64,000 nt of DNA, taken from assembly GCF_030409835.1 (NCBI RefSeq), contig NZ_JAUFQO010000016.1:842263-906262 (forward strand), given 5' to 3'. The position numbers and the translations under genes are program-made. Under the pieces are notes generated by a model that saw nothing but the letters and a program-made list of their open reading frames with translations, was not told where the DNA came from and did no database searches. Below, piece by piece: positions 1-64,000 of this stretch. The stretch is from Lutimonas halocynthiae (GTDB taxonomy: Bacteria > Bacteroidota > Bacteroidia > Flavobacteriales > Flavobacteriaceae). How positions within the stretch are numbered: the first letter of the stretch is position 1; the number at the start of each line of letters is the position of its first letter.

Positions 1-126
1 AGCAGAATTAACTTTCAGATCATTGATAAAATCTGTTTCTTCATTCAGATGATCAAAGGCTTCCTGGTCTTGTATATAGGGTTTTACAATTCCTTTTAAT
101 TTAAGGATCATAGCTTCTTTTTCCAT
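1..126 (-). CDS. Acyl carrier protein, N-terminal part (cut by window edge)
   Basis: The reverse strand encodes 42 residues from an ATG at 126 running off the window start. The text (MEKEAMILKLKGIVKPYI then ...DFINDLKVNSA) has the layout of an acyl carrier protein: a first helix, an acidic loop, then the approach to the phosphopantetheine site. Ser41 in the VNSA context is the likely 4'-phosphopantetheine attachment residue, in place of the usual DSL motif. Only three bases separate it from the ketosynthase gene upstream, so it is the seventh visible gene of the polyketide operon and probably the dedicated carrier for its ketosynthase, dehydratase and reductase. The second half lies outside the window, so the family call rests on this half and on context. 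Confidence 0.72.
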   Translation of the reverse strand, partial: MEKEAMILKLKGIVKPYIQDQEAFDHLNEETDFINDLKVNSA

Positions 127-129
127 ATT

Positions 130-1404
130 CTAATCATTATATTTTTGAAAAACGATACAGGCATTTACATCTCCAAAACCGAAGCTCGCCTTAATCACTG
201 TATTTATTTCTTGTTTTTTCATTTTATGCGGTATAGCCGAAGCATTGATCAATTTAAGAATTTCAGGATGGATATCCTCGCAATTAATCGACGGAAAGAT
301 AAAACCATGAGCAATCTGTAAAACAGCTGCCACGCTTTCAATGCTCCCTGCAGCAGCAAGGCAATGCCCCGTCATACTTTTTAAAGAATTTATCACAGGA
401 AATTCTTCTCTTCCCAGCCCTAGAGCTTCTTTCCAATTATTGATCTCCATCGGATCTTTGATGGTTGCTGTTAAATGGCCGTTGATGCTGTCAATCTCGC
501 TTGCCTCAATGCCTGCATCTTTTACAGCTTCTCGTATACATCTTTGCACTGACTCAGGATTAGGCGCTGTCATAGTTCCCCCATTGCGTTGTCCTCCAGA
601 ATTAACATGACCACCTTTAACCTCTGCATAAATTCTGGCCCCACGCTTTTTTGCCGATTCAAGATCTTCCAATAAAAATGCACCTGCTCCTGATCCGGGA
701 ACAAATCCTGAGGCTGATACGCTCATGGGTCTCGACCCTGATTCCGGTGTTTCATTATGCTTATAAGTCATCACACGCATGGCGTCAAAACCGCCCCATA
801 TATAGGTTCCGTGATCACTGCAGCTTCCCACAAGCATTCTTTTGGCCTTACCCTGTCTTATGCGATCAGCACCCATTAAAATGGCTTCCGTTCCGGTTGT
901 GCATGCAGAAGAATTAGTAGTTACCTGGTTTCCACAGGCTAAAATACCACCCAGATAGGCACTGATACCACTTGCCATGGTTTGTGCTACAGTATTGCTA
1001 CCTAACCTTCTCACCATTCCCTCATCAAGTTTATAGATTGCTTCTCTAAATTTATCGACACCAGACTGACCAGTTCCAAAAACAATTCCTGTATCGTAAT
1101 CTACCTCAGCATCTGGCCCTTGTTTTAATCCTGCATCTTTCCATGCGTCCATTCCTGCCATGCATCCATACAGAATTCCTGAGCTATTGAAATTTTTTAA
1201 TTGCAAACTACTTAAGTATTGTTCCTTCATCTCTTGAGACACATCAGGTATTCCTCCAATACAACAAGAAAACTTGTGCTCTTTGAGTTCTGGATAAAAC
1301 TCAATACCAGATTTTCCGGCTTTAAGCGATTGCAAAAAATCGGAAACCCCTACTCCATTTGGAGCTACAACTCCCAAACCTGTTATAACAACTCTATTAT
1401 TCAT
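130..1404 (-). CDS. Beta-ketoacyl-ACP synthase (FabF/KAS II-like)
   Basis: A 424-residue thiolase-fold condensing enzyme that would extend an acyl-ACP with malonyl-ACP. It begins with the KAS signature MNNRVVITGLGVVAPNG. The nucleophile is Cys168 in SSACTTG; His310 (NGHLTAT) and His347 (KSMTGH) complete the Cys-His-His triad, so it should be active and is not a chain-length-factor-type partner. The first His sits in NGH where most FabF proteins have AHGT, a divergence expected of a specialised paralogue. Its ATG overlaps the end of the upstream dehydratase gene by 8 bases, and the ACP gene follows after 3 bases. It probably builds the acyl starter used by the type III PKS of the same operon. 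Confidence 0.9.
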   Translation of the reverse strand: MNNRVVITGLGVVAPNGVGVSDFLQSLKAGKSGIEFYPELKEHKFSCCIGGIPDVSQEMKEQYLSSLQLKNFNSSGILYGCMAGMDAWKDAGLKQGPDAEVDYDTGIVFGTGQSGVDKFREAIYKLDEGMVRRLGSNTVAQTMASGISAYLGGILACGNQVTTNSSACTTGTEAILMGADRIRQGKAKRMLVGSCSDHGTYIWGGFDAMRVMTYKHNETPESGSRPMSVSASGFVPGSGAGAFLLEDLESAKKRGARIYAEVKGGHVNSGGQRNGGTMTAPNPESVQRCIREAVKDAGIEASEIDSINGHLTATIKDPMEINNWKEALGLGREEFPVINSLKSMTGHCLAAAGSIESVAAVLQIAHGFIFPSINCEDIHPEILKLINASAIPHKMKKQEINTVIKASFGFGDVNACIVFQKYND

Positions 1405-1840
1405 AAGCAGCTTTTAGCATTCCGGCAATTTCTCCTCTGCAAATGAGCTCATTCTTCTCATTAAAAAGTTGCACGAAACATTTTAATTTTCCAAACCGGA
1501 AAACCTTCTTTTCTGATACCACAGTTACCTTTTCTCCTGGGAATACTGGAATATAAAAATCCATTTTATGAGAACTTAAGGCAATCTTAGGTAAACCCTT
1601 GTTAAGTTCATCTCTAATGAGATAGATACCTAAACAGACCAGTCCAATCTGTGCCATCGTTTCAGTCAAAATCACCCCTGGCGTTACGGGCTGGTCCTTA
1701 AAATGACCCTTGTAAAAATAACTCTCTTCACTAAAAGTATACACTCCTGTAATTGATTCTTCTGAGACCTCTATAATCTCATCTACAAACAAAAACGGTT
1801 CCCTGTAGGGCAAATATTTTATGATTTCTTCGGATGTCAT
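1397..1840 (-). CDS. 3-hydroxyacyl-ACP dehydratase (FabZ/hotdog fold)
   Basis: A 147-residue single hotdog-fold protein of the FabZ/FabA type that would dehydrate 3-hydroxyacyl-ACP to enoyl-ACP. It starts with LPYREPFLFVDEI, the usual FabZ opening. The catalytic pair is visible: His46 in GHFKDQP and Glu60 in PGVILTETMAQ, at the spacing found in FabZ. It lies between the enoyl-reductase gene (4-base gap) and the ketosynthase gene (8-base overlap), so translation is probably coupled. Together with the ketosynthase, reductase and ACP it makes a small private fatty-acid elongation set. A ketoreductase is not visible in the operon and may be borrowed from primary metabolism or lie beyond the window. 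Confidence 0.9.
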   Translation of the reverse strand: MTSEEIIKYLPYREPFLFVDEIIEVSEESITGVYTFSEESYFYKGHFKDQPVTPGVILTETMAQIGLVCLGIYLIRDELNKGLPKIALSSHKMDFYIPVFPGEKVTVVSEKKVFRFGKLKCFVQLFNEKNELICRGEIAGMLKAAYE

Positions 1841-1844
1841 TTTT

Positions 1845-2639
1845 CTAACTCATATTTTCTCCCCCGTCAACGGGTAACACACAACCATTGATCCAGGCCG
1901 CTTCTTGTTTACACAAAAGATATACTGCATCTGCCACATCTTCTGGCAAAGTCAGTCTTCCAAAAGGGTTTCTCATAACCGCATGTTCTTTGATTTTGTC
2001 ACTTCCGGGAATCATTCTTAACGATGCAGTATCTGTCACGCCTGCCTGAATGCAATTGGATCTGACCCCAAAAGCTGCAAATTCTAGGGCAATATTTCTA
2101 CTTATCGCCTCCAGGCTTGCTTTGGCAGCAGAAACTGCTCCGTAATTTTGCATCGCCTTACTGCTTCCTTCACTTGTGAAACTTATAACCCTGCTGTCTT
2201 TTGCAAATAAGTCATGATCAAAAACCAATTTAAACCAATCAAACAAACTTGTTGCCATAGCCCTGATTGTTATGTCAATATCTATCACACTTAAAGCTTT
2301 TGAGCCTTCAGCTGCCATTGGTTTTAAATTACCTTTTGCAACACTGTGCAGTAAGCATTTTATTTTTCCGTTTTCGCCTAATATTTCTTTTAAATCATGA
2401 ATGATTTCCATTTTTCGATCTTGATTTAAAAGATCCTTATTAAAACTAATAAAGGAAACTCCCATTTTTTTGATCTCTTGAAAATGCTGTTGAATTTCAT
2501 CCTGATCACTCTTGCGATCACGATGAACAATGCAAATATTCATCCCATGACTTGCTAACTTTTTTGCAGAAGCTAAGCCCAAACCCCTTGAACCTCCTAA
2601 AATGAGGGCCCATTGATTATCTTTAAACTCTTTTACCAT
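1845..2639 (-). CDS. Enoyl-ACP reductase-like SDR (FabI/FabL type)
   Basis: A 264-residue short-chain dehydrogenase/reductase. The nucleotide-binding glycine motif is GGSRGLGLA near residue 15. The active-site text is NYGAVSAAKASLEA, that is Tyr-x6-Lys, the spacing of FabI/FabL enoyl reductases and not the Tyr-x3-Lys of FabG ketoreductases. The end of the protein (INGCVLPVDGGENMS) is the usual SDR C-terminus. It should reduce the enoyl-ACP made by the neighbouring dehydratase with NAD(P)H. Its start overlaps the end of the type III PKS gene by 7 bases. A ketoreductase role cannot be excluded from sequence, but the spacing favours enoyl reduction. Confidence 0.85.
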   Translation of the reverse strand: MVKEFKDNQWALILGGSRGLGLASAKKLASHGMNICIVHRDRKSDQDEIQQHFQEIKKMGVSFISFNKDLLNQDRKMEIIHDLKEILGENGKIKCLLHSVAKGNLKPMAAEGSKALSVIDIDITIRAMATSLFDWFKLVFDHDLFAKDSRVISFTSEGSSKAMQNYGAVSAAKASLEAISRNIALEFAAFGVRSNCIQAGVTDTASLRMIPGSDKIKEHAVMRNPFGRLTLPEDVADAVYLLCKQEAAWINGCVLPVDGGENMS

Positions 2640-3685
2640 TTTAACAATACTCTTTGTGCTGAAAATCCAGGACCAAAACTTAACATGAGCCCTAAATCTC
2701 CTGCTGCCAAATCTCTTTCTAAAAAATTTTCTAAAACATATAAAACTGTTACACTTGACATGTTGCCATACAATCTCAATATCTCTTTTGTATCATCTAT
2801 GTTCTTTCCCAGACCCCCAAAAAGAGACTCAACGGTCTGCACAATTTTCTTACCGCCAGGATGAAAAATAAGATGATCAATATCTTCAATACTTTTTCCG
2901 TTTTTCTCTAAAAACGGATGTACAATATTTGGGAAATGCTCCGCAATCGTTTCAGGTACAGACTTGTCAAGAATCATTTGCAAACCAGAATTTCTCAATT
3001 TAAAACCCATCATCTTCTCTGCATCATAAAAATGATACATGGCTTCATCAACCACTTCGGGTCCTTTTTCATTCTCATGAGACGATAATATTACTGCCGC
3101 AGCACCATCTCCAAAAATCGCTGCACTGACCACATTTACCATCGAATAATCATCTAATTGAAATGTTGCTGTAGGTGATTCTACTGCCACCACGGCAGCT
3201 CTTTTACCAGGGTTTGCCTTTAAAAAATTCTTGGCATAAATAATACCCGACACCCCTGCAGCACATCCCATTTCTGTAACAGGCAACCTTACCACATCTT
3301 GTCTCATTTGCAGGCGATTGATCAGATAGGCATCAAGCGACGGAATCATAATTCCTGTGCAACTTACGGTGATTAGAAAGTCAATCTCATCTGCCTTCAA
3401 ACCAGCCTTATCAAGTGATTTCTTCAAACAGGACTCAGCCAGAATAATAGACTCTTTTTCGTAGATATCATTCTTTTCCTCAAAACTTGTTTTTGAAAAA
3501 ACCGATTCAGCATCCATAATCGAATACCGCTTATCAACTCCAGCATTTTCAAAAATTTTGATAACCTTTCGTCTAAAGCGATCTTCCTGATCTGCTAACC
3601 AAAGGTTCAAATACGGGATAATGTCTTTCGTATTTCTAGTATGTTTTGGCAGGGCCTTGGCCACTGTAATAATTTTTACACTCAT
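2633..3685 (-). CDS. Type III polyketide synthase (chalcone/stilbene synthase family)
   Basis: A homodimer-type condensing enzyme that extends an acyl starter with malonyl units and cyclises the product. With the start at 3685 it has 350 residues, the normal family size. The triad is present: Cys141 in TEMGCAAG, His275 in IFHPGGKK and Asn308 in LYGNMSSV; the C-terminal SFGPGFSAQ loop is also typical. I chose the ATG at 3685 because it overlaps the methyltransferase stop codon as ATGA; an in-frame ATG at 3706 would add seven residues inside the upstream gene. The genes before it are a methyltransferase and a flavoprotein, as in known phenolic-lipid clusters such as Streptomyces srsABC. The genes after it are fatty-acid enzymes, so a long acyl starter is the likely substrate. 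The product (alkylresorcinol, alkylpyrone, quinone) is not determinable here. Confidence 0.93.
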   Translation of the reverse strand: MSVKIITVAKALPKHTRNTKDIIPYLNLWLADQEDRFRRKVIKIFENAGVDKRYSIMDAESVFSKTSFEEKNDIYEKESIILAESCLKKSLDKAGLKADEIDFLITVSCTGIMIPSLDAYLINRLQMRQDVVRLPVTEMGCAAGVSGIIYAKNFLKANPGKRAAVVAVESPTATFQLDDYSMVNVVSAAIFGDGAAAVILSSHENEKGPEVVDEAMYHFYDAEKMMGFKLRNSGLQMILDKSVPETIAEHFPNIVHPFLEKNGKSIEDIDHLIFHPGGKKIVQTVESLFGGLGKNIDDTKEILRLYGNMSSVTVLYVLENFLERDLAAGDLGLMLSFGPGFSAQRVLLKW

Positions 3686-4389
3686 ATTTTCGTATACATG
3701 ATCCACTGGAATCTAAAAGCCCAGCGCCAACTTATTTCACTTTTTACCTTTATTTCTTTTGCGTAATTTTCAAGTTCACTTTTCTTGAATGACCTCAATA
3801 TAGAAACCAGTCCATCATTGCGAACTATCTTATTGTTAAACACCAGACTTATAACATAAAACAAACAATAGGCTAACTTACTTCTATGAAGATCATTGAC
3901 TACAATTCCAAGCTTTGTCTGCTTTTTCAACCAGTTCAGATGGTAAATCAGTTCTTTATCATCCAAATGATGTAAAAAAAGTGTCAACAGGGCTATATCA
4001 TACTCAAGTTCCTGAAATGCCTCAGAAAATATATTTAATTGAAGATAAGTGATATTTTTATAAGCCACCGATAATTCTTCTGCATATTTAATAGTGTCCT
4101 GATTAGCGTCAACACCAATCAATTTAAAATTATAGCCTAGTTTAACACCTAAACGTGCAATTCTTCTTAGCATGTCTCCATTACCGCAGCCCAAATCAAC
4201 GATAACAATTTCTCGCTGCTTCGATTGTTCAGCAACAAGTCTCTCAACTCCTTTAAGGGAAATACGATTGCCTCCCAACCATTTATTTATGGTTGCCAGA
4301 ATATCGAGGTTATCTCTTAAGTAAGCCCCTTCTAAAGTAAAATCATCCATGATCTCCCGCTCCTTGCTTCTTTCTCTTGTACTTATCAT
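3682..4389 (-). CDS. SAM-dependent methyltransferase, class I
   Basis: A 235-residue Rossmann-fold methyltransferase. The SAM-binding motif I is IVDLGCGNGDML near residues 63-74, followed by an acidic position in LIGVDANQ and the LLTLFLHHLDD segment (motif IV/post-I region) typical of small-molecule methyltransferases of the UbiE/Coq5 shape. Its ATG overlaps the stop of the flavoprotein gene (ATGA), and its own stop overlaps the type III PKS start in the same way. It most likely methylates the aromatic or pyrone product of the synthase, by analogy with SrsB in Streptomyces; O- versus C-methylation cannot be told from sequence. Confidence 0.85.
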   Translation of the reverse strand: MISTRERSKEREIMDDFTLEGAYLRDNLDILATINKWLGGNRISLKGVERLVAEQSKQREIVIVDLGCGNGDMLRRIARLGVKLGYNFKLIGVDANQDTIKYAEELSVAYKNITYLQLNIFSEAFQELEYDIALLTLFLHHLDDKELIYHLNWLKKQTKLGIVVNDLHRSKLAYCLFYVISLVFNNKIVRNDGLVSILRSFKKSELENYAKEIKVKSEISWRWAFRFQWIMYTKI

Positions 4390-5510
4390 ACTACTACTAT
4401 TGGTTTACCATGGGTCATTCTAATTATATACTTAATAAGCTTTGGATATTTCTTCAATAAATTCAAAGAGAATAAGGTCAAACTTTTCATCCGAAACATC
4501 CTTGAGAGTAATTTACCTGTTTGAATTCTAAGCTTAAATTCCTTTTCCCATTGGGCAACATATTTTTGTTCAACAGTTGTTCTATCCATTGAGCCATCAA
4601 AATACTGAATTAACAGTTCAGAGATCATTTTTGCACTGTTAATCGCCATACTCATTCCATTGCCACATAAAGGGTGTATCATCCCAGCACTGTCGCCACT
4701 CATAATGATATGATCTTCAATCAATGGCTTGGAGGCAAATGAAATCTGACTAATGCTCAGTGGCTTATCAAAAAGCAATTTGGAATGCTGAAATATTGAT
4801 TTTAGCTCTTTATTTTTAAACAGCACTTTTTCTTCAAAATCCTTAATGTTCTTATATTTTTTAAATTGAGCATATTCTGCAATATAACAGACATTTAGAT
4901 TGTTGTTTTCAACATTTGACACGCCACAATAGCCACCATAAAAATGATGTAAACCCACTAAGTTTTCAGGATAATCTCCTTTATAATGCGCCTTTACCGC
5001 AAGGTATGGCGCTTTACTTTTCAAGAATTTTCTCCCCATCTTCTGATCTAAATTCGACCGCTTGCCATAAGCCCCTATCACAAATACAGCCTCAAGAAGC
5101 GGGTGATTTTTAAGTCTTACATGAAAACGATTGTCTGTAAAATCAATTTCTGTAACTGAATCTTGAATAACAGTCACACCTTTTTTAACTGCTCTTTTGT
5201 ACAACAAATGATCTAATTGAAATCTGCTGATACTAAAACCTCCTAATGGCAATTCTGCAAAAACAGATTTTCCCTGTACAGCGCTTAATTCAAAATTATC
5301 AATCTTCTTCGCGCCAAATTTAAATGGATCAACGCCCAAATAATCAAGATATGGTAAGACTTCATTTGAAATGTACTCGCCACACACTTTATGCCTGGGA
5401 TATGGATTCTTTTCAATTAAAGTAACCCTTAACCCTGATTGTGTCAAATGCAAGGCACTGGTTAATCCTGCTAATCCGCCACCGACTATTACGACATTTA
5501 AAAGGGACAT
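4386..5510 (-). CDS. FAD-dependent oxidoreductase/monooxygenase (UbiH/geranylgeranyl reductase-like)
   Basis: A 374-residue flavoprotein, first gene of the type III PKS operon. It opens with the dinucleotide-binding motif VVIVGGGLAGLTSA and a Glu at the end of the second strand (LIEKNPYPRHKVCGEYIS), and has the second FAD motif GDSAGMIHPLCGNGMSMAI near residue 280. This is the shape of the geranylgeranyl-reductase/aromatic-hydroxylase group. In comparable clusters a flavoprotein hydroxylates the phenolic lipid ring to a quinol or quinone (SrsC in Streptomyces), so a tailoring oxidation is the best inference. The 223-base gap upstream, shared with the divergent NADH dehydrogenase gene, must hold the operon promoter; I see no clean TAnnTTTG element there. 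Confidence 0.85.
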   Translation of the reverse strand: MSLLNVVIVGGGLAGLTSALHLTQSGLRVTLIEKNPYPRHKVCGEYISNEVLPYLDYLGVDPFKFGAKKIDNFELSAVQGKSVFAELPLGGFSISRFQLDHLLYKRAVKKGVTVIQDSVTEIDFTDNRFHVRLKNHPLLEAVFVIGAYGKRSNLDQKMGRKFLKSKAPYLAVKAHYKGDYPENLVGLHHFYGGYCGVSNVENNNLNVCYIAEYAQFKKYKNIKDFEEKVLFKNKELKSIFQHSKLLFDKPLSISQISFASKPLIEDHIIMSGDSAGMIHPLCGNGMSMAINSAKMISELLIQYFDGSMDRTTVEQKYVAQWEKEFKLRIQTGKLLSRMFRMKSLTLFSLNLLKKYPKLIKYIIRMTHGKPIVVV

Positions 5511-5733
5511 GAAATCAAATCAATTTTTAAAGCAAAAAGATACAGCTATTTTGACGATATCTTAGCAATCAAATTTTATCAAAAAATAATAAGGAATGAA
5601 ACGGTCAATTTTTATATCAGGATTTTACACCAATATTAAATTCATAGTGAAGCGTGTTTTACCCTTAATTTTTCAAATCTTATTAGGTATCTTGTTCGAC
5701 GTTTAATAAGCTCTAATTAATATTTCTTGACAA

Positions 5734-6993
5734 ATGGCTCAAAAACATAAAATTGTCATCATAGGTGCTGGTTTTGGTGGCATAACTATGGCCAAGTATT
5801 TTAAAAAAAAGAATGTCGATATACTGCTGATCGATCAAAACAACTATCATAATTTCCAACCTCTTATGTACCAAATTGCAACAGGAGGTCTTGAACCATA
5901 CAGTATTGCATACCCGGTTAGAAGAATCTTTAGGAATCAGAAAAATATTAGATTCAGAATGGCCAAAGTAAAATCTGTTGATGTTGAGGACAAAAAAATA
6001 AAGACTTCTGTTGGCAGCTTTGCATATGATTATTTAATTATCGCCACAGGTAGCAAGAGTAATTTTTATGATTTTGAAGGCATCAAAAACATATTATTTC
6101 CTCTTAAATCAATTCCTGATGCATTAAATATGCGAAGTTTTATTTTCCAGAACCTGGAAAAATCTCTGACACGACAAGAGAATGAGTCTCTCGAAGAAAT
6201 TTTAAATATAGCAATCGTAGGCGGAGGCCCGGCAGGTATTGAACTCGCTGGTGCTTTGGCAGAAATGAAACAGTATGTAATTCCAAAGGATTTTCCGGAT
6301 TTGGATGTCTCAAAATTAAGTATCAATTTATACCAGTCTGCACCAAGATTATTAAAAACAATGTCTGACGAAGCTTCTCAAAAAAGCTTAAACTATCTGC
6401 AAAAACTTGGTATAAACGTCTTTCTAAATTCAAGAGTTACGCATTATGATGGAGATGAGCTGATCTTAGCCGATGGAAGCTCATTTAAAACAGATACGCT
6501 TATATGGACCGCCGGGGTAAAAGGCGCTTTAATCAAAGGCCTGCCCAAAAAGTCTATTAGCAGAAGTGGTAGAATTTTAGTTGATGCTTTTAACAAGGTC
6601 AGGCATTCAGATTCGGTATTTGCCATCGGAGATGTGGCCTGTCACAATACAGAAGAAAACCCAAGAGGAGAACCAATGCTGGCCCCTGTTGCCAATCAAC
6701 AAGGAAAATTGTTAGCAAAAAATATAATTCGTATTATTAATAAAAAGCCTATTCATCCTTTCGAATATAAAAATAGAGGTGCTATGGCAACAATTGGGCG
6801 AAAAAAAGCAGTTGTCGATCTTCCAAATTGGAAGTTTCAAGGCACGTTTGCCTGGTTTTTATGGATGTTTATACACATCATTTCATTGATAGGTTTTAGA
6901 AACAAGTTCGTGGCCTTCTTCGACTGGTTTACTAATTATTTAACCTATGACAAACCATTGGGGCTGATCTTAAGACCACATAAAAGAAAATAG
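5734..6993 (+). CDS. ndh: Type II NADH dehydrogenase (NDH-2)
   Basis: A 419-residue single-subunit NADH:quinone oxidoreductase that feeds electrons into the quinone pool without pumping protons. The FAD site is IVIIGAGFGGITMAK at residues 7-21; the NADH site is IAIVGGGPAGIELAGALAE around residue 162. The FAIGDVACHN motif near residue 298 is the second FAD contact. The C-terminus holds hydrophobic stretches (FAWFLWMFIHIISLIGF) that give the membrane association usual in bacteroidetal NDH-2. It is transcribed divergently from the polyketide operon. Nothing in the neighbourhood suggests a function other than respiration. Confidence 0.92.
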   Translation: MAQKHKIVIIGAGFGGITMAKYFKKKNVDILLIDQNNYHNFQPLMYQIATGGLEPYSIAYPVRRIFRNQKNIRFRMAKVKSVDVEDKKIKTSVGSFAYDYLIIATGSKSNFYDFEGIKNILFPLKSIPDALNMRSFIFQNLEKSLTRQENESLEEILNIAIVGGGPAGIELAGALAEMKQYVIPKDFPDLDVSKLSINLYQSAPRLLKTMSDEASQKSLNYLQKLGINVFLNSRVTHYDGDELILADGSSFKTDTLIWTAGVKGALIKGLPKKSISRSGRILVDAFNKVRHSDSVFAIGDVACHNTEENPRGEPMLAPVANQQGKLLAKNIIRIINKKPIHPFEYKNRGAMATIGRKKAVVDLPNWKFQGTFAWFLWMFIHIISLIGFRNKFVAFFDWFTNYLTYDKPLGLILRPHKRK

Positions 6994-7280
6994 GCCGATA
7001 TACTTCCAAAAGTGACTGATTCTTGCGCTGTAAATTTTTTTTTCTGCTTAGCGGAGCATCTTGGTGCATACTGTAATCATTTCACCAGCTTCACCATCAC
7101 TTAAAAGAATGCAACTTTTTTAAACTTATCCAAACAGCTACTGAAATAAGATCAGGAACCACATTAGACTGATTACTAGTTTTTTTACAAAACGAATTGA
7201 CCCTGCCTTGATACAAGAAATATTGAAGTGCAACTGACTTCTGCAAAACAAATATTGAGAATATCTATGGTACGATTTAT

Positions 7281-7329
7281 AAATATGATAGTATTACTAT
7301 CTATTTATAATAGTAATACTATTATATTT
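7281..7329. repeat. 20-bp inverted repeat upstream of the exporter operon
   Basis: Arms 7281-7300 and 7310-7329 are complementary at 19 of 20 positions, and the odd pair would be a G:T wobble; the spacer is 9 bases. The core is ATAGTATTACTAT against ATAGTAATACTAT. It ends 60 bases before the exporter ATG at 7390. It could be an operator for a dimeric repressor or an RNA hairpin in the leader; its AT-rich stem and lack of a clear T-run make a simple terminator less likely. Confidence 0.7.
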
Positions 7330-7389
7330 GTCACAAGTCTTAGATATTTTAATAACATAGGGCTCGATATCATTAACTATTTGATCATC

Positions 7390-9066
7390 ATGATAAAAAA
7401 AATATTAACACCTTGGCAACGTTTTATAAGCCTACTTGAATTAGACAAAAGAGATATCAGACAGGTATTTTACTATGCCATATTTGCAGGTTTAGTTGCG
7501 CTGTCACTTCCTTTAGGAATACAGGCAATTATCAATTTAATACAAGGGGCTCAAGTATCAACCTCCTGGATTGTATTGGTCATCATCGTTACACTTGGAG
7601 TAGCCTTTCAAGGTGCCTTGCAGCTCATGCAAATACGCATTTTGGAAAACATACAGCAAAAAATATTTACCCGCTCATCTTTTGAATTCGTATACCGTTT
7701 CCCTAAAATTATTTTAAGTGAATTTGGTCAAGACTATCCTCCTGAATTGGCTAACCGATTTTTCGATACGCTAACTGTTCAAAAAGGCTTGTCTAAAATC
7801 TTAATCGACTTCCCTGCTGCCCTTTTGCAAATAATTTTAGGATTACTGCTCTTGTCATTCTACCATCCATTTTTTATTATATATGGAATTTTACTCATCC
7901 TATTGGTTTTTTTACTCTTCAAGTCAACAGCAAAAAAGGGATTGGAAAGCAGTTTGTTAGAATCAAAAAAGAAATACAATGTAGCGCATTGGATTCAAGA
8001 GGTTGCCAGGTCATTGATTAGTTTTAAGCTTTCTGGCAGAACGACCCTGGCTATGAAAAAAAATGATGAATTGACAACCGCATATCTCGATGCACGGGAA
8101 AATCACTTTAAGATTCTGATTATACAGTTCAGCCAAATGATTGGGTTCAAAGTACTTGTTACCTTAGGTTTGTTACTCATCGGAGGGCTTTTGGTTATTA
8201 ACCAGCAGATGAATATTGGCCAATTTGTAGCGGCTGAAATCATTATTCTACTATTAATCAGCTCGGTTGAAAAGGTTATTACAGGTTTAGAATCATTTTA
8301 TGATGTGCTTACTTCGCTCGAAAAAATTGGACAGGTTGTAGATAAAAAACTGGAAAAGCAAGAAGGTGAAGATCCTTTTTCATATCAAAAAGACATTCGT
8401 GTAGAATTAAATGATATAAAATACAATGCTTCAGACGGACAGGAAATCCTCAAAGGAGTCACTTTTGCATTCTCATCGAAAGAAAGAATTCATTTAACCG
8501 GAGATTCAGGTTCTGGTAAAACCACCTTATTAAAAATTATCTCGGGTTTGATCGCTTCTACTTCAGGAGCGCTATATATCAATGACATTTCCGACAAAGC
8601 AATATGGACTAATATGTATAGGGCTAATATCGGGCAAGTATTACCTGGTCAAACACCTTTCGAAGGCAGTATCCTGGAAAATATTGTATTTGATAACAAA
8701 GATTTCGACAAAGAACGGTTGAATGAGGTGCTACAACTTTTGGGCTTATTAGATTTTATCAAAAGGCAGGCCAACGGAATACATACAGTAATACATCCAG
8801 AAGGACAAAAAATTCCCATTACCATATCCAAACGTATCCTTATGGCAAGGGCCATATTGCATGAACCAAAATTATTAATTCTAAAAGATCCTCTTGAATA
8901 TTTTGAGGATGAAGAAGCCCAGCGCATCATCAAATATTTGGTTTCACCAGAAAGAAACTGGGCTCTGGTTGTGTCGAGCAATAACCCTATGTGGAAGCAA
9001 AAATGTACTAAAACCGTGGTTTTGAATAATGGAATTATAATGAAAAACAACTCTCAACATGCTTAA
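7390..9066 (+). CDS. ABC exporter-like protein (membrane domain fused to a degenerate ATPase domain)
   Basis: A 558-residue protein from the ATG at 7390 (a longer frame from 7228 would run through the inverted repeat). Residues about 25-310 hold five to six membrane segments of an ABC exporter; the nucleotide-binding domain follows. Walker A is intact (GDSGSGKTT, residues 371-379). The signature LSGGQ is replaced by IPITI before SKRILMARAIL, Walker B reads LLILKDP where LLILDEP is expected (Lys499-Asp500), and the H-loop histidine is replaced by Ser/Asn in VVSSNNP. ATP may bind, but normal hydrolysis is doubtful. The gene overlaps the HlyD-like adaptor by 8 bases and a TolC-like gene follows, so this is a type I secretion-like or efflux set. 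The substrate is unknown. Confidence 0.85.
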   Translation: MIKKILTPWQRFISLLELDKRDIRQVFYYAIFAGLVALSLPLGIQAIINLIQGAQVSTSWIVLVIIVTLGVAFQGALQLMQIRILENIQQKIFTRSSFEFVYRFPKIILSEFGQDYPPELANRFFDTLTVQKGLSKILIDFPAALLQIILGLLLLSFYHPFFIIYGILLILLVFLLFKSTAKKGLESSLLESKKKYNVAHWIQEVARSLISFKLSGRTTLAMKKNDELTTAYLDARENHFKILIIQFSQMIGFKVLVTLGLLLIGGLLVINQQMNIGQFVAAEIIILLLISSVEKVITGLESFYDVLTSLEKIGQVVDKKLEKQEGEDPFSYQKDIRVELNDIKYNASDGQEILKGVTFAFSSKERIHLTGDSGSGKTTLLKIISGLIASTSGALYINDISDKAIWTNMYRANIGQVLPGQTPFEGSILENIVFDNKDFDKERLNEVLQLLGLLDFIKRQANGIHTVIHPEGQKIPITISKRILMARAILHEPKLLILKDPLEYFEDEEAQRIIKYLVSPERNWALVVSSNNPMWKQKCTKTVVLNNGIIMKNNSQHA

Positions 9067-10414
9067 TATATCTCATAATCAATTGAACAAGAAAGTGACC
9101 ATGGAAGGTTACACTTCTTATAAAAAAGCTTTTGAAAGGATTCACTTTAAGCTTTTCAACAAATTTGTAGGCGTGTTTTCACTAATCTGTCTTGTGATGC
9201 TGTTTTTGCCATGGACTCAAAATGTTACAGCAGATGGCTATGTTACGACCCTAACACCAGATCAAAGGCCACAAACCATACAATCTCAAATTCCGGGACG
9301 TATTGAAAAATGGCATGTGAAGGAAGGAGATTTTGTAAAAAAGGGAGATACCATTCTATTTATTTCCGAAATTAAAACTGAATACCAGGATCCGAAGCTA
9401 ATTGAAAGAAGCAAATTACAGCGTGATGCAAAAAACAACTCTGTCTTGTCTTATAAACAAAAGGTCATAGCCTTAGAAAATCAATCATCCGCTATTAACA
9501 ACGAGCTGCGATTAAAACTATCTCAGGCTGAAAATAAACTGTTGCAATCACACCTAAAAGTTAAAAGTGACAGTATGGATTTAGCAGCCGCGGGAGTTAA
9601 TTACAAAATTGCTCAGGTACAGTACGAAAGAGCCATTACCCTGCAAAAGGAAGGTTTAAAACCAATGACTGATGTAGAGCAAAAAAATATAAAGTTGCAA
9701 GGAACCCAAGCCAAGCTCATTTCTCAGGAAAACAAGTTGATGGCAAGTAAAAATGATGTGATCAATGCTGAAATAGAAATCAATCGTATTTCGGCTGAAT
9801 ACGCCGACAAACTATCTAAAGCACAAAGCGATAAGTTCACAGCGCTATCAAGTCAGTTTGAAGCAGAAGTAGAAACTTCAAAGCTTGATAACAGAACTTC
9901 CAATTATGAAATCAGGAACAGTTTGTATTATATCACTGCACCTTTTGATGGCTATGTAAATAAGGCCATCAGAGCTGGAATCGGAGAAACATTTAAAGAC
10001 GGAGAATCTCTAGTGGGAATAATGCCGGTGAACTATGACCTGGCCGTAGAGACGTTTGTTGAACCGCTTGATCTTCCGTTAATACATAAAGGTGAAAAAA
10101 TACGTATCCAATTTGACGGATGGCCTGCCATTTTCTTTAGTGGATGGCCCAATGCAGCTTTCGGAACCTTTGCCGGAAAAGTAGTTGCAGTAGAAACATT
10201 CATTAGCAGCAACGGAAAATTCAGGGTCTTAATTGCTCCTGATGAAACGGAGAATGCATGGCCAAAAAACGTACGCGTAGGCTCAGGAGCCTATACGATT
10301 GCTTTGCTAGAAGATGTGCCAATTTGGTATGAATTATGGAGAAAATTAAATGGATTTCCGCCAAATTATTATACCCCAGAATCAAAATCTGTTGAAAATA
10401 AATCTAAACAATAA
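9059..10414 (+). CDS. HlyD-family periplasmic adaptor (membrane fusion protein)
   Basis: A 451-residue membrane fusion protein. One membrane anchor lies at about residues 36-52 (FVGVFSLICLVMLFLPW). It is followed by a half lipoyl domain (QIPGRIEKWHVKEGDFVKKGD), a long alpha-helical hairpin rich in Gln/Lys/Glu at about 110-290, the second lipoyl half (ITAPFDGYVNKAIRAGIGE), and a beta-barrel region. It would bridge the inner-membrane ABC protein and the outer-membrane channel. It starts within the last codons of the ABC gene and ends 4 bases before the TolC-like gene, so the three form one operon. Confidence 0.9.
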   Translation: MLNISHNQLNKKVTMEGYTSYKKAFERIHFKLFNKFVGVFSLICLVMLFLPWTQNVTADGYVTTLTPDQRPQTIQSQIPGRIEKWHVKEGDFVKKGDTILFISEIKTEYQDPKLIERSKLQRDAKNNSVLSYKQKVIALENQSSAINNELRLKLSQAENKLLQSHLKVKSDSMDLAAAGVNYKIAQVQYERAITLQKEGLKPMTDVEQKNIKLQGTQAKLISQENKLMASKNDVINAEIEINRISAEYADKLSKAQSDKFTALSSQFEAEVETSKLDNRTSNYEIRNSLYYITAPFDGYVNKAIRAGIGETFKDGESLVGIMPVNYDLAVETFVEPLDLPLIHKGEKIRIQFDGWPAIFFSGWPNAAFGTFAGKVVAVETFISSNGKFRVLIAPDETENAWPKNVRVGSGAYTIALLEDVPIWYELWRKLNGFPPNYYTPESKSVENKSKQ

Positions 10415-10418
10415 CCTG

Positions 10419-11828
10419 ATGAAAAAGCTAATCATTTATCTGTTTTGTTTTACTGTGACAATCAGTGTTCAAGCCAATAACCCTGAGTTTAAAACCTTTA
10501 GCTTTCAAGAGTATTTAGGCTATGTAAAAAAACACCATCCCCTGTTAAAACAGGCCAATTTAAACTTGAGTATAGGAGAAGCCAACTTGTTAAGAGCTCG
10601 TGGTGGTTTTGATCCAAAAATTGAAGTTGATTTTAATACGAAAGAGTTTAAAAATACGGAGTATTATAATGAGTTAAATGCCGCATTTAAAGTACCTATT
10701 TGGTACGGCGTTGAATTTAAAGCCAATTTTGAAAATAATACCGGTGAGTTTTTAAATCCAGACATGACGGTTCCTGAAGAAGGCTTATACAGTGCTGGTG
10801 TTTCTATATCATTGGCTCAAGGCTTGATCATTAATGATCGTATGGCTAGTTTAAAAAAGGCGCGCTTCTTTCAAGATCAGACTAAAGCGGAAAGGGATTT
10901 GCTCGTAAATCAATTACTATATGATGCCAGCATTGCCTATTTTAGATGGCTGCAGGCTTATAATGAAGAACAAATTTATATTAACTTTTCTAAAAATGCC
11001 AGCATCAGGCTAAGCGCGATTAAAAGAAGTTATGACCAGGGTGATAAAGCTGCCATTGACACATTGGAAGCAAAAATCACTGTACAAAATTGGTTGCTCG
11101 GGCAAAAAGCAGCCCAATTGAAACGTCGAAAAGCGGGTTTATATGCAAGTAGTTATTTATGGCTTGAAGATGTACCATTGGAATTTGAAGAGAGAGTGAT
11201 TCCTGAGTTACCAACAGAAGACGTCCTCAACAGCTCATTATCATTGCAAACGATTTCGGCAGATTCTTTAGTTATAAGCGATCACCCCAAACTAAGGTCT
11301 CTTAATTTCAAAATGGAGTCGCTTAATGTGGACCGTCGTTTAAAATCTAATAAACTATTGCCGAAGCTTGATTTTCAATACAACTTTCTCGCTTCAGACT
11401 ACGAGAACCAATATTTATTTAACACTTCAAATTACAAGGCTATGGTAAACTTTAGCATGCCGATTTTTTTACGAAAAGAACGAGGTGATTTGAAATTGTC
11501 AAAATTAAAATTACAGGATATCAACTATGAGATAAGTGCCTCGTCTCTATCTTTAAGGAATAAAACCGTAGCGGTAAAAACTGAAATTGTATCGTTAAAC
11601 GAACAGGAAGAAATTGTTCAAAGTATTGTTGCAGACTATAAAGTGTTGCTAAATGGTGAAGAAAGAAAATTTTTCTTGGGTGAAAGCTCTTTGTTTTTGA
11701 TCAATTCCAGAGAACAAAGTTTGATCACTTCACAGCTAAAAGAGAATGAAATTACTGTGAAAAGGTTAAGCGCCATGGCCAAATTATTTAACGTCTTGGG
11801 CATTGTACCTGATGTAGTTATGAATTAA
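10419..11828 (+). CDS. TolC-family outer-membrane efflux protein
   Basis: From the ATG at 10419 the protein has 469 residues with a signal peptide (MKKLIIYLFCFTVTISVQA, cleavage after the Ala). An upstream in-frame ATG at 10350 lies inside the HlyD gene and would bury the signal peptide, so it is unlikely. The mature part shows the outer-membrane efflux pattern: two helical repeats (KQANLNLSIGEANLLRARGG; LRSLNFKMESLNVDRRLKSN) each followed by beta-strand-like segments. It should form the outer-membrane duct of the exporter encoded just upstream. The stop codon abuts the tRNA-Pro-associated repeat. Confidence 0.9.
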   Translation: MKKLIIYLFCFTVTISVQANNPEFKTFSFQEYLGYVKKHHPLLKQANLNLSIGEANLLRARGGFDPKIEVDFNTKEFKNTEYYNELNAAFKVPIWYGVEFKANFENNTGEFLNPDMTVPEEGLYSAGVSISLAQGLIINDRMASLKKARFFQDQTKAERDLLVNQLLYDASIAYFRWLQAYNEEQIYINFSKNASIRLSAIKRSYDQGDKAAIDTLEAKITVQNWLLGQKAAQLKRRKAGLYASSYLWLEDVPLEFEERVIPELPTEDVLNSSLSLQTISADSLVISDHPKLRSLNFKMESLNVDRRLKSNKLLPKLDFQYNFLASDYENQYLFNTSNYKAMVNFSMPIFLRKERGDLKLSKLKLQDINYEISASSLSLRNKTVAVKTEIVSLNEQEEIVQSIVADYKVLLNGEERKFFLGESSLFLINSREQSLITSQLKENEITVKRLSAMAKLFNVLGIVPDVVMN

Positions 11829-11875
11829 TCTCTTCTGAGGTGATCGGAGGTGAGGTGATCGGAAGTGAGGTGATG
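11828..11875. repeat. 48-bp dispersed repeat, copy 1
   Basis: This stretch matches 33471-33518 with two mismatches in 48 bases; the last 39 bases are identical. It contains internal GAGGTGATCGGA-type repeats about 15 bases long. In both places it is the far end of a composite repeat region that finishes at a tRNA-Pro gene. Confidence 0.85.
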
Positions 11876-11972
11876 GGTTTTTTACAGTCAGTGATCTACC
11901 ATGGGGAACGATGCCAATAAAAGCTTTAAAAAGACTTCGAAATTCCTTGTTCAAAATTCGATATTCCTTATT

Positions 11973-12216
11973 CAATGGAGGATTACCTCCCTCCGGTCGG
12001 TGATCCTCCATTGGGATCATACTAAAGTAAAATCCTTTTAAATCGCTGCACGATTTGGTCTTTTTTGTTTTCACCCCTTTTTAAAAGTAAACTTTCAATA
12101 TAGGATTACCTCCCTCCGGTCGGTGATCCTGCATTGGGAACGATGCCAATAAAAGCTTTAAAAGTTTCACTTTTAACCTTTTTTTATTGCCACTTCCTTT
12201 GAAAGCAAGCTTTCAA
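11973..12216. repeat. Hairpin array downstream of tRNA-Pro(GGG)
   Basis: Five inverted repeats follow one another: 11973-12013 (15-bp arms, CAATGGAGGATTACC with one wobble), 12040-12056 (AAATCG/CGATTT), 12103-12129 (GGATTACC/GGTGATCC), 12147-12189 (outer CAATAAAA/TTTTATTG, inner TTAAAAGT/ACTTTTAA) and 12199-12216 (TTGAAAGC/GCTTTCAA). The GGATTACC...GGTGATCC element and the TTTTTTGTTTTCACCCC stretch recur near 33587-33851. The outer stem of the fourth hairpin repeats that of the tRNA terminator next to it. No convincing gene lies here. Confidence 0.75.
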
Positions 12217-12223
12217 GTTGTGC

Positions 12224-12264
12224 CAATAAAAAAAGCTCTGCAAAAAATTGCAAAGCTTTTATTG
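12224..12264 (-). terminator. Terminator hairpin of tRNA-Pro(GGG)
   Basis: Read on the minus strand directly after the tRNA, the RNA can form AAAAGCTTTGCAA paired with TTGCAGAGCTTTT (one G:U pair, four-base loop) followed by a run of T. This is a standard intrinsic terminator. Its outer stem, CAATAAAA with TTTTATTG, is shared with a second hairpin at 12147-12189. Confidence 0.75.
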
Positions 12265-12339
12265 TCGGGGTGAGAGGATTTGAACCTCCGACCTCCACGC
12301 CCCCAGCGTGGCGCGCTAACCGGGCTACGCTACACCCCG
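12265..12339 (-). tRNA. tRNA-Pro (anticodon GGG)
   Basis: A 75-base cloverleaf on the minus strand: acceptor stem CGGGGTG/CACCCCG with discriminator A, D-arm, anticodon stem CCACG/CGTGG with loop CTGGGGG (anticodon GGG), five-base variable loop AGGTC and T-arm GGAGG-TTCAAAT-CCTCT. The 3' CCA is not encoded (CAA follows), so the CCA-adding enzyme at 48155-49579 is needed for maturation. Confidence 0.95.
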
Positions 12340-12752
12340 AAAAAAAATAATCAATGAATAGATTATTTTTGTTGGACGACAAATATAATCGTGTAGATTA
12401 ATTCCTACAATAAAAACCCATAAATATTTTTTGAATAATCATTATTGGAATTCTTACTTTTGGTATGAGGCAATGAAGCAATGTAAATTCTTATTCAAAT
12501 AAGCTACCTCATGGTATTTCAAATTCTAAAACCACATAAGATGCTACGTAACATTTTTATGTTTCAGCATAATAGTCATGCCCTATAACTTCAAAGCTCA
12601 GCATAATGATCATCAAATAAATATAAGTGAGAACGAATGCTAATAAGACAATCATAATGAGAGTTATAAAACTCAATATTATTTTTTTTAAATAAATTTT
12701 TCATGCGCATGTAATAAATTCTAATTTACACCACTAACCAAAAAAAACAATA
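12340..12752. other. Gene-free stretch before the ECF sigma gene
   Basis: No coding frame is convincing here. It contains one good promoter (12431-12462). Just after it, ATGAGG near 12465 can pair with CCTCAT near 12505-12510, closing a structured segment of about 45 bases. A CCACTAACCA motif lies at 12731-12740 just before the sigma gene. Roughly 285 bases between promoter and start codon are otherwise unexplained: a long leader or a small RNA are both possible. Confidence 0.4.
12431..12462 (+). promoter_or_regulatory. Bacteroidota-type promoter
   Basis: TTG at 12431-12433 (preceded by a T-run) and TACTTTTG at 12455-12462 match the -33 TTTG and -7 TAnnTTTG elements known for Bacteroidota, with a 21-base gap inside the normal range. 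Transcription would start near 12469, far upstream of the sigma gene at 12753. Confidence 0.55.
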
Positions 12753-13244
12753 TTGAGTAACGATTTTTATAAAACATCCATTTTACCATACGCTGGCATT
12801 ATTATAAAATTATGCCGGGCCTATACCAATTCGCAAGAAGACTTTGAGGATTATTACCAAGAAGTATGTTTGCAAATCTGGAGGAGTAAAAAAAGCTTTC
12901 GTGAGGAATCGAAATGGAGTACCTGGGTTTATCGTATTTCTTTAAATGTTTGTTTGACGCTACTTAAGAAAAAGAAAAATAAGGGCCAACATTTTGCATC
13001 TGACCCGTTACCAGTTGAAGAGACGGAAGATAACTATGCGTTTTCGGATGAATCTCTAAATCTGCTATATGATGCGATTAGAAAACTATCAGAAATCGAC
13101 AGAGCGATCATTATGCTTTATCTGGAAGAAAAACCATATAAAGAAATCGCTGATATTATAGGAACAAACCCAAATAATATAGGCGTCCGTGTAAAAAGAA
13201 TTAAAATAAGATTAAAAAAAATATTAGATGGAAAAATCAATTGA
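12753..13244 (+). CDS. ECF-type RNA polymerase sigma factor
   Basis: A 163-residue sigma-70 family protein with region 2 (about residues 10-75: EDFEDYYQEVCLQIWRSKKS, then WSTWVYRISLNVCL) and region 4 (about 105-155: LSEIDRAIIMLYLEEKPYKE, then IADIIGTNPNNIGVRVKRIK). The start is a TTG at 12753; no ATG gives a full region 2. The motif CCACTAACCA occurs 22 bases before the start and recurs before the paralogous genes at 13998 and 14589. The next gene overlaps by 17 bases and encodes a membrane protein, which fits a sigma/anti-sigma pair. The stimulus and regulon are unknown. Confidence 0.88.
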   Translation: MSNDFYKTSILPYAGIIIKLCRAYTNSQEDFEDYYQEVCLQIWRSKKSFREESKWSTWVYRISLNVCLTLLKKKKNKGQHFASDPLPVEETEDNYAFSDESLNLLYDAIRKLSEIDRAIIMLYLEEKPYKEIADIIGTNPNNIGVRVKRIKIRLKKILDGKIN

Positions 13245-13884
13245 AAATATATGGAAAGAAGGTTTTCTCAAAAGTGATGCACTAGTAGCACCAAAATTAA
13301 ATAACCTGTACAACCAAAAATCAATTCATATCATTGATAAATTTAAACGCATGTTTAGAATAAATTTGATTGCAATTGTAGCATTCTCTTTTTTCTTTTT
13401 AATCATATCCTATTTTGTGGGTATTCCCTTAATGGGCGCTATCTTTTTTGTAGCACTTGCCGTACTAGTAATTATTAATAAGAGATTATTCAATGATTTA
13501 GAAAAAATACATAAGGGCGTAAGTAGTTATCAGTACTTAAAGGCATTTAACCAATGGATACAAAAGATGCTAGTTATCAATAAGAGATTGGCTAAATTTT
13601 TGTATCCAGCGTTTTTTATGTCCATGGTTATAGGTTTTTGGTTTAAGGATGCAGAAGGTATTCCTTTGGGTGAAAGACTTGTGAATGAAGTTTTAATTGG
13701 TTTCCCAGATGTTTATTTGGTATATGGAATTCCTCTTATAGCAATTATTGTTATAGTTTTAATTATGGGCTTACTGGCATTTTTTGGGGGTAGAATTTAT
13801 CAATGGGATTTAAATATTGTTTATGGAAGAGTGTTTAAAAAACTGAAAGAGTTGATGGATGATATAGAAAGTTTAAGAAGTTAA
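13228..13884 (+). CDS. Membrane protein, probable partner of the ECF sigma factor
   Basis: A 218-residue protein with about four membrane segments: two adjacent ones at roughly 45-85 (LIAIVAFSFFFLIISYFVGI; MGAIFFVALAVLVII), one near 125-140 and one near 172-190. The N-terminal 40 residues are soluble and would face the cytoplasm. It overlaps the sigma gene by 17 bases, so the two are translationally coupled. By position it is the likely anti-sigma or sigma-control protein, but it has no zinc-binding anti-sigma motif and I do not recognise a named family. The inference rests on gene order. Confidence 0.6.
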   Translation: MEKSIENIWKEGFLKSDALVAPKLNNLYNQKSIHIIDKFKRMFRINLIAIVAFSFFFLIISYFVGIPLMGAIFFVALAVLVIINKRLFNDLEKIHKGVSSYQYLKAFNQWIQKMLVINKRLAKFLYPAFFMSMVIGFWFKDAEGIPLGERLVNEVLIGFPDVYLVYGIPLIAIIVIVLIMGLLAFFGGRIYQWDLNIVYGRVFKKLKELMDDIESLRS

Positions 13885-13997
13885 ACACCCATTAATGCGC
13901 GTATCTAAAAGCTTTTTTTTTAAATGTTTCAAAAAAAACAGGCTTTACCTGTAATAATTTTTGCTTTCAGCCACTAACCAAGAAAACACTAATTATT

Positions 13998-14450
13998 ATG
14001 ACATTACAAGAAGGCATTAATATTTTAGAAAGTTTGAAGAACCAAACAACTAAAAAATCTGAAATTAAGGTTTACGAGAAATTTCTTCATATTCTTACCG
14101 CATTGAAAAGTAGAACGTTCTCAAAGGATGAAATTCAATCTATAGAAACCGAACTTGATAGATTATATTCTACATCAAATCCTGAGAACAGAAAAAAACA
14201 CTTTAAGAAAGCACTAACTAAATTTGAAAAATATTTAAAGGATACATTTTCCTTAACTTCCAAAGGGTATTACGCCGAATTGGGTATAACTCTAGGAATG
14301 ACTTTTGGAGTTGTTTTAGGAGTGCTTATTGGTCAACGTTTTGAAAGATCTTTAGGAATCTCCTTAGGAATTAGCCTTGGAATGCTAATTGGAATAATTG
14401 TTGGGCGTCATATGGATTCTCAGGCTAAAGCTTCTGGAAATATGCTGTAA
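13998..14450 (+). CDS. Small glycine-zipper membrane protein, copy 1
   Basis: A 150-residue protein that I cannot assign to a named family. The first 90 residues are charged and helical (EGINILESLKNQTTKKSEIK; KDEIQSIETELDRLYSTS). The last 50 residues form a membrane hairpin made of glycine repeats every four residues (LGMTFGVVLGVLIGQ; LGISLGISLGMLIGIIVG) separated by an Arg/Glu turn. This is the glycine-zipper pattern of oligomerising membrane helices. It is paralogous to the protein at 14589-15041, and its leader shares the CCACTAACCA motif with the sigma gene upstream, so it may belong to the sigma regulon. Confidence 0.6.
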   Translation: MTLQEGINILESLKNQTTKKSEIKVYEKFLHILTALKSRTFSKDEIQSIETELDRLYSTSNPENRKKHFKKALTKFEKYLKDTFSLTSKGYYAELGITLGMTFGVVLGVLIGQRFERSLGISLGISLGMLIGIIVGRHMDSQAKASGNML

Positions 14451-14588
14451 TTAGAGCTAAGGCAAACCACTAACCTTTGCAAATTATTCCTTTCAACTAA
14501 AAAATAAGATTGATTAACTCCTGAAAATTTAATGGCTTAATGTAATATTTTCTGCTTTCAGCCACTAACCAAGAAAACACTAATTATT

Positions 14589-15041
14589 ATGACATTACAA
14601 GAAGGCAATAATTTTTTCGAAAGTTTGAAAAACCAAACAACTAAAAAATCTGAAATTAAGATTTACGAGAAATTCATTCATATACTAACTGAATTACAAA
14701 ATAGAGAATTCTCAAAAGATGAAATTCAATCCATTGAAACGGAACTAGAAAGTTTTGATTTTGAATCAAATCGTGATAACAGGATTAAATTTTTCAAAAA
14801 AGCATTTAATAAAATTGAAACTTTTTTAAAGGATACTTTTTCTTTGACTGTTAAAGATTATTACACCAGGCAGGGAATAATTCTGGGATCAAGTTATGGA
14901 ATTCTTTTCGGCGTTGTATTTTTGTCAAGTTTTGAGAGATCTTTGGGCCTACTTTTGGGTATCTGTATCGGATTATTAATCGGTTTAACTATGGGTAAAT
15001 CTCTAGACAGCAAAGCTAAAAATGAATCCAGAGTATTATAA
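14589..15041 (+). CDS. Small glycine-zipper membrane protein, copy 2
   Basis: A 150-residue paralogue of the preceding gene, identical or near-identical at MTLQEG, ESLKNQTTKKSEIK, KDEIQSIETEL and LKDTFSLT. The membrane hairpin keeps the zipper spacing but is more diverged (LGSSYGILFGVVFLSSFERS; LGICIGLLIGLTMGKS). The start and leader are the same as in copy 1, with CCACTAACCA 27 bases before the ATG. The function is unknown; two retained copies suggest a heteromeric or dosage role. No terminator is obvious between the copies. Confidence 0.6.
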   Translation: MTLQEGNNFFESLKNQTTKKSEIKIYEKFIHILTELQNREFSKDEIQSIETELESFDFESNRDNRIKFFKKAFNKIETFLKDTFSLTVKDYYTRQGIILGSSYGILFGVVFLSSFERSLGLLLGICIGLLIGLTMGKSLDSKAKNESRVL

Positions 15042-15241
15042 TCAACGGCGAGAATGTAATCCTTAAAAAGGCATCAAACTAATAACTAAAAAGCGTATCA
15101 AAATCATAAAAAATACCCGGTTTTAAAGCGCTCTGACCTTATCAAGATTCTGTTTTCTGCGAGTCAATAAACGATCTTTATTTCTTAAGTGAATGAAATC
15201 GACACTTATCGTATTAATAGGTCTACCTTCGGTAAAAAATA

Positions 15242-15844
15242 ATGTCGATAGAGCGAAGAGTACAATTAGTAGAAACCCTTTTTTACCAATTGGAGCAGGA
15301 AAGCGCAGAATTTACAAAATCATCTGGGATCAGTTGTAATGCTGGATGTGGGAAATGTTGTACTTACGCTGATGTGGAAGCTTCTCCTTTAGAATTTTTA
15401 CCCTGGGCATTTCACTTGTATTTAAATGGAGAAGTAGAAAAAACGCTCCAGATACTTAATGAAACCAAAAGCCCAACCTGCATAATTTACAAACCTCTAT
15501 CAATCATTGATCATGGCAGATGCAGTAATTATAAATATAGGGGCTTAATCTGCCGTTTGTTTGGATTTGCAGCCAACACTGATAAATATGGAAAATTGAG
15601 ATTGGCTACTTGCAAAATTATAAAAGAAGGTCAGGCTGATCAATATAATACTACTGCGGAAGCCATTACAAATGGCTTATATGTGCCCGTTTTTACCGAA
15701 TACTATATGCAATTGAATCAAATAGATTTTCGCTTGGGCAACATCATATTACCCATTAACAAAGCGCTTAAAATGGCTTTGGAAGAAGTTTTACAATACT
15801 ATGCATACAGACCTTTTCCTGTTGTTGAAAAAAAGGTGATTTGA
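15242..15844 (+). CDS. YkgJ-family cysteine cluster protein
   Basis: A 200-residue protein with the CxxxCxxCC motif (CNAGCGKCC: Cys32, 36, 39, 40) and further cysteines in PTCIIY, GRCSNY, LICRLFGF and LATCKII, the pattern of the YkgJ/Fli-B-related cysteine cluster family (UPF0153). These are thought to bind zinc or an iron-sulphur cluster; the biochemical role is not established. It stands alone, 200 bases after the paralogue pair and 267 bases before the decarboxylase gene. The ATG at 15242 gives the usual family length. Confidence 0.82.
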   Translation: MSIERRVQLVETLFYQLEQESAEFTKSSGISCNAGCGKCCTYADVEASPLEFLPWAFHLYLNGEVEKTLQILNETKSPTCIIYKPLSIIDHGRCSNYKYRGLICRLFGFAANTDKYGKLRLATCKIIKEGQADQYNTTAEAITNGLYVPVFTEYYMQLNQIDFRLGNIILPINKALKMALEEVLQYYAYRPFPVVEKKVI

Positions 15845-16111
15845 ACAAATACTTTCATTTTATAAAATTTCCTTCTTGAAAATAAAAGGAAATAATGTAA
15901 ACTCAAATCTGCAACCCAAACCTCTTAAATTAATTCCGTCTACTCCTCCACTGACTCCATTTACTTTTTTTTACTTCTTATTTCTTGATTCACATATTTT
16001 CTAATTGCATACCACTGGAAGGTTTAATTTTTATTTGGTAAATTGATAGTTTAAACCAGAAAACTAACCTTATACCAAATAACTTGATAAGCAACAAGTA
16101 AATCTATCATA

Positions 16112-17608
16112 ATGACGAAAAAACGAGAAAATTCAATTGAAATTAATAAAACAGAATTTCAAAAAATTGGCTACCAGCTCATTGATACGATCTCTGATTT
16201 TTTTGATGAAATATCTGAAAAACCAGTCACAACAACTAAGTCTCCAAAAGAATTACAAAAAATATTGGGCAATTTATCATTGCCAGAAAATGGATTGCCT
16301 GCCGAAGAATTAATTTCTTCTACTTCAAAATTATTGTTTGACCATTCTTTGTTTAATGGCCATCCAAAGTTTTTTGGATTTATCACTTCATCAGGAGCGC
16401 CAATTGGTGTTTTAGCCGATTTATTAGCCTCGTCTGTTAACGCAAACGTAGGTGGGCAAATACTAAGCCCGATGGCTACAGAAATAGAAAAGCAAACTAC
16501 CCGGTGGTTGGCTGAATTTATTGGTGTCTCTCCAAACTATGGAGGCATTTTAGTTAGCGGCGGTAATATGGCGAATTTTACCGCTTTTTTAGCTGCAAGA
16601 ACTGCTAAGGCTCCTAAAAGCATTAAAGAAGAGGGGCTTTCAAACGCCTCAAACCAGCTCATCGCATATTGTTCAAAATCAACGCACACCTGGATTGATA
16701 AAGCGGCCATCTTATTTGGACATGGCGCCAATTCCATACGTTGGATACCAACTGATGCTTCTAACAAAATGGACAATCACATATTAGAGCAAACCATCAA
16801 AGATGATCTAGAACTAGGTCATCAACCCTTTATGGTAGTAGGTACTGCTGGAGATGTAAGTACAGGTGTTATTGATGATCTTGAAACCATTGCTAACATT
16901 TGTAAGACCTATGACTTATGGTTTCATATTGACGGTGCCTATGGTATTCCAGCTGCTGTAATCCCAGAGTTAAAAGACTTGTTCATAGGGATAAAAGAAG
17001 CTGACTCAATCGCTTTGGACCCTCATAAATGGCTTTATAGTCCGCTAGAGGCGGGTTGTACTTTGGTGAAAAACCCAAAGCATTTAATTGACACATATAG
17101 TTCACATCCTGAGTATTATAATTTCAGTTTAACTGAAGAAGGGGGATCTCTCAATTATTTTGAATATGGCCTTCAGAATTCACGTGGATTTAGAGCTTTA
17201 AAAGTATGGCTTGCCTTACAACAAATCGGAAGCAATGGCTATGCGAAACTTTTAAGAGAAGATATAGATTTATCAAAATATTTTTTTGAACTAGCTGAAA
17301 AGCACGAAGAGCTTGAGCCAATAACTCAAAATTTAAGTATCACGACACTTCGATATATCCCAACAAGTGTTGAAGAAAAGGGTGAAAAAAAAGAAGCTTA
17401 TTTAAACACTTTAAATGAAGCATTAGTGGATGTGCTACAAAAAGGAGGAGAAATGTTTTTATCAAATGCTATCGTTCAGAAAAAATATTGCTTGAGAACC
17501 TGTATTGTCAACTTTAGAACAACAAAAAAAGATATTTTATCGTGCATCGAAATAATCGTTAAAGAAGGTAGAAAAATGCATATAGAACTCCTCGACAAAC
17601 AGCAATAA
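16112..17608 (+). CDS. PLP-dependent amino-acid decarboxylase (group II)
   Basis: A 498-residue fold-type I PLP enzyme of the glutamate/aromatic-L-amino-acid/tyrosine decarboxylase group. Lys306 in ALDPHKWLYSP binds PLP, Asp274 in FHIDGAYG contacts the pyridine nitrogen and His192 in KSTHTWIDKAA stacks on the ring. The N-terminal part (FDHSLFNGHPKFFGFITSSG; LADLLASSVNANVGG) is the usual substrate-side region of aromatic decarboxylases. The substrate (aromatic amino acid, 2,4-diaminobutyrate or glutamate) cannot be fixed from motifs alone. A membrane-bound AraC regulator follows 26 bases later and may control it. Confidence 0.88.
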   Translation: MTKKRENSIEINKTEFQKIGYQLIDTISDFFDEISEKPVTTTKSPKELQKILGNLSLPENGLPAEELISSTSKLLFDHSLFNGHPKFFGFITSSGAPIGVLADLLASSVNANVGGQILSPMATEIEKQTTRWLAEFIGVSPNYGGILVSGGNMANFTAFLAARTAKAPKSIKEEGLSNASNQLIAYCSKSTHTWIDKAAILFGHGANSIRWIPTDASNKMDNHILEQTIKDDLELGHQPFMVVGTAGDVSTGVIDDLETIANICKTYDLWFHIDGAYGIPAAVIPELKDLFIGIKEADSIALDPHKWLYSPLEAGCTLVKNPKHLIDTYSSHPEYYNFSLTEEGGSLNYFEYGLQNSRGFRALKVWLALQQIGSNGYAKLLREDIDLSKYFFELAEKHEELEPITQNLSITTLRYIPTSVEEKGEKKEAYLNTLNEALVDVLQKGGEMFLSNAIVQKKYCLRTCIVNFRTTKKDILSCIEIIVKEGRKMHIELLDKQQ

Positions 17609-17634
17609 AAAAGAATAAAATCTTATTATTAATT

Positions 17635-18789
17635 ATGGATGTTGGTTATTTAAAAATATTAACTTCAATATTGTGTTTTCAATTCTTATTTGTTTCTCTC
17701 TTTCTGTTTCAGAATAAAAAGGGGAAATCCATAAGTAATAAACTTTTAGGAATCGTATTTCTGATGCTTTCAATAGCGGTCATTAGTATTTATATAATGG
17801 CATTTGGAGTAAAAATAAAAGTGCCTCAATTATTATTTCTTGACGACACATTTCTGCTGGCCTATGGCCCGTTGTTATTTATTTTTACACAATCCGTTAT
17901 TTTCAAAAATTATACTTTTAAACGAAAAGACCTCCTCCACTTTATTCCTTTTTTTGTTTTGATACTAGTATTTATCCTGATGCTATTCTTCATGGATACT
18001 GCCTCTTTTGATCAAACAACACTGTTAATGAAGAATCAAAACATTCCAATAATTTTTAGGATAGGCGAGCTCTCAATTTTGCTTCACATACTCTATTATT
18101 TATACAAATCAAAAACTGAAATTAAGAAGGTTCTGGGAAAAGCGATGGATTATTATTCCTCTTTTAATCAGGATAATTTTAAACTGCTTCAATTTATTCT
18201 AAATTGCTTTATTGGTCTTTTTTCTCTTGCGCTTGTTCATTCTTTTCTCCCTTTTGTGGGTATAAAAAGTGTGTTACTGATTACAATGCTTCTCATTGTT
18301 TTATTCATGTTATACTTCATTAATTCAGTACTGCTTAAAATGCTGAATCAATCGTCAAATGAAACCGGGGCCATGACACAGGCAAAATTCTCAGAAAAAG
18401 TTAAATATGCAGGGTCTAAACTTGAAGCACAAGATCTTACCCTATACAAAAACAAATTAGCAAAATACATGATGGATACTGAGAAGTATTTAGACAGTGA
18501 ATTAAATATTGTCGATTTATCCAAAGAATTAAACATTTCTTCAAAACTACTCTCTCAAGTAATTAACGAAGGTTATAATTGTAATTTTTTTGATTTTGTA
18601 AATAATTACAGAATCGATATGGCTACATCCCTATTTCGGAATCAAACGGATACAAAGTTGACGATTTCAGAAGTGATGTATGATTCGGGTTTCAATTCTA
18701 AATCTTCGTTCAATACAGCCTTTAAGAAATTCACCCAGAAAACCCCGACTCAATTCAAAAACGACCTAAAAAAGGGTTCGACTTCCTGA
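17635..18789 (+). CDS. AraC-family regulator with seven-helix membrane domain
   Basis: A 384-residue protein with about seven membrane segments in residues 1-240 and a cytoplasmic AraC DNA-binding domain at about 280-380. The two helix-turn-helix units are readable: LNIVDLSKELNISSKLLSQV, and LTISEVMYDSGFNSKSSFNT, followed by the FKKFTQKTPTQFKND end typical of AraC. This membrane-AraC layout is common in Bacteroidota. It lies 26 bases after the decarboxylase gene and 64 bases before the CPBP protease gene, so it may form one unit with either. The ligand sensed by the membrane part is unknown. Confidence 0.88.
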   Translation: MDVGYLKILTSILCFQFLFVSLFLFQNKKGKSISNKLLGIVFLMLSIAVISIYIMAFGVKIKVPQLLFLDDTFLLAYGPLLFIFTQSVIFKNYTFKRKDLLHFIPFFVLILVFILMLFFMDTASFDQTTLLMKNQNIPIIFRIGELSILLHILYYLYKSKTEIKKVLGKAMDYYSSFNQDNFKLLQFILNCFIGLFSLALVHSFLPFVGIKSVLLITMLLIVLFMLYFINSVLLKMLNQSSNETGAMTQAKFSEKVKYAGSKLEAQDLTLYKNKLAKYMMDTEKYLDSELNIVDLSKELNISSKLLSQVINEGYNCNFFDFVNNYRIDMATSLFRNQTDTKLTISEVMYDSGFNSKSSFNTAFKKFTQKTPTQFKNDLKKGSTS

Positions 18790-18853
18790 ATTCAAACCAT
18801 TACAAGTATCGATTGTTCTACTATTGTATTGTTAATTTTAAAACCCTAATGAT

Positions 18854-19603
18854 ATGTCAATAGATCAAAAAGTACTTCCCTCCTATGCTGAAAGACTTGG
18901 CCAGGCACTTAATTCAAATAAGTTCATCAAACTAGCTGAAATAATATTTATTTTTCTTGTTGCTGCAGGAATCATTATAATTTTCCTCTCTGATCAGCCC
19001 GAAGATTTGTTATATAATCAAGTGGTTATATCGTGTGCCAATATCATCATGCTCATACTGGTCTTTACAGGTGTAAAACTAAGAGGTGAAAGTCTGAGCC
19101 AATTTGGATTAAGCTTCAAAAGATTCAATTTGAAATTCGCTTTAAAAACTTTTTTGCAATCTCTTATCGTATTTGTTCTGGCAACGGGAGCTTTTATATT
19201 AGCCTCAATTATTATGGCCAATATTACTGGAATCCCTGAGACTAGTGACATGAGTGCTTATAACTATATAAAAGGCAACTTTGGCATGCTTACACTGAGC
19301 TTGATAAGCGTCTATATCGTTTCTTCTTTCGGAGAAGAAATCGTTTATCGTGCCTTCTTGATAAATCGAATCTCAGAATTGACATCTAAGTCTAGATCGA
19401 ATCTCATTATAGCCGTTCTTATCAGTTCGATAATCTTTGGACTGGCTCATTATAGCTGGGGCCTTATGGGCATCATTCAAACTACTTTTATGGGATTGGC
19501 TTTGGGTTTCTCCTACCTATACCTCAAAAGAAAGATATGGGTGTTAATCATTGCCCATGCTTATATGGATACGATATTGATGGTGCAGTTGTATTTGGCC
19601 TAA
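18854..19603 (+). CDS. CPBP-family intramembrane metalloprotease
   Basis: A 249-residue polytopic protein of the Rce1/CPBP (Abi) type. The catalytic signature is EEIVYR (Glu161, Glu162, Arg166), with His199 in FGLAHYSWG and His235 in IIAHAYMDT completing the metal site. About six to seven membrane segments surround these motifs. In bacteria such proteases act on unknown peptides, sometimes bacteriocin immunity or signalling substrates; no neighbouring peptide gene is seen. The start at 18854 gives a short cytoplasmic N-terminus before the first membrane helix. Confidence 0.88.
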   Translation: MSIDQKVLPSYAERLGQALNSNKFIKLAEIIFIFLVAAGIIIIFLSDQPEDLLYNQVVISCANIIMLILVFTGVKLRGESLSQFGLSFKRFNLKFALKTFLQSLIVFVLATGAFILASIIMANITGIPETSDMSAYNYIKGNFGMLTLSLISVYIVSSFGEEIVYRAFLINRISELTSKSRSNLIIAVLISSIIFGLAHYSWGLMGIIQTTFMGLALGFSYLYLKRKIWVLIIAHAYMDTILMVQLYLA

Positions 19604-19705
19604 ATAAATGTGATTTCTAAGGTGTAACTCAATCTATCAAGTGCCTTTTTCAGATATAATATTCCTGCCATCCTTTAATTAAAATCCCTTAAATCATCGT
19701 ACATT

Positions 19706-19713
19706 TATATTTG
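19706..19713 (+). promoter_or_regulatory. -7 promoter element (TATATTTG)
   Basis: TATATTTG fits TAnnTTTG of Bacteroidota promoters and lies 135 bases before the envelope-protein gene at 19848. No clear -33 TTTG is seen at the right distance, so it is a moderate call. Confidence 0.4.
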
Positions 19714-19847
19714 CAGAAGAAATGTAGGTCTAATTTAGAACCTATTATTTTAGTTTATCCTAAGAGATGAAACACACGATACGAAAAGTAAGAAAGTAAT
19801 AATTTCTCTTTAAAGTAAACTTGCATTAACTAGAATTTAAACCTTCT

Positions 19848-21473
19848 ATGAAGAAATATTTTATTCGAATAGTAATAGTGCTTGGCCTTTTATTTTTGAT
19901 TTTAAAGGGAATAGAAATGGTGTTAGAAGCCACCTTCCAGGCCAAAATAAATGCTAACCCTGATCGAGCCTATAATATTACTTATGAAGATTTTGATTTT
20001 CATACCTTTTTTAAAGGAGTTACGCTGGATGAAGTTAGAATTCAACCCCTAAATGAGACCGGAGGAACAGTTATAACCGGAAATGTTGACTATGCTACTT
20101 TAAAAGGTTTGGTTTGGATAGAATTATTGTTTGGTAAACGATTGAGCATCAGAGAAATTTCATTTGAACAGCCGGTATTTGAGGTCACTTTAAGTAATGA
20201 CACCGTTAAAAAAACTAGTGGAAAAGGAATACAAGCGATGTTTGGTGATATTCTTTCGCGTGCTAAACTTAGTAGTTTTAGTATTCGAAATGGCTCCGTA
20301 ATACTGAAAGAACCCGAAAGCGGCACTATAAAAGGTCAGATCAAGAAAGTGAATATACAGGCTGATGAAATAGAAACTGACTCTATCCGTTTGAAAAATA
20401 TCATACCTTTTTTAATGGGCAACCTCATTGTTGACATTGAGGATGTCAATTATGATCTTAACGAATACACCCATCTTAGTTTGGGTAGCATTGAATATAA
20501 TCTACAACGTAAAGAGATGTTACTTGAAGATATTTCTCTGGGCTATAGTATTGACTGGGTTGAGGTAAGTAATCGTTTAGGTATTCAGAATGACGTTATT
20601 GAATTTGATATTAAATCCTTAGCCATTCATCAACTTGAACCTTCTAAAAAGTTTTATACTGATTTGGATATTAAGGCACTTAGTATTGGTCTTGATAGTT
20701 TGCATATCAAACTTCAAAGGAATAAGAATCTTACAAGACCCCCTGATGTGGCTAAACCCATGTTTAAAGAAATGGTTGACGCTATACCAATAGCACTTGA
20801 TATAGATTCTGTTCACATAACAAATTCTTCAGTGACTTACAGTGAACTCGGGGTCAAAAAGGAAAATTCGGGAACGATTGAAATCAATCAAATCAATGGA
20901 AATATTGCAGGAGTTACCAATATCCCTGAACTACAACAAGAATTGGGTGATCTAAAAGCAAAACTTACAGCAAGTTTTGGAGGTCATGCCGCGATATATT
21001 TTGACTTGCTTGTACCCTATCATGGAGAATCTTTCAACTTGGATATTGAAATGGGAGGCATGGAACTTACAAAACTTAATCCCATCTTAACTCCTTTGGC
21101 AGGTGTTGAAATCAAGTCCGGACAATTGACCAGCCTAAAATATCATATGAGTGCCTCGAGAGTCAACTCACAAAATAAATTGATTTTTGATTATAACGAC
21201 CTTCATATGAACATGCTCAAAGAAACAAAGGACCATACCGAGAGAAAACGACTCTTTTTATCAGCAGTAGCCAATGCAGCGATACGAAATAATAATATGC
21301 CTGATCAGGAAAAATACCTGACAGCTGAATACCAATCGGAACGAAATATCTACCGATCACCCGTAAATTATATTATTCAAGGTTTAGTTCAGGGTATCAT
21401 TCGAATCGTACCTGGGAAAAACGTGCAGAAAGCTTTAACCAAAGAGAAGAAAAAGAAAAAGAAAAAAAATTAA
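19848..21473 (+). CDS. Large envelope protein, AsmA-like
   Basis: A 541-residue protein with one N-terminal membrane anchor (IVIVLGLLFLILKGIEMVL, residues about 8-26) and a long beta-rich periplasmic part with repeated patterns (SFSIRNGSVILKEPESGTIK; DSVHITNSSVTYSELGVKK) as in AsmA/DUF748-type proteins that span the periplasm. It ends in a lysine-rich tail (KEKKKKKKKN). AsmA-like proteins are linked to lipid transport or outer-membrane assembly; a specific role cannot be given. It converges with norD, with 23 bases between the stops. Confidence 0.6.
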   Translation: MKKYFIRIVIVLGLLFLILKGIEMVLEATFQAKINANPDRAYNITYEDFDFHTFFKGVTLDEVRIQPLNETGGTVITGNVDYATLKGLVWIELLFGKRLSIREISFEQPVFEVTLSNDTVKKTSGKGIQAMFGDILSRAKLSSFSIRNGSVILKEPESGTIKGQIKKVNIQADEIETDSIRLKNIIPFLMGNLIVDIEDVNYDLNEYTHLSLGSIEYNLQRKEMLLEDISLGYSIDWVEVSNRLGIQNDVIEFDIKSLAIHQLEPSKKFYTDLDIKALSIGLDSLHIKLQRNKNLTRPPDVAKPMFKEMVDAIPIALDIDSVHITNSSVTYSELGVKKENSGTIEINQINGNIAGVTNIPELQQELGDLKAKLTASFGGHAAIYFDLLVPYHGESFNLDIEMGGMELTKLNPILTPLAGVEIKSGQLTSLKYHMSASRVNSQNKLIFDYNDLHMNMLKETKDHTERKRLFLSAVANAAIRNNNMPDQEKYLTAEYQSERNIYRSPVNYIIQGLVQGIIRIVPGKNVQKALTKEKKKKKKKN

Positions 21474-21496
21474 GTTTTCCGAATTCGGAATCTAGA

Positions 21497-23266
21497 CTAA
21501 CTTTGATGCTTTATTTTTTCATATAACTTTACAAGCGCATGCAATAATTCAACAGGTTTCGTTAAAATTTGATAATGATTTGAACCAAACATCTGAGGTA
21601 AATAATACTTGGCCTGGGCCTCTATGGCTAAGGCGTATGAGTTAATCTGTTTCTCGTTGAGTTCTCTTATGGCCTGTTTTACATCATTAATTCCATATTT
21701 ACCTTCATATCTATCATAGTCATTTGGTTTCCCATCTGAGATGAGAATCACCCATTTATTCTTTGTACTTCTTTGATCTAATAGGTGGCCTGAATGCCTG
21801 AGTGCTGCTCCTATTCTTGTATATCCGCTAGGCTGAATTCCACCGATTTTATACTTGGCCTTATTCCACGGATCATCAAAACCTTTCAAACTGATATAAG
21901 AAGAGTGATTTCTTGTTTTTGAATAAAAAGCATCAATCGAAAAATCTATATTAAACTCATTTAAAATTTCACCAAAAAGTATGGAAACCTGTTTTTCAAC
22001 ATCGATCACCCTGCTTCCTGCTGCATAGGCATCACTTGACAAACTCACATCAAGGAGCAATAAAATAGATAAATCCTTTTCCTTTTTACGTCTTGATAAA
22101 TAAATCTTATCTGACGGAGTATGCCTTGAATTGACATCAACAAACAAATCTGTAATCGCATCCAAATCAAACTCATCTCCTTCTGATTGTCTTCTTTGCT
22201 GTTGAAATTTATTATTTACTGAAGTCAGCATTTTTCGAAGCCCATTCAAAGTCGCAGCGTTCTGCCCTATCGTTTTTTTGTAGAAATCAAGATTAGAATT
22301 ATCTAACGTTTTCGGGTATACTTTACAAAAATTCTCTTTGTAAGCTCTTTTGGCATAATCCCACTCATCGTATAAAATATGATAATCATGTTGCTTGGCA
22401 TCAGCGCTTTCGGCTATGGTAGTATTTTCCACAAAATCAGCCTGATATACTGAATGAACCGGGTCATCAACTCTCACCGTGTATTTCATGTTCAATTCTT
22501 CAAGTGCATTCTCGTGATCCTGAAGATCATCATCCCCATCCATATCTCGAAAATTGCCTCCAAATTCATCTGCAGTTTCTACTTTTTCAAACTGATGCTG
22601 CAGTACCGCATCATCTAATTGCTGTTGATCAAGTTGAACAGAAATTATTTCCTCTACTGCTTTTGCTTTCAGCACTGTTTTAGGTTCATTCCCATCAGCC
22701 GTTTTGGTTTTCGTATTGAAATTTTCCAGTGAATCTTGAGATGGTTCATCCTTACTATTTTGCATCCATTTGCCAAAGACCATACTATAGTCAGATTTAG
22801 CAACTGACTGTTCTTTATTCTGATATAATAAAATAATTTTCTGATAATAATCTTTAGCGACAGGAAATTGTTCAAATAATTCCTTTAAAACCACTTCGGA
22901 GCTTTCTTCTGCTTTTAATCGTGATTCAGACAGAGAGTGGTCAATTGAATCAGACCAATTCAAATTCATGTTTTTCTGAACCGAAAGATATAAGATCCGG
23001 AATAAATAAAAAGAGATGTTTTCTTTGTTCGTAGGAAATGAAGAAAAAACAGATGGTAAAAAAAAGTTATTGTTTTTATATCCGCCTTCCTTTTCTGCTT
23101 CAAAAAGCTCAATGGGTTCTCCTGTAATGGCTCTTGCGAATAGTACCAATCGGGGCTTAACATCATTTAATCTCGCCGCATGGGAAATATTAGCTTCCTT
23201 CTTTTTACTTCTTCGCTTAAAAAAATGAGCAAATTTAGTAAAGATATATTCATCCGGCTCGAACAT
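21497..23266 (-). CDS. norD: NorD-like von Willebrand A domain protein (NO reductase activation)
   Basis: A 589-residue soluble protein, last gene of the nor operon. The N-terminal 400 residues are poorly conserved and acidic. The C-terminal von Willebrand A domain begins at about residue 400 with the MIDAS motif LLLLDVSLSSD, followed by a Thr/Ser site in GYTRIGAALRH and the ISDGKPNDYD strand. NorD works with the MoxR-type ATPase NorQ to insert the non-haem iron (FeB) into NorB. It lies 33 bases after norQ. The order norC-norB-norQ-norD matches denitrifiers, so the call is strong. Confidence 0.88.
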   Translation of the reverse strand: MFEPDEYIFTKFAHFFKRRSKKKEANISHAARLNDVKPRLVLFARAITGEPIELFEAEKEGGYKNNNFFLPSVFSSFPTNKENISFYLFRILYLSVQKNMNLNWSDSIDHSLSESRLKAEESSEVVLKELFEQFPVAKDYYQKIILLYQNKEQSVAKSDYSMVFGKWMQNSKDEPSQDSLENFNTKTKTADGNEPKTVLKAKAVEEIISVQLDQQQLDDAVLQHQFEKVETADEFGGNFRDMDGDDDLQDHENALEELNMKYTVRVDDPVHSVYQADFVENTTIAESADAKQHDYHILYDEWDYAKRAYKENFCKVYPKTLDNSNLDFYKKTIGQNAATLNGLRKMLTSVNNKFQQQRRQSEGDEFDLDAITDLFVDVNSRHTPSDKIYLSRRKKEKDLSILLLLDVSLSSDAYAAGSRVIDVEKQVSILFGEILNEFNIDFSIDAFYSKTRNHSSYISLKGFDDPWNKAKYKIGGIQPSGYTRIGAALRHSGHLLDQRSTKNKWVILISDGKPNDYDRYEGKYGINDVKQAIRELNEKQINSYALAIEAQAKYYLPQMFGSNHYQILTKPVELLHALVKLYEKIKHQS

Positions 23267-23299
23267 TCAATCAAAGAATTTTTGCAAGGTTAATATTCC

Positions 23300-24154
23300 T
23301 TATATCATTAAATCACAGAGATCCTTCAAGGCATTAACGGTCTCAATATCATCAGTTAAAGGCTCTACAATAGCAGCATGCACCGCAATGCGCTTTGGCA
23401 AACCAGTATGGATCAGTTTAGCGGCATCTACCAACAACCTGGTAGACACAGTTTCTGTCAAGCCTAATTCAGTAAGGTTTCTAATTTTTACCGCTATATT
23501 CACTAGTTTTTTAGCCAATCCAAGTTCAATCTCTGTTTCATTAACCAAAATTTCAGCTTCAAACTTAGGATCAGGATAATCAAACGAAATGCCAACAAAT
23601 CGCTGTCTTGTAGAAGGTTTTAACTCTTTGAATCCTCTTTGATATCCTGGATTAAATGAAGCAACGAGCATAAAGTCTTCATGAGCTTTTACTGTTTCTC
23701 CTAATTTGTCAATATAGAGCTCTTTTCTATGGTCAGTCAATGAATGTACTGCCACAACAACATCAGGCCTTGCCTCGGCAATTTCATCGAGATAAATAAT
23801 GGCTCCTTCCTTTGCTGCCCTTGTTAAAGGGCCATCAATCCATATGGTTTCAGCCCCTTTTATAATATACCTGCCAATCAGATCTGTTGATGACGTTTCT
23901 TCGTGACAGGATATTGTGATGAGAGGCTTATTCAATTCGTGTGACATAAACTCAATAAAACGAGTTTTACCGGTTCCGGTAGGTCCTTTTAACAGCACCG
24001 GCAATCGATTTTTAAAAGCGTGTTCAAAAACAATAATCTCTTTGGCAGTAGCCTTATAATATGGCTTCTTAACTACCTCTATACTTTTTGAAGGATTAAC
24101 TTCAACGCTTTTTACATTGCTATCCATTTCATTTTGTTTTAATGTCAATGTCAT
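23300..24154 (-). CDS. norQ: NorQ/CbbQ-family MoxR AAA+ ATPase
   Basis: A 284-residue MoxR-type AAA+ ATPase. Walker A is GPTGTGKTRF near residue 56-65; Walker B is IIYLDEIAEA; sensor residues lie in MLVASFNPGYQ and the arginine-bearing stretch STRQRFVG. It should hydrolyse ATP to remodel NorB with NorD. Only two bases separate it from norB, so they are co-translated. Its size matches NorQ (about 260-290 residues), and the GYQRGFKELKPSTRQRF segment is characteristic of the NorQ/CbbQ branch. Confidence 0.92.
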   Translation of the reverse strand: MTLTLKQNEMDSNVKSVEVNPSKSIEVVKKPYYKATAKEIIVFEHAFKNRLPVLLKGPTGTGKTRFIEFMSHELNKPLITISCHEETSSTDLIGRYIIKGAETIWIDGPLTRAAKEGAIIYLDEIAEARPDVVVAVHSLTDHRKELYIDKLGETVKAHEDFMLVASFNPGYQRGFKELKPSTRQRFVGISFDYPDPKFEAEILVNETEIELGLAKKLVNIAVKIRNLTELGLTETVSTRLLVDAAKLIHTGLPKRIAVHAAIVEPLTDDIETVNALKDLCDLMI

Positions 24155-24156
24155 GC

Positions 24157-25497
24157 TTATAAATCCCCTTCTTCTAAGGCCTCATCAGTGGGCAATCCAT
24201 GTTTATAGAAATCTACTATATAAAAGGCAATTCCCAGCGTAAATAAAGTAGCACATAAGATCAATACCACAAAATGAATACTGATTTCATTTTGAACAGC
24301 CATAAAATCCATTTTGAACTTTCTTTCAAGATATACTTGTGCTACTCCGGCAACTCCAAAGGCAACGGTCATACCTACCATTCCTATATTAGCGCACCAA
24401 AATGCAGCCCTACCTATAGAACTTTCATATAATTTTCTACCAGTCATATTAGGCAGACTATAACTTATAATCGCAATGACGATCATACCATATGCTCCCC
24501 AGAACGCAAGGTGTCCGTGCATTGCCGTAACTAAAGTTCCGTGAGTATATAAGTTAGTTTGCGGTAAAGTATGCGCAAATCCTAAAAGTCCTGCCCCAAC
24601 AAAAGACACTATGGCAGCACCTAAAGTCCAGTATAATGCTAATTTATTGGGATGCTTTTTTTCGCCCTTACGATACATGTTCACAGCAAACAATGCCATC
24701 GCTAAAAATGCCAAAGGTTCTAAGGCTGAAAATATTCCTCCAACAATAATCCATATTTTATTGACACCTATATAATAGTAATGATGCCCTGTTCCTAAAA
24801 CTCCCGATAAAAATGTAAGACCAACAATTACGTACAACCATTTTTCAATAACCTCTCTGTCTACACCTGTTAATTTGATCAATAAGAACGACAAGATTCC
24901 TCCCATAATCAATTCCCATACTCCTTCAACCCACAAGTGAACTACCCACCAGCGGAAAAAAGAATCCATTACCTGGCTGTCAAATGGCAGCATTCCTGGC
25001 AAATATAAAAGGGCTGCAAAAAGTAAACCCATAGAAAGTACCAAGGCAGTGGTAGTTTGTCTTTTCCCTTTAAATAGTGTGGTTAGAATCAACCCGAGAA
25101 AAAGCAATACATTAACCACAACAAGATAATCCAAAGGTCTTGGAATTTCTAAAAACTTTCGCCCCTCCCAGATATTAAAATGAAAACCTATAATCGCAGC
25201 AACTCCAACAAGTGCTAATGAGATTAATTGTACATAGGCCAGTTTCACGTTCACTAATTCGCGTTGTGCTTCTTCTGGTATGATATAATATGCGGCTCCC
25301 ATAAAACCTGAAAGCAGCCAAACAACTAATAAATTCGTATGGACAGCTCTGGCTGTATTAAAAGGTATAAACTCGTGTAGATTATCAAAACCTATACGGG
25401 CAAATCCCATAATAAATCCATAAGTAATCTGTAATGTAAGAAGCAACATTGATAAGGCAAAAAACCAATATGCCACTTTTTGTGATTTGTATTTCAT
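24157..25497 (-). CDS. norB: Nitric oxide reductase large subunit (cytochrome-c type)
   Basis: A 446-residue, twelve-helix member of the haem-copper oxidase superfamily that reduces NO to N2O. The ligands are visible: His53 (ARAVHTNL) and His329 (MHGHLAFWG) for low-spin haem b, His327 for haem b3, and His187, His238 and His239 (VVHLWVEG; TGHHYYYIG) for FeB. The glutamates Glu191, Glu195 and Glu260 that mark NO reductases are all present, and the quinol-oxidising N-terminal extension of qNor is absent, so this is the cNor form. NorC is encoded 11 bases upstream. NO reductase with its assembly genes suggests at least partial denitrification or NO defence. Confidence 0.95.
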   Translation of the reverse strand: MKYKSQKVAYWFFALSMLLLTLQITYGFIMGFARIGFDNLHEFIPFNTARAVHTNLLVVWLLSGFMGAAYYIIPEEAQRELVNVKLAYVQLISLALVGVAAIIGFHFNIWEGRKFLEIPRPLDYLVVVNVLLFLGLILTTLFKGKRQTTTALVLSMGLLFAALLYLPGMLPFDSQVMDSFFRWWVVHLWVEGVWELIMGGILSFLLIKLTGVDREVIEKWLYVIVGLTFLSGVLGTGHHYYYIGVNKIWIIVGGIFSALEPLAFLAMALFAVNMYRKGEKKHPNKLALYWTLGAAIVSFVGAGLLGFAHTLPQTNLYTHGTLVTAMHGHLAFWGAYGMIVIAIISYSLPNMTGRKLYESSIGRAAFWCANIGMVGMTVAFGVAGVAQVYLERKFKMDFMAVQNEISIHFVVLILCATLFTLGIAFYIVDFYKHGLPTDEALEEGDL

Positions 25498-25508
25498 GAT
25501 ATTTTAAT

Positions 25509-25949
25509 TTAGTTGTTGACTTTATCTTTTGCTAAGGGTGAGACTACAGTATCGAAACCGTTTAAGTCAATATCATCGATCCAGTCAAAGAACGCGATAA
25601 CATCTTCTGCTTCCTGATCTGACATACCATAGGCTACCATTTTTCTTCCGTTTGGTCCCCAAGGTACCGGTGACATTAATACTGCTTTGATGTATCCTTC
25701 TCCCCTTCTGTCTATGACTTTGGTTAATTCGGGTGCATAATAAGCTCCTTCGCCTAAAATGGTATGACAACCCATACAGTTGTTTTTTTCCCAAATATTT
25801 TTTCCGCGCACTACCTGTTCAGTGATTTCTCCGTAATTTGATTGATCTTGATCCTTACTGAAAGAATAAATAGTAAGCCCTATAAATACAAGGAACGTCA
25901 CTAAAGTACCCCCCAAAAAGAATGCTCTGGCTTGTTTTTTTGATAACAT
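25509..25949 (-). CDS. norC: Nitric oxide reductase cytochrome c subunit
   Basis: A 146-residue protein with one N-terminal membrane helix (FFLGGTLVTFLVFIGLTIYS, residues 10-29) and a periplasmic class I cytochrome c domain. The haem-binding motif is CMGCH (Cys58, Cys61, His62); a methionine in the KMVAYGMS segment (Met104 or Met109) is the sixth ligand. It passes electrons from soluble c-type cytochromes to NorB. It is the first gene of the nor operon, and an FNR-like palindrome with a -7-like element lies upstream on the minus strand. Confidence 0.93.
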   Translation of the reverse strand: MLSKKQARAFFLGGTLVTFLVFIGLTIYSFSKDQDQSNYGEITEQVVRGKNIWEKNNCMGCHTILGEGAYYAPELTKVIDRRGEGYIKAVLMSPVPWGPNGRKMVAYGMSDQEAEDVIAFFDWIDDIDLNGFDTVVSPLAKDKVNN

Positions 25950-25990
25950 AGTTGATGATTTAAGATTTAAAGACCTTTTTATCTTTTATT

Positions 25991-26035
25991 CAAAGTAAAA
26001 GATTCTGTACAAATCAAAACATGATAATTATCATG
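25991..26035 (-). promoter_or_regulatory. nor operon promoter with FNR/CRP-like site
   Basis: A perfect 16-base palindrome, CATGATAATTATCATG (26020-26035), precedes a -7-like element (TTACTTTG on the minus strand, 25991-25998). Their centres are 33 bases apart, which places the site at about -41 relative to the expected start of transcription, the class II activator position. The same arrangement occurs before the ferredoxin oxidoreductase operon and the CBS gene. Confidence 0.65.
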
Positions 26036-26200
26036 GTTTTCAAGAAAATCGAAAAAAAATGAACAGATGCCGTCAGTCTAGCCCTATGGGTTAATGGATT
26101 CTACAATTAATTGTTTCTATTAGAAATTTCATGATACCTCTCATAGTATTTCCCGAATTATTATTCTAAAATCATTACTTTCATCCCGTAAAAGCCAAAT

Positions 26201-27388
26201 ATGCAAAGAAAACTAGTTCTCATATGTCTAATTAATTTTTTCATTGCTGCGCTTTTAGGTTTGCTATTACGCTATTATTTTATTGATTCGGTTGCCCTTA
26301 ATTATCGGTTTTTAACGCATGCACATTCTCATATCGCCATGCTTGGTTGGGTTTATTTAATGCTATTCACACTGATTGTTCATTACTTTATTCCAGACAA
26401 AAAGCCTATTTATAATCGCTTGTTCTGGCTAACTGAATTTGCAGTAATTGGTATGCTTCTTAGTTTTCCTTTTCAGGGATATGCAGCTGTTTCAATTTCC
26501 TTTTCAACCTTGCATATTATTTGTAGCTATTATTTTGTATTTCTTATATGGAAACATCATGAAATCAGCAATTTACCAACTCGATATTTGGTAAAAGCAT
26601 CGCTGTTATTTATGTTGATTTCAACTATAGGCATTTGGTTTCTAGGGCCTGCTGTTTCAATGCTTGGCAAAGCCTCTGCATTTTATCAAATAGCAATCCA
26701 GTTCTTTTTACACTTTCAATTTAATGGATGGTTCTTAATTGCAGTGCTCGCCGTTTTTATTCATATTATTCAGCTTAAAGACTCTAAACAGTTCAGGTTA
26801 TTTTTTAAGCTTTTAATAGCTTCGACCATTTTAACTTTGGCATTACCAGTAAATTGGTATGCACCTCATATCTTCTTGTATTGGATAAACGGCTTAGGAG
26901 TAGTGATTCAGTTTTTTACCCTGGTTCTATTTTTAAAACTTATTAAGCCGCATCAAAATTTAATAATCAAACAGAGTTCAACACTTGGTCTTTACCTGTT
27001 AAGTTTTGCCGTATTTTGCTTCGCTTTAAAATCTGCATTGCAATTGGTATCGCTGGCCCCTGAATTTTCACAAGTAGTCTATCAGCACAAGAATTTTGTT
27101 ATTGGTTTTATACATTTATTGATGTTAGGCGTAATTTCTGGATTTTTGATTTTCTTTATATTACAAAGTAAGTTGGCCATTTATAATAATTTTCTTCGCC
27201 TAGGAATTTTCACCTTTGTATTAGGCTTTATATTAACTGAAATACTGTTGATGCTGCAAGGAGGCATGTTTTATCTGGGAAACGGTTTCATGCCTAATTA
27301 TTACCAACTTTTATTCATATGTAGCATACTTATACCTCTTGGGATTCTTCTTCTAATAATCAACATATTACAACTTAAAAGGTCTTGA
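26201..27388 (+). CDS. Polytopic membrane protein divergent from the nor operon (haem-copper oxidase/NnrS-like)
   Basis: A 395-residue protein with about eleven to twelve membrane helices. Histidines within or next to helices stand out: FLTHAHSHIAMLGWVY near residue 40, FFLHFQFNGW near residue 175, and FVIGFIHLLMLG near residue 305. The first resembles haem-ligand helices of haem-copper oxidase subunit I, so a haem-binding membrane protein related to NorB or NnrS is plausible. It starts 251 bases from norC in the opposite direction and may serve NO metabolism. I do not recognise a named family with certainty. A degenerate copy of the FNR-like site lies at 26131-26144. Confidence 0.6.
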   Translation: MQRKLVLICLINFFIAALLGLLLRYYFIDSVALNYRFLTHAHSHIAMLGWVYLMLFTLIVHYFIPDKKPIYNRLFWLTEFAVIGMLLSFPFQGYAAVSISFSTLHIICSYYFVFLIWKHHEISNLPTRYLVKASLLFMLISTIGIWFLGPAVSMLGKASAFYQIAIQFFLHFQFNGWFLIAVLAVFIHIIQLKDSKQFRLFFKLLIASTILTLALPVNWYAPHIFLYWINGLGVVIQFFTLVLFLKLIKPHQNLIIKQSSTLGLYLLSFAVFCFALKSALQLVSLAPEFSQVVYQHKNFVIGFIHLLMLGVISGFLIFFILQSKLAIYNNFLRLGIFTFVLGFILTEILLMLQGGMFYLGNGFMPNYYQLLFICSILIPLGILLLIINILQLKRS

Positions 27389-27656
27389 AGCTGTCATGAT
27401 GGTTCTGACAGATTATAAAATTGAATCTTGGGTTTGGTAATCACCTCAATTTAGAGATTTTCTGTTTCATTGCAAAAATGTTTATGCTGTCATGACAATT
27501 CTCGTTATATTTCTTATTTTCACAGTGACAATGGCGTCTAAAAAAAATGCACTGGCCTTTGTGGAAATTTATATGGGCAAATTAATAAGTTTAAATGCTT
27601 TGGAGCAATTCCCGCTAGCCTAATTCGTTCAGATTCCAGCCTAAATAAAAATACTT

Positions 27657-29729
27657 ATGGCAAATAATAAACTCATTGAAGATCAATATAAACGAAACAG
27701 TTTATTTGAAAAAGAAAATGTGAATTATCTGGTTAGAGTTTTAAAAAGATTCAATACGGTTCCCAAGATCAACAGCATAAATATTATTACTTCGATAAGA
27801 GAGCCTAATCTATTTAAAATTGTCCCCAATAAATCAATTAAAATAGGTTCATCATTTTTAGATAAACCTGTATTAGCCTTAATTTATTTGAGATATGGTA
27901 TTGAATGGCAACTCTGGTATAAGGCTTTGGGCGAAGATAAATCTGACATTGTTTTATGTGATTTAGCCGCACTTGAAGTGACTCAAATATTTTACAATTT
28001 ATTACCAAAAGAAGATAAAGAAAAATTAAAAACGCTTGATCATTTTTTAATTGATATGATCAAGAATAATACAGCTATAAACACTGAATCTTTATCAAAA
28101 TATGAAGAACTGCAGGGTTTTCATGGATTGAATTATTCGAACGTCACATTTAAAGAATCCTGGAAACCAATTCTCAAAAATCTGGCAAAACCAACTGAAT
28201 ATTTATTGATGTCAGGAGGTGACCTGAGACTGAATATTGACGAACATGAATTATTAAACAAATATGGATGTCGGCCATTTCCAAGACCCGAAGCCTTTAC
28301 TTTTGCCTCTTCAACAGCAACGAGTGTCTCAAATTATGCTTTTGATAAAACAGACAAGGTTAGAACCATATTGATTCAAAACAGTTTAAAAAACGGATTA
28401 AACAATGCAACGCTTGACTTTTCAGAATTGCTAAAAAACAATCTGAGAAAATCTCTAAGGATAAAAGATGATTGTCAAATAATATTTTCGCCTTCGGGTA
28501 CTGATTCTTCTCTTCAAATAGGAGCCATTACTCAAATTATAACTACTAAAGAAATTACCCATGTTTTAGTGGCTTCTGATGAAACCGGCAGTGGTATCGC
28601 TACTGCCTTAAAAGGACGGCATTTTGAAAATACAACTGCTTTGAATTATCCGGTTAAACAAGGAGATAAAATTGAAGGGTTTAGAGATGTTAATTTGATC
28701 AAAGTTCCTTTTAGAGATGAAAATGGTCAATTAAAATCACCGGCGCAATTAGATACAGAAATTTTTGATGCGATTGTAAAAACCAATGATTTAGGAAGAC
28801 ATGTTGTACTACATACAATGGATCAATCAAAATTAGGCTATCAATCTCCTAGTAAAGAGATGATTGATAATTTGAATACACTTGATGATCTATCTATACA
28901 AATTATTGTAGATGGCTCACAACTTAGGTTAGATCCAATCGACATACGGCAATATTTAAACAAAGGATATATTGTTACCATAACCGGAAGTAAATACTTT
29001 ACAGGACCTCCGTATGCCGGTGCTTTAATTGTACCTAAAAGTGTTAGTGAATCAATTAATGCTGTAAAAAACACTTTGCCTAATGGGCTGACCCAATATT
29101 ATAATCATTCTGACTGGCCTGTATCATGGCTCTGTTCAAAAAGTTTACCCGATGGGTTTAATTACGGCTCTTATATGCGATGGAATGCTGCCATAGTTGA
29201 AATGGAGAGGTATTTTAAAACACCCATTTTATATAGAAATTTAGGCATTGAGATGTTTTGTAATTTTGTTGAAGACTCTATTAAAGATGCTTCTTTTTTA
29301 GAACCTCTTTTTGGAGATGAAACAAAAATAAACACTTATAATACTGAAGATTTCGGACTTCGAAATATTCGAACAATATTTCCTTTCTTTATCCTAATGA
29401 ATAATCAGGCCTTAACTGTAGACAAGGTAAAAAAGCTCTATCTCTTGTTAAATTCTGATATATCCGATCAGTTTTCAGCATCTTCTTTAGAAATCATTAG
29501 ACTCGCGGCTCAAAAATGTCATATTGGGCAAGCTGTTGATGTAAAATATGGAAATGATTTGCAAAGTGCTGTATTACGGATTAGCCTGGGAGCAAGGGTT
29601 ATTTCTGAAAGTTGGGTTAATAGAGATATTAGCATCTATTTTAGAAATATAGAAGCACAAATGAATCAGATTACGGTAATTATAAAAAAGATAGAATTGA
29701 TACTCAGTAATCCTGAAATGTTGAATTAA
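27657..29729 (+). CDS. Large PLP-dependent enzyme-like protein of unknown function
   Basis: A 690-residue protein. Residues about 270-460 have the fold-type I PLP pattern: phosphate loop SPSGTDSSLQIGA (Ser280-Gly281-Thr282), Asp419 in IIVDGSQLRLD, and Lys446 in TGSKYFTGPPYAG as the probable Schiff-base lysine. The N-terminal 200 residues match nothing I know, and the family is much longer than ordinary class V aminotransferases (about 400 residues). A small C-terminal domain would follow at 560-690. The gene stands alone between the NO-related membrane protein and the convergent ferredoxin oxidoreductase operon. The reaction and substrate are unknown; class V aminotransferase-like is the safest label. 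Confidence 0.65.
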   Translation: MANNKLIEDQYKRNSLFEKENVNYLVRVLKRFNTVPKINSINIITSIREPNLFKIVPNKSIKIGSSFLDKPVLALIYLRYGIEWQLWYKALGEDKSDIVLCDLAALEVTQIFYNLLPKEDKEKLKTLDHFLIDMIKNNTAINTESLSKYEELQGFHGLNYSNVTFKESWKPILKNLAKPTEYLLMSGGDLRLNIDEHELLNKYGCRPFPRPEAFTFASSTATSVSNYAFDKTDKVRTILIQNSLKNGLNNATLDFSELLKNNLRKSLRIKDDCQIIFSPSGTDSSLQIGAITQIITTKEITHVLVASDETGSGIATALKGRHFENTTALNYPVKQGDKIEGFRDVNLIKVPFRDENGQLKSPAQLDTEIFDAIVKTNDLGRHVVLHTMDQSKLGYQSPSKEMIDNLNTLDDLSIQIIVDGSQLRLDPIDIRQYLNKGYIVTITGSKYFTGPPYAGALIVPKSVSESINAVKNTLPNGLTQYYNHSDWPVSWLCSKSLPDGFNYGSYMRWNAAIVEMERYFKTPILYRNLGIEMFCNFVEDSIKDASFLEPLFGDETKINTYNTEDFGLRNIRTIFPFFILMNNQALTVDKVKKLYLLLNSDISDQFSASSLEIIRLAAQKCHIGQAVDVKYGNDLQSAVLRISLGARVISESWVNRDISIYFRNIEAQMNQITVIIKKIELILSNPEMLN

Positions 29730-29867
29730 CTAAATTCATTTTAAACTGTCCTATTTTTCGGAAAGGCTGTAGAATGTTTTTTTAGTTCTTTATTATAAAG
29801 TGTAATTTGTTTTGTTAGTTTAATTTGTGCTTTTTTTGCCAAATTCCATCCACTTTAATAACAATCA

Positions 29868-30437
29868 TTAATGATTAGTTAACTGATTTTCTGCCTTACA
29901 TAAAAATATGTTTTGCATGCCCTTGGTGATGGCTTCTTTATTCAAAGGAATTAAATTGTGATAGCGTTCAGGTAACGATTTCTTTAAGCCTTCAATAACA
30001 TTTTCTAATTTCACTATGGGTTTAATCTTAAGAAATCCACCCAAAACTATCATATTGAACACTTTTTTATTACCCATTTCTGTTGCCAATCGATTCCCTT
30101 CGATCTGGTAAATATCAATATCCGTTCTAGTTGGGTGAATTATGATACCATTAGGGTCATATATCAATACACCACCTGGTTTCACTGATTTTTCGAACTT
30201 ATCCATAGATTGCTGGTTTAATATAATAGCCGTATCATAAACCTTTAAATATGGTGAACTTATTCTTTCATCACTTAATATAACGGTAACATTTGCAGTT
30301 CCTCCTCTCATTTCTGGACCATATGATGGCATCCAACTTACCTCTTCGTCTTGCATAATACCTGAATAAGCCAATATTTTTCCCATAGATAGTACACCTT
30401 GACCACCAAATCCTGCAATGATAATTTCTTCTGTCAT
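29868..30437 (-). CDS. 2-oxoacid:ferredoxin oxidoreductase, gamma subunit
   Basis: A 189-residue subunit of the KorC/VorC/PorG type with the opening IIIAGFGGQGVLSMGKILAY that marks the gamma domain, and an internal PEMRGGTANVTVILSDE segment seen in this family. It ends the four-gene operon (ferredoxin, alpha, beta, gamma), 5 bases after the beta gene. The complex oxidatively decarboxylates a 2-oxoacid to its CoA ester while reducing ferredoxin. Whether the substrate is 2-oxoglutarate (Kor) or a branched-chain 2-oxoacid (Vor) cannot be settled by sequence reading. Confidence 0.88.
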   Translation of the reverse strand: MTEEIIIAGFGGQGVLSMGKILAYSGIMQDEEVSWMPSYGPEMRGGTANVTVILSDERISSPYLKVYDTAIILNQQSMDKFEKSVKPGGVLIYDPNGIIIHPTRTDIDIYQIEGNRLATEMGNKKVFNMIVLGGFLKIKPIVKLENVIEGLKKSLPERYHNLIPLNKEAITKGMQNIFLCKAENQLTNH

Positions 30438-30442
30438 AACAT

Positions 30443-31216
30443 TTATTTTAATTTACCTTTCACTTTAATATCGCCCAAAGGAAAGTATGGAAACATATTT
30501 TCTTCCATCCAAATATTTGATTCATTTGGCTCCATTTTCCATCCCGAATTACAGTTAGATACGATTTCCACAAAAGACAGACCTTTCTTCAACCGTGTGT
30601 TTTTAAATGCTGTTTTAATTGCTTTCTTTGCTTTCCTGACGTGCTTATGAGTATGCACAGCTTGTCTAGTTACATAATATGTTCCAGGTAAGTTGGCGAT
30701 TAACTCTGTTATTTTGAGAGGCGACCCCATGGTATCAATTTCCCTCCCATATGGAGAAGTTGAAGTACGCATATTGGCCAATGTTGTAGGCGCCATTTGC
30801 CCTCCTGTCATACCATAGATGCCATTATTAACAAATATAATTACGATGTTTTCACCTCTATTACAGGCATGAATAGTTTCAGCAGTACCTATTGCGGCCA
30901 AATCACCATCACCTTGATAGGTGAATACATATTTATTAGGCCAAGTTCTTGAAATAGCAGTCGCCAGAGCTGGAGCCCGACCATGAGCAGCTTGGGTTAT
31001 ATCAATATTCATAAAATCATAAGCCAGTACCGAACACCCTACAGGAGCAACTCCAATAGTGTCTTCAACAATACCCATTTCGTCAATGACTTCCATTGCC
31101 AAATTATGAGCTGTTCCATGACCACAACCTGGACAGTAAGACAGGTTTGTGTCAGTCATTAAACAAGTTTTACTAAATACTTTATTCTCGGGTTTAATGA
31201 TATCAGTTACGTCCAT
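30443..31216 (-). CDS. 2-oxoacid:ferredoxin oxidoreductase, beta (TPP-binding) subunit
   Basis: A 257-residue thiamine-diphosphate-binding subunit. The cofactor motif runs from GDGDLAAIGTAE to VNNGIYGMTGGQMAPTT. The segment YCPGCGHGTAHNLAMEV carries cysteines typical of the KorB/VorA group. It overlaps the alpha gene by 14 bases, so the two are translationally coupled. It holds the active centre for decarboxylation together with the alpha subunit. The separate small ferredoxin gene rather than a fused domain argues against a one-piece pyruvate:ferredoxin oxidoreductase. Confidence 0.9.
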   Translation of the reverse strand: MDVTDIIKPENKVFSKTCLMTDTNLSYCPGCGHGTAHNLAMEVIDEMGIVEDTIGVAPVGCSVLAYDFMNIDITQAAHGRAPALATAISRTWPNKYVFTYQGDGDLAAIGTAETIHACNRGENIVIIFVNNGIYGMTGGQMAPTTLANMRTSTSPYGREIDTMGSPLKITELIANLPGTYYVTRQAVHTHKHVRKAKKAIKTAFKNTRLKKGLSFVEIVSNCNSGWKMEPNESNIWMEENMFPYFPLGDIKVKGKLK

Positions 31217-32294
31217 TTTTTATGATTTTTTGTTCTAAGGCTTCCAAGATTTCTTCAGGGGTATGAATGATTCCTCCAGTTCTTCCAAAATGAGCTACAG
31301 GAACTTTACAGTCTACAGCTAATTTTACATCTTCGACCATTTGCCCAGTACTCATTTCAACACTTAAAATTCCTTTTACCTGATTGGCCAATTCAAAAAG
31401 TGGTTGTTTTGGAAAAGGAAACAAGGTAATTGGTCTTAACAAACCTACTTTTATTCCTTTTTCACGCGCCAATTCAACTGCCTTTTGTGAGATTCTGGCA
31501 CTTGATCCATAAGCCACAATGAGATATTGGGCATCATCACATTGTATTTTTTCATAACGTAAATCCTCCTTCTCCATTTGTTCATATTTTTTTAATAATC
31601 TATGAACTCTTGCTTCCATTTTTTCAGGTTGCAAATCGAGTGACGTCACTATGTTTCTTTCTCTTCCTTTTTTTCCTGTCGTGGCCCAATCACCATATCT
31701 TTCAATAATCTCTTCATCTGGCATCCGGTCTTTTTGGTCTTTGAGTATAACTTTCTCCATCATTTGACCTATCAATCCATCAGAAAGAATTAAAACAGGA
31801 GCGCGGTATTTAAAAGCAATTTCGAATGCATCATCAACAAAATCTGCCATTTCTTGAACTGAGGCTGGTGCTAATACATAAAGTCGATAATCACCATGGC
31901 CACCGCCTTTCACAGATTGAAAATAATCGGCTTGAGATGGTTGGATGGTTCCAAGACCTGGTCCACCCCGCACTACATTAACGATAACAGCTGGAAGTTC
32001 TGCTCCAGCCAGATAAGATATTCCTTCAAGCTTAAGAGAGATCCCCGGGCTGGAGGATGAAGTCATTGCACGTTTTCCAGTACTGGCTGCGCCGTACACC
32101 ATATTGATTGCAGCAATTTCGCTTTCGGCCTGTAAAACCACCATACCTGTTCTCTTCTCAGGGCGTTGTGTCATCAAATATTCAATGACCTCAGATTGTG
32201 GTGTTATGGGATATCCAAAATATGCATCTGCACCTGCTCTTATAGTGGCTTCGGCTAAAGCTTCATTACCCTTCATTAATCTTAATTCAGACAT
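31203..32294 (-). CDS. 2-oxoacid:ferredoxin oxidoreductase, alpha subunit
   Basis: A 363-residue subunit of the KorA/VorB type. It begins with MKGNEALAEATIRAGADAYF followed by GYPITPQSEV, the hallmark of the pyrimidine-binding domain I, and continues with SSSPGISLKLEGISYLAGAE and the transketolase C-terminal-like domain (YLIVAYGSSARISQKAVELA). It binds the 2-oxoacid and the pyrimidine end of thiamine diphosphate. The ferredoxin gene lies 27 bases upstream. It separates Kor/Vor from pyruvate oxidoreductases in length and motif text, but the exact substrate is open. Confidence 0.9.
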   Translation of the reverse strand: MSELRLMKGNEALAEATIRAGADAYFGYPITPQSEVIEYLMTQRPEKRTGMVVLQAESEIAAINMVYGAASTGKRAMTSSSSPGISLKLEGISYLAGAELPAVIVNVVRGGPGLGTIQPSQADYFQSVKGGGHGDYRLYVLAPASVQEMADFVDDAFEIAFKYRAPVLILSDGLIGQMMEKVILKDQKDRMPDEEIIERYGDWATTGKKGRERNIVTSLDLQPEKMEARVHRLLKKYEQMEKEDLRYEKIQCDDAQYLIVAYGSSARISQKAVELAREKGIKVGLLRPITLFPFPKQPLFELANQVKGILSVEMSTGQMVEDVKLAVDCKVPVAHFGRTGGIIHTPEEILEALEQKIIKNGRN

Positions 32295-32321
32295 ACCATA
32301 CTTATTTTGATGAAATTACAA

Positions 32322-32546
32322 TTAAACTCTAATGCGATATACTGCAATTGCCCGATCTGGGCAAACTATGGCACAATTGGTGCAACCGGTACATGCTTCG
32401 GGATTACTCATATAGGCATAATGGTATCCTTTTCGGTTAACCTCTGTAGACATGCTTATTACTTTTTCTTCGCAAACCGGTATACATACTTCACAACCTT
32501 TACAGGTCTCTGTGTCAACTACTATTGCTCCTCTAACTTTTGCCAT
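32322..32546 (-). CDS. 2-oxoacid:ferredoxin oxidoreductase, delta subunit (2[4Fe-4S] ferredoxin)
   Basis: A 74-residue ferredoxin with two full 4Fe-4S motifs, CKGCEVCIPVC and CTGCTNCAIVCP. It is the first gene of the operon and supplies the clusters that carry electrons out of the alpha/beta core. The size matches the delta subunit of the KorDABC/VorDABC systems. Upstream on the minus strand lies an FNR-like palindrome with a -7-like element at the same spacing as before norC, which would make the operon oxygen- or NO-responsive. Confidence 0.92.
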   Translation of the reverse strand: MAKVRGAIVVDTETCKGCEVCIPVCEEKVISMSTEVNRKGYHYAYMSNPEACTGCTNCAIVCPDRAIAVYRIRV

Positions 32547-32592
32547 ATTCTTAATTTTATACCCAACTTTGGTGCGTCAATTAAATAATTCA

Positions 32593-32637
32593 TAAAATTA
32601 AGCTTAGTTTGTTGATTTAAATATGATTATTGTCATA
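32593..32637 (-). promoter_or_regulatory. Promoter of the ferredoxin oxidoreductase operon with FNR/CRP-like site
   Basis: The near-palindrome TATGATTATTGTCATA (32622-32637; one arm mismatch) precedes TAATTTTA (minus strand, 32593-32600), a TAnnTTTG-like -7 element. The distance between centres is 33 bases, identical to that before norC and the CBS gene. The ferredoxin ATG at 32546 is about 40 bases downstream. Confidence 0.6.
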
Positions 32638-32914
32638 ACACCTTAAATCTTGGGTTATTAAATTGAAGGTCATAAACAGCTATTGACTATTATACTTGAT
32701 GTACTTTTTACCTTAAAACCAAACGTTAACATTTACGAAGCACACCACTCAATTGATAATAGTTTGAGTGTTGAACAATACCATTTGGGAAAAATAATTT
32801 TCAACAGTCGAAGGTCTAATATATGATCATCTACATATTCGTGATAATTACGTTATGCTCCATTTAAAGCAAGAAAATTTGAACCTCTTTTGGTTTTATA
32901 GTTGGAAAATTGTT
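32638..32914. other. Gene-free stretch between the operon promoter and the CBS gene
   Basis: Together with 32547-32637 this makes a 368-base intergenic region. No coding frame is convincing. CACTCAA near 32748 can pair with TTGAGTG near 32764-32770, a small hairpin that might end transcription of the CBS gene but lacks a T-run. Otherwise nothing is seen. Confidence 0.35.
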
Positions 32915-33313
32915 TTAATCCAGCGAATGTTCAGCAACCAATTTTGTAAAATCTAAAGAACTAATCATACCTTTTATTTCTCCTTCATACATCACAATTA
33001 TATGATGTACATTATGTCTTAGCATCATTTTGGCAGCCGCCTTTGCGCTTGAATCCGGGTGAACAAGGTGAATATTTGAAGAAGTCATTATTTCTCCCAC
33101 AGTTGTATCTTCGCTCACTTCCTTATTTATATCTGTAGCGGTGATAATGCCCTGAATAGTCATTTCAACCTTAAGTGTATCATTGGAATACGAAATAATT
33201 GGAATAGCATGAATTCCTTTTTCCTTCATAAGCATTCTTATTTCTAGAACGTTATGATCTTCCATCGCAGTTGTGACTGGAGCCGACATAAAATCTTTTA
33301 CTTGTATTCGCAT
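32915..33313 (-). CDS. Two-CBS-domain protein
   Basis: A 132-residue protein made only of a CBS pair: first domain MRIQVKDFMSAPVTTAMED through MTIQGIITATDINKEV, second VGEIMTSSNIHLVHPDSSAK through GEIKGMISSLDFTKLVAEH. Such stand-alone pairs bind adenosine nucleotides and regulate partner proteins. There is no catalytic domain. Its promoter carries the same FNR-like palindrome as the nor and ferredoxin oxidoreductase operons, so it may act in the same low-oxygen response. The partner is unknown. Confidence 0.88.
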   Translation of the reverse strand: MRIQVKDFMSAPVTTAMEDHNVLEIRMLMKEKGIHAIPIISYSNDTLKVEMTIQGIITATDINKEVSEDTTVGEIMTSSNIHLVHPDSSAKAAAKMMLRHNVHHIIVMYEGEIKGMISSLDFTKLVAEHSLD

Positions 33314-33393
33314 AAGTGACGTTTTGGGTAAATAATAGTGTTATGATAGTTTAAATAAACAGTAGCTGGCAGTCCTATTCATTTGCCTTAGTA

Positions 33394-33438
33394 TAAAAGT
33401 ACGAATACATGTCCATATCGCGTATGATAAAAATCATA
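33394..33438 (-). promoter_or_regulatory. CBS gene promoter with FNR/CRP-like site
   Basis: The palindrome TATGATAAAAATCATA (33423-33438; extendable to GTATGAT-N4-ATCATAC) precedes TACTTTTA (minus strand, 33394-33401). The centres are 33 bases apart, as in the two other promoters of this type. The CBS gene ATG at 33313 is about 80 bases downstream. Confidence 0.62.
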
Positions 33439-33470
33439 CCATGAGAGTCAGAATTTTTGAAATTTGGTTT

Positions 33471-33518
33471 ATCTCTTGCGAGGTGATCGGAGGTGAGGTG
33501 ATCGGAAGTGAGGTGATG
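33471..33518. repeat. 48-bp dispersed repeat, copy 2
   Basis: Matches 11828-11875 with two differences. It sits at the distal end of the composite repeat that leads to the second tRNA-Pro gene, in the same order and orientation as copy 1. Confidence 0.85.
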
Positions 33519-33581
33519 AGTTTTCTTCTTTCAGTGATGCAGAGTATTGATTCAAATCAACAATCTCCAATCTTCAATCTT

Positions 33582-33890
33582 AAATCGGATTACCTCCCTT
33601 CAGTCGCTGATCCTGATTTGGGGAACGATGCTAAAGCAAAATCTGACGACAAATCAAAATTCAACATTCCGTGTTTGATATTCGAAATTCCAATCTTCAA
33701 TCTTCAATCTCAAATCTCAAATCTCCAATCTTCAATCTCAAATCTTAAATTAGGATTACCTCCCTGCGGTCGGTGATCCTGAAGGGGTGTCGATGCCAAA
33801 ACAAAATCCTTTACAATTGTTTCACAATTGAGTATTTTTTGTTTTCACCCCTTTATGAAAGCAAGCTTTCAATGGGGTGAAAACAAAAAA
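33582..33890. repeat. Hairpin array and low-complexity repeats downstream of tRNA-Pro(TGG)
   Basis: Inverted repeats lie at 33582-33619 (AAATC-GGATTACC against its partner), 33753-33779 (GGATTACC/GGTGATCC), 33784-33851 (outer GGGGTG/CACCCC, inner CAATTGT/ACAATTG) and 33835-33890 (17-bp outer arms TTTTTTGTTTTCACCCC and complement, inner TGAAAGC/GCTTTCA). Between them, 33690-33750 is a degenerate run of AATCTTC/AATCTCA units. The elements correspond to those at 11973-12216, though some stems have different sequences. No convincing gene lies here. Confidence 0.75.
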
Positions 33891-33920
33891 TCCCTTCAAA
33901 CTAAAGTTTGAAAGGATTTT
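33887..33920 (-). terminator. Terminator hairpin of tRNA-Pro(TGG)
   Basis: On the minus strand, six bases after the tRNA, AAAATCC and TTCAAACT segments pair with their complements with one C/A mismatch and a very small loop, followed by T-rich RNA. It is a typical intrinsic terminator and belongs to the hairpin array that continues downstream. Confidence 0.75.
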
Positions 33921-33926
33921 GCTTTG

Positions 33927-34001
33927 TCGGGGTGGCAGGATTCGAACCTGCGGCCTCCACGTCCCAAACGTGGCGCGATAACCGGGCTACGCTACACCCC
34001 G
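33927..34001 (-). tRNA. tRNA-Pro (anticodon TGG)
   Basis: A 75-base cloverleaf on the minus strand: acceptor CGGGGTG/CACCCCG with discriminator A, anticodon stem CCACG/CGTGG around loop TTTGGGA (anticodon TGG), variable loop AGGCC and T-arm GCAGG-TTCGAAT-CCTGC. No CCA is encoded. It closely resembles the tRNA-Pro(GGG) at 12265-12339 in the acceptor and D-arms. Confidence 0.95.
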
Positions 34002-34065
34002 AATGATTACCAATTTTAAGGCTGCAAAGATAATACTTAATATTAGATATTCAAGTAAAATATTA

Positions 34066-34392
34066 TTAATCTTCAAAGGCAAGTGGATATAAGCGCTCAA
34101 TTGCCATTTCTAATTCCCCTACTCCAATGTGCCTGCTCTTTCTTAGAAACTCTTTACCATCTATGAATAATAATATGGTTGGTTCAACAAATACCTGGTG
34201 ATTGGCAGAAAATTCAGGCGATGCATTCATATCGATAAAAATAAAAACCAATTTTGGGAATTTCTCATTTAACAAAGCCTTTACTTTAGGTTCCAGGGCT
34301 TCACCAACAGAGCAGCTGTTGGTTGCAAAATATAACACTACTCCCCTGTTCTCAACAATAAGTTGTTCCAAATCATTTTCTAATGGTACCAT
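34066..34392 (-). CDS. Thioredoxin-fold protein without the CxxC pair
   Basis: A 108-residue protein with the thioredoxin layout: strand GVVLYFAT, then SCSVGEALEPKVKALL where the WCGPC motif should be, strand LVFIFIDMN, and the cis-proline segment FVEPTILLFIDG. Only one cysteine, Cys27, remains; the second redox position is Gly30. It therefore cannot do normal dithiol exchange but may form mixed disulphides or act as a binding module. It is divergent from the thioredoxin reductase gene (179 bases apart), which suggests but does not prove a redox link. Confidence 0.78.
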   Translation of the reverse strand: MVPLENDLEQLIVENRGVVLYFATNSCSVGEALEPKVKALLNEKFPKLVFIFIDMNASPEFSANHQVFVEPTILLFIDGKEFLRKSRHIGVGELEMAIERLYPLAFED

Positions 34393-34532
34393 TTAATAGC
34401 CTCTTTAATCAATAATGTAAGTTTCAATAGACATACTCGTCAATTACTGAAGTCAAATTTAACCATTAAAAACTGTTATAACAGTATTGAAAAAAAAGAT
34501 ATTGAATCGTATTTTAAACGTAGAGATTTGCA

Positions 34533-34540
34533 TATTTTTG
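34533..34540 (+). promoter_or_regulatory. -7 promoter element before trxB (TATTTTTG)
   Basis: TATTTTTG matches TAnnTTTG and lies 32 bases before the trxB ATG, at a normal distance for a short leader. A -33 TTTG at the right spacing is not clear. Confidence 0.45.
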
Positions 34541-34571
34541 TTAACTGAAAAATTTAAAAAAAGAGATCATA

Positions 34572-35519
34572 ATGGATGGCACTATAGAAAGAATTAAATG
34601 TTTGATAATTGGATCAGGACCTGCTGGCTATGCCGCCGCTATTTATGCTGCTAGAGCAGATTTAAAACCTGTTGTTTATACGGGTATGCAAATGGGCGGT
34701 CAATTGACTACAACAACTGAAGTTGATAACTATCCGGGATACCCTAACGGGACCGATGGAACTGCAATGATGGATGATTTTAAAAATCAGGCTGAAAGAT
34801 TTGGAACTGACGTGAGGTTCGGAATGGCTACCAAAGTTGAGTTTAGCAATGAAGTAGGTGGAATTCATAAAGTAACTATTGACGAGTCAAAAATAGTAGA
34901 AGCAGATACTGTGATTATATCGACAGGGGCTACTGCAAAATACCTAGGTATTGAGAGTGAACAACGTCTTATTGGAGGTGGTGTTTCTGCCTGCGCTACT
35001 TGTGATGGCTTCTTCTATAAAGGACAGGATGTTGTGGTGATTGGAGCAGGAGATACTGCGGCCGAAGAGGCAACGTATTTGTCTAATATCTGTAAGAAAG
35101 TAACCATATTAGTTAGAAAAGATTATATGAGAGCTTCTAAAGCGATGCAACATCGGGTAACTAAAACAGAGAATATCGAGGTGATGTATAATACTGAACT
35201 AGATGAAGTTTTAGGCGATCAGGTAGTTGAAGGCGTTCGCGTTTTCAATAATATTAGTAATGAAAAAACCCAACTTGATGTAACGGGTGTTTTTGTAGCC
35301 ATCGGACATAAACCAAATACAGATATTTTTAAAGGAATTCTGGATATGGATGAAGTGGGTTATCTTGCCACAAAAGGCAAAACTACCAAGACAAATCTTC
35401 CTGGCGTTTTTGCGGCAGGTGATGTACAAGATAAAGAATATAGACAGGCGATCACTGCAGCAGGAACTGGCTGTATGGCAGCACTAGACGCTGAAAGATA
35501 TTTAGGTTCCTTAGTATAA
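34572..35519 (+). CDS. trxB: Thioredoxin reductase
   Basis: A 315-residue flavoprotein that reduces thioredoxin with NADPH. FAD site: LIIGSGPAGYAAAIYAARA (residues 11-29). Redox-active pair: Cys141 and Cys144 in SACATCDGFF. NADPH site: VVVIGAGDTAAEEATYLSN. Second FAD motif: GVFAAGDVQDKEYRQAITAA near the end. Length and motif order are those of low-molecular-weight TrxB. It has its own terminator (35540-35565). Confidence 0.96.
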   Translation: MDGTIERIKCLIIGSGPAGYAAAIYAARADLKPVVYTGMQMGGQLTTTTEVDNYPGYPNGTDGTAMMDDFKNQAERFGTDVRFGMATKVEFSNEVGGIHKVTIDESKIVEADTVIISTGATAKYLGIESEQRLIGGGVSACATCDGFFYKGQDVVVIGAGDTAAEEATYLSNICKKVTILVRKDYMRASKAMQHRVTKTENIEVMYNTELDEVLGDQVVEGVRVFNNISNEKTQLDVTGVFVAIGHKPNTDIFKGILDMDEVGYLATKGKTTKTNLPGVFAAGDVQDKEYRQAITAAGTGCMAALDAERYLGSLV

Positions 35520-35539
35520 GTACCTAAAAACACGATATT

Positions 35540-35565
35540 AGCCCGGTTCATCTGGGCTTTTTTTA
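35540..35565 (+). terminator. Intrinsic terminator of trxB
   Basis: AGCCC and GGGCT pair around a nine-base loop and are followed by a run of eight T. It lies 21 bases after the trxB stop. Confidence 0.85.
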
Positions 35566-35626
35566 TGTCTAATAAAACGGTTTCGTAAATATTTTTACTT
35601 AATCCATCTTAAAATTGCAGATAACG

Positions 35627-35634
35627 TAACTTTG
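35627..35634 (+). promoter_or_regulatory. -7 promoter element before the SLC13 carrier (TAACTTTG)
   Basis: TAACTTTG fits TAnnTTTG, 26 bases before the ATG at 35660 and after the trxB terminator. Confidence 0.45.
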
Positions 35635-35659
35635 TAATCTATTAACTAAGTAATAACAC

Positions 35660-37102
35660 ATGGCTGATTCTAGGACCGCCTCCATGCGGTATTTAAAAAA
35701 ATTTCAACACGTTGTCGACATACAACAAAAGATTATTTATTTTTTACTAAGCGCTATTTTTGCTTTTGTAATGACCTACTGGATCAATAGTCCAGAATTA
35801 GATCAAGCACAGGTTTATGTTTTATTCTTATTGTTTTTTTCAATTGGTCTATGGGTAACTGAAGCCGTTCCTCCCTTTGCCGTTGGACTATTAATATTCG
35901 GTTTTCTGGTATTTGCCCTTGGCGGATATTATGCAGAAATTGATCCTGAGAATGCGTCAAAATATGTGGCAAAATATGTTCAAACCTGGTCTAACAGTGT
36001 TATTTGGCTGATGCTTGGTGGATTTGTAATGGCAGAGGCCATGCAAAAAGTAGGATTAGACAAGACGCTTTTTAAAATGACTATTTCTAAATTTGGGACA
36101 AAACCACGAAATGTATTGTTGGGTATTATGCTTGTAACGGCTATTTTTTCAATGATCATGTCAAATACGGCTACCACCGCAATGATGATAGCCGCGGTTA
36201 TACCTTTTATCAATACGCTTGACAAAAATTCGCCTTTTGCAAAAGCGCTACTGATCGGAATTCCTGCTGCTGCATCCTTAGGCGGAATGGGTACCATTAT
36301 CGGTTCTCCTCCAAATGCTATAGCAGTTGACGCCATGAGTAACCATGGAGTTCAATTTGGTTTTCTTGAATGGATGATGATTGGTTTTCCTGTAGCAGTA
36401 ATCATGGTGCTCCTTTTTTGGGTATTTCTAATCAGTAGATTTGTTCCTAAAGTATCAACTATAGATCTGGATTTTTTAGAAGACCTGGATACAAATAACA
36501 ATTCAAGAATATTTATTATCAAAAGAAAAATAGTATTAGGAGTACTTCTCTTAACACTGGTATTATGGTTAACCGGTAATGTTCATGGCATTCCTGCCTC
36601 AGCTGTTTCTTTGCTGCCCATAATGCTTTTAACGCTTTTGGGTATTGTTTCTGGTAATGATGTTAGAAAATTACCCTGGGATACCTTAATGCTGGTTGCA
36701 GGTGGTCTGTCTCTTGGTTTAGCCATTCAGGAAACTGGTTTAGCAGAACATTATGTAAAACTGTTGAATAATTATGATCTGAATCTATATGCCTTAATGG
36801 CTGTATTCTCGCTGCTCACGGTAATACTTTCAAACTTTATGAGTAATACGGCAACGACCACAATACTGATTCCTATAGCGATTATATTGGTTTCATCAAA
36901 TCAAGTGATTCTTCCTTTGGTTATTGGTTTAAGTGCTTCAGCCGCCTTGTTTTTACCTATTTCGACACCGCCAAATGCTATTGCCTTTAGTACCGGTAAA
37001 CTGGATCAAAAAGATTTTAGAGCTGGTGGACTTTTCGCAGGTATTCTAGGGCCTGTTGTGATCATAATTATGGTTTTGATCATGAACGCCCTTTATGCTT
37101 AA
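35660..37102 (+). CDS. SLC13/DASS-family sodium:dicarboxylate or anion symporter
   Basis: A 480-residue carrier with about eleven to twelve membrane helices. The two SNT motifs that bind sodium and substrate are present (MSNTATTAMM near residue 169; MSNTATTTIL near residue 395), each followed by its helix-break motif (GTIIGSPPNAIAV; LPISTPPNAIAF). This inverted-repeat layout is that of VcINDY-type carriers for C4-dicarboxylates, citrate or sulphate. No neighbouring catabolic genes indicate the substrate. The gene converges with the downstream PopT pair. Confidence 0.92.
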   Translation: MADSRTASMRYLKKFQHVVDIQQKIIYFLLSAIFAFVMTYWINSPELDQAQVYVLFLLFFSIGLWVTEAVPPFAVGLLIFGFLVFALGGYYAEIDPENASKYVAKYVQTWSNSVIWLMLGGFVMAEAMQKVGLDKTLFKMTISKFGTKPRNVLLGIMLVTAIFSMIMSNTATTAMMIAAVIPFINTLDKNSPFAKALLIGIPAAASLGGMGTIIGSPPNAIAVDAMSNHGVQFGFLEWMMIGFPVAVIMVLLFWVFLISRFVPKVSTIDLDFLEDLDTNNNSRIFIIKRKIVLGVLLLTLVLWLTGNVHGIPASAVSLLPIMLLTLLGIVSGNDVRKLPWDTLMLVAGGLSLGLAIQETGLAEHYVKLLNNYDLNLYALMAVFSLLTVILSNFMSNTATTTILIPIAIILVSSNQVILPLVIGLSASAALFLPISTPPNAIAFSTGKLDQKDFRAGGLFAGILGPVVIIIMVLIMNALYA

Positions 37103-37129
37103 TAAAGAGAAGTACCTTGATAATTTGAG

Positions 37130-38149
37130 TTAGGAGGACGGTATTTTATCACGGCCAATCCAATCAAGAACCAGTAATATTGCCAATCCAAATAGGATGT
37201 AGAACAAGGCATACCAGGTAGTCGGATCTGATATACTTGGTAAATATCTTTGGTAATTCTCAACGATTCTATTATCCAGACTATCAAAGAGGTAAACACC
37301 TTCTTCCATTTTGTAAATGGTCTTCTTCCACGGCCAGACAATACCTAAAGACCCTCCGATAAAGCCAATGATTAAAGCAGTTATAAGTTGATGGTATCTT
37401 TTTAACAGAAAGCCTAATATGTGTGAGGTAATGACCAATCCAAAAATAGATCCTAATCCAAAACTGGCAATGATCTTCATATAACGCATTCTTACCTGAT
37501 CATGAATAAAATCAAAATTCCAGGAAAACACATCTTGAATTGCTTTATATAATTCATTCACGGAATCTACCAGAAGTAGTACGTAATTCCCCATCAGAAT
37601 CAAAATAAAAGAGCCAGACAGCCCTGGTAAGGTCATGCCCGACACCCCGATAATTCCACAGAAAAATACAAACCATAAATTGTCATTTTCCTTTGCAGGA
37701 CTCATAAAACTAATGGAAATACCAATCGCAACACCAAGAAACATCGTGAACAGGTTGCTTCGAGAAAAATCGTTAAAATCTTTTGCTACATAATATATTG
37801 AACCCAATATCATCCCAAAAAAAGTAGCCCAAACATACAATTCAAAATTTTGAATTAAAAAATCGAGCACTCTGGAAACCGAAAAATAACTAAATGTACT
37901 TCCTGCAAAAACGAGTAAAAGAAAGCGGCCATTTACGTATTGATAGAAACTCTTGAATCGACCGTCCAATAAAAGCTTGAATGCCTTTCTATTGATCTTT
38001 TGAAGTGAATAAATTAACTCTTCATAAAATCCTGTTACAAAAGCGACAAGACCACCTGAAACACCAGGAACCTTATTTGCAGCTCCCATGCCCACCCCTT
38101 TAATAAAGAGTAATAGTTTATCCAAGAAAGATCTCGTGTTTTCAGGCAT
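37130..38149 (-). CDS. PopT-family (DUF368) undecaprenyl-phosphate transporter, copy 2
   Basis: A 339-residue polytopic protein with the DUF368 hallmarks: GVGMGAANKVPGVSGGLVAF near residue 16 and the second half repeat MTLPGLSGSFILILMGNY near residue 175. DUF368 (PopT) proteins were shown in other bacteria to return undecaprenyl phosphate across the cytoplasmic membrane for cell-wall recycling. It follows directly on a paralogue: the stop of the upstream gene is at 38150 and this ATG ends at 38149. Tandem pairs may have divided roles. The N-terminal start is supported by the position right after the preceding stop. Confidence 0.88.
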   Translation of the reverse strand: MPENTRSFLDKLLLFIKGVGMGAANKVPGVSGGLVAFVTGFYEELIYSLQKINRKAFKLLLDGRFKSFYQYVNGRFLLLVFAGSTFSYFSVSRVLDFLIQNFELYVWATFFGMILGSIYYVAKDFNDFSRSNLFTMFLGVAIGISISFMSPAKENDNLWFVFFCGIIGVSGMTLPGLSGSFILILMGNYVLLLVDSVNELYKAIQDVFSWNFDFIHDQVRMRYMKIIASFGLGSIFGLVITSHILGFLLKRYHQLITALIIGFIGGSLGIVWPWKKTIYKMEEGVYLFDSLDNRIVENYQRYLPSISDPTTWYALFYILFGLAILLVLDWIGRDKIPSS

Positions 38150-39073
38150 TTAATTATTTTTTTTTAACGCTAGCTTCTCAAGAACAATAATAGATAAGAA
38201 TCCAATGGCAGCTAAAAGCAAGGCATAAACCAACTGAGGGTCTCCTTCATAAGAAGATGGCAACACACTGATTTCATCCAGTACTTTTAATTTCCCATTG
38301 ATCATTTCAGTCTTAAGAACTTCTTTCCATGGCCATATTTTATTGAGAGAACCAACAATGAACCCGGTTAAAACAGCTAAAGTCAAATTTTCGTAGTGGT
38401 CAAAAAGCCATTTTAATAAACGTGAGAATGAAAGCAGTCCTACAACCATACCCAACATCATTACCCCCAAAAATCCAATATTTCTATCGTGGATAGCATC
38501 CAGAACGGGTTTATACATCCCTAATAAAAGAAGAATAAAACTTCCTGAAATTCCCGGAAGTATCATGGCACATATCGCCAATGCACCGGATAAAAAGATA
38601 TATGGATATGACGCATTTGTAACCTGTGGCGTAAGTGTTGTGATAAAATAGGCAAGCAAAGCACCAGTTATCAACAATACAATGGCGCCAATGTTCCATC
38701 TTGTAATTTGTTTGGCCACATAAATTATACTGGCTAAAACCAAACCAAAAAAGAAAGACCATATCAAAATTGGCTGTGTTTCAAGAAGGTGCTTAATAAG
38801 CTTTGCCAATGTGATAATACTCAAGCCAATTCCAATCACTAAGGACAGTAAAAAATTTCCATTTACAGCTTTCCACATTGCCGCAAACCCCTCTTTTTTC
38901 CATAATTTAATTGTTGCTAAATTGACCTTACTAATCGAATCAATTAACTCTTCATAAATTCCTGAAATAAAGGCAATTGTACCACCGGAAACACCAGGCA
39001 CAACATCAGCAGCACCCATTGCTACGCCCTTCAGTGAAATCACAAAATAATCTTTAAGGTTTCTCTTTCCCAA
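38150..39073 (-). CDS. PopT-family (DUF368) undecaprenyl-phosphate transporter, copy 1
   Basis: A 307-residue paralogue of the following gene. Motifs: GVAMGAADVVPGVSGGTIAF, then FISGIYEELIDSI, and AMILPGISGSFILLLLGMYK in the second half. It has about eight to ten membrane segments with re-entrant PGxSGG loops. It is the first gene of the pair and keeps the canonical Asp (GAAD) that is Asn (GAAN) in copy 2. It probably recycles undecaprenyl phosphate. Upstream on the same strand is the TPR protein gene, 95 bases away. Confidence 0.9.
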   Translation of the reverse strand: MGKRNLKDYFVISLKGVAMGAADVVPGVSGGTIAFISGIYEELIDSISKVNLATIKLWKKEGFAAMWKAVNGNFLLSLVIGIGLSIITLAKLIKHLLETQPILIWSFFFGLVLASIIYVAKQITRWNIGAIVLLITGALLAYFITTLTPQVTNASYPYIFLSGALAICAMILPGISGSFILLLLGMYKPVLDAIHDRNIGFLGVMMLGMVVGLLSFSRLLKWLFDHYENLTLAVLTGFIVGSLNKIWPWKEVLKTEMINGKLKVLDEISVLPSSYEGDPQLVYALLLAAIGFLSIIVLEKLALKKNN

Positions 39074-39168
39074 AATATCGAACTAAAAAATTAAGAGCCA
39101 AAGATAGCTAAATTTGCTCATTGAAAATCGATATAATTTGGGCAATTCAAATAGATAAACAGCTCGGA

Positions 39169-40566
39169 TTAGTCTAAATCCTTGAACTTGGCAATTAAGT
39201 TTTGTACTTCTGTTAAATCCATAACTGTAGGATATAACTCTTTGGCAACGCTCAAGTATTCATAATCTAATTTTAAGGCTGTCTCGAAGAAAAATAAGCC
39301 TTCTTTTTCCTTTTGCACCAAAAAGTGAAGTCCGCCTAAACGGTAAGTGATCTCTACAGCATCTTTGTATGTCTCACGAGCATCAAGCAAAACCCTGATG
39401 GCTTCATGAAATTCTCCTAGAAAATGTAATACATCGGCTAAAGCAAGGTATACTTCTAACCTGTCATCTTCTAGTCCAATGCACTTATAATAGGCCTTAG
39501 CGGCTTCTTCAAAGAGGTTTAATTTTAAATTAATCTCTGCAAACTTATGCCAGTAAAGATTGTTTTCTTCATCAATTCCAAGTGCCTTATTGATAAAATA
39601 TAATGCCTTGTGGTAATTTTTACTGCTGATATAAGTGTCGGCAAGAGCAAGCCATCCTTTATCAAGTAAAGGATCTTCATTTACTGTTTTATTATAAAAA
39701 TCTATAGCATCTCTGGTTGAATCGAGCTTTTCATAACACTTCCCAATTCTTAAATATGCAAAAGAAGTTGGCGTATCTAATTCCATCGTTTTATGATAAA
39801 ATACGATAGCTTCCTCATAATGACCAAGTTCCTCTAAAGTCTTCGCTTTTTCCAAGTGAGCACCTATAAATTCCTCATCAATTAATATGGAATATTCGAA
39901 TGCCTGCAATGCTTTTTGGTAATCATAAACAATATAATACTGTCTACCCAATTGATGCCAGGCAATTTCACTGTAAGGATCTTTTTCAATATAATCTTGC
40001 AGGTATGTAATTGCTTCAGCATGCTTTTTCATCATATCAAAGCAATAGATCACATTGTATAAAGAGGAATAGTTTTCATACTCCACATCAAGGCTCTTTG
40101 CAAAATTAAATCTTGCCGTATCAAAATCTTCAAGAAACAAATACTCCATCCCAATCATCGATAAAATCTCAGCATCTTCATCTGCATATAACAATGCTAT
40201 TTTAAGATTGTCGACAGCTTCCTGGTGTTTTCCTTTTTTTGAATAAATAGTTGCCTTTTGAATATATACATCTTCATTAGAAGGCTCAATTTCCTTTAAT
40301 TGATCCAGTAACTTTTCAGCTTTTTCAAGTTTTTCATCCAAAATTAGTAATTCAACATGTATCAGTTTTAAGACTACAGAAGATGGATGTTGTGAAAGCC
40401 CCAGATGTAATGCTTTTTTAGCCAAGGAGAATTTACCGCTGTCTACATAAAACAGAATTATTTCTTCGAATTCATTTGAATCAAAAAAATATACGCTATT
40501 GGTCTTTAACATCAATTCAAATTTTGATAAGGGTTGATTATCGTTATTATTTGAAAAATGCTGCAT
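39169..40566 (-). CDS. Tetratricopeptide-repeat protein
   Basis: A 465-residue protein composed almost entirely of TPR units (about ten to twelve), for example YIQKATIYSKKGKHQEAVDN, AWHQLGRQYYIVYDYQKALQ and AYLRIGKCYEKLDSTRDAID. It has no signal peptide or membrane segment, so it is cytoplasmic and a scaffold for protein contacts. The partner is unknown. Similar stand-alone TPR proteins are common in flavobacteria. It is divergent from pyrR. Confidence 0.88.
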   Translation of the reverse strand: MQHFSNNNDNQPLSKFELMLKTNSVYFFDSNEFEEIILFYVDSGKFSLAKKALHLGLSQHPSSVVLKLIHVELLILDEKLEKAEKLLDQLKEIEPSNEDVYIQKATIYSKKGKHQEAVDNLKIALLYADEDAEILSMIGMEYLFLEDFDTARFNFAKSLDVEYENYSSLYNVIYCFDMMKKHAEAITYLQDYIEKDPYSEIAWHQLGRQYYIVYDYQKALQAFEYSILIDEEFIGAHLEKAKTLEELGHYEEAIVFYHKTMELDTPTSFAYLRIGKCYEKLDSTRDAIDFYNKTVNEDPLLDKGWLALADTYISSKNYHKALYFINKALGIDEENNLYWHKFAEINLKLNLFEEAAKAYYKCIGLEDDRLEVYLALADVLHFLGEFHEAIRVLLDARETYKDAVEITYRLGGLHFLVQKEKEGLFFFETALKLDYEYLSVAKELYPTVMDLTEVQNLIAKFKDLD

Positions 40567-40688
40567 ATATTGGCTTTTTTATAGTTACTAAAGTAACATC
40601 AATTGTTGGCCGCTAAGAGCATGAGTTTAATTTTTCTTAACAATTTAATTAACAGCCTAAATATTATTTATCATCACAAAAAAAACTG

Positions 40689-40696
40689 TAACTTTG
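40689..40696 (+). promoter_or_regulatory. -7 promoter element before pyrR (TAACTTTG)
   Basis: TAACTTTG matches TAnnTTTG and is 29 bases before the pyrR ATG. The leader is too short for the PyrR-type antiterminator hairpins of Bacillus. Confidence 0.5.
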
Positions 40697-40724
40697 TTTC
40701 ATATTTAATGCCTTTAATGCTACT

Positions 40725-41270
40725 ATGGCCAAAAAGACCTTACTTAACGAAAAAGAAATATATATCATTCTTAATCGTCTGGCTTGTCAACTCATCGAAA
40801 ATCATCAGGACTTCAGTAATACCATTCTCATTGGAATACAACCCAGAGGCATATATCTAGCTGATCGACTGGTTCAGATCTTAACCGACGAGTATCAAGT
40901 TAAAAATATCAAGCTCGGAAAGCTTGACATCACTTTTTACAGGGATGATTTTAGGAGACGTGAAGATCCTTTAAGTGCTAGTTCAACCGATATCAATTTT
41001 ATTGTTGACAATAAAAATGTTGTTTTTATTGATGATGTTCTATTTTCTGGAAGGAGTATTAGAGCCGCATTAACTGCGATACAAGCATTTGGCAGACCTA
41101 AAAACATCGAATTGTTAGTACTGATTGACAGAAGGTTTAGCAGACACCTTCCTATACAACCTGATTATAAAGGACGTCAAGTTGACGTAATAAAGGATGA
41201 ACAAGTGAAGGTCGAATGGAAAGAAAACGAACCTAAGGATAAAGTTTGTATTGTTAGTCCGGATGTTTAA
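40725..41270 (+). CDS. pyrR: PyrR-type phosphoribosyltransferase (pyr regulator/uracil PRTase)
   Basis: A 181-residue type I phosphoribosyltransferase. The PRPP loop is VVFIDDVLFSGRSIRAALTA (near residue 103), and the LDITFYRDDF segment with the ILIDRRF-like stretch is typical of PyrR. It lies 60 bases before pyrB, as in Bacillus-type pyr operons. In Firmicutes PyrR binds pyr leader RNA; here the leader is too short for that, so it may act chiefly as an enzyme or regulate elsewhere. The ATG at 40725 is preferred to an earlier overlapping frame. Confidence 0.92.
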   Translation: MAKKTLLNEKEIYIILNRLACQLIENHQDFSNTILIGIQPRGIYLADRLVQILTDEYQVKNIKLGKLDITFYRDDFRRREDPLSASSTDINFIVDNKNVVFIDDVLFSGRSIRAALTAIQAFGRPKNIELLVLIDRRFSRHLPIQPDYKGRQVDVIKDEQVKVEWKENEPKDKVCIVSPDV

Positions 41271-41330
41271 CGGATTAAGTTTTATAAGGCATAGTTAACT
41301 GGATTATTAAATTCAATTGGAATAAAAGAA

Positions 41331-42263
41331 ATGGCTAAATTAAGCGTGTCCCATTTACTCGGGATAAAACATCTGAATCTTGAAGACATCAATTTGATTT
41401 TCAATACAGCAGATCATTTTAAAGAGGTAATTAACAGACCTATTAAGAAAGTTCCTTCCCTAAGAGACATTACAATTGCTAATTTATTCTTCGAAAACAG
41501 CACACGGACCAAGCTCTCATTTGAACTGGCCGAAAAGAGATTGTCTGCAGATATTATAAATTTTTCAGCCGCACAATCTTCGGTAAAAAAAGGAGAATCA
41601 CTTATTGATACTGCCAACAACATTCTTTCAATGAAGGTTGACATCATTGTAATGAGGCATCCAAATGAAGGCGCTGGTGACTTCCTCGCAAAACATGTTG
41701 ATGCAAAAATTGTCAATGCTGGTGATGGCGCTCATGAGCATCCTACACAGGCCTTATTAGATTCTTATTCAATCAGAGAAAAATTAGGAGATGTTAAGGG
41801 TAAAAAAGTAGTTATTATAGGTGATATACTCCATTCAAGGGTGGCACTTTCTAATATCTATGCACTTAAATTACAAGGAGCTGAAGTCAAACTTTGTGGC
41901 CCCACTACCCTTATCCCCAAATACATTACTAAATTAGGAGTGACTTACGAGAAAAATCTCAGAAAAGCCCTCGAATGGTGTGATGTAGCCAACGTATTAA
42001 GAGTACAACACGAAAGGATGGAGGTGAAATATTTCCCTTCTATTAGAGAATACACCCAATTATTTGGGATTAACAAAGAATTATTAGACAGCATAGATAA
42101 AGATATTGTGATTATGCACCCTGGCCCTATAAACAGAGGTGTTGAATTAACAAGTGATGTTGCCGATTCCAAGCAGTCTATTATTTTGAATCAGGTTGAA
42201 AACGGTGTCGCTATCAGGATGGCAGTTATTTATTTGCTTGCCCAACAAATTAAGCGAGATTAG
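41331..42263 (+). CDS. pyrB: Aspartate carbamoyltransferase, catalytic chain
   Basis: A 310-residue enzyme of pyrimidine synthesis that joins carbamoyl phosphate and aspartate. The carbamoyl-phosphate motif is FFENSTRTKLSFELA (near residue 48), with HPTQALLDSYSIRE and the aspartate-side loop near MHPGPINRGVEL. No regulatory chain (pyrI) is adjacent. Together with pyrR it forms the local pyrimidine unit; the following small genes are probably co-transcribed. Confidence 0.96.
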   Translation: MAKLSVSHLLGIKHLNLEDINLIFNTADHFKEVINRPIKKVPSLRDITIANLFFENSTRTKLSFELAEKRLSADIINFSAAQSSVKKGESLIDTANNILSMKVDIIVMRHPNEGAGDFLAKHVDAKIVNAGDGAHEHPTQALLDSYSIREKLGDVKGKKVVIIGDILHSRVALSNIYALKLQGAEVKLCGPTTLIPKYITKLGVTYEKNLRKALEWCDVANVLRVQHERMEVKYFPSIREYTQLFGINKELLDSIDKDIVIMHPGPINRGVELTSDVADSKQSIILNQVENGVAIRMAVIYLLAQQIKRD

Positions 42264-42278
42264 AAAAATCAGCAATTT

Positions 42279-42632
42279 ATGAAGATCAATAAAACAGATA
42301 AATTTTACGACCTAAGTCTTTCAGAAAACCAACTTTCAGAGGGCGAAGAAGGTTTTAAACTATTTTTTAATGAATTTTTAAAAAATAATACTAACTTTAA
42401 GAACGTAAATCTGATTTTAGATTTTTCCAGTATAATTAACATTGATTTAAATAAAATCTTGTTATTTTCGCAGCTAAGCGAAACGCATAGAAATAATAAC
42501 AAATCTTTTGTCATTGTTTGTGAGGGAATAGAGTTTGATAAGATACCAGATGAAATTGTAGCCGTTCCAACTTTCAAAGAAGCAGAAGACATTATTGAAA
42601 TTGAAGATATTGAACGTGATTTAGGATTTTAA
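42279..42632 (+). CDS. STAS-like small protein
   Basis: A 117-residue protein with alternating strands and helices: NVNLILDFSSIINIDLNKIL, then KSFVIVCEGIEFDKIPDEIV and an acidic C-terminus (EAEDIIEIEDIERDLGF). The layout resembles a STAS/anti-sigma-antagonist fold, but the usual phosphorylatable Ser is not in the standard D-S context. It lies 15 bases after pyrB and 9 bases before the next gene, in an apparent operon with rnz. Function unknown. Confidence 0.6.
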   Translation: MKINKTDKFYDLSLSENQLSEGEEGFKLFFNEFLKNNTNFKNVNLILDFSSIINIDLNKILLFSQLSETHRNNNKSFVIVCEGIEFDKIPDEIVAVPTFKEAEDIIEIEDIERDLGF

Positions 42633-42641
42633 ATACACTAT

Positions 42642-43004
42642 ATGGTAAAAAAACTACTCTCTATTATTTTTTTATTAACCTTTTCTACAGCACTTCTTGC
42701 ACAACAAGATGATGCTAAGGATCTCGAAATTCTTGAAGGCGCTCTGATAGGAATCCATGAAGTCATGGCTTCTCCTAATCCATTTAGCGTATCCACAAGA
42801 ATCAGATTCGAAGCTGACGAAGCTTTTGACATCGATTTTATTGTCAAAGATTTGCTTGGAAATACCGTCTTTGCTGAAAAACGCAAAGCAGATAAGGGAC
42901 ATAATTCAATCCCCTTCTTTCGAGATGAACTCGAGTCAGGTATTTATATCTATTCATTAAAGACCAAGACTAAAGTAATCTCAAAGAGGATTGTAATTAA
43001 ATGA
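42642..43004 (+). CDS. Small secreted protein consisting mainly of a type IX sorting domain
   Basis: A 120-residue protein with a signal peptide (KKLLSIIFLLTFSTALLAQ, cut after about residue 20), a short acidic linker (QDDAKDLEILEGALIGIHEV) and then a complete type A C-terminal sorting domain: ASPNPFSVSTRIRFEADEA, VKDLLGNTVF, and the end SGIYIYSLKTKTKVISKRIV. The domain targets proteins through the type IX system, which exists only in Bacteroidota. There is hardly any passenger, which is odd. The stop overlaps the rnz start (ATGA), so it belongs to the rnz operon. Confidence 0.8.
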   Translation: MVKKLLSIIFLLTFSTALLAQQDDAKDLEILEGALIGIHEVMASPNPFSVSTRIRFEADEAFDIDFIVKDLLGNTVFAEKRKADKGHNSIPFFRDELESGIYIYSLKTKTKVISKRIVIK

Positions 43005-43921
43005 GTTTCAGGCTGACCATATTAGGCTGTCATTCTGCCACTCCTAGAACTTTGGCGCATACTTCATCTCAATTTCTGGAGATGAACAATGACTGTTTTT
43101 TAATCGACTGTGGCGAAGGTACACAAAGACAATTACGAAAATATAAGATTAAATTTTCGAAGATTAAACACGTCTTTATTTCACACCTGCATGGTGACCA
43201 TTTCTTTGGTCTAATTGGCATGATATCAACGTTTAACCTATTAAATAGAAACACAGCGCTTCATGTTTACGGGCCAAAAGGGATTAAAGAAATTATATTA
43301 CTTCAATTAAAATTGTCGAAATCATGGGTTGAATACCCTTTGCATTTTCATGAATTAGATTCGAAAGAAAGTGAATTGATACTTGAAAATGACAAGGTCA
43401 AGGTTTTTACTATTCCATTGACTCATAGGATTTACACAAATGGTTTTTTGTTTCAAGAAAAACTTCAGCCACGTAAATTAAATATGACAGCCATTCAAAA
43501 TCATTCAGAAATTGATATCTGTGATTATCAAAATTTAAAGGATGGCAAAAATTTTAAAAATGAAGATGGCAGCATTATTGAAAATAGTGAACTGACAACC
43601 GACCCTCCAAAACCTTTATGCTATGCGTATTGCAGTGACACTGCATATAATGAAGATATCATTCCCTTAATTAGTCAAATCGATCTGCTCTATCACGAAT
43701 CTACTTTTCTCGAAGAGCATGCTGAATTGGCCACCAAAACAAAGCATAGTACCGCTGCTCAAGCTGCAACTATTGCTGAAAAAGCTCATGTAAAGAAATT
43801 ATTACTGGGTCACTATTCAAGCAGGTATGCTTCATTAGAGCTTTTTGAAAAGGAGGCAAAAAAAATATTTTCTGAGGTAGCACTTTGCGAAGCCGGCAAG
43901 CAATTTTATGTTGGTAATTAA
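43001..43921 (+). CDS. rnz: Ribonuclease Z
   Basis: A 306-residue metallo-beta-lactamase-fold nuclease that trims tRNA 3' ends. The zinc motif HLHGDH (His62, His64, Asp66, His67) follows the opening FRLTILGCHSATP. Further ligands lie in CYCSDTAYNED-like and GHYSSRYAS segments, and the exosite region interrupts residues 140-190. tRNAs without an encoded CCA are natural substrates, which fits the two tRNA-Pro genes here. It starts in an ATGA overlap with the preceding gene and converges with the next, overlapping by 4 bases. Confidence 0.93.
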   Translation: MSFRLTILGCHSATPRTLAHTSSQFLEMNNDCFLIDCGEGTQRQLRKYKIKFSKIKHVFISHLHGDHFFGLIGMISTFNLLNRNTALHVYGPKGIKEIILLQLKLSKSWVEYPLHFHELDSKESELILENDKVKVFTIPLTHRIYTNGFLFQEKLQPRKLNMTAIQNHSEIDICDYQNLKDGKNFKNEDGSIIENSELTTDPPKPLCYAYCSDTAYNEDIIPLISQIDLLYHESTFLEEHAELATKTKHSTAAQAATIAEKAHVKKLLLGHYSSRYASLELFEKEAKKIFSEVALCEAGKQFYVGN

Positions 43922-44277
43922 AATTGATTGAGGCTTAACATCACTAAAGTACAAACTTTTTCAAACAAGATCTGCTCCTCATTCAAAATCAATTCAAACT
44001 CTTTATTCTCGGAGCCTGGATTAAAAATTACTCTTTTAGGTTTTAATTCAAGTATATAGTCATAATACGATCTTTGATTCATTGGGTTCAAATAGATCGT
44101 AACCGTATGAATGTCGTTTATCAATATTGGCTCGGTTAAAATGGCTATACCCTCAACTTCACCTATTCTTGATCCAATTGCGATCACATCATGTTCTTTC
44201 AACTTTAATTTTTTCATTGCCATATTAGAATAACGACTGCTGTCTAATGAGGCTCCTAAAACAATTACTTTCTTCAT
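43918..44277 (-). CDS. CoA-binding-domain (Rossmann) protein
   Basis: A small protein of about 119 residues with the start MKKVIVLGASLDSSRYSNMA at 44277; another ATG at 44298 would add seven residues. The fold is that of the CoA-binding domain-2 family: VIVLGAS with the Arg-Tyr-Ser-Asn loop, the central segment IHTVTIYLNPMNQRSYYDYI and RVIFNPGSENKEF. Such proteins bind nucleotides or CoA; the function is not established. It converges with rnz, and the last four bases overlap. Confidence 0.75.
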   Translation of the reverse strand: MKKVIVLGASLDSSRYSNMAMKKLKLKEHDVIAIGSRIGEVEGIAILTEPILINDIHTVTIYLNPMNQRSYYDYILELKPKRVIFNPGSENKEFELILNEEQILFEKVCTLVMLSLNQF

Positions 44278-44546
44278 ATCATGATTTTTACTGGTCATTT
44301 ACATACAAGATCAATCTTAAGACTTGTAAAATGCCGGCTAAAAATAGTTATTTTACTTCAGCTGTGAATTAATCTTTTAAAAAGCATAATAGATACCTGA
44401 ATTCAATTCAGGATTGCAAACCAAGGAATTCATTCATGGTTTTAACTCCCAATTGGTAAGGGATTCTAACATTTTAATGCTTTTTTTTTGATATAAGGTA
44501 TAATTTTTTAGATATTGCAATCCAATCCAAAATACCATAACGACTT

Positions 44547-46133
44547 ATGTTAAAGAAACTACTTAGCTTACTTTTTACAGCGCTGCCATTTATGACCTTT
44601 GCTCAGGAAAAAGGCCTTGATCAGCAAATCGATGAAGTTTTTGGTCAGGCGACAGGTTGGTTCGTAAATTTTATATTTTATCAAATACCCTTCTCAGATG
44701 AAGTTCGAATATATTGGGTGTTATTTCCATTAATATTAGGAGCGACTTACTTTACATTTTATTTTAGATTTATCAATTTTAGGGGCTTTATGACCTCGAT
44801 TCACATCATAAGAGGTAAATACGATGACATTGATCATCATGAAGCTTTGCCTGGTGTTACAGAAGTAACTCCATCAGGAGACATTCCGGATACCATCGCC
44901 GTTGAAGGGCATGAAGGAGAAGTTTCTCATTTTCAAGCTTTAACAGCTGCATTGTCAGCGACAGTTGGCCTAGGTAATATTGCAGGTGTTGCTATTGCTG
45001 TTTCAATTGGAGGAGCTGGTGCAACATTTTGGATGATTGTAGCAGGTTTCCTAGGAATGGCTTCGAAATTTGTGGAATGTACATTAGGTGTAAAATACCG
45101 AGATATCGGACCGGACGGAACTGTTTATGGAGGCCCTATGTATTATTTAACGAAGGGTTTAAAATCTAAAGGATTCGAAAAGTTAGGAAAAGTGTTAGCC
45201 GTTTTGTTTGCGATTTTTGTCATTGGCGGTTCATTCGGAGGCGGTAATATGTTTCAGGTGAATCAGGCATTTCAATTAATTGAAAATATAACTGGTGGAA
45301 CAGAATCTGTTTTGCACGGAAAAGGATGGTTGTTTGGACTAATTATGGCGGTTTTTGTAGGTATCGTAATTATTGGTGGTATCAAAAAAATTGCTAGTGT
45401 AACTGATAAGATTGTACCTTTTATGGTAGTCATCTATGTGTCCGCTTCAGTTTTTGTTCTTATAGCAAAATACGATATGATTGGTGATGCTTTTCTACAA
45501 ATCTATAATGGTGCATTTAGCCCTGAAGGAGTTGTTGGAGGTGCTATAGGTGTTTTAGTTCAAGGATTTAGAAGAGCCGCTTTCTCAAACGAAGCTGGTG
45601 TTGGATCCGCCTCAATTGCTCACTCTGCTGTGAAAACCAAATATGCTGCCTCCGAAGGAATGGTTGCCTTATTAGAACCTTTTATCGATACAGTGGTAGT
45701 TTGTACCATGACAGCTCTTGTATTGGTTATTACGGGCAATGTCAATCCTGAAAATGCAAGCCTTAATGATGCGCAGGCTATTTTACTCACATCGGGTGCT
45801 TTTGCATCTGTCATATCATGGTTTCCTTATGTCTTGACAGTAGCTGTGGTATTATTTGCCTTTAGCACTATGATTTCATGGTCCTATTATGGTTTTCAAG
45901 GTTGGGCTTATTTATTCGGACGATCAAAAAAAATGGAGTACACCTATAAAATTTTATTCTTGATTTTTGTGGTCATCGGTGCTGCCGCCAGTTTAGGTTC
46001 GGTAATAGGATTCTCAGACGCAATGATTTTTGCGATGATGGTTCCAAATATGGTAGGCCTTGTTATTTTGGCTCCCACAGTTAAGAAAGAACTGGTCAAA
46101 TATTTATCTGCCATTAAAGCAAAAAAGAGTTAG
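44547..46133 (+). CDS. Sodium:alanine/glycine symporter (AGCS family)
   Basis: A 528-residue carrier of the AGCS family. It has about eleven helices and the family text SATVGLGNIAGVAIAVSIGG, GMASKFVECTLGVKYRDI, GGPMYYLTKGLKSKGF and GFRRAAFSNEAGVGSA. It brings in alanine or glycine with sodium. An N-terminal stretch (MLKKLLSLLFTALPFMTFAQ) precedes the first family helix and looks like a signal peptide, as in other bacteroidetal members. It is followed after 12 bases by the helix-hairpin-helix gene. Confidence 0.93.
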   Translation: MLKKLLSLLFTALPFMTFAQEKGLDQQIDEVFGQATGWFVNFIFYQIPFSDEVRIYWVLFPLILGATYFTFYFRFINFRGFMTSIHIIRGKYDDIDHHEALPGVTEVTPSGDIPDTIAVEGHEGEVSHFQALTAALSATVGLGNIAGVAIAVSIGGAGATFWMIVAGFLGMASKFVECTLGVKYRDIGPDGTVYGGPMYYLTKGLKSKGFEKLGKVLAVLFAIFVIGGSFGGGNMFQVNQAFQLIENITGGTESVLHGKGWLFGLIMAVFVGIVIIGGIKKIASVTDKIVPFMVVIYVSASVFVLIAKYDMIGDAFLQIYNGAFSPEGVVGGAIGVLVQGFRRAAFSNEAGVGSASIAHSAVKTKYAASEGMVALLEPFIDTVVVCTMTALVLVITGNVNPENASLNDAQAILLTSGAFASVISWFPYVLTVAVVLFAFSTMISWSYYGFQGWAYLFGRSKKMEYTYKILFLIFVVIGAAASLGSVIGFSDAMIFAMMVPNMVGLVILAPTVKKELVKYLSAIKAKKS

Positions 46134-46145
46134 ACTGGTCAACAT

Positions 46146-47000
46146 ATGAAATTTATTCAATCCCATTTCTGGTACAACAAGCGCCAAAGAAATGGGATTT
46201 TATTTTTATTTCTAATCCTCTTTTTCCTTCAATTTGTGCTGTATTTCTCCAACTTTTCAGATGATGAGTTCATTGATGAAGAAGAATTTGCCATGTTAGA
46301 GGCTAAAATAGATTCCTTGCAAAAAGAAAAACCAGTTAGAGCAAAATCTAAAACTTATCCATTTAACCCTAATTATCTATCTGATTTTAAAGCCTATCAA
46401 ATTGGTCTTAGCGTTGAAGAAGCCGATCGACTCTTTGCATTCAGAGCTAAAGGTAAATTCATCAATTCTACAGATGATTTTCAAAAAGTAACAGCGGTTA
46501 GTGATAGCCTTCTGGCTTTGATATCTCCCCTATTTAAATTTCCTTCATGGCTAAACAGAAAAAAACCAAAACCCGTTACTCATGATAAGGCACCTACAAT
46601 AGTCAGAGACCTAAACAAGGCCAGCATTGAGCAACTCGATAGTATTGAGGGAGTGAATACAAAATTAGCGAATCGCATTATCTCTTATAAAAATCTATTA
46701 AAGGCCTACTCTCTAAATGAACAGCTCTATGAAGTTTACTATCTCAACAGAGAAACTGCAAATAGAATATTACGACATTATCAAGTAATTGATACACCTG
46801 AAATTGACAGGTTAGATTTAAATACTGCTACATTTAAGCAGTTTCTTCAAGTTCCTTATATAGATTATGAACTCACCAAAAAACTCATTGCATACAGAGA
46901 TGAAAACGTTTTGTTTCAAGACCTTGAAGAATTGAAAAAAATAGACTCTTTCCCATTGGAAAAATTTGACAGAATAGCATTATATTTGACGGCTGAATAA
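46146..47000 (+). CDS. Membrane-anchored helix-hairpin-helix protein (ComEA-like)
   Basis: A 284-residue protein with one N-terminal membrane helix (GILFLFLILFFLQFVLYFS) and, outside the cytoplasm, three ComEA-type helix-hairpin-helix units: residues about 75-125 (PNYLSDFKAYQIGLSVEEAD), about 155-195 (DLNKASIEQLDSIEGVNTKL) and about 220-280 (DLNTATFKQFLQVPYIDYEL). ComEA binds incoming DNA during natural transformation, so DNA binding at the membrane is a reasonable guess, though many flavobacterial members have no tested role. Confidence 0.85.
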   Translation: MKFIQSHFWYNKRQRNGILFLFLILFFLQFVLYFSNFSDDEFIDEEEFAMLEAKIDSLQKEKPVRAKSKTYPFNPNYLSDFKAYQIGLSVEEADRLFAFRAKGKFINSTDDFQKVTAVSDSLLALISPLFKFPSWLNRKKPKPVTHDKAPTIVRDLNKASIEQLDSIEGVNTKLANRIISYKNLLKAYSLNEQLYEVYYLNRETANRILRHYQVIDTPEIDRLDLNTATFKQFLQVPYIDYELTKKLIAYRDENVLFQDLEELKKIDSFPLEKFDRIALYLTAE

Positions 47001-47010
47001 AAAGCTTACT

Positions 47011-48150
47011 ATGAATTTTGAAACTTCTGAAACCAGAAACACGATTGCCCATTCTATAAGAGATTTTGCTAAGAAAAATATCAAACCTTTTATGATGGAT
47101 TGGGATGAAAATCAAACCTTCCCGGAGGAATTATTTCATCAACTCGGTGCCATGGGTTTTATGGGCGTTCTAGTTCCTGAAGTTTATGGTGGCAGTGGTA
47201 TGGATTATCACGAATACATTACGGTGATTGAGGAAATTTCAAAAGTTGATTCTTCTATAGGTCTTTCATTAGCCGCCCATAATTCATTGTGTACAAACCA
47301 TATTTTAGAATTTGGAAATGAGGTTCAAAAGGAAAAATGGCTACCTAAATTGGCGCATGGCGAATGGATAGGTGCCTGGGGTCTTACTGAACACAATACA
47401 GGAAGTGATGCAGGAGGCATGAGTACTACTGCCGTTGCAGATGGAGATCACTATATTTTAAATGGTGCTAAAAATTTCATTACACATGGTATTAGCGGTC
47501 ATATCGCCGTTGTAATTGTAAGAACCGGTGAAAAAGGTGATTCTAAAGGCATGACAGCCTTTGTAATTGAAAAAGGTACACCAGGATTTTCTTCTGGTAA
47601 GAAAGAAAATAAAATGGGGATGAGAGCCTCTGAAACAGCTGAATTGATTTTTGACAACTGTCGTATTCATAAAGACAGCATTCTTGGTGAAGTTGGTGAC
47701 GGGTTTATACAATCAATGAAAGTACTAGATGGTGGAAGGATTTCTATTGGAGCCTTGTCTTTAGGCATCGCCAAAGGAGCTTATGAAGCCGCATTAAAAT
47801 ATGCTCAGGAAAGAGAACAATTTGGAAAGTCAATCAGTAAATTTCAGGCCATCGGTTTCAAATTAGCAGATATGGCAACTGAAATAGAAGCTTCCGAATT
47901 ATTACTTCACAAGGCGGCTCACGATAAAATTAAGGGAATAAAAATGACCAAAATTGGTGCCATGGCTAAAATGTATGCCTCTGAGGTTTGTGTAAAAGTG
48001 GCCAATGAAGCCCTACAGATTCACGGAGGATATGGTTATACTAAAGATTTTCCAGTGGAGAAATTTTACAGAGATGCGAAACTATGTACCATAGGTGAAG
48101 GCACTACTGAGATTCAGAAATTAGTGATTTCAAGGAATATTCTTAAGTAG
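47011..48150 (+). CDS. Acyl-CoA dehydrogenase (short/medium-chain type)
   Basis: A 379-residue flavoenzyme of fatty-acid or amino-acid degradation. The sequence shows the acyl-CoA dehydrogenase blocks: LAHGEWIGAWGLTEHNTGSD, NKMGMRASETAELIFDNCRI, YAQEREQFGKSISKFQAIGF and ALQIHGGYGYTKDFPVEKFY, then the base Glu in GEGTTEIQKLVISRNIL. This Glu near the C-terminus is the position used by butyryl-/medium-chain-type enzymes. An electron-transfer flavoprotein gene is not adjacent. It converges with cca. Confidence 0.94.
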   Translation: MNFETSETRNTIAHSIRDFAKKNIKPFMMDWDENQTFPEELFHQLGAMGFMGVLVPEVYGGSGMDYHEYITVIEEISKVDSSIGLSLAAHNSLCTNHILEFGNEVQKEKWLPKLAHGEWIGAWGLTEHNTGSDAGGMSTTAVADGDHYILNGAKNFITHGISGHIAVVIVRTGEKGDSKGMTAFVIEKGTPGFSSGKKENKMGMRASETAELIFDNCRIHKDSILGEVGDGFIQSMKVLDGGRISIGALSLGIAKGAYEAALKYAQEREQFGKSISKFQAIGFKLADMATEIEASELLLHKAAHDKIKGIKMTKIGAMAKMYASEVCVKVANEALQIHGGYGYTKDFPVEKFYRDAKLCTIGEGTTEIQKLVISRNILK

Positions 48151-48154
48151 ACAA

Positions 48155-49579
48155 TTATTTTTTAAGACCCATAGCTGAGGCCTTTTTCAACATAAATTCG
48201 TAGGCCTCCTCATAGTCATTAGATATTTCGCCTTCAAGAATTGCTTCTTTGATAGCATCTTTGATCATTCCGATTTGCCTGCAAGGTTTTAAACTAAAGG
48301 TATCCATAATCAACTCTCCTGAAATAGGTGGTTGAAAATTACGTACATGGTCTCTTTCTTCAACTTCCTTTACCTTTTGACGTACGAGTTTAAAATTGTT
48401 TAAATACTGTTTTTCTTTGACTTTATTCTTAGTAGTGATATCTGCTTCACAGTGCGTCATAAGGTCATCCAAGTCATCTCCTGCATCAAAAATAAGTCTT
48501 CTTACTGCAGAATCTGTTACATTTTCCGCAAGAATTACGGGCCTTGAACTCATCATGACAATCTTTTCAACATACTTCATTTTCTCGTTCAAGGGCATTT
48601 TTAAACGCTTAAATATTTTCTTGACCATCTTCGAACCAACAAATTCATGCCCATGAAATGTCCAGCCAATTTTTTTATCAAACTTCTTAGTAGGTGCCTT
48701 ACCAATGTCATGCAGTAAAGCCGCCCATCTCAGCCAAAGATTGCCTGTTCTCAATGAAATATTATCGACAACTTGTAGCGTGTGGAAAAAGTTATCTTTA
48801 TGTTTTTGGCCTTTTATCTGCTCAACGCCTTGCAAATCAGATAATTCAGGCAAAATATATACTAACAACCCTGTTTCATGCAAAAGCCTGAGACCAATAG
48901 AAGGCTTATCACTTAATAAGATCTTATTTAGCTCATCCACTACCCTTTCCTGGCTAATAATTTGCAGTCTTTTCGCATTCCTTGAAATAGATGAAAGTGA
49001 CTCAGCTTCTATCTGGAAATTTAATTGACTTGAAAAACGGATAGCCCTCATCATTCTCAATGGATCATCACTAAAGGTAATATCCGGATCAAGAGGCGTT
49101 CTGATTACTTTATTTTGAAGATCAGCGATTCCCTCAAATGGATCTAATAATGAACCATAATCAGAATTATTCAAACTAATCGCCATGGCATTAATTGTAA
49201 AATCCCTTCGATTTTGGTCATCTTTCAGCGTGCCTTTGTCAACCAATGGGTTACGACTATGGGCAACATAGGATTCCTTTCTGGCACCAACAAACTCTAT
49301 CTCAAGATCCTTGAATTTGAGCATCGCAGTACCATAGGTTTTGAATATTTGCACCTTAGTATTATTAGGAAGTAATTCAGCTACTTTATTGGCCAAATCA
49401 ATTCCACTCCCAACTGCAACAACGTCGATGTCTTTCGGCTTATCCCTTTCAAGCAAAAAATCCCGAACATATCCTCCAATAACATAGGTTTCTAAATCCA
49501 AAGATTTTGCCGCCTGGGCTATATAATCAAATACAGGAAGTGATACTGCTTTTTTCAGATTCGTGTTTGGATTCAGCAT
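48155..49579 (-). CDS. cca: CCA-adding tRNA nucleotidyltransferase with HD domain
   Basis: A 474-residue class II tRNA nucleotidyltransferase. The active site is YVIGGYVRDFLLERDKPKDI followed by DVVAVGSG, with the conserved segment KDDQNRRDFTINAMAI. A C-terminal HD phosphohydrolase domain is present (RWAALLHDIGKAPTKKFDKK, then TFHGHEFVGSKM). It completes the CCA end of tRNAs; both tRNA-Pro genes in the window lack it. The next gene, tsaC, lies one base upstream, so they are in one operon. Confidence 0.93.
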   Translation of the reverse strand: MLNPNTNLKKAVSLPVFDYIAQAAKSLDLETYVIGGYVRDFLLERDKPKDIDVVAVGSGIDLANKVAELLPNNTKVQIFKTYGTAMLKFKDLEIEFVGARKESYVAHSRNPLVDKGTLKDDQNRRDFTINAMAISLNNSDYGSLLDPFEGIADLQNKVIRTPLDPDITFSDDPLRMMRAIRFSSQLNFQIEAESLSSISRNAKRLQIISQERVVDELNKILLSDKPSIGLRLLHETGLLVYILPELSDLQGVEQIKGQKHKDNFFHTLQVVDNISLRTGNLWLRWAALLHDIGKAPTKKFDKKIGWTFHGHEFVGSKMVKKIFKRLKMPLNEKMKYVEKIVMMSSRPVILAENVTDSAVRRLIFDAGDDLDDLMTHCEADITTKNKVKEKQYLNNFKLVRQKVKEVEERDHVRNFQPPISGELIMDTFSLKPCRQIGMIKDAIKEAILEGEISNDYEEAYEFMLKKASAMGLKK

Positions 49580-49580
49580 A

Positions 49581-50141
49581 TTACTTTCTTAGGTACTCGA
49601 TCTCACCGAGATCATTAAGTTTAATGATTTGAGAAGCAGTTTTTTTCGTTTCAACTGCCGGCAAATTTACTATATAATCTGCTTTCTCCAAAAGTAAAGG
49701 GTCAATTTCATTAAAATTTGAAGGTGAAGGCTGGTTACTAATATTAGCAGAAGTCGAAACAATAGGTTTGCCGAATGACTTAATCAAAGCCTTACAAAAA
49801 TCATTCTTAACGATTCTGATGGCTACTGTATCATCTTTTGCCACCACATTTGAAGCCAATCCCTGAGGCTGTGCATAAATTACGGTAGTAGGTTTTGTAG
49901 CTGTTTCAATATATACTCTAATTAATTCTGGAACTGTCTCAATATATGTCTCAAGCATTTCGATGCTATCAACCAATATGATCAGGCTTTTACTTTCAGA
50001 CCTGTTTTTTATCTCATATACCTTTTCAACAGCACTTTGATTGGTCGCATCGCAACCCAAACCCCATATAGTATCTGTTGGGTAAACAATTATATTCCCG
50101 TCCTTTATATGTTGTAGTGTTCTATCAATTTCGTTTTTCAT
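49581..50141 (-). CDS. tsaC: L-threonylcarbamoyladenylate synthase (Sua5/YrdC)
   Basis: A 186-residue YrdC-domain protein that makes threonylcarbamoyl-AMP for t6A modification of tRNA. Readable family blocks are IVYPTDTIWGLGCDATN, KVYEIKNRSESKSLIILVDS, TKPTTVIYAQP and GKPIVSTSANISNQPSPSN. The short length is the TsaC type without the Sua5 C-terminal domain. It is one base from cca, grouping two tRNA-maturation genes. Confidence 0.93.
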   Translation of the reverse strand: MKNEIDRTLQHIKDGNIIVYPTDTIWGLGCDATNQSAVEKVYEIKNRSESKSLIILVDSIEMLETYIETVPELIRVYIETATKPTTVIYAQPQGLASNVVAKDDTVAIRIVKNDFCKALIKSFGKPIVSTSANISNQPSPSNFNEIDPLLLEKADYIVNLPAVETKKTASQIIKLNDLGEIEYLRK

Positions 50142-50211
50142 AACCTAAAAACAACGAACTCCTTTTAATTAATCCGTATTTAATAATTCACGCTAAAATA
50201 ATATCTAGTTA

Positions 50212-50943
50212 CTAATTCCGCCTTACTAAAAGATATCTATTTAAGACTGCGTGCGCATGAAGTTTTGCCAAAACATACCCCCTTTTTCCATCTAAAAATC
50301 CAAATCTTACCAAATATAATACGACAAACCTAAATGCAGGTTTAACCAATTGATGAATAAGGTAAACTTTTTTTCCTGATTTCTTTATTTCCTTGGCTTG
50401 CAGCGCTGCATAAAACTCTAGTTTCTGCTCATATTGCTCTTGACTTCTGAACGAATAATGATCCATCCGGTTTTTGAGCAATCCAACCTTTCCGCTGCAT
50501 AACACTTCTTCATGAACCAGTTTTCCATCGTACCTGCATTTGTCTTTTCTAAACAATCGGATCACTTTATCTGTTTGCCATCCTCCAAACCTTACTTTTA
50601 TATTTTTAAAATAAAAATTCCTGTAAATGCCAAACGCCACAAAATCCTGCGGATCATTAGCAACTTTCTTTATCTCTAAAGCTAAGGGCGCTGAAATTCT
50701 TTCGTCAGCATCTAAAATAAAAATCCAATTATAAGCAGCTTGATCAATTGCGAAATTTTTTTGACTAGAAAAGTCATCAAATTCTCGCTGGATTAATTTG
50801 ACTTTTGCCTTCTTGCAAATCGATGCGGTTTGATCTTGGCTAAAAGAATCTATTACGATAATTTCAGTTGCAAAAGATACTGACCTGATCGCCTCTTCAA
50901 TAAAGTTTTCTTCGTTTAAGGTAGGAATTATAGCTGTGATCAT
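50212..50943 (-). CDS. Glycosyltransferase family 2 (WaaE/KdtX-like)
   Basis: A 243-residue GT-A glycosyltransferase. N-terminal block TAIIPTLNEENFIEEAIRSV, the nucleotide-sugar contact EIIVIDSFSQDQTASI, and the metal-binding motif WIFILDADERISAPLALEI. The later segment GGWQTDKVIRLFRKDKCRYD then KLVHEEV is typical of WaaE/LgtF-like lipopolysaccharide core enzymes. It would act at the cytoplasmic face of the membrane. The acceptor is not known. It lies 70 bases after tsaC on the same strand. Confidence 0.9.
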   Translation of the reverse strand: MITAIIPTLNEENFIEEAIRSVSFATEIIVIDSFSQDQTASICKKAKVKLIQREFDDFSSQKNFAIDQAAYNWIFILDADERISAPLALEIKKVANDPQDFVAFGIYRNFYFKNIKVRFGGWQTDKVIRLFRKDKCRYDGKLVHEEVLCSGKVGLLKNRMDHYSFRSQEQYEQKLEFYAALQAKEIKKSGKKVYLIHQLVKPAFRFVVLYLVRFGFLDGKRGYVLAKLHAHAVLNRYLLVRRN

Positions 50944-51105
50944 TCTTCGGGCAATTTCTGACGAATATTATTATGCTATGAATTTAGCTTCTAAATTTAA
51001 ACAACGGTTCGAATCAACTAATTCGTTGCAAGTAAATTTAATTTAACTTTAATAGGTTTATCCGACTCCGTAACTTTATGGATAGATAAAAAAAGTGTCC
51101 GGAAA

Positions 51106-51921
51106 CTAAACTGCAACATCATTATCTCTCAGCGCATCATTCAATGACGTTTTTTTATTAGTGCTTTCTTTACGTTTTCCAATGATCAATGCACATGGCA
51201 CATTAAATTTCCCTGCCTTAAACTCCTTAGTATAACTTCCTGGTATAACAACCGAACGTGCTGGAATTACACCTTTAGTGATAATTGGCTCATCGCCTGT
51301 GACATCTATAATTTTCGTACTCATTGTCAATACAACATTCGCACCCAATACGGCTTCTGTTTCAACTTTAACGCCTTCAACTACAATACACCTTGAGCCT
51401 ACAAATACATTATCCTCAATAATTACCGGAGCGGCTTGTAATGGCTCTAAAACGCCACCTATTCCAACACCACCACTCAAATGAACGTTTTTACCTATCT
51501 GGGCACAACTACCAACTGTGGCCCAAGTATCCACCATTGTACCTTCATCCACATAAGCTCCAATATTGACATAACTCGGCATGAGTATTGTTCCTTTTGA
51601 TATATAAGCTCCGTGACGCGCAACCGCGTGTGGTACAACTCTTATTCCTTTTTCCTTATAACCTTTTTTCAATGGAATTTTATCGTGATACTCGAAAATA
51701 CCCACTTCTAAAGTTTCCATTTTCTGAATAGGAAAATACAAGACAACTGCTTTTTTCACCCACTCATTCACCTGCCAACCGTTTTCTATTGGCTCTGCAA
51801 CTCTTAAAGTACCAGCATCTAATAGGTCTACGACCTTTCTAATGGCATCTTGAACTGAAGATTCAGTTAACTGTTCTCTATTATCCCAGGCATTCTCTAT
51901 TATTTGGCGTAAATCATTCAT
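51106..51921 (-). CDS. dapD: Tetrahydrodipicolinate N-succinyltransferase
   Basis: A 271-residue left-handed beta-helix acyltransferase of the lysine/diaminopimelate pathway. The N-terminal helical domain (LRQIIENAWDNREQLTESSV) precedes hexapeptide repeats: GTILMPSYVNIGAYVDEGTM, VDTWATVGSCAQIGKNVHLS, GGVGIGGVLEPLQAAPVIIE and DNVFVGSRCIVVEGV. Length and motifs match DapD of Bacteroidota. It is divergent from ruvX and has its own -7 element. Confidence 0.95.
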   Translation of the reverse strand: MNDLRQIIENAWDNREQLTESSVQDAIRKVVDLLDAGTLRVAEPIENGWQVNEWVKKAVVLYFPIQKMETLEVGIFEYHDKIPLKKGYKEKGIRVVPHAVARHGAYISKGTILMPSYVNIGAYVDEGTMVDTWATVGSCAQIGKNVHLSGGVGIGGVLEPLQAAPVIIEDNVFVGSRCIVVEGVKVETEAVLGANVVLTMSTKIIDVTGDEPIITKGVIPARSVVIPGSYTKEFKAGKFNVPCALIIGKRKESTNKKTSLNDALRDNDVAV

Positions 51922-51938
51922 AAGGTTAAATTAAGTCG

Positions 51939-51946
51939 CAAATATA
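51939..51946 (-). promoter_or_regulatory. -7 promoter element before dapD (TATATTTG on minus strand)
   Basis: CAAATATA on the plus strand reads TATATTTG on the minus strand, 18 bases before the dapD ATG, matching TAnnTTTG. Confidence 0.42.
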
Positions 51947-52003
51947 AAAAAGCACTAAATAAAAAATCCGTTTTTTTTATATTCTTTTAAATCAAAAAAG
52001 AGG

Positions 52004-52011
52004 TAAATTTG
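52004..52011 (+). promoter_or_regulatory. -7 promoter element before ruvX (TAAATTTG)
   Basis: TAAATTTG fits TAnnTTTG, 15 bases before the ruvX ATG; the leader would be very short. Confidence 0.42.
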
Positions 52012-52025
52012 CAAAAATTTAAAAT

Positions 52026-52436
52026 ATGTCTAGAATTCTTGCCATGGATTATGGTGAAAAAAGAATTGGAATAGCAGTGACCGATGAAATGCAGATAATC
52101 GCATCTGGATTGACAACCGTTCCTACCAAAGAAATTTTTGAATTTTTAGAAAATTATTTGAAAGAAGAAAAAGTGGAACTCTTTTTGATAGGTGAACCGA
52201 AGCAGATGAACAATACGGCTTCTGAAAGCGAGAAATTTATAACTCCTTTTATCACCAAACTAAAGGCTAAATTTAGCCAAACGCCTATAAAAAGAGTTGA
52301 TGAAAGATTTACATCAAAAATGGCATTTCAAACCATGATTGATAGTGGTCTTAAGAAAAAACAAAGACAGAACAAGGCATTGGTCGATGAGATTAGTGCT
52401 ACAATTATTTTACAGAGTTATCTGTATAACAAATAA
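52026..52436 (+). CDS. ruvX: RuvX/YqgF-family Holliday junction resolvase-like nuclease
   Basis: A 136-residue RNase H-fold protein. The first catalytic Asp is in ILAMDYGEKRIGIAVTDEM, Glu in LFLIGEPKQMNNTAS, and the last acidic residues in VDERFTSKMA and LVDEISATIILQSYL. The family is linked to processing of pre-16S rRNA as well as Holliday junctions. It is followed after 10 bases by the deformylase gene. Confidence 0.92.
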   Translation: MSRILAMDYGEKRIGIAVTDEMQIIASGLTTVPTKEIFEFLENYLKEEKVELFLIGEPKQMNNTASESEKFITPFITKLKAKFSQTPIKRVDERFTSKMAFQTMIDSGLKKKQRQNKALVDEISATIILQSYLYNK

Positions 52437-52446
52437 ATAAAAATTC

Positions 52447-53031
52447 ATGATTTTACCGATTATAGCGTATGGGGATCCTGTACTGAGAAAAGTAGGTAAG
52501 GAAATCACTAAAGATTATCCTAAGCTTGATGAACTCATCGCTAACATGACAGAAACGATGAAAAATGCTCAGGGCGTAGGCCTTGCGGCTCCTCAAATAG
52601 GAAAAGCTATTAGGTTGTTTTTAATCGATGCTTCCCCTTTTGCAGAAAGCGATGAATTAGAAGAGGAAGAAAAACTGTTTTTACAAGGATTCAATAGGAT
52701 TTTCATCAATGCCAAAATTATTGAAGAAGAAGGTGATGAATGGGTATTTAATGAAGGATGTCTGAGCATTCCGAATATCAATGAAGATGTGTATAGAAAT
52801 GAAACAATTCACATTGAATATCAGGATGAAAACTTTGAAAACAAAAAAGACACCCTATCTGGACTAGCAGCAAGGATCTTTCAACATGAATACGACCATA
52901 TTGAAGGGATTTTGTTTACCGATAAGTTATCCAGTCTTAAAAAAAGATTGTTAAAAAAGAAACTCGAAAATATTTCAAAAGGAAAAGTAGACATTGGCTA
53001 CAGAATGAAATTTCCTAAATTAAAAAAATAG
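52447..53031 (+). CDS. def: Peptide deformylase
   Basis: A 194-residue metallo-hydrolase that removes the formyl group from new proteins. All three motifs are present: GVGLAAPQIG (residues 43-52), EGCLSIP with metal ligand Cys105, and HEYDH (His147, His151 with the catalytic Glu148). An insertion of acidic residues after SPFAESDELEEEEK is common in Bacteroidota. Confidence 0.96.
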   Translation: MILPIIAYGDPVLRKVGKEITKDYPKLDELIANMTETMKNAQGVGLAAPQIGKAIRLFLIDASPFAESDELEEEEKLFLQGFNRIFINAKIIEEEGDEWVFNEGCLSIPNINEDVYRNETIHIEYQDENFENKKDTLSGLAARIFQHEYDHIEGILFTDKLSSLKKRLLKKKLENISKGKVDIGYRMKFPKLKK

Positions 53032-53130
53032 AATATACATTATGAAACGAGTATAAGATAATTGTATTAATTACACATTGATCGTCTATACGAGTTCCAT
53101 ATGACAAAAACATTAAATAAAAAATACCAT

Positions 53131-53553
53131 ATGAAATTAGAAAAAGTAATTGCCATTGCAGGAAAACCAGGATTATACGAGATTATTTCTCAATCTAAAT
53201 CTGGTGTTATTGTTGAATCATTAGCAGACAAAAAAAGATTCCCGGTAAACAGTTTACACAATATCAGCACCCTTAACGATATTGCGATTTATACTTATGA
53301 AGAAGAAGTTCCTTTAAAACAAGTTTTTTTAAGCATATTTGAAAAACAAGCAAGTGAAAAATCAATAGATCCTAAATCTTCTAAAAATGACCTTATCAAC
53401 TACTTTGGCGAAGTATTGCCTGGTTTTGATGAGGAACGCGTTTACCCTTCAAATATCAAAAAAATATTGTCTTGGTATAATGCACTTGTAGATGCCAAGT
53501 TTGACTTTGCAAGCATCAAACAAGAGCTTGAAGAAGAAAACGCAGAAGAATAA
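53131..53553 (+). CDS. DUF5606-family protein
   Basis: A protein of about 140 residues if begun at the ATG at 53131 (MKLEKVIAIAGKPGLYEIIS); the frame also opens at 53101. The N-terminal block (GKPGLYEIISQSKSGVIVES, then DKKRFPVNSLHNISTLNDI) is that of DUF5606, found next to def and mazG in many Bacteroidota. The function is unknown. A helical C-terminal part (FGEVLPGFDEERVYPSNIKK) ends in an acidic tail. Confidence 0.8.
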   Translation: MKLEKVIAIAGKPGLYEIISQSKSGVIVESLADKKRFPVNSLHNISTLNDIAIYTYEEEVPLKQVFLSIFEKQASEKSIDPKSSKNDLINYFGEVLPGFDEERVYPSNIKKILSWYNALVDAKFDFASIKQELEEENAEE

Positions 53554-53574
53554 CAAATCATTCAAGCAAGAATT

Positions 53575-54354
53575 ATGAGCCAAAGAGAAGCGCAACTTAA
53601 AGCCTTTGGAGCCCTTTTAGACATCATGGATGAACTAAGAGAGAAATGCCCTTGGGATAAAAAGCAAACAATGCGTTCTCTCAGACACCTAACCATTGAA
53701 GAGACTTACGAGTTAGGAGATGCCATACTTGATAATGATCAAGATGAAATTCGAAAGGAATTAGGCGACTTGCTTTTACACATTGTTTTTTATGCAAAAA
53801 TTGGATCTGAATCTAAAGACTTCGACATTAAAGATGTTATTGAAGGCATCAATGAAAAATTAATCAGCCGACATCCTCATGTTTTCGGGGATGTTGTTGC
53901 TGAAACTGAAGAAGAAGTTGCCAAAAACTGGGAACAGCTAAAACTAAAGGAAGGTAAAAAGTCAATTTTGGAAGGCGTGCCAAAATCATTACCCGCTTTA
54001 GTCAAAGCAAGTAGAATTCAGGACAAAGCTGCCAGTGCCGGTTTTGACTGGGATCGTTCTGAGCAGGTATTTGAAAAAGTTCAGGAAGAAATAGAAGAAC
54101 TCCACGAAGAAGTGAATTCTGGTAAGCAAACAAGAATTGAATCAGAATTTGGAGATGTTTTATTTTCGTTGATCAACTATGCCAGACACATAAAGGTGGA
54201 CCCTGAAAGCGCCCTCGAAACCACCAACAAAAAATTTATCAAACGATTTCAGTACCTGGAAACTGAAGCAAAAAAAAAGGGTGAATCACTCAAAGACATG
54301 ACCCTTACGCAAATGGATGTGTATTGGAATGAATCCAAAAAACATTTTAAGTAA
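53575..54354 (+). CDS. mazG: Nucleoside triphosphate pyrophosphohydrolase MazG
   Basis: A 259-residue protein with two MazG domains. The first carries CPWDKKQTMRSLRHLTIEET, then YELGDAI and the metal site EIRKELGDLLLHIVFYAKIG; the second has EEIEELHEEVNSGKQTRIE then SEFGDVLFSLINYARHIKVD. It hydrolyses (d)NTPs to monophosphates and may also limit ppGpp or oxidised nucleotides. It follows the DUF5606 gene by 21 bases. Confidence 0.95.
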   Translation: MSQREAQLKAFGALLDIMDELREKCPWDKKQTMRSLRHLTIEETYELGDAILDNDQDEIRKELGDLLLHIVFYAKIGSESKDFDIKDVIEGINEKLISRHPHVFGDVVAETEEEVAKNWEQLKLKEGKKSILEGVPKSLPALVKASRIQDKAASAGFDWDRSEQVFEKVQEEIEELHEEVNSGKQTRIESEFGDVLFSLINYARHIKVDPESALETTNKKFIKRFQYLETEAKKKGESLKDMTLTQMDVYWNESKKHFK

Positions 54355-54451
54355 AGAACTTCTTTTTCCAAAATTGTCTTTACAGTTTTAGATTTGTAAA
54401 GGATATGAAAATATGTTTAACTTTAGTGCTTCTTAACTATTGTAAACATCT

Positions 54452-55204
54452 ATGAAAAAATATTCGATACTCTTTTTATTCTTATTCAATCTAGGCTTTG
54501 GGTTTGCCCAATCAGGTACCGGTTTTACTGGTGAAACCATTAATTTTAAGGCCGATGATGGCGTCATCATCACTGCAGATCTTTATATGGCCCATGAGAG
54601 TAGTGCTCCTTTTATCATTCTTTACCATCAGGCAGGTTATAGCCGGGGAGAATACAGGAGTATTGCCCCGCGTTTAAATGCCTTGGGTTTTAATTGCATG
54701 GCAGTTGACCAAAGATCCGGAGACAAAGTGAACGATATCATCAATGAAACGCACAAAGAAGCTGCTGCTGCGAAACTACCCACTGAATACCTGGATGCGA
54801 TACCAGATTTAGAAGCGGCCTATTTATATGTAAAATACAGTATAAAACCAGGTAAAATCATCTTGTGGGGTAGCTCCTATTCAGCTGCGCTTATGTTTTA
54901 TATGGGCAATGTGCATCATGATAATATTGCTGGTATTCTAAGTTTTGCTCCAGGAGAATACTTCAAAGTCAATGGCAAAGAACTTAAAACCTATGCAGCG
55001 CATATTACCTGCCCGGTTTTTGTTACTTCTGCCAAAAGCGAATATAGAAATTGGAAAGCCATTTATGATAATATCAAATCTGATAAATCATCTTTTCTAC
55101 CCGAAACAGAAGGAAGACATGGGTCTAAAGCCCTATGGCCTGATAATCCAAGTCATATGGTTTACTGGGAAGCTGTGGAGAAGTTTCTATTAACAATAAA
55201 ATAG
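54452..55204 (+). CDS. Secreted alpha/beta hydrolase
   Basis: A 250-residue protein with a signal peptide (KKYSILFLFLFNLGFGFAQ) and an alpha/beta-hydrolase fold. The nucleophile Ser is in the elbow LWGSSYSAALM, the catalytic His near the end in EGRHGSKALW, and the oxyanion side is near FIILYHQAGYSRGEYRSIA. It resembles dienelactone hydrolase-like or peptidase-S9-like esterases, but the substrate is not known. It is exported to the periplasm or processed as a membrane protein. Confidence 0.8.
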   Translation: MKKYSILFLFLFNLGFGFAQSGTGFTGETINFKADDGVIITADLYMAHESSAPFIILYHQAGYSRGEYRSIAPRLNALGFNCMAVDQRSGDKVNDIINETHKEAAAAKLPTEYLDAIPDLEAAYLYVKYSIKPGKIILWGSSYSAALMFYMGNVHHDNIAGILSFAPGEYFKVNGKELKTYAAHITCPVFVTSAKSEYRNWKAIYDNIKSDKSSFLPETEGRHGSKALWPDNPSHMVYWEAVEKFLLTIK

Positions 55205-55251
55205 GGTCTAAACCTCCTATCATATAATTATTCCTGAAAACAAGATACATT

Positions 55252-56370
55252 ATGACGCTAGTTAGACAAATCACCGAACAAATTGAGCAATTAAGCCCTT
55301 TACACTATGCTGAAGATTTTGATAATGTGGGTCTTTTAGTTGGCGATTATGAACAAAAAGTTACTGGTGTTTTAGTAACCTTAGATTGTCTGGAAACAAC
55401 CATAGACGAAGCCATTAAGAATAATTGTAATCTGGTTGTGGCTTTTCATCCCATTATATTTAAAGGTTTAAAAAAAATAAACGGCATAAATTATGTTGAA
55501 AGAGTTGTCATTAAAGCCCTTAAAAATGACATTGCCATTTACGCTATGCATACGGCCCTTGATAATTCAATCAAAGGAGTCTCGGCTAAAATGGCTGATG
55601 TTATAGGTCTTACCAACACCAAAGTCTTGATCCCACAGAAAGGTCATCTCAAGAAGCTAACAACTTATGTGCCTGAAAACACTGCAAATGAAATACGAAA
55701 TGCGCTTTTTAAAGCTGGGGCAGGTCATATTGGCGATTATAGTCATTGCAGCTTCAATATGAGTGGTGAAGGTACTTATCTTGGCGGTGAAAATACAAAT
55801 CCATCCGTAGGGAAGCCTGGGAATTTAGAGAAAGTCAAAGAAACCTTTATCAGTGTTATTTTTGAATCACATTTACAATCAAAAATTTTAAAAACACTTT
55901 TTACTGATCACCCCTATGAAGAAGTGGCTTATGATATTGTTAATTTAGAAAATATCCATGAAAGAATTGGCATGGGAATCATTGGGGAATTGGCAAAACC
56001 TTTAAGTCCAAAGAATTTTTTTGAACATCTCAAAAGAACGTTTGATTTAAGCATCATTCGTCATTCTGACATTACAAAAAAAGAAATTAAAAAAGTGGCC
56101 GTTTTAGGCGGGTCTGGTAGCTTTGCTATTGAGCAAGCTCTTGCTGCCGGAGCTGATATTTTTATAACAGCTGATCTCAAATACCATGATTTTTATAAGG
56201 CTGAAGGAAAATTGATTCTTGCCGACATCGGACATTATGAAAGTGAACAGTTTACAAAACACCTTTTAGTCGAGTATCTTACAAAAAAAATCACTAATTT
56301 TGCACCTGCCTTACCGGAAGGGAGGATTATTTTATCGAAAAACAATACAAATCCGATCAACTATTTTTAG
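55252..56370 (+). CDS. Nif3-like dinuclear metal-binding protein
   Basis: A 372-residue protein of the Nif3/YbgI (DUF34) family: residues 1-130 (PLHYAEDFDNVGLLVGDYEQ; VVAFHPIIFKGLKKI; YAMHTALDNSIKGVSAKMAD), an inserted CutA-like domain at about 135-250, and the metal-binding C-terminus (GADIFITADLKYHDFYKA; ILADIGHYESEQFT). The members bind two metal ions and form hexamers; the biological reaction is still unclear. It lies 2 bases before the zinc-ribbon-type protein, its usual neighbour in Bacteroidota. Confidence 0.92.
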   Translation: MTLVRQITEQIEQLSPLHYAEDFDNVGLLVGDYEQKVTGVLVTLDCLETTIDEAIKNNCNLVVAFHPIIFKGLKKINGINYVERVVIKALKNDIAIYAMHTALDNSIKGVSAKMADVIGLTNTKVLIPQKGHLKKLTTYVPENTANEIRNALFKAGAGHIGDYSHCSFNMSGEGTYLGGENTNPSVGKPGNLEKVKETFISVIFESHLQSKILKTLFTDHPYEEVAYDIVNLENIHERIGMGIIGELAKPLSPKNFFEHLKRTFDLSIIRHSDITKKEIKKVAVLGGSGSFAIEQALAAGADIFITADLKYHDFYKAEGKLILADIGHYESEQFTKHLLVEYLTKKITNFAPALPEGRIILSKNNTNPINYF

Positions 56371-56372
56371 AG

Positions 56373-57146
56373 ATGACAAAAAAGAAAGAGGTTACCGTTG
56401 AAGAAAAATTAAGAGCGCTGTACGATTTGCAGCTTATCGATTCTAGAATTGACGAGATTAAAAATACCAGAGGAGAATTGCCATTGGAAGTGAATGACCT
56501 GGAAGACGAAATTGCAGGTTTACAAACCAGACTAAATAACTTTAGTACTGATATTGAAAACCTAGAGACTGGAATCGCTAACAAGAAAAATAACATTGAG
56601 GAGTCGAAAACGTTATCTAAAAAATATTTAGAACAACAAAAGAATGTAAGAAATAACAGGGAATTTGATTCTATCTCTAAAGAGATTGAATACCAAGACC
56701 TTGAAATGCAATTAGCTGAAAAACACATACGTGAATTTGAAGCTAAAATTTCTGCAAAAAATGAGATCATTTCTGCTGCAAAGGAGAAAATGGAAGAAAA
56801 ACAAACTCATTTAAAACACAAACAAGACGAACTTAATTCTATTCTTGAGGAAACTGTTAAAGAAGAAGAATTATTACATAAAAAATCTGAAGAATATGGC
56901 AAAATGATAGACGAAAGACTATTAAAAGCCTATCATAAAATTCGATCTAATGTAAGAAATGGTCTTGCAGTTGTTACGATTGAAAGAGGAGCTTCAGGTG
57001 GGTCTTTCTTTACAATTCCGCCTCAACGACAGGTTGAAATTGCTACAAGAAAAAAAATCATTACTGATGAGCACAGTGGAAGAATTCTAATCGATTCGGA
57101 ACTTGCAGAACAGGAAAAAGAAAAAATGTCAAAATATTTTTCTTAG
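56373..57146 (+). CDS. C4 zinc-ribbon family protein lacking the zinc cysteines
   Basis: A 257-residue protein with a long coiled coil (residues about 25-175) and a C-terminal segment that matches the zinc-ribbon family by its PPQRQVEIATRKKII and HSGRILID text. In family members this segment carries two CxxC pairs; here the first reads GGSFFTIP and the second TDEHSG, with no cysteine at all. It cannot bind zinc in the usual way. It is the normal partner of Nif3 in Bacteroidota. A coiled-coil contact function may be all that remains. Confidence 0.8.
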   Translation: MTKKKEVTVEEKLRALYDLQLIDSRIDEIKNTRGELPLEVNDLEDEIAGLQTRLNNFSTDIENLETGIANKKNNIEESKTLSKKYLEQQKNVRNNREFDSISKEIEYQDLEMQLAEKHIREFEAKISAKNEIISAAKEKMEEKQTHLKHKQDELNSILEETVKEEELLHKKSEEYGKMIDERLLKAYHKIRSNVRNGLAVVTIERGASGGSFFTIPPQRQVEIATRKKIITDEHSGRILIDSELAEQEKEKMSKYFS

Positions 57147-57190
57147 ACTAATTAATAGAGGCTTTCATCAACAGCCGATCAATATATAAT

Positions 57191-57234
57191 AAAACGATTA
57201 CGCTCTTTAATTTTGAGTGTAATCGTTTTTTTTT
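57191..57234. terminator. Bidirectional terminator after the zinc-ribbon gene
   Basis: AACGATTACGCTC and its complement (one G:T pair) form a 13-bp stem flanked by A-run on the left and T-run on the right, so it could end both the gene upstream and the convergent membrane-protein gene. Confidence 0.85.
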
Positions 57235-57349
57235 GCAATACCTGCAATACAGCTTCCAAAAGCCATATAACTCAATACAAATTTACCTGAATCGGCTAAC
57301 AATATGGAATAGTTCTGTATAGCCCTCCTGATTTTGAACAATTTGATGT

Positions 57350-58171
57350 TTACAAAAGGATTAAGTATAATCCATACCAAAGTATTGGCAAGGCTTCAAT
57401 CCAGAAGGTTGTATAGAACCGGTTCCTATTTTGATTACAATATAAAATCAGGCCAATGCTTAGAAGCATCAAAATAAGATCGGCATAAAAAAGATTTGAT
57501 TGCATACCTTTTAGAGCGACACTTAGCAATATAAATACCACCATACAAATCACCGCCACAATCTTTGCCCTATTCACTCCTAATACCTGCGGTAAGGTGG
57601 CTAATTCAGGAAGATCAAATTGTGCATCCCTTATATCAAAGGGAATGGTAATCGCTATGATAAAAAGGAAGCGCTGTGCAAAATACAACCATTGGTGAGA
57701 AACATCCAGATGACCCGCTTCCTGAAGCGGAAAATATAATGTAATGCCTACCCAGGAAAAAGCGATCAGAATCAGCTTCAGAGCAGGAATATGCCTTAAA
57801 CCAATTGCTTTATTCTTTATCGGAAGCACATAAAATACGGTTGCTATAAAAAATGGCAATAGGGCTAACATGCCTCTAATTGACAGTTTAAAAGCGTAAA
57901 AACCAACTCCTGATAAAGCCAGCATATTCAATACCAGCAATCCTTTTTTATTCGCTCTTATCCAAATTGCAGTCATGCTATTGATCTTGTCTAACTGAAA
58001 AAACCTGATAAGGTTATAGGACAAAATAGTTGAAAAAAACACAAACAACGCTAAATACTCATTCTTAAATCCAAACTCTAAAAAAGTGATTTTAGTTAAG
58101 CAGTATGCAGCAATAGCTACATGAACATTGCTGAAAACATAAAATCCAAACCACTGTTTTATAAGGCGCAT
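57350..58171 (-). CDS. UbiA-like membrane protein (divergent prenyltransferase)
   Basis: A 273-residue protein with about eight membrane helices. The second Asp-rich motif of UbiA prenyltransferases is recognisable (IPFDIRDAQFDLPELATLPQ), as is the following GVNRAKIVAV. The first motif, normally NDxxDxxxD, reads LSYNLIRFFQLDKIN, with only one Asp. Activity as a prenyltransferase is therefore uncertain. UbiA enzymes attach prenyl chains to quinone or haem rings; the substrate here is unknown. It is divergent from gcvP. Confidence 0.7.
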   Translation of the reverse strand: MRLIKQWFGFYVFSNVHVAIAAYCLTKITFLEFGFKNEYLALFVFFSTILSYNLIRFFQLDKINSMTAIWIRANKKGLLVLNMLALSGVGFYAFKLSIRGMLALLPFFIATVFYVLPIKNKAIGLRHIPALKLILIAFSWVGITLYFPLQEAGHLDVSHQWLYFAQRFLFIIAITIPFDIRDAQFDLPELATLPQVLGVNRAKIVAVICMVVFILLSVALKGMQSNLFYADLILMLLSIGLILYCNQNRNRFYTTFWIEALPILWYGLYLILL

Positions 58172-58255
58172 ATTTTAAATTTGAATCTATAAAAATAATT
58201 AAATAATTCAGGATTATATCGTTTTCAAAAATCAATCCTTTTCATCAAAATTGAG

Positions 58256-58263
58256 TACTTTTG
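58256..58263 (+). promoter_or_regulatory. -7 promoter element before gcvP (TACTTTTG)
   Basis: TACTTTTG matches TAnnTTTG, 25 bases before the gcvP ATG. A clear -33 TTTG is not found, and the gap to the divergent gene (116 bases) is too short for a glycine riboswitch. Confidence 0.55.
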
Positions 58264-58287
58264 TGTTCCTTAATTTAAACATTTATT

Positions 58288-61134
58288 ATGCGAACGGATT
58301 CTTTTGTTTTACGTCATCTTGGACCAGGCCAGAATGAAGTATCTGAGATGTTAGACACCATTGGTGTAAGCTCACTTGACGAACTGATTTACAATACAAT
58401 ACCTAATGACATTAGGTTAAAAAGATCATTAAACCTACCTGAAGCGATGAGCGAGAATGAGTTTGCTTCACATATTCAGAAACTAGGCAATAAAAATAAA
58501 CAATTCAAGTCATACATAGGGCTGGGTTATCATCCCACTACCCTACCTGCGGTGATCCAGAGAAATATTTTTGAAAATCCAAGTTGGTATACCTCTTATA
58601 CACCGTATCAGGCTGAAATTTCTCAAGGCCGTTTAGAGGCACTTCTAAATTATCAAACCGTAATTACTGATCTCACCGGGTTACCATTAGCCAACTCTTC
58701 ACTTTTAGATGAAGGGACTGCTGCAGCTGAAGCGATGCTGATGCTATGGAATGGAAGAAGCAGAAGTCAGAAAAAAAATGGGGCGAGCAAATTTTTTGTT
58801 TCAGAAGAACTGTTGCCACAAACCAGGGATATACTGGTTACAAGAGCTGAACCTCTTGGAATTGAACTAGTACATGGTGACCACAGAGAGATTGAATTGA
58901 ACGAAGACTTTTATGGATGCATACTTCAATACCCTGCAAAAGATGGGATGATCTATGATTATACTGAGTTTATTGCAGCAGCACATACTTTGGAAATTAA
59001 AGCCGTGGTAGCCGCTGACATACTCAGTTTAGCTATTTTAAAATCTCCAGCTGAAATGGGAGCCGATGTAGCCGTTGGAACTACCCAGCGTTTTGGGATT
59101 CCACTTGGTTTTGGTGGACCTCACGCTGCTTTCTTTGCTACTCACGAGGCATACAAAAGGTTAATACCTGGAAGAATCATCGGTGTTACTGTTGATATTG
59201 ATGACAACAGAGCATTGCGAATGGCCCTTCAAACAAGAGAGCAACACATCAAAAGAGAAAAAGCTACCTCAAACATATGTACAGCACAAGTACTCCTTGC
59301 TGTAATGGCCGGTATGTACGCTGTTTATCATGGAGGAGAAGGCATTAAATATATAGCCAGACAAATTCATTCTTTGGCAAATATTTTAGATCAGGCCCTT
59401 TTGAAACTTGGATTGGAACAAGAAAACAAAGCTTTCTTTGATACCTTAAGAATTAAAGTATCTAATGCGGATAAATTAAAGGTGCTGGCTGAGACGCATG
59501 AGGTCAATTTTAACTACATCGATCATACAACTATAAGTATTGCAATCAACGAAACGACAACTGATGCAGATATCGAAGAAATTATAGATATCCTGGCACA
59601 GGCTGAAAATCTATATTCTTTTAAAATAACAGATTGTCCTGTGAGCTTGTCTATTCCTGATGAATTACAACGGACTTCTTTATTTCTGACCCATGAAGTC
59701 TTTAAAAAGTATCATTCAGAAACTGAAATGATGCGTTATATCAAGCGCTTGGAGAGAAAAGATATTTCTTTAGCAGATTCAATGATTTCGCTTGGTTCGT
59801 GTACCATGAAGTTAAATGCCGCTACAGAAATGCTGCCATTGAGCACGAGCAACTGGAATTCAATTCATCCTTTTGTTCCGGTTAATCAAGCACAAGGCTA
59901 TCACGAAATGTTAAAAGAACTGGAGGCACAGCTAAATGAGATAACAGGTTTTGCAGCCACTTCTTTACAACCCAATTCTGGGGCTCAAGGTGAATATGCG
60001 GGCTTGATGGTCATCCGGGCATTTCACAAGTCGAACGATCAGGACCATAGAAATATTTGCCTGATACCAGCTTCAGCACATGGTACAAACCCAGCATCTG
60101 CTGTTATGGCAGGAATGAAAGTGGTTGTGACCAAAACCTCTGAATCTGGTAATATTGATCTTGAAGATCTTAAAGAGAAAGCTATTTTACATAAAGACAA
60201 TTTAGCAGCTTTAATGGTTACCTACCCTTCAACCCATGGTGTTTTTGAGTCTGAAATTAGAGAAATTACGAGGATTATCCATGAATATGGTGGTCAGGTT
60301 TATATGGACGGTGCTAATATGAATGCACAAGTTGGCCTTACAAATCCTGCGAAAATTGGTGCCGATGTATGTCACCTAAACTTACATAAGACTTTTGCTA
60401 TTCCTCATGGAGGTGGTGGACCAGGTGTTGGACCAATATGCGTAGCGTCGCATTTAGCAGAATTCCTTCCATCTAATCCGGTAATCAAAACTGGCGGAAG
60501 AAATGCTATTAATGCCATTTCAGCAGCTCCTTTTGGATCTGCAATGGTTGATCTGATTTCTTACAGTTATATTAAAATGTTAGGAAGTAGCGGTTTAACG
60601 GAATCAACGGTAACAGCCATTTTAAATGCCAATTACCTTAAAGCAAGGTTAGAGAAGCATTATAAGATTCTCTATGCTGGTGAAAATGGTTTTGCAGCAC
60701 ATGAAATGATTGTTGATTTTAGAGAATTTAAGGCCAAAGGAATTGAAGTGACTGATATCGCTAAAAGACTAATGGATTTTGGTTTTCACGCACCAACTGT
60801 TTCATTCCCGGTAGCAGGAACTTTAATGATAGAACCTACTGAGAGTGAAAACAAACAGGAGATTGATAAATTTGCCGACGCTTTAATACAAATCAAAGCT
60901 GAAATTGATGCCTATGATGGAGGAGATAGTGTTTTAAAAAATGCGCCTCATACGCAAAGTATGCTTACTGCCGATGAATGGAATTATTCATACAGTAGAA
61001 AAGAAGCAGCTTTTGCATTAGATTTTGTTTCTGAAAACAAGTTTTGGCCAACTGTTAGGCGTGTTAATGAAGCTTATGGAGACAGGCATTTAGTCTGTTC
61101 TTGTAATCCAATTGAAGATTATATTGAACAATAA
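58288..61134 (+). CDS. gcvP: Glycine dehydrogenase (P-protein of the glycine cleavage system)
   Basis: A 948-residue fused P-protein that decarboxylates glycine and passes the aminomethyl group to the H-protein lipoyl arm. The N-half begins RHLGPGQNEVSEMLDTIGVS; the C-half holds Lys701 in HLNLHKTFAIPHGGGGPG, which binds PLP, after the metal/PLP-side motifs SAHGTNPASAVMAG and DGANMNAQVGLT. The gcvT and gcvH genes are not adjacent, as is usual in flavobacteria. Confidence 0.97.
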   Translation: MRTDSFVLRHLGPGQNEVSEMLDTIGVSSLDELIYNTIPNDIRLKRSLNLPEAMSENEFASHIQKLGNKNKQFKSYIGLGYHPTTLPAVIQRNIFENPSWYTSYTPYQAEISQGRLEALLNYQTVITDLTGLPLANSSLLDEGTAAAEAMLMLWNGRSRSQKKNGASKFFVSEELLPQTRDILVTRAEPLGIELVHGDHREIELNEDFYGCILQYPAKDGMIYDYTEFIAAAHTLEIKAVVAADILSLAILKSPAEMGADVAVGTTQRFGIPLGFGGPHAAFFATHEAYKRLIPGRIIGVTVDIDDNRALRMALQTREQHIKREKATSNICTAQVLLAVMAGMYAVYHGGEGIKYIARQIHSLANILDQALLKLGLEQENKAFFDTLRIKVSNADKLKVLAETHEVNFNYIDHTTISIAINETTTDADIEEIIDILAQAENLYSFKITDCPVSLSIPDELQRTSLFLTHEVFKKYHSETEMMRYIKRLERKDISLADSMISLGSCTMKLNAATEMLPLSTSNWNSIHPFVPVNQAQGYHEMLKELEAQLNEITGFAATSLQPNSGAQGEYAGLMVIRAFHKSNDQDHRNICLIPASAHGTNPASAVMAGMKVVVTKTSESGNIDLEDLKEKAILHKDNLAALMVTYPSTHGVFESEIREITRIIHEYGGQVYMDGANMNAQVGLTNPAKIGADVCHLNLHKTFAIPHGGGGPGVGPICVASHLAEFLPSNPVIKTGGRNAINAISAAPFGSAMVDLISYSYIKMLGSSGLTESTVTAILNANYLKARLEKHYKILYAGENGFAAHEMIVDFREFKAKGIEVTDIAKRLMDFGFHAPTVSFPVAGTLMIEPTESENKQEIDKFADALIQIKAEIDAYDGGDSVLKNAPHTQSMLTADEWNYSYSRKEAAFALDFVSENKFWPTVRRVNEAYGDRHLVCSCNPIEDYIEQ

Positions 61135-61257
61135 TATTATGAATAGAAATCTCAGAAGGGATTGATACAATCAACAATATTGGGATTTGTTGACATTAAG
61201 CTCAATGAATCATGAATTTTGTTGATTTTTTTAGAATTTATTTATCTAAAAAAATTG

Positions 61258-61265
61258 TATTTTTG
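61258..61265 (+). promoter_or_regulatory. -7 promoter element before pdhA (TATTTTTG)
   Basis: TATTTTTG fits TAnnTTTG, 27 bases before the pdhA ATG. The upstream stretch is AT-rich without a well-placed -33 element. Confidence 0.5.
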
Positions 61266-61291
61266 CCTTTCTGAAAAAAATTTAATTACAA

Positions 61292-62290
61292 ATGAAGAAA
61301 ATAACGAAAAAAACCTACATCGATTGGTACAAAGACATGCTGTTTTGGAGAAAGTTCGAAGACAAGCTTGCAGCTGTATACATCCAACAAAAAGTAAGAG
61401 GTTTTCTACATTTATATAACGGTCAAGAAGCTGTATTAGCAGGTGCGTTACACGCCATAGATCTATCAAAAGATAAAATGATCACTGCTTATAGAAATCA
61501 CGTGCAGCCTATCGGTATGGGAGTTGATCCTAAAAGGGTGATGGCTGAATTATACGGAAAAGTGACCGGTACATCACAGGGTATGGGTGGTTCTATGCAT
61601 ATTTTTTCAAAAGAGAAAGGTTTCTATGGAGGTCATGGTATCGTTGGAGGTCAAATTCCTTTAGGAGCTGGTATCGCTTTTGCTGATAAATATTTTGGTC
61701 GTGACGGTGTTACCATTACTTATTTTGGTGATGGAGCTGCAAGACAAGGTTCTCTTCATGAAACTTTTAACATGGCCATGGCTTGGAAACTACCTGTTGT
61801 ATTTGTGGTTGAGAATAATGGATATGCTATGGGAACTTCTGTGGCAAGAACTGCAAATCATGAAGAAATTTGGAAATTAGGTTTGGCCTATGAAATGCCT
61901 TCTGAACCAGTTGATGGTATGAACCCGGTAGAAGTAGCTAAGGCTATGGACAAAGCTGTAACGCATGCGAGAAGTGGTAAAGGCCCATATTTCTTAGAAA
62001 TGAAAACCTATCGTTATAGAGGTCATTCAATGAGTGATGCTCAAAAATATAGAACAAAAGCTGAAGTAGCTGATTACAAAAAAATTGACCCTATCTCTCA
62101 GGTTCTTGAGGTGATTAAGGAGAAAAAATATTTGACCGATGAAGAAATTCAGGCGATCAATGACGATGTAAAAGAACGCGTAATTGCCTGTGAAAAATTT
62201 GCAGATGAATCTCCGTATCCAGAAAAACAACAATTGTACGACATGGTTTATGAAGAAAAGGGATATCCTTTCATAAAACACAGATTATAA
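61292..62290 (+). CDS. pdhA: Pyruvate dehydrogenase E1 component, alpha subunit
   Basis: A 332-residue thiamine-diphosphate enzyme subunit. The cofactor motif is GDGAARQGSLHETFNMA, ending in VENNGYAMGTS, and the phosphorylation-loop region reads KTYRYRGHSMSDAQKYRT. The opening segment (KDMLFWRKFEDKLAAVYIQQ) is that of PdhA. The E1-beta gene is not next to it: E2 follows after 44 bases. This arrangement is known in Bacteroidota, where pdhB is elsewhere. It starts the conversion of pyruvate to acetyl-CoA. Confidence 0.95.
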   Translation: MKKITKKTYIDWYKDMLFWRKFEDKLAAVYIQQKVRGFLHLYNGQEAVLAGALHAIDLSKDKMITAYRNHVQPIGMGVDPKRVMAELYGKVTGTSQGMGGSMHIFSKEKGFYGGHGIVGGQIPLGAGIAFADKYFGRDGVTITYFGDGAARQGSLHETFNMAMAWKLPVVFVVENNGYAMGTSVARTANHEEIWKLGLAYEMPSEPVDGMNPVEVAKAMDKAVTHARSGKGPYFLEMKTYRYRGHSMSDAQKYRTKAEVADYKKIDPISQVLEVIKEKKYLTDEEIQAINDDVKERVIACEKFADESPYPEKQQLYDMVYEEKGYPFIKHRL

Positions 62291-62334
62291 AAGTTAAAAG
62301 AACATTAGTTTAATACCCTATTAAAGAAAAAAAT

Positions 62335-63939
62335 ATGGCCGAAATTATAACCATGCCGAGATTAAGTGATACCATGACAGAAGGAGTTGTGGCAAAATGG
62401 CTTAAGCAAGTTGGCGATAAGATTGAAGAAGGAGATATTCTTGCCGAAATTGAAACTGACAAAGCCACCATGGAATTTGAATCTTTCCATGAAGGTACCT
62501 TGCTTCATATAGGCGTTCATGAAGGAGAAACTGCAAGCGTAGATTCCTTATTGGCCATTATCGGAAATGAAGGTGACGATTTTAAGAGTCTTTTGAGTCA
62601 ATCTAATGGTGCTGCTGAGGCAGAGGCTCCAGCTGAATCAACTCCTGAGGCAGCTGCAGAAGAAAAAAGCTCTGAAGCATTGGCAACTCCAGCAGGAGCT
62701 GAAGTGATTACCATGCCTCGATTGAGCGATACAATGACTGAAGGAACAGTGGCTAAATGGTTGAAAAAAGTTGGTGACCCAATTGAAGAAGGAGATATTC
62801 TTGCCGAAATTGAAACGGACAAAGCTACAATGGAATTCGAATCATTTCACAATGGTACTTTATTATATATTGGTGTTGATGAAGGAAGTTCAGCTGACGT
62901 TGATGCTGTTTTAGCAATTATTGGAGAAAAAGGAACAGATATTACTGCTTTTGCAGCAAGTCTTAAGAGCCAGGCGTCTGCTCCAGCTCCAGCGCAGACT
63001 AAAAAAGAAACTGCGCCTGTTGCAGTTAGTGAATCAAAGCCTGCACCATCCAGTGTTCCGGCTGTGCAGCCTGTTGTCAATTCTAATGGTAGAATTGTTG
63101 CCTCTCCATTGGCTAAAAAATTAGCTGCTGAAAGAAACATCAACCTTTCTCATATCCAGGGAACTGGTGAAGGTGGCAGAATTATAAAAAGAGATATTGA
63201 AAATTATACACCTGGTTCAGGTAGAGGCAGTCAAGCACCTTTTGTGCCCGCAGGTCAGGAAAATTTTGAGGAAGTTCCTAATTCTCAAATGAGAAAAGTG
63301 ATCGCCCGAAGGTTAGGTGAATCAAAATTCACTGCTCCCCACTATTATTTGAATGTGGAGTTTGATATGGATAATGCAATTGCCTTTAGAAACCAATACA
63401 ATTCCATTCCTGATACGAAAATATCTTTTAATGATATCGTGGTAAAAGCGACCTCTTTGGCTTTAAAAGAACACCCACAGGTAAATTCACAATGGTTTGA
63501 TGACAAAATCAGAAAGAACCATCACGTGCATATCGGTGTTGCCGTAGCGGTTGAAGATGGTTTGTTAGTGCCCGTGCTTAAATTTGCAGATGAGCAAAGC
63601 TTAACACAAATCGGTTCTCAGGTAAAAGATTATGCAGGCAGAGCAAGAAATAAAAAACTTACACCTGAAGAAATGGATGGTAGTACATTTACCATTTCCA
63701 ATTTAGGAATGTTTGGAATAACTGATTTTACAAGTATTATTAATCAGCCAAATTCAGCAATTCTTTCTGTTGGTGCTATTGTACAAAAACCAGTTGTCAG
63801 AGAAGGTAATATCGTTGTTGGAAATACAATGAAACTGACCCTTGCCTGTGACCACCGTACTGTTGACGGCGCTACTGGAGCGATATTCTTACAAACTTTA
63901 AAAGGTTATATCGAGAATCCGGTTACAATGCTTGTTTAA
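62335..63939 (+). CDS. pdhC: Pyruvate dehydrogenase E2 (dihydrolipoamide acetyltransferase)
   Basis: A 534-residue E2 with two lipoyl domains (lipoyl lysines Lys43 and Lys163, both in ETDKATMEFES), Ala/Pro/Glu-rich linkers, an E1/E3-binding domain at about 250-290 (ASPLAKKLAAERNINLSHIQ) and the catalytic core with ACDHRTVDGATGA near residue 510. The two lipoyl domains are near-identical even in DNA, a recent or gene-converted internal duplication. It transfers the acetyl group to CoA and forms the complex core. Confidence 0.96.
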   Translation: MAEIITMPRLSDTMTEGVVAKWLKQVGDKIEEGDILAEIETDKATMEFESFHEGTLLHIGVHEGETASVDSLLAIIGNEGDDFKSLLSQSNGAAEAEAPAESTPEAAAEEKSSEALATPAGAEVITMPRLSDTMTEGTVAKWLKKVGDPIEEGDILAEIETDKATMEFESFHNGTLLYIGVDEGSSADVDAVLAIIGEKGTDITAFAASLKSQASAPAPAQTKKETAPVAVSESKPAPSSVPAVQPVVNSNGRIVASPLAKKLAAERNINLSHIQGTGEGGRIIKRDIENYTPGSGRGSQAPFVPAGQENFEEVPNSQMRKVIARRLGESKFTAPHYYLNVEFDMDNAIAFRNQYNSIPDTKISFNDIVVKATSLALKEHPQVNSQWFDDKIRKNHHVHIGVAVAVEDGLLVPVLKFADEQSLTQIGSQVKDYAGRARNKKLTPEEMDGSTFTISNLGMFGITDFTSIINQPNSAILSVGAIVQKPVVREGNIVVGNTMKLTLACDHRTVDGATGAIFLQTLKGYIENPVTMLV

Positions 63940-63957
63940 TAGGTATAGCTATAATTT

Positions 63958-63989
63958 AAAAAGCCTGTGTTAAACTCAGGCTTTTTTTT
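63958..63989 (+). terminator. Intrinsic terminator of pdhA-pdhC
   Basis: AAAAAGCCTG pairs with CAGGCTTTTT around a loop and is followed by more T, 18 bases after the pdhC stop. Confidence 0.88.
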
Positions 63990-64000
63990 ATTCCTACATT

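Follow-up and report, generated by a model that had tools for sequence, protein, structure and literature searches.

A type III polyketide synthase operon of Lutimonas halocynthiae and its co-inherited fatty-acid cassette, a candidate acyl-ACP supply

Gene content and layout of the operon

At one edge of the window, the whole 64,000-nucleotide stretch of Lutimonas halocynthiae DNA that was analysed, seven consecutive minus-strand genes overlap or lie no more than 4 bp apart. The ORF table bears out this arrangement, which had been the starting point of the original prediction, and Pfam supports the label of each of the seven genes. The features are as follows.

5511..5733, no strand: gap between the operon and a divergent NDH2 gene, presumed promoter region (ORF table, sequence)
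4386..5510, minus strand: flavoprotein (FMO), FAD-dependent oxidoreductase of the PHBH-fold monooxygenase/halogenase/geranylgeranyl-reductase superfamily (Pfam, NCBIfam, AF2/Foldseek)
3682..4389, minus strand: class I SAM-dependent methyltransferase, MT (Pfam, NCBIfam)
2633..3706, minus strand: type III polyketide synthase, PKS (Pfam Chal_sti_synt_N/C, catalytic residues)
1845..2639, minus strand: enoyl-ACP reductase-like SDR with Tyr-x6-Lys, ENR, optional member (Pfam, NCBIfam, alignment)
1397..1840, minus strand: FabZ-like dehydratase, DH (Pfam FabA family, NCBIfam, alignment)
130..1404, minus strand: ketosynthase of a separate clade, KS (Pfam ketoacyl-synt, alignments, trees)
1..126, minus strand: dedicated ACP, 5' part, remainder beyond the window edge (Pfam PP-binding)
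L003:11557-12129, same run, beyond the window: PPTase, 11 bp gap to the ACP gene
L003:11124-11591, same run, beyond the window: 155-aa small membrane protein, 35 bp overlap with the PPTase ORF

The operon is cut by the window edge, which leaves the first 126 bp of the 249-bp ACP gene inside (whole gene L003:12141-12389), and the PPTase and small membrane protein extend the run outside. The 155-aa membrane protein gave no Pfam match. A promoter and terminator scan, which used a Bacteroidota promoter consensus, returned counts not above those of shuffled sequence.

Conservation and co-inheritance

Fifty clusters were compared, with L025, whose contig ends inside DH, excluded. The six genes other than ENR follow one another in a constant order, all on a single strand, in 50/50; one or two extra ORFs lie inside eight clusters, and in two of these eight the insertion is just a short ORF, possibly not a real gene. 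ENR is present in 39/50 clusters and 66/80 named loci (absent from 11/50 and 14/80). Gene set and order are conserved far beyond chance.

Orthologues of PKS and KS were found in the identical 33 of 100 family genomes, the other 67 having neither, and at high score both occur in the same 33 of the 395 genomes of the phylum sample, with HMM score thresholds chosen by us and profiles built partly from the same loci as were counted. Among the named loci, which are the best 80 of 580 relatives and thus the nearest ones rather than a fair sample, PKS was found in 80, ACP in 76 and KS in 75. The missing copies trace to three contig ends, to L142 and, in the case of KS, to L156, where the frames of FMO, MT and KS are broken (in L186 the MT frame is broken). 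L142, a MAG, holds FMO-MT-PKS-ENR with no DH, KS or ACP in the following 7.7 kb and is the sole exception among the named loci to the conservation of the fatty-acid genes with the PKS, a linkage on whose absence the original prediction would have been given up. A PKS match was obtained in 105 phylum genomes, and contexts were examined for 40 of them (18 clusters and 22 distant PKSs): no KS, DH or ACP match was found in 22/22 fetched loci of the distant Bacteroidota type III PKSs, and one further distant PKS (L056) is also without cassette neighbours.

Polyketide synthase, methyltransferase and flavoprotein

Cys148, His282 and Asn315 of the PKS (357-aa numbering) are kept in 50/50 clusters, and the same Cys-His-Asn triad was present in 32/32 other type III PKSs aligned. 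The start of the protein is likely the ATG at 3685, giving 350 aa and an overlap with the MT stop, because 29/32 other PKS orthologues match only from residue 5–10 onward. Among the PDB matches listed, the closest solved chain by sequence is Pks11 (E 1.5e-49). Position 235 is Phe in 50/50 clusters vs Trp in 30/32 other type III PKSs. A published ring-type switch is Trp281 of ArsB, according to the accessible text of PMC9927152; a claim on ring type drawn from the sequence of the PKS was dropped, as this residue could not be mapped to position 235 and neither ArsB nor ArsC was among the PDB matches listed (three PKS queries; best 60 of 138 for one). The cluster PKSs form a single clade with support of 1.0 in an unrooted tree, in which the node joining them to 11 further PKSs, some of these MT/FMO-linked, reaches a support of only 0.54.

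An adjacent SAM methyltransferase and FAD oxidoreductase accompany the PKS on the same strand in 50/50 clusters. MT matches Pfam Methyltransf_31/25/11, with PRK06202 as the best NCBIfam model, and FMO matches FAD_binding_3, with GG-red-SF as the best NCBIfam model, both models below cut-off. The AF2 model of FMO (pLDDT 83.6) matched enzymes of the PHBH-fold superfamily in Foldseek, and FMO may act as a hydroxylase or as a reductase. The fold neighbours include halogenases, but the halogenase motif WxWxIP is absent and this assignment was rejected. Three loci hold relatives of FMO and MT (36–41% and 31–41% identical) together with UbiA and a type III PKS.

The fatty-acid cassette

By sequence, KS is neither FabB nor FabF and belongs to a separate clade (support 1.0). 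It carries the motifs GHLTxT and FGDxN, and its Cys-His-His is intact in 50/50 clusters. Its identity is 35% to E. coli FabB and 32% to FabF, and at 32% identity to the genome's own FabF it is not a copy of the latter. We considered KS as a FabB-type KAS I, which is suggested by this identity and by plasmid matches (25 listed, 34–35% identity: 8 annotated fabB, 3 KAS II and 14 without annotation); NCBIfam, where the FabF model gives KS a better score than the FabB model does (neither reaching cut-off), and the larger of two trees, in which FabB and FabF group together (0.88) with the cassette KS apart, speak against it, and this family membership was rejected. The smaller tree has a support of only 0.38, and both trees include the genome's own biotin-locus KS. 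No DarB match was found in NCBIfam for the window's PKS or KS.

DH has FabZ as its best NCBIfam model, below cut-off, and its PDB matches are FabZ; when aligned to the E. coli enzymes FabZ and FabA it shows the FabZ-type His/Glu, both residues being present in 50/50 clusters. From residues and matches, DH does not appear to be a FabA-type dehydratase/isomerase. The label "FabI-like reductase" first given to ENR is corrected: the closest NCBIfam model is FabL (E 8e-44, below cut-off), and the Tyr and Lys with the enoyl-reductase Tyr-x6-Lys spacing are present in 39/39 ENRs. ACP barely reaches the Pfam PP-binding threshold (20.9 vs 20.8 bits), falls below cut-off with the NCBIfam ACP models, and has the carrier motif N-S-A instead of D-S-L (NSA in 49/50 clusters, NSS in 1/50). 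PPTase is present in only 24/50 clusters. The membrane protein is accessory (10/50 clusters, 5/80 named loci), with an AF2 model from five sequences at pLDDT 50; in L174 and L028 its position is occupied by a Gfo/Idh-like ORF, as read by eye.

The operon does not hold a complete type II elongation cycle (KS, KR, DH, ER). No ketoreductase or malonyl transferase gene was found in it in the ORF table or by Pfam, and ENR is sometimes absent, so the cassette would have to borrow from housekeeping synthesis; separate FabF, FabG-like, FabZ-like and FabI-like genes are present in the genome.

The cassette beside other lipid makers

Within Bacteroidota, where its distribution was searched, a divergent cassette without this PKS occurs in 5/395 phylum genomes and is therefore not PKS-specific. 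In two of these genomes KS-DH-ACP lies beside dialkylresorcinol (dar) genes: in both L237 and L238 an ENR-DH-KS-ACP-PPTase run adjoins DarB, DarG and DarH, all above NCBIfam cut-offs, with identities to the cassette of 53% for KS, 44–46% for DH and 42–44% for ENR and an ACP that is likewise N-S-A. This gives independent support to the role of acyl supplier for a ring maker. In the other three genomes it adjoins GNAT-like and GT2 glycosyltransferase genes; one of the three also has a gene for a PLP acyltransferase at a distance of a few ORFs.

From these neighbourhoods, the cassette looks like a portable acyl-ACP supply unit that is docked onto different lipid makers. More tentatively, and with somewhat more doubt than belief, we propose that Bacteroidota possess a portable acyl-ACP cassette whose core is a KS family not recognised before, marked by GHLTxT and FGDxN, and which brings an ACP of its own and in many cases a PPTase. 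It would have been docked onto lipid makers of three unrelated kinds: a type III PKS, a dialkylresorcinol synthase, and a pathway of glycosyltransferase and acyltransferase. On this proposal, the Flavobacteriaceae would use a discrete type II unit to feed a type III PKS whose product would be a widespread phenolic lipid or respiratory quinone.

Proposed pathway and alternatives

We consider it reasonably probable that the locus is a single biosynthetic operon whose product is a phenolic lipid or quinone, with KS-DH-(ENR)-ACP-(PPTase) as a dedicated acyl-ACP supply for the PKS. We infer the substrate flow, chain, ring type and product as follows. The private ACP would be charged by PPTase or a housekeeping enzyme, and KS would extend a chain taken from housekeeping fatty-acid synthesis; the keto group would be reduced by housekeeping FabG, DH would dehydrate, and the double bond would be reduced by ENR or, where the cassette ENR is missing, by a housekeeping ENR. 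The finished acyl-ACP would be the starter for the PKS, which would add malonyl units and close an aromatic (resorcinol) or pyrone ring, to be methylated by MT and oxidised by FMO to a methylated phenolic lipid or benzoquinone. The gene set is co-inherited across many relatives and probably makes a fatty phenol or quinone. The original idea of a private acyl-ACP made for the PKS finds support in the genomics (co-inheritance, cassette beside dar genes) and is qualified by the incomplete elongation cycle and the optional ENR. L142, the five genomes with a cassette but not this PKS, the PPTase being in fewer than half of the clusters and the marginal Pfam match of ACP also count against the operon model.

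A different role for the cassette, which we regard as unlikely, would be an unsaturation branch like FabA-FabB(-FabI) or, presumably, the enterococcal FabN-FabO-FabI: DH would also isomerise, KS would elongate the cis-enoyl chain, and the PKS would receive a specifically unsaturated acyl-ACP for an alkenyl phenol. KS, DH and ENR without a ketoreductase are the make-up of the Sinorhizobium meliloti fabA-fabB-fabI operon, ENR is dispensable in several lineages, and both the slightly higher identity of KS to E. coli FabB and the eight fabB annotations among the plasmid matches listed point the same way; the FabZ His/Glu pair of DH, the sub-threshold NCBIfam preference of KS for FabF over FabB and the larger tree argue against it. 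Still less likely is that the PKS triad and cassette are neighbours through shared regulation only, the cassette making some special fatty acid of its own while the PKS draws on ordinary acyl-CoA. The five genomes with a divergent cassette but not this PKS (three beside GNAT-like/GT2 genes) and the retention of the PKS in L142 without DH, KS and ACP would fit such an arrangement, but it sits poorly with the shared 33 family genomes and the constant order in 50/50 clusters.

Concerning the product, an alternative respiratory quinone instead of a structural phenolic lipid seems rather improbable, if less so than either of these readings. A type II NADH dehydrogenase (NDH2) gene is divergently adjacent here and in G025 (L028), Lutimonas saemankumensis (L174) and a MAG (L176), the relatives of FMO and MT sit with UbiA, and methyltransferase and oxidoreductase convert resorcinols to polyketide quinones in mycobacteria and Streptomyces, as the accessible text of PMC9927152 describes. 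Against this, NDH2 is near the operon in 0/78 other named loci and, of 32 other family cluster loci, only in L028, and the FMO reaction is not settled by sequence or fold. Under the favoured reading, in which the cassette feeds the PKS, an orphan cluster class would have its substrate defined and become directly testable by genetics. Type III PKS clusters account for 10.74% of the biosynthetic clusters that a survey counted across 2,680 Flavobacteriaceae genomes (PMC10734526, accessible text), and no product of the Flavobacteriaceae-type clusters is named in the accessible parts of the literature examined. The open-access literature searched likewise yielded no account of this cassette alongside a type III PKS.

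Comparison with known systems

The operon resembles srsABC by analogy only, and its MT presumably differs in type from SrsB, a methyltransferase of the ICMT kind. The PKS-MT-flavoprotein part follows the already known hid/pkq logic: in support of the original prediction, it matches a known alkylresorcinol/quinone gene set, represented by hidABC, pkqABC and the planctomycete triad (accessible texts of PMC10896814, PMC9927152 and PMC8086630). The actinobacterial pkqABC/srsABC combine PKS, methyltransferase and oxidoreductase as this operon does, but no private fatty-acid cassette is described for them in the accessible text of PMC9927152. The same logic recurs in hidABC (hierridin, cyanobacteria) and the Planctomycetota operon, which has three genes in the order MT-oxidoreductase-PKS and for which the accessible text of PMC10896814 describes no KS, DH, ENR, ACP or PPTase. 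Known triads of this kind yield alkylresorcinols or quinones (PMC10896814, PMC9927152, accessible texts), and heterologously expressed planctomycete PKSs yielded resorcinols with pentadecyl and heptadecyl chains (PMC10896814, accessible text). A myxobacterial alkylpyrone cluster (BGC0001831), likened by description, shows the core features of a type III PKS and is widely conserved across its phylum (PMC12766979, accessible text).

For the cassette, fabA-fabB-fabI of S. meliloti likewise joins DH, KS and ENR without a ketoreductase, but lacks an ACP, a PPTase and a PKS within the stretch displayed, and its KS and DH are of other families. In the arsABCD system of Azotobacter, acyl chains are transferred directly from a large type I FAS to the type III PKSs, whereas discrete type II proteins and an ACP are found here. 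arsABCD, named in the abstract of PMC4314083, combines type III PKSs with their own fatty-acid synthase, much as cassette and PKS stand together in this operon. The dar/flexirubin dialkylresorcinol clusters share the ENR-DH-KS-ACP-PPTase run alongside in L237 and L238 but use DarB (StlD/DarB family) as ring maker in place of a type III PKS, which would allow two unrelated ring makers to be compared on one kind of acyl supply.

Operon organization and flanking genes

The window opens inside a minus-strand operon transcribed in the order flavoprotein (FMO), methyltransferase (MT), type III polyketide synthase (PKS), enoyl-reductase-like protein (ENR), dehydratase (DH), ketosynthase (KS), and acyl carrier protein (ACP). 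The original prediction of seven consecutive, packed minus-strand genes was borne out by the ORF table and Pfam labels, with all seven present in that order.

Genes of the operon and its divergent neighbor (operon genes: ORF table, Pfam/NCBIfam)
5510–4386, minus: flavoprotein
4389–3682, minus: methyltransferase
3706–2633 (start probably 3685), minus: type III PKS
2639–1845, minus: enoyl-reductase-like SDR
1840–1397, minus: FabZ-like dehydratase
1404–130, minus: ketosynthase
from 126, continuing past the window edge, minus: ACP
5734–6993, divergent from the operon, on the opposite flank from the Mla genes: type II NADH dehydrogenase (NDH2_C in Pfam)

Note: Labels were taken from Pfam and NCBIfam, every best NCBIfam match of the operon proteins lying below its cut-off.

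Past the window edge lie the remainder of the ACP, a PPTase gene after 11 bp, and a 155-residue protein that is membrane-like by inspection of its sequence. MlaE, MlaF, MlaD, and patatin genes follow after a 130-bp gap and were excluded from the operon; this run (L003:7651-10993, on the downstream side) is kept in L028 and L174. Among the loci compared, the named ones being the best 80 of 580 relatives, just three others have the divergent NDH2 neighbor, namely G025 (L028), Lutimonas saemankumensis (L174), and a MAG (L176); all three carry MlaE on the other flank, as does the window genome, which is therefore placed close to Lutimonas.

Conservation of the cluster

A PKS of at least 65% identity was found in 33 genomes of a family sample (100 genomes from 99 genera, our own included), the next best match reaching only 32%, and the identical 33 carry the KS at an E value of 1e-70 or better. 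Loci were fetched and searched with profiles built from family loci, giving 50 clusters after exclusion of L025, which is cut by a contig end. Conservation of all seven genes had been suggested as a check: six (FMO, MT, PKS, DH, KS, ACP) occur in 50/50 clusters, ENR in 39, PPTase in 24, and the membrane protein in 10; as the profiles were partly trained on the same loci, these are orthologue counts and no independent discovery. All genes present share one strand and the same order in every cluster. Median gaps from FMO-MT through KS-ACP fall between −4 and 5 bp, individual gaps reach 2.5 kb, and eight clusters contain one or two additional ORFs.

The best 80 of 580 relatives, from a contig scan, include Psychroserpens, Gelidibacter, Winogradskyella, Polaribacter, Lacinutrix, Tenacibaculum, Flagellimonas, Lutimonas, and Bizionia, as well as Chitinophaga, Membranihabitans, and many MAGs. 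These 80 loci hold PKS (80), FMO (78), MT (78), DH (77), ACP (76), KS (75), PPTase (74), ENR (66), and the membrane protein (5). Three gene losses are contig ends (L157, L165, L214), and L142 has no DH, KS, or ACP within 7.7 kb following ENR. Frames are broken in L156 (FMO, MT, KS) and L186 (MT), and the L216 FMO is truncated at the contig start. ENR is missing from 14 of the 80 (10 Polaribacter and four Winogradskyella records) and present in two further Polaribacter loci (L203, L207). A second methyltransferase gene sits between ACP and PPTase in two loci (L149:12352-13047, L155:12424-13119).

Catalytic residues and proposed pathway

PKS Cys148, His282, and Asn315 are intact in 50/50 clusters, and the triad recurs in 32/32 other type III PKSs aligned; Pks11 is the nearest solved chain by sequence. 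Alignments including E. coli enzymes place the KS Cys-His-His and the FabZ-type His and Glu of DH in all 50 clusters and the Tyr-x6-Lys of ENR in 39/39 clusters having it. The carrier serine of ACP is likewise present in all 50 (context N-S-A in 49, N-S-S in one). Structural matches of the modelled flavoprotein (pLDDT 83.6) are enzymes of the PHBH fold with various functions.

We propose that the cassette (KS-DH-ACP, optionally with ENR and PPTase) probably delivers a completed acyl chain, carried by its private ACP, to a ring-forming enzyme (in this operon the type III PKS), after which MT and the flavoprotein would tailor the ring. The operon holds no ketoreductase gene, and steps absent from the cassette would fall to housekeeping enzymes. 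Elsewhere the genome encodes FabG-like proteins (best 49% to E. coli FabG), a FabI-like protein (29%), a second FabZ-like match within a 466-residue frame, FabF, and a third KS of 385 residues flanked by ORFs read as putative bioB and bioA.

That the triad and cassette are merely neighbors seems distinctly unlikely beside the shared order and the identical 33 genomes. A role of the cassette as an unsaturation branch is also unlikely: in the KS tree the E. coli, Sinorhizobium, and Ruegeria FabB proteins cluster with FabF (support 0.88), and the cassette KSs form a single clade (support 1.0). A respiratory quinone as the product, a reading to be set beside the flavoprotein and the NDH2 neighbor, is rather doubtful.

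The cassette without the cluster PKS

Across 395 genomes of the phylum, a search for the KS at E values up to 1e-80 gave 38 positives, namely exactly the 33 cluster-PKS genomes and five without that PKS, whose KSs are 47%–53% identical to that of the window. Two of the five (L237, L238) carry an ENR-DH-KS-ACP-PPTase run opposite a dar block, with DarB, DarG, and DarH at 614.7, 191, and 443.1 bits in L237 and 634.8, 197.8, and 453.7 bits in L238, all above the NCBIfam cut-offs (550, 170, and 300); there the acyl recipient would perhaps be DarB. The other three genomes (L239–L241) all belong to a single distant family (f24) and combine DH-KS-ACP with GNAT-like and GT2 glycosyltransferase genes; only L239 has ENR, and a BioF/serine-palmitoyltransferase-like gene lies several ORFs away in that locus. 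This divergent cassette would belong to an uncharacterised lipid pathway. Within the KS clade, the T3PKS-linked, dar-linked, and GT-linked members each form a subclade (support 0.99, 1.0, and 0.99, respectively), and eight cassette KSs share GHLTxT, one residue shorter than in FabB/FabF, and FGDxN instead of FGGTN. Tentatively, this could be a portable cassette of Bacteroidota built on its own KS family.

Comparison with other type III PKS systems

Cluster PKSs are monophyletic (support 1.0). Eleven other PKSs, several of them linked to MT/FMO, group with this clade at weak support (0.54). The KS, DH, and ACP profiles had no match in any of the 22 loci retrieved for distant PKSs of Bacteroidota (31%–38% identity), over about 9 kb on each side (4.7 kb downstream for L106). 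Eleven of these loci have an isoprenylcysteine-methyltransferase-like (ICMT) gene, five a class I MT, and six none of the tested genes. Two plasmid stretches with type III PKS and ICMT (L057, L060) have nearly identical layouts although their records name different species, Stenotrophomonas rhizophila and Lysinibacillus fusiformis; one of these assignments may be mistaken. Three of the five class I MT loci also have FMO and UbiA. UbiA, PKS, MT, and FMO occur together in L131–L133, with FMO 36%–41% and MT 31%–41% identical to those of the window; in these other Bacteroidota the product may be a prenylated polyketide phenol or quinone.

UbiA prenyltransferase genes
L131:8655-9518
L132:7886-8755
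L133:10551-11450

Surveys of Flavobacteriaceae, in the portions available, count type III PKS clusters at 9% (PMC7440613) and 10.74% (PMC10734526), and in Aquimarina one cluster family lacks a MIBiG compound match (PMC9860996), and the type III PKS clusters are termed likely novel (PMC9323603). The available portions of these four articles do not describe the cassette, and a text search of that of PMC9248904 gave no match. The PKS-MT-flavoprotein part follows the gene logic of the known hid, pkq, and planctomycete triads, whose PKSs are described in the accessible text as yielding alkylresorcinols (PMC10896814) and whose tailoring enzymes as yielding quinones (PMC9927152).
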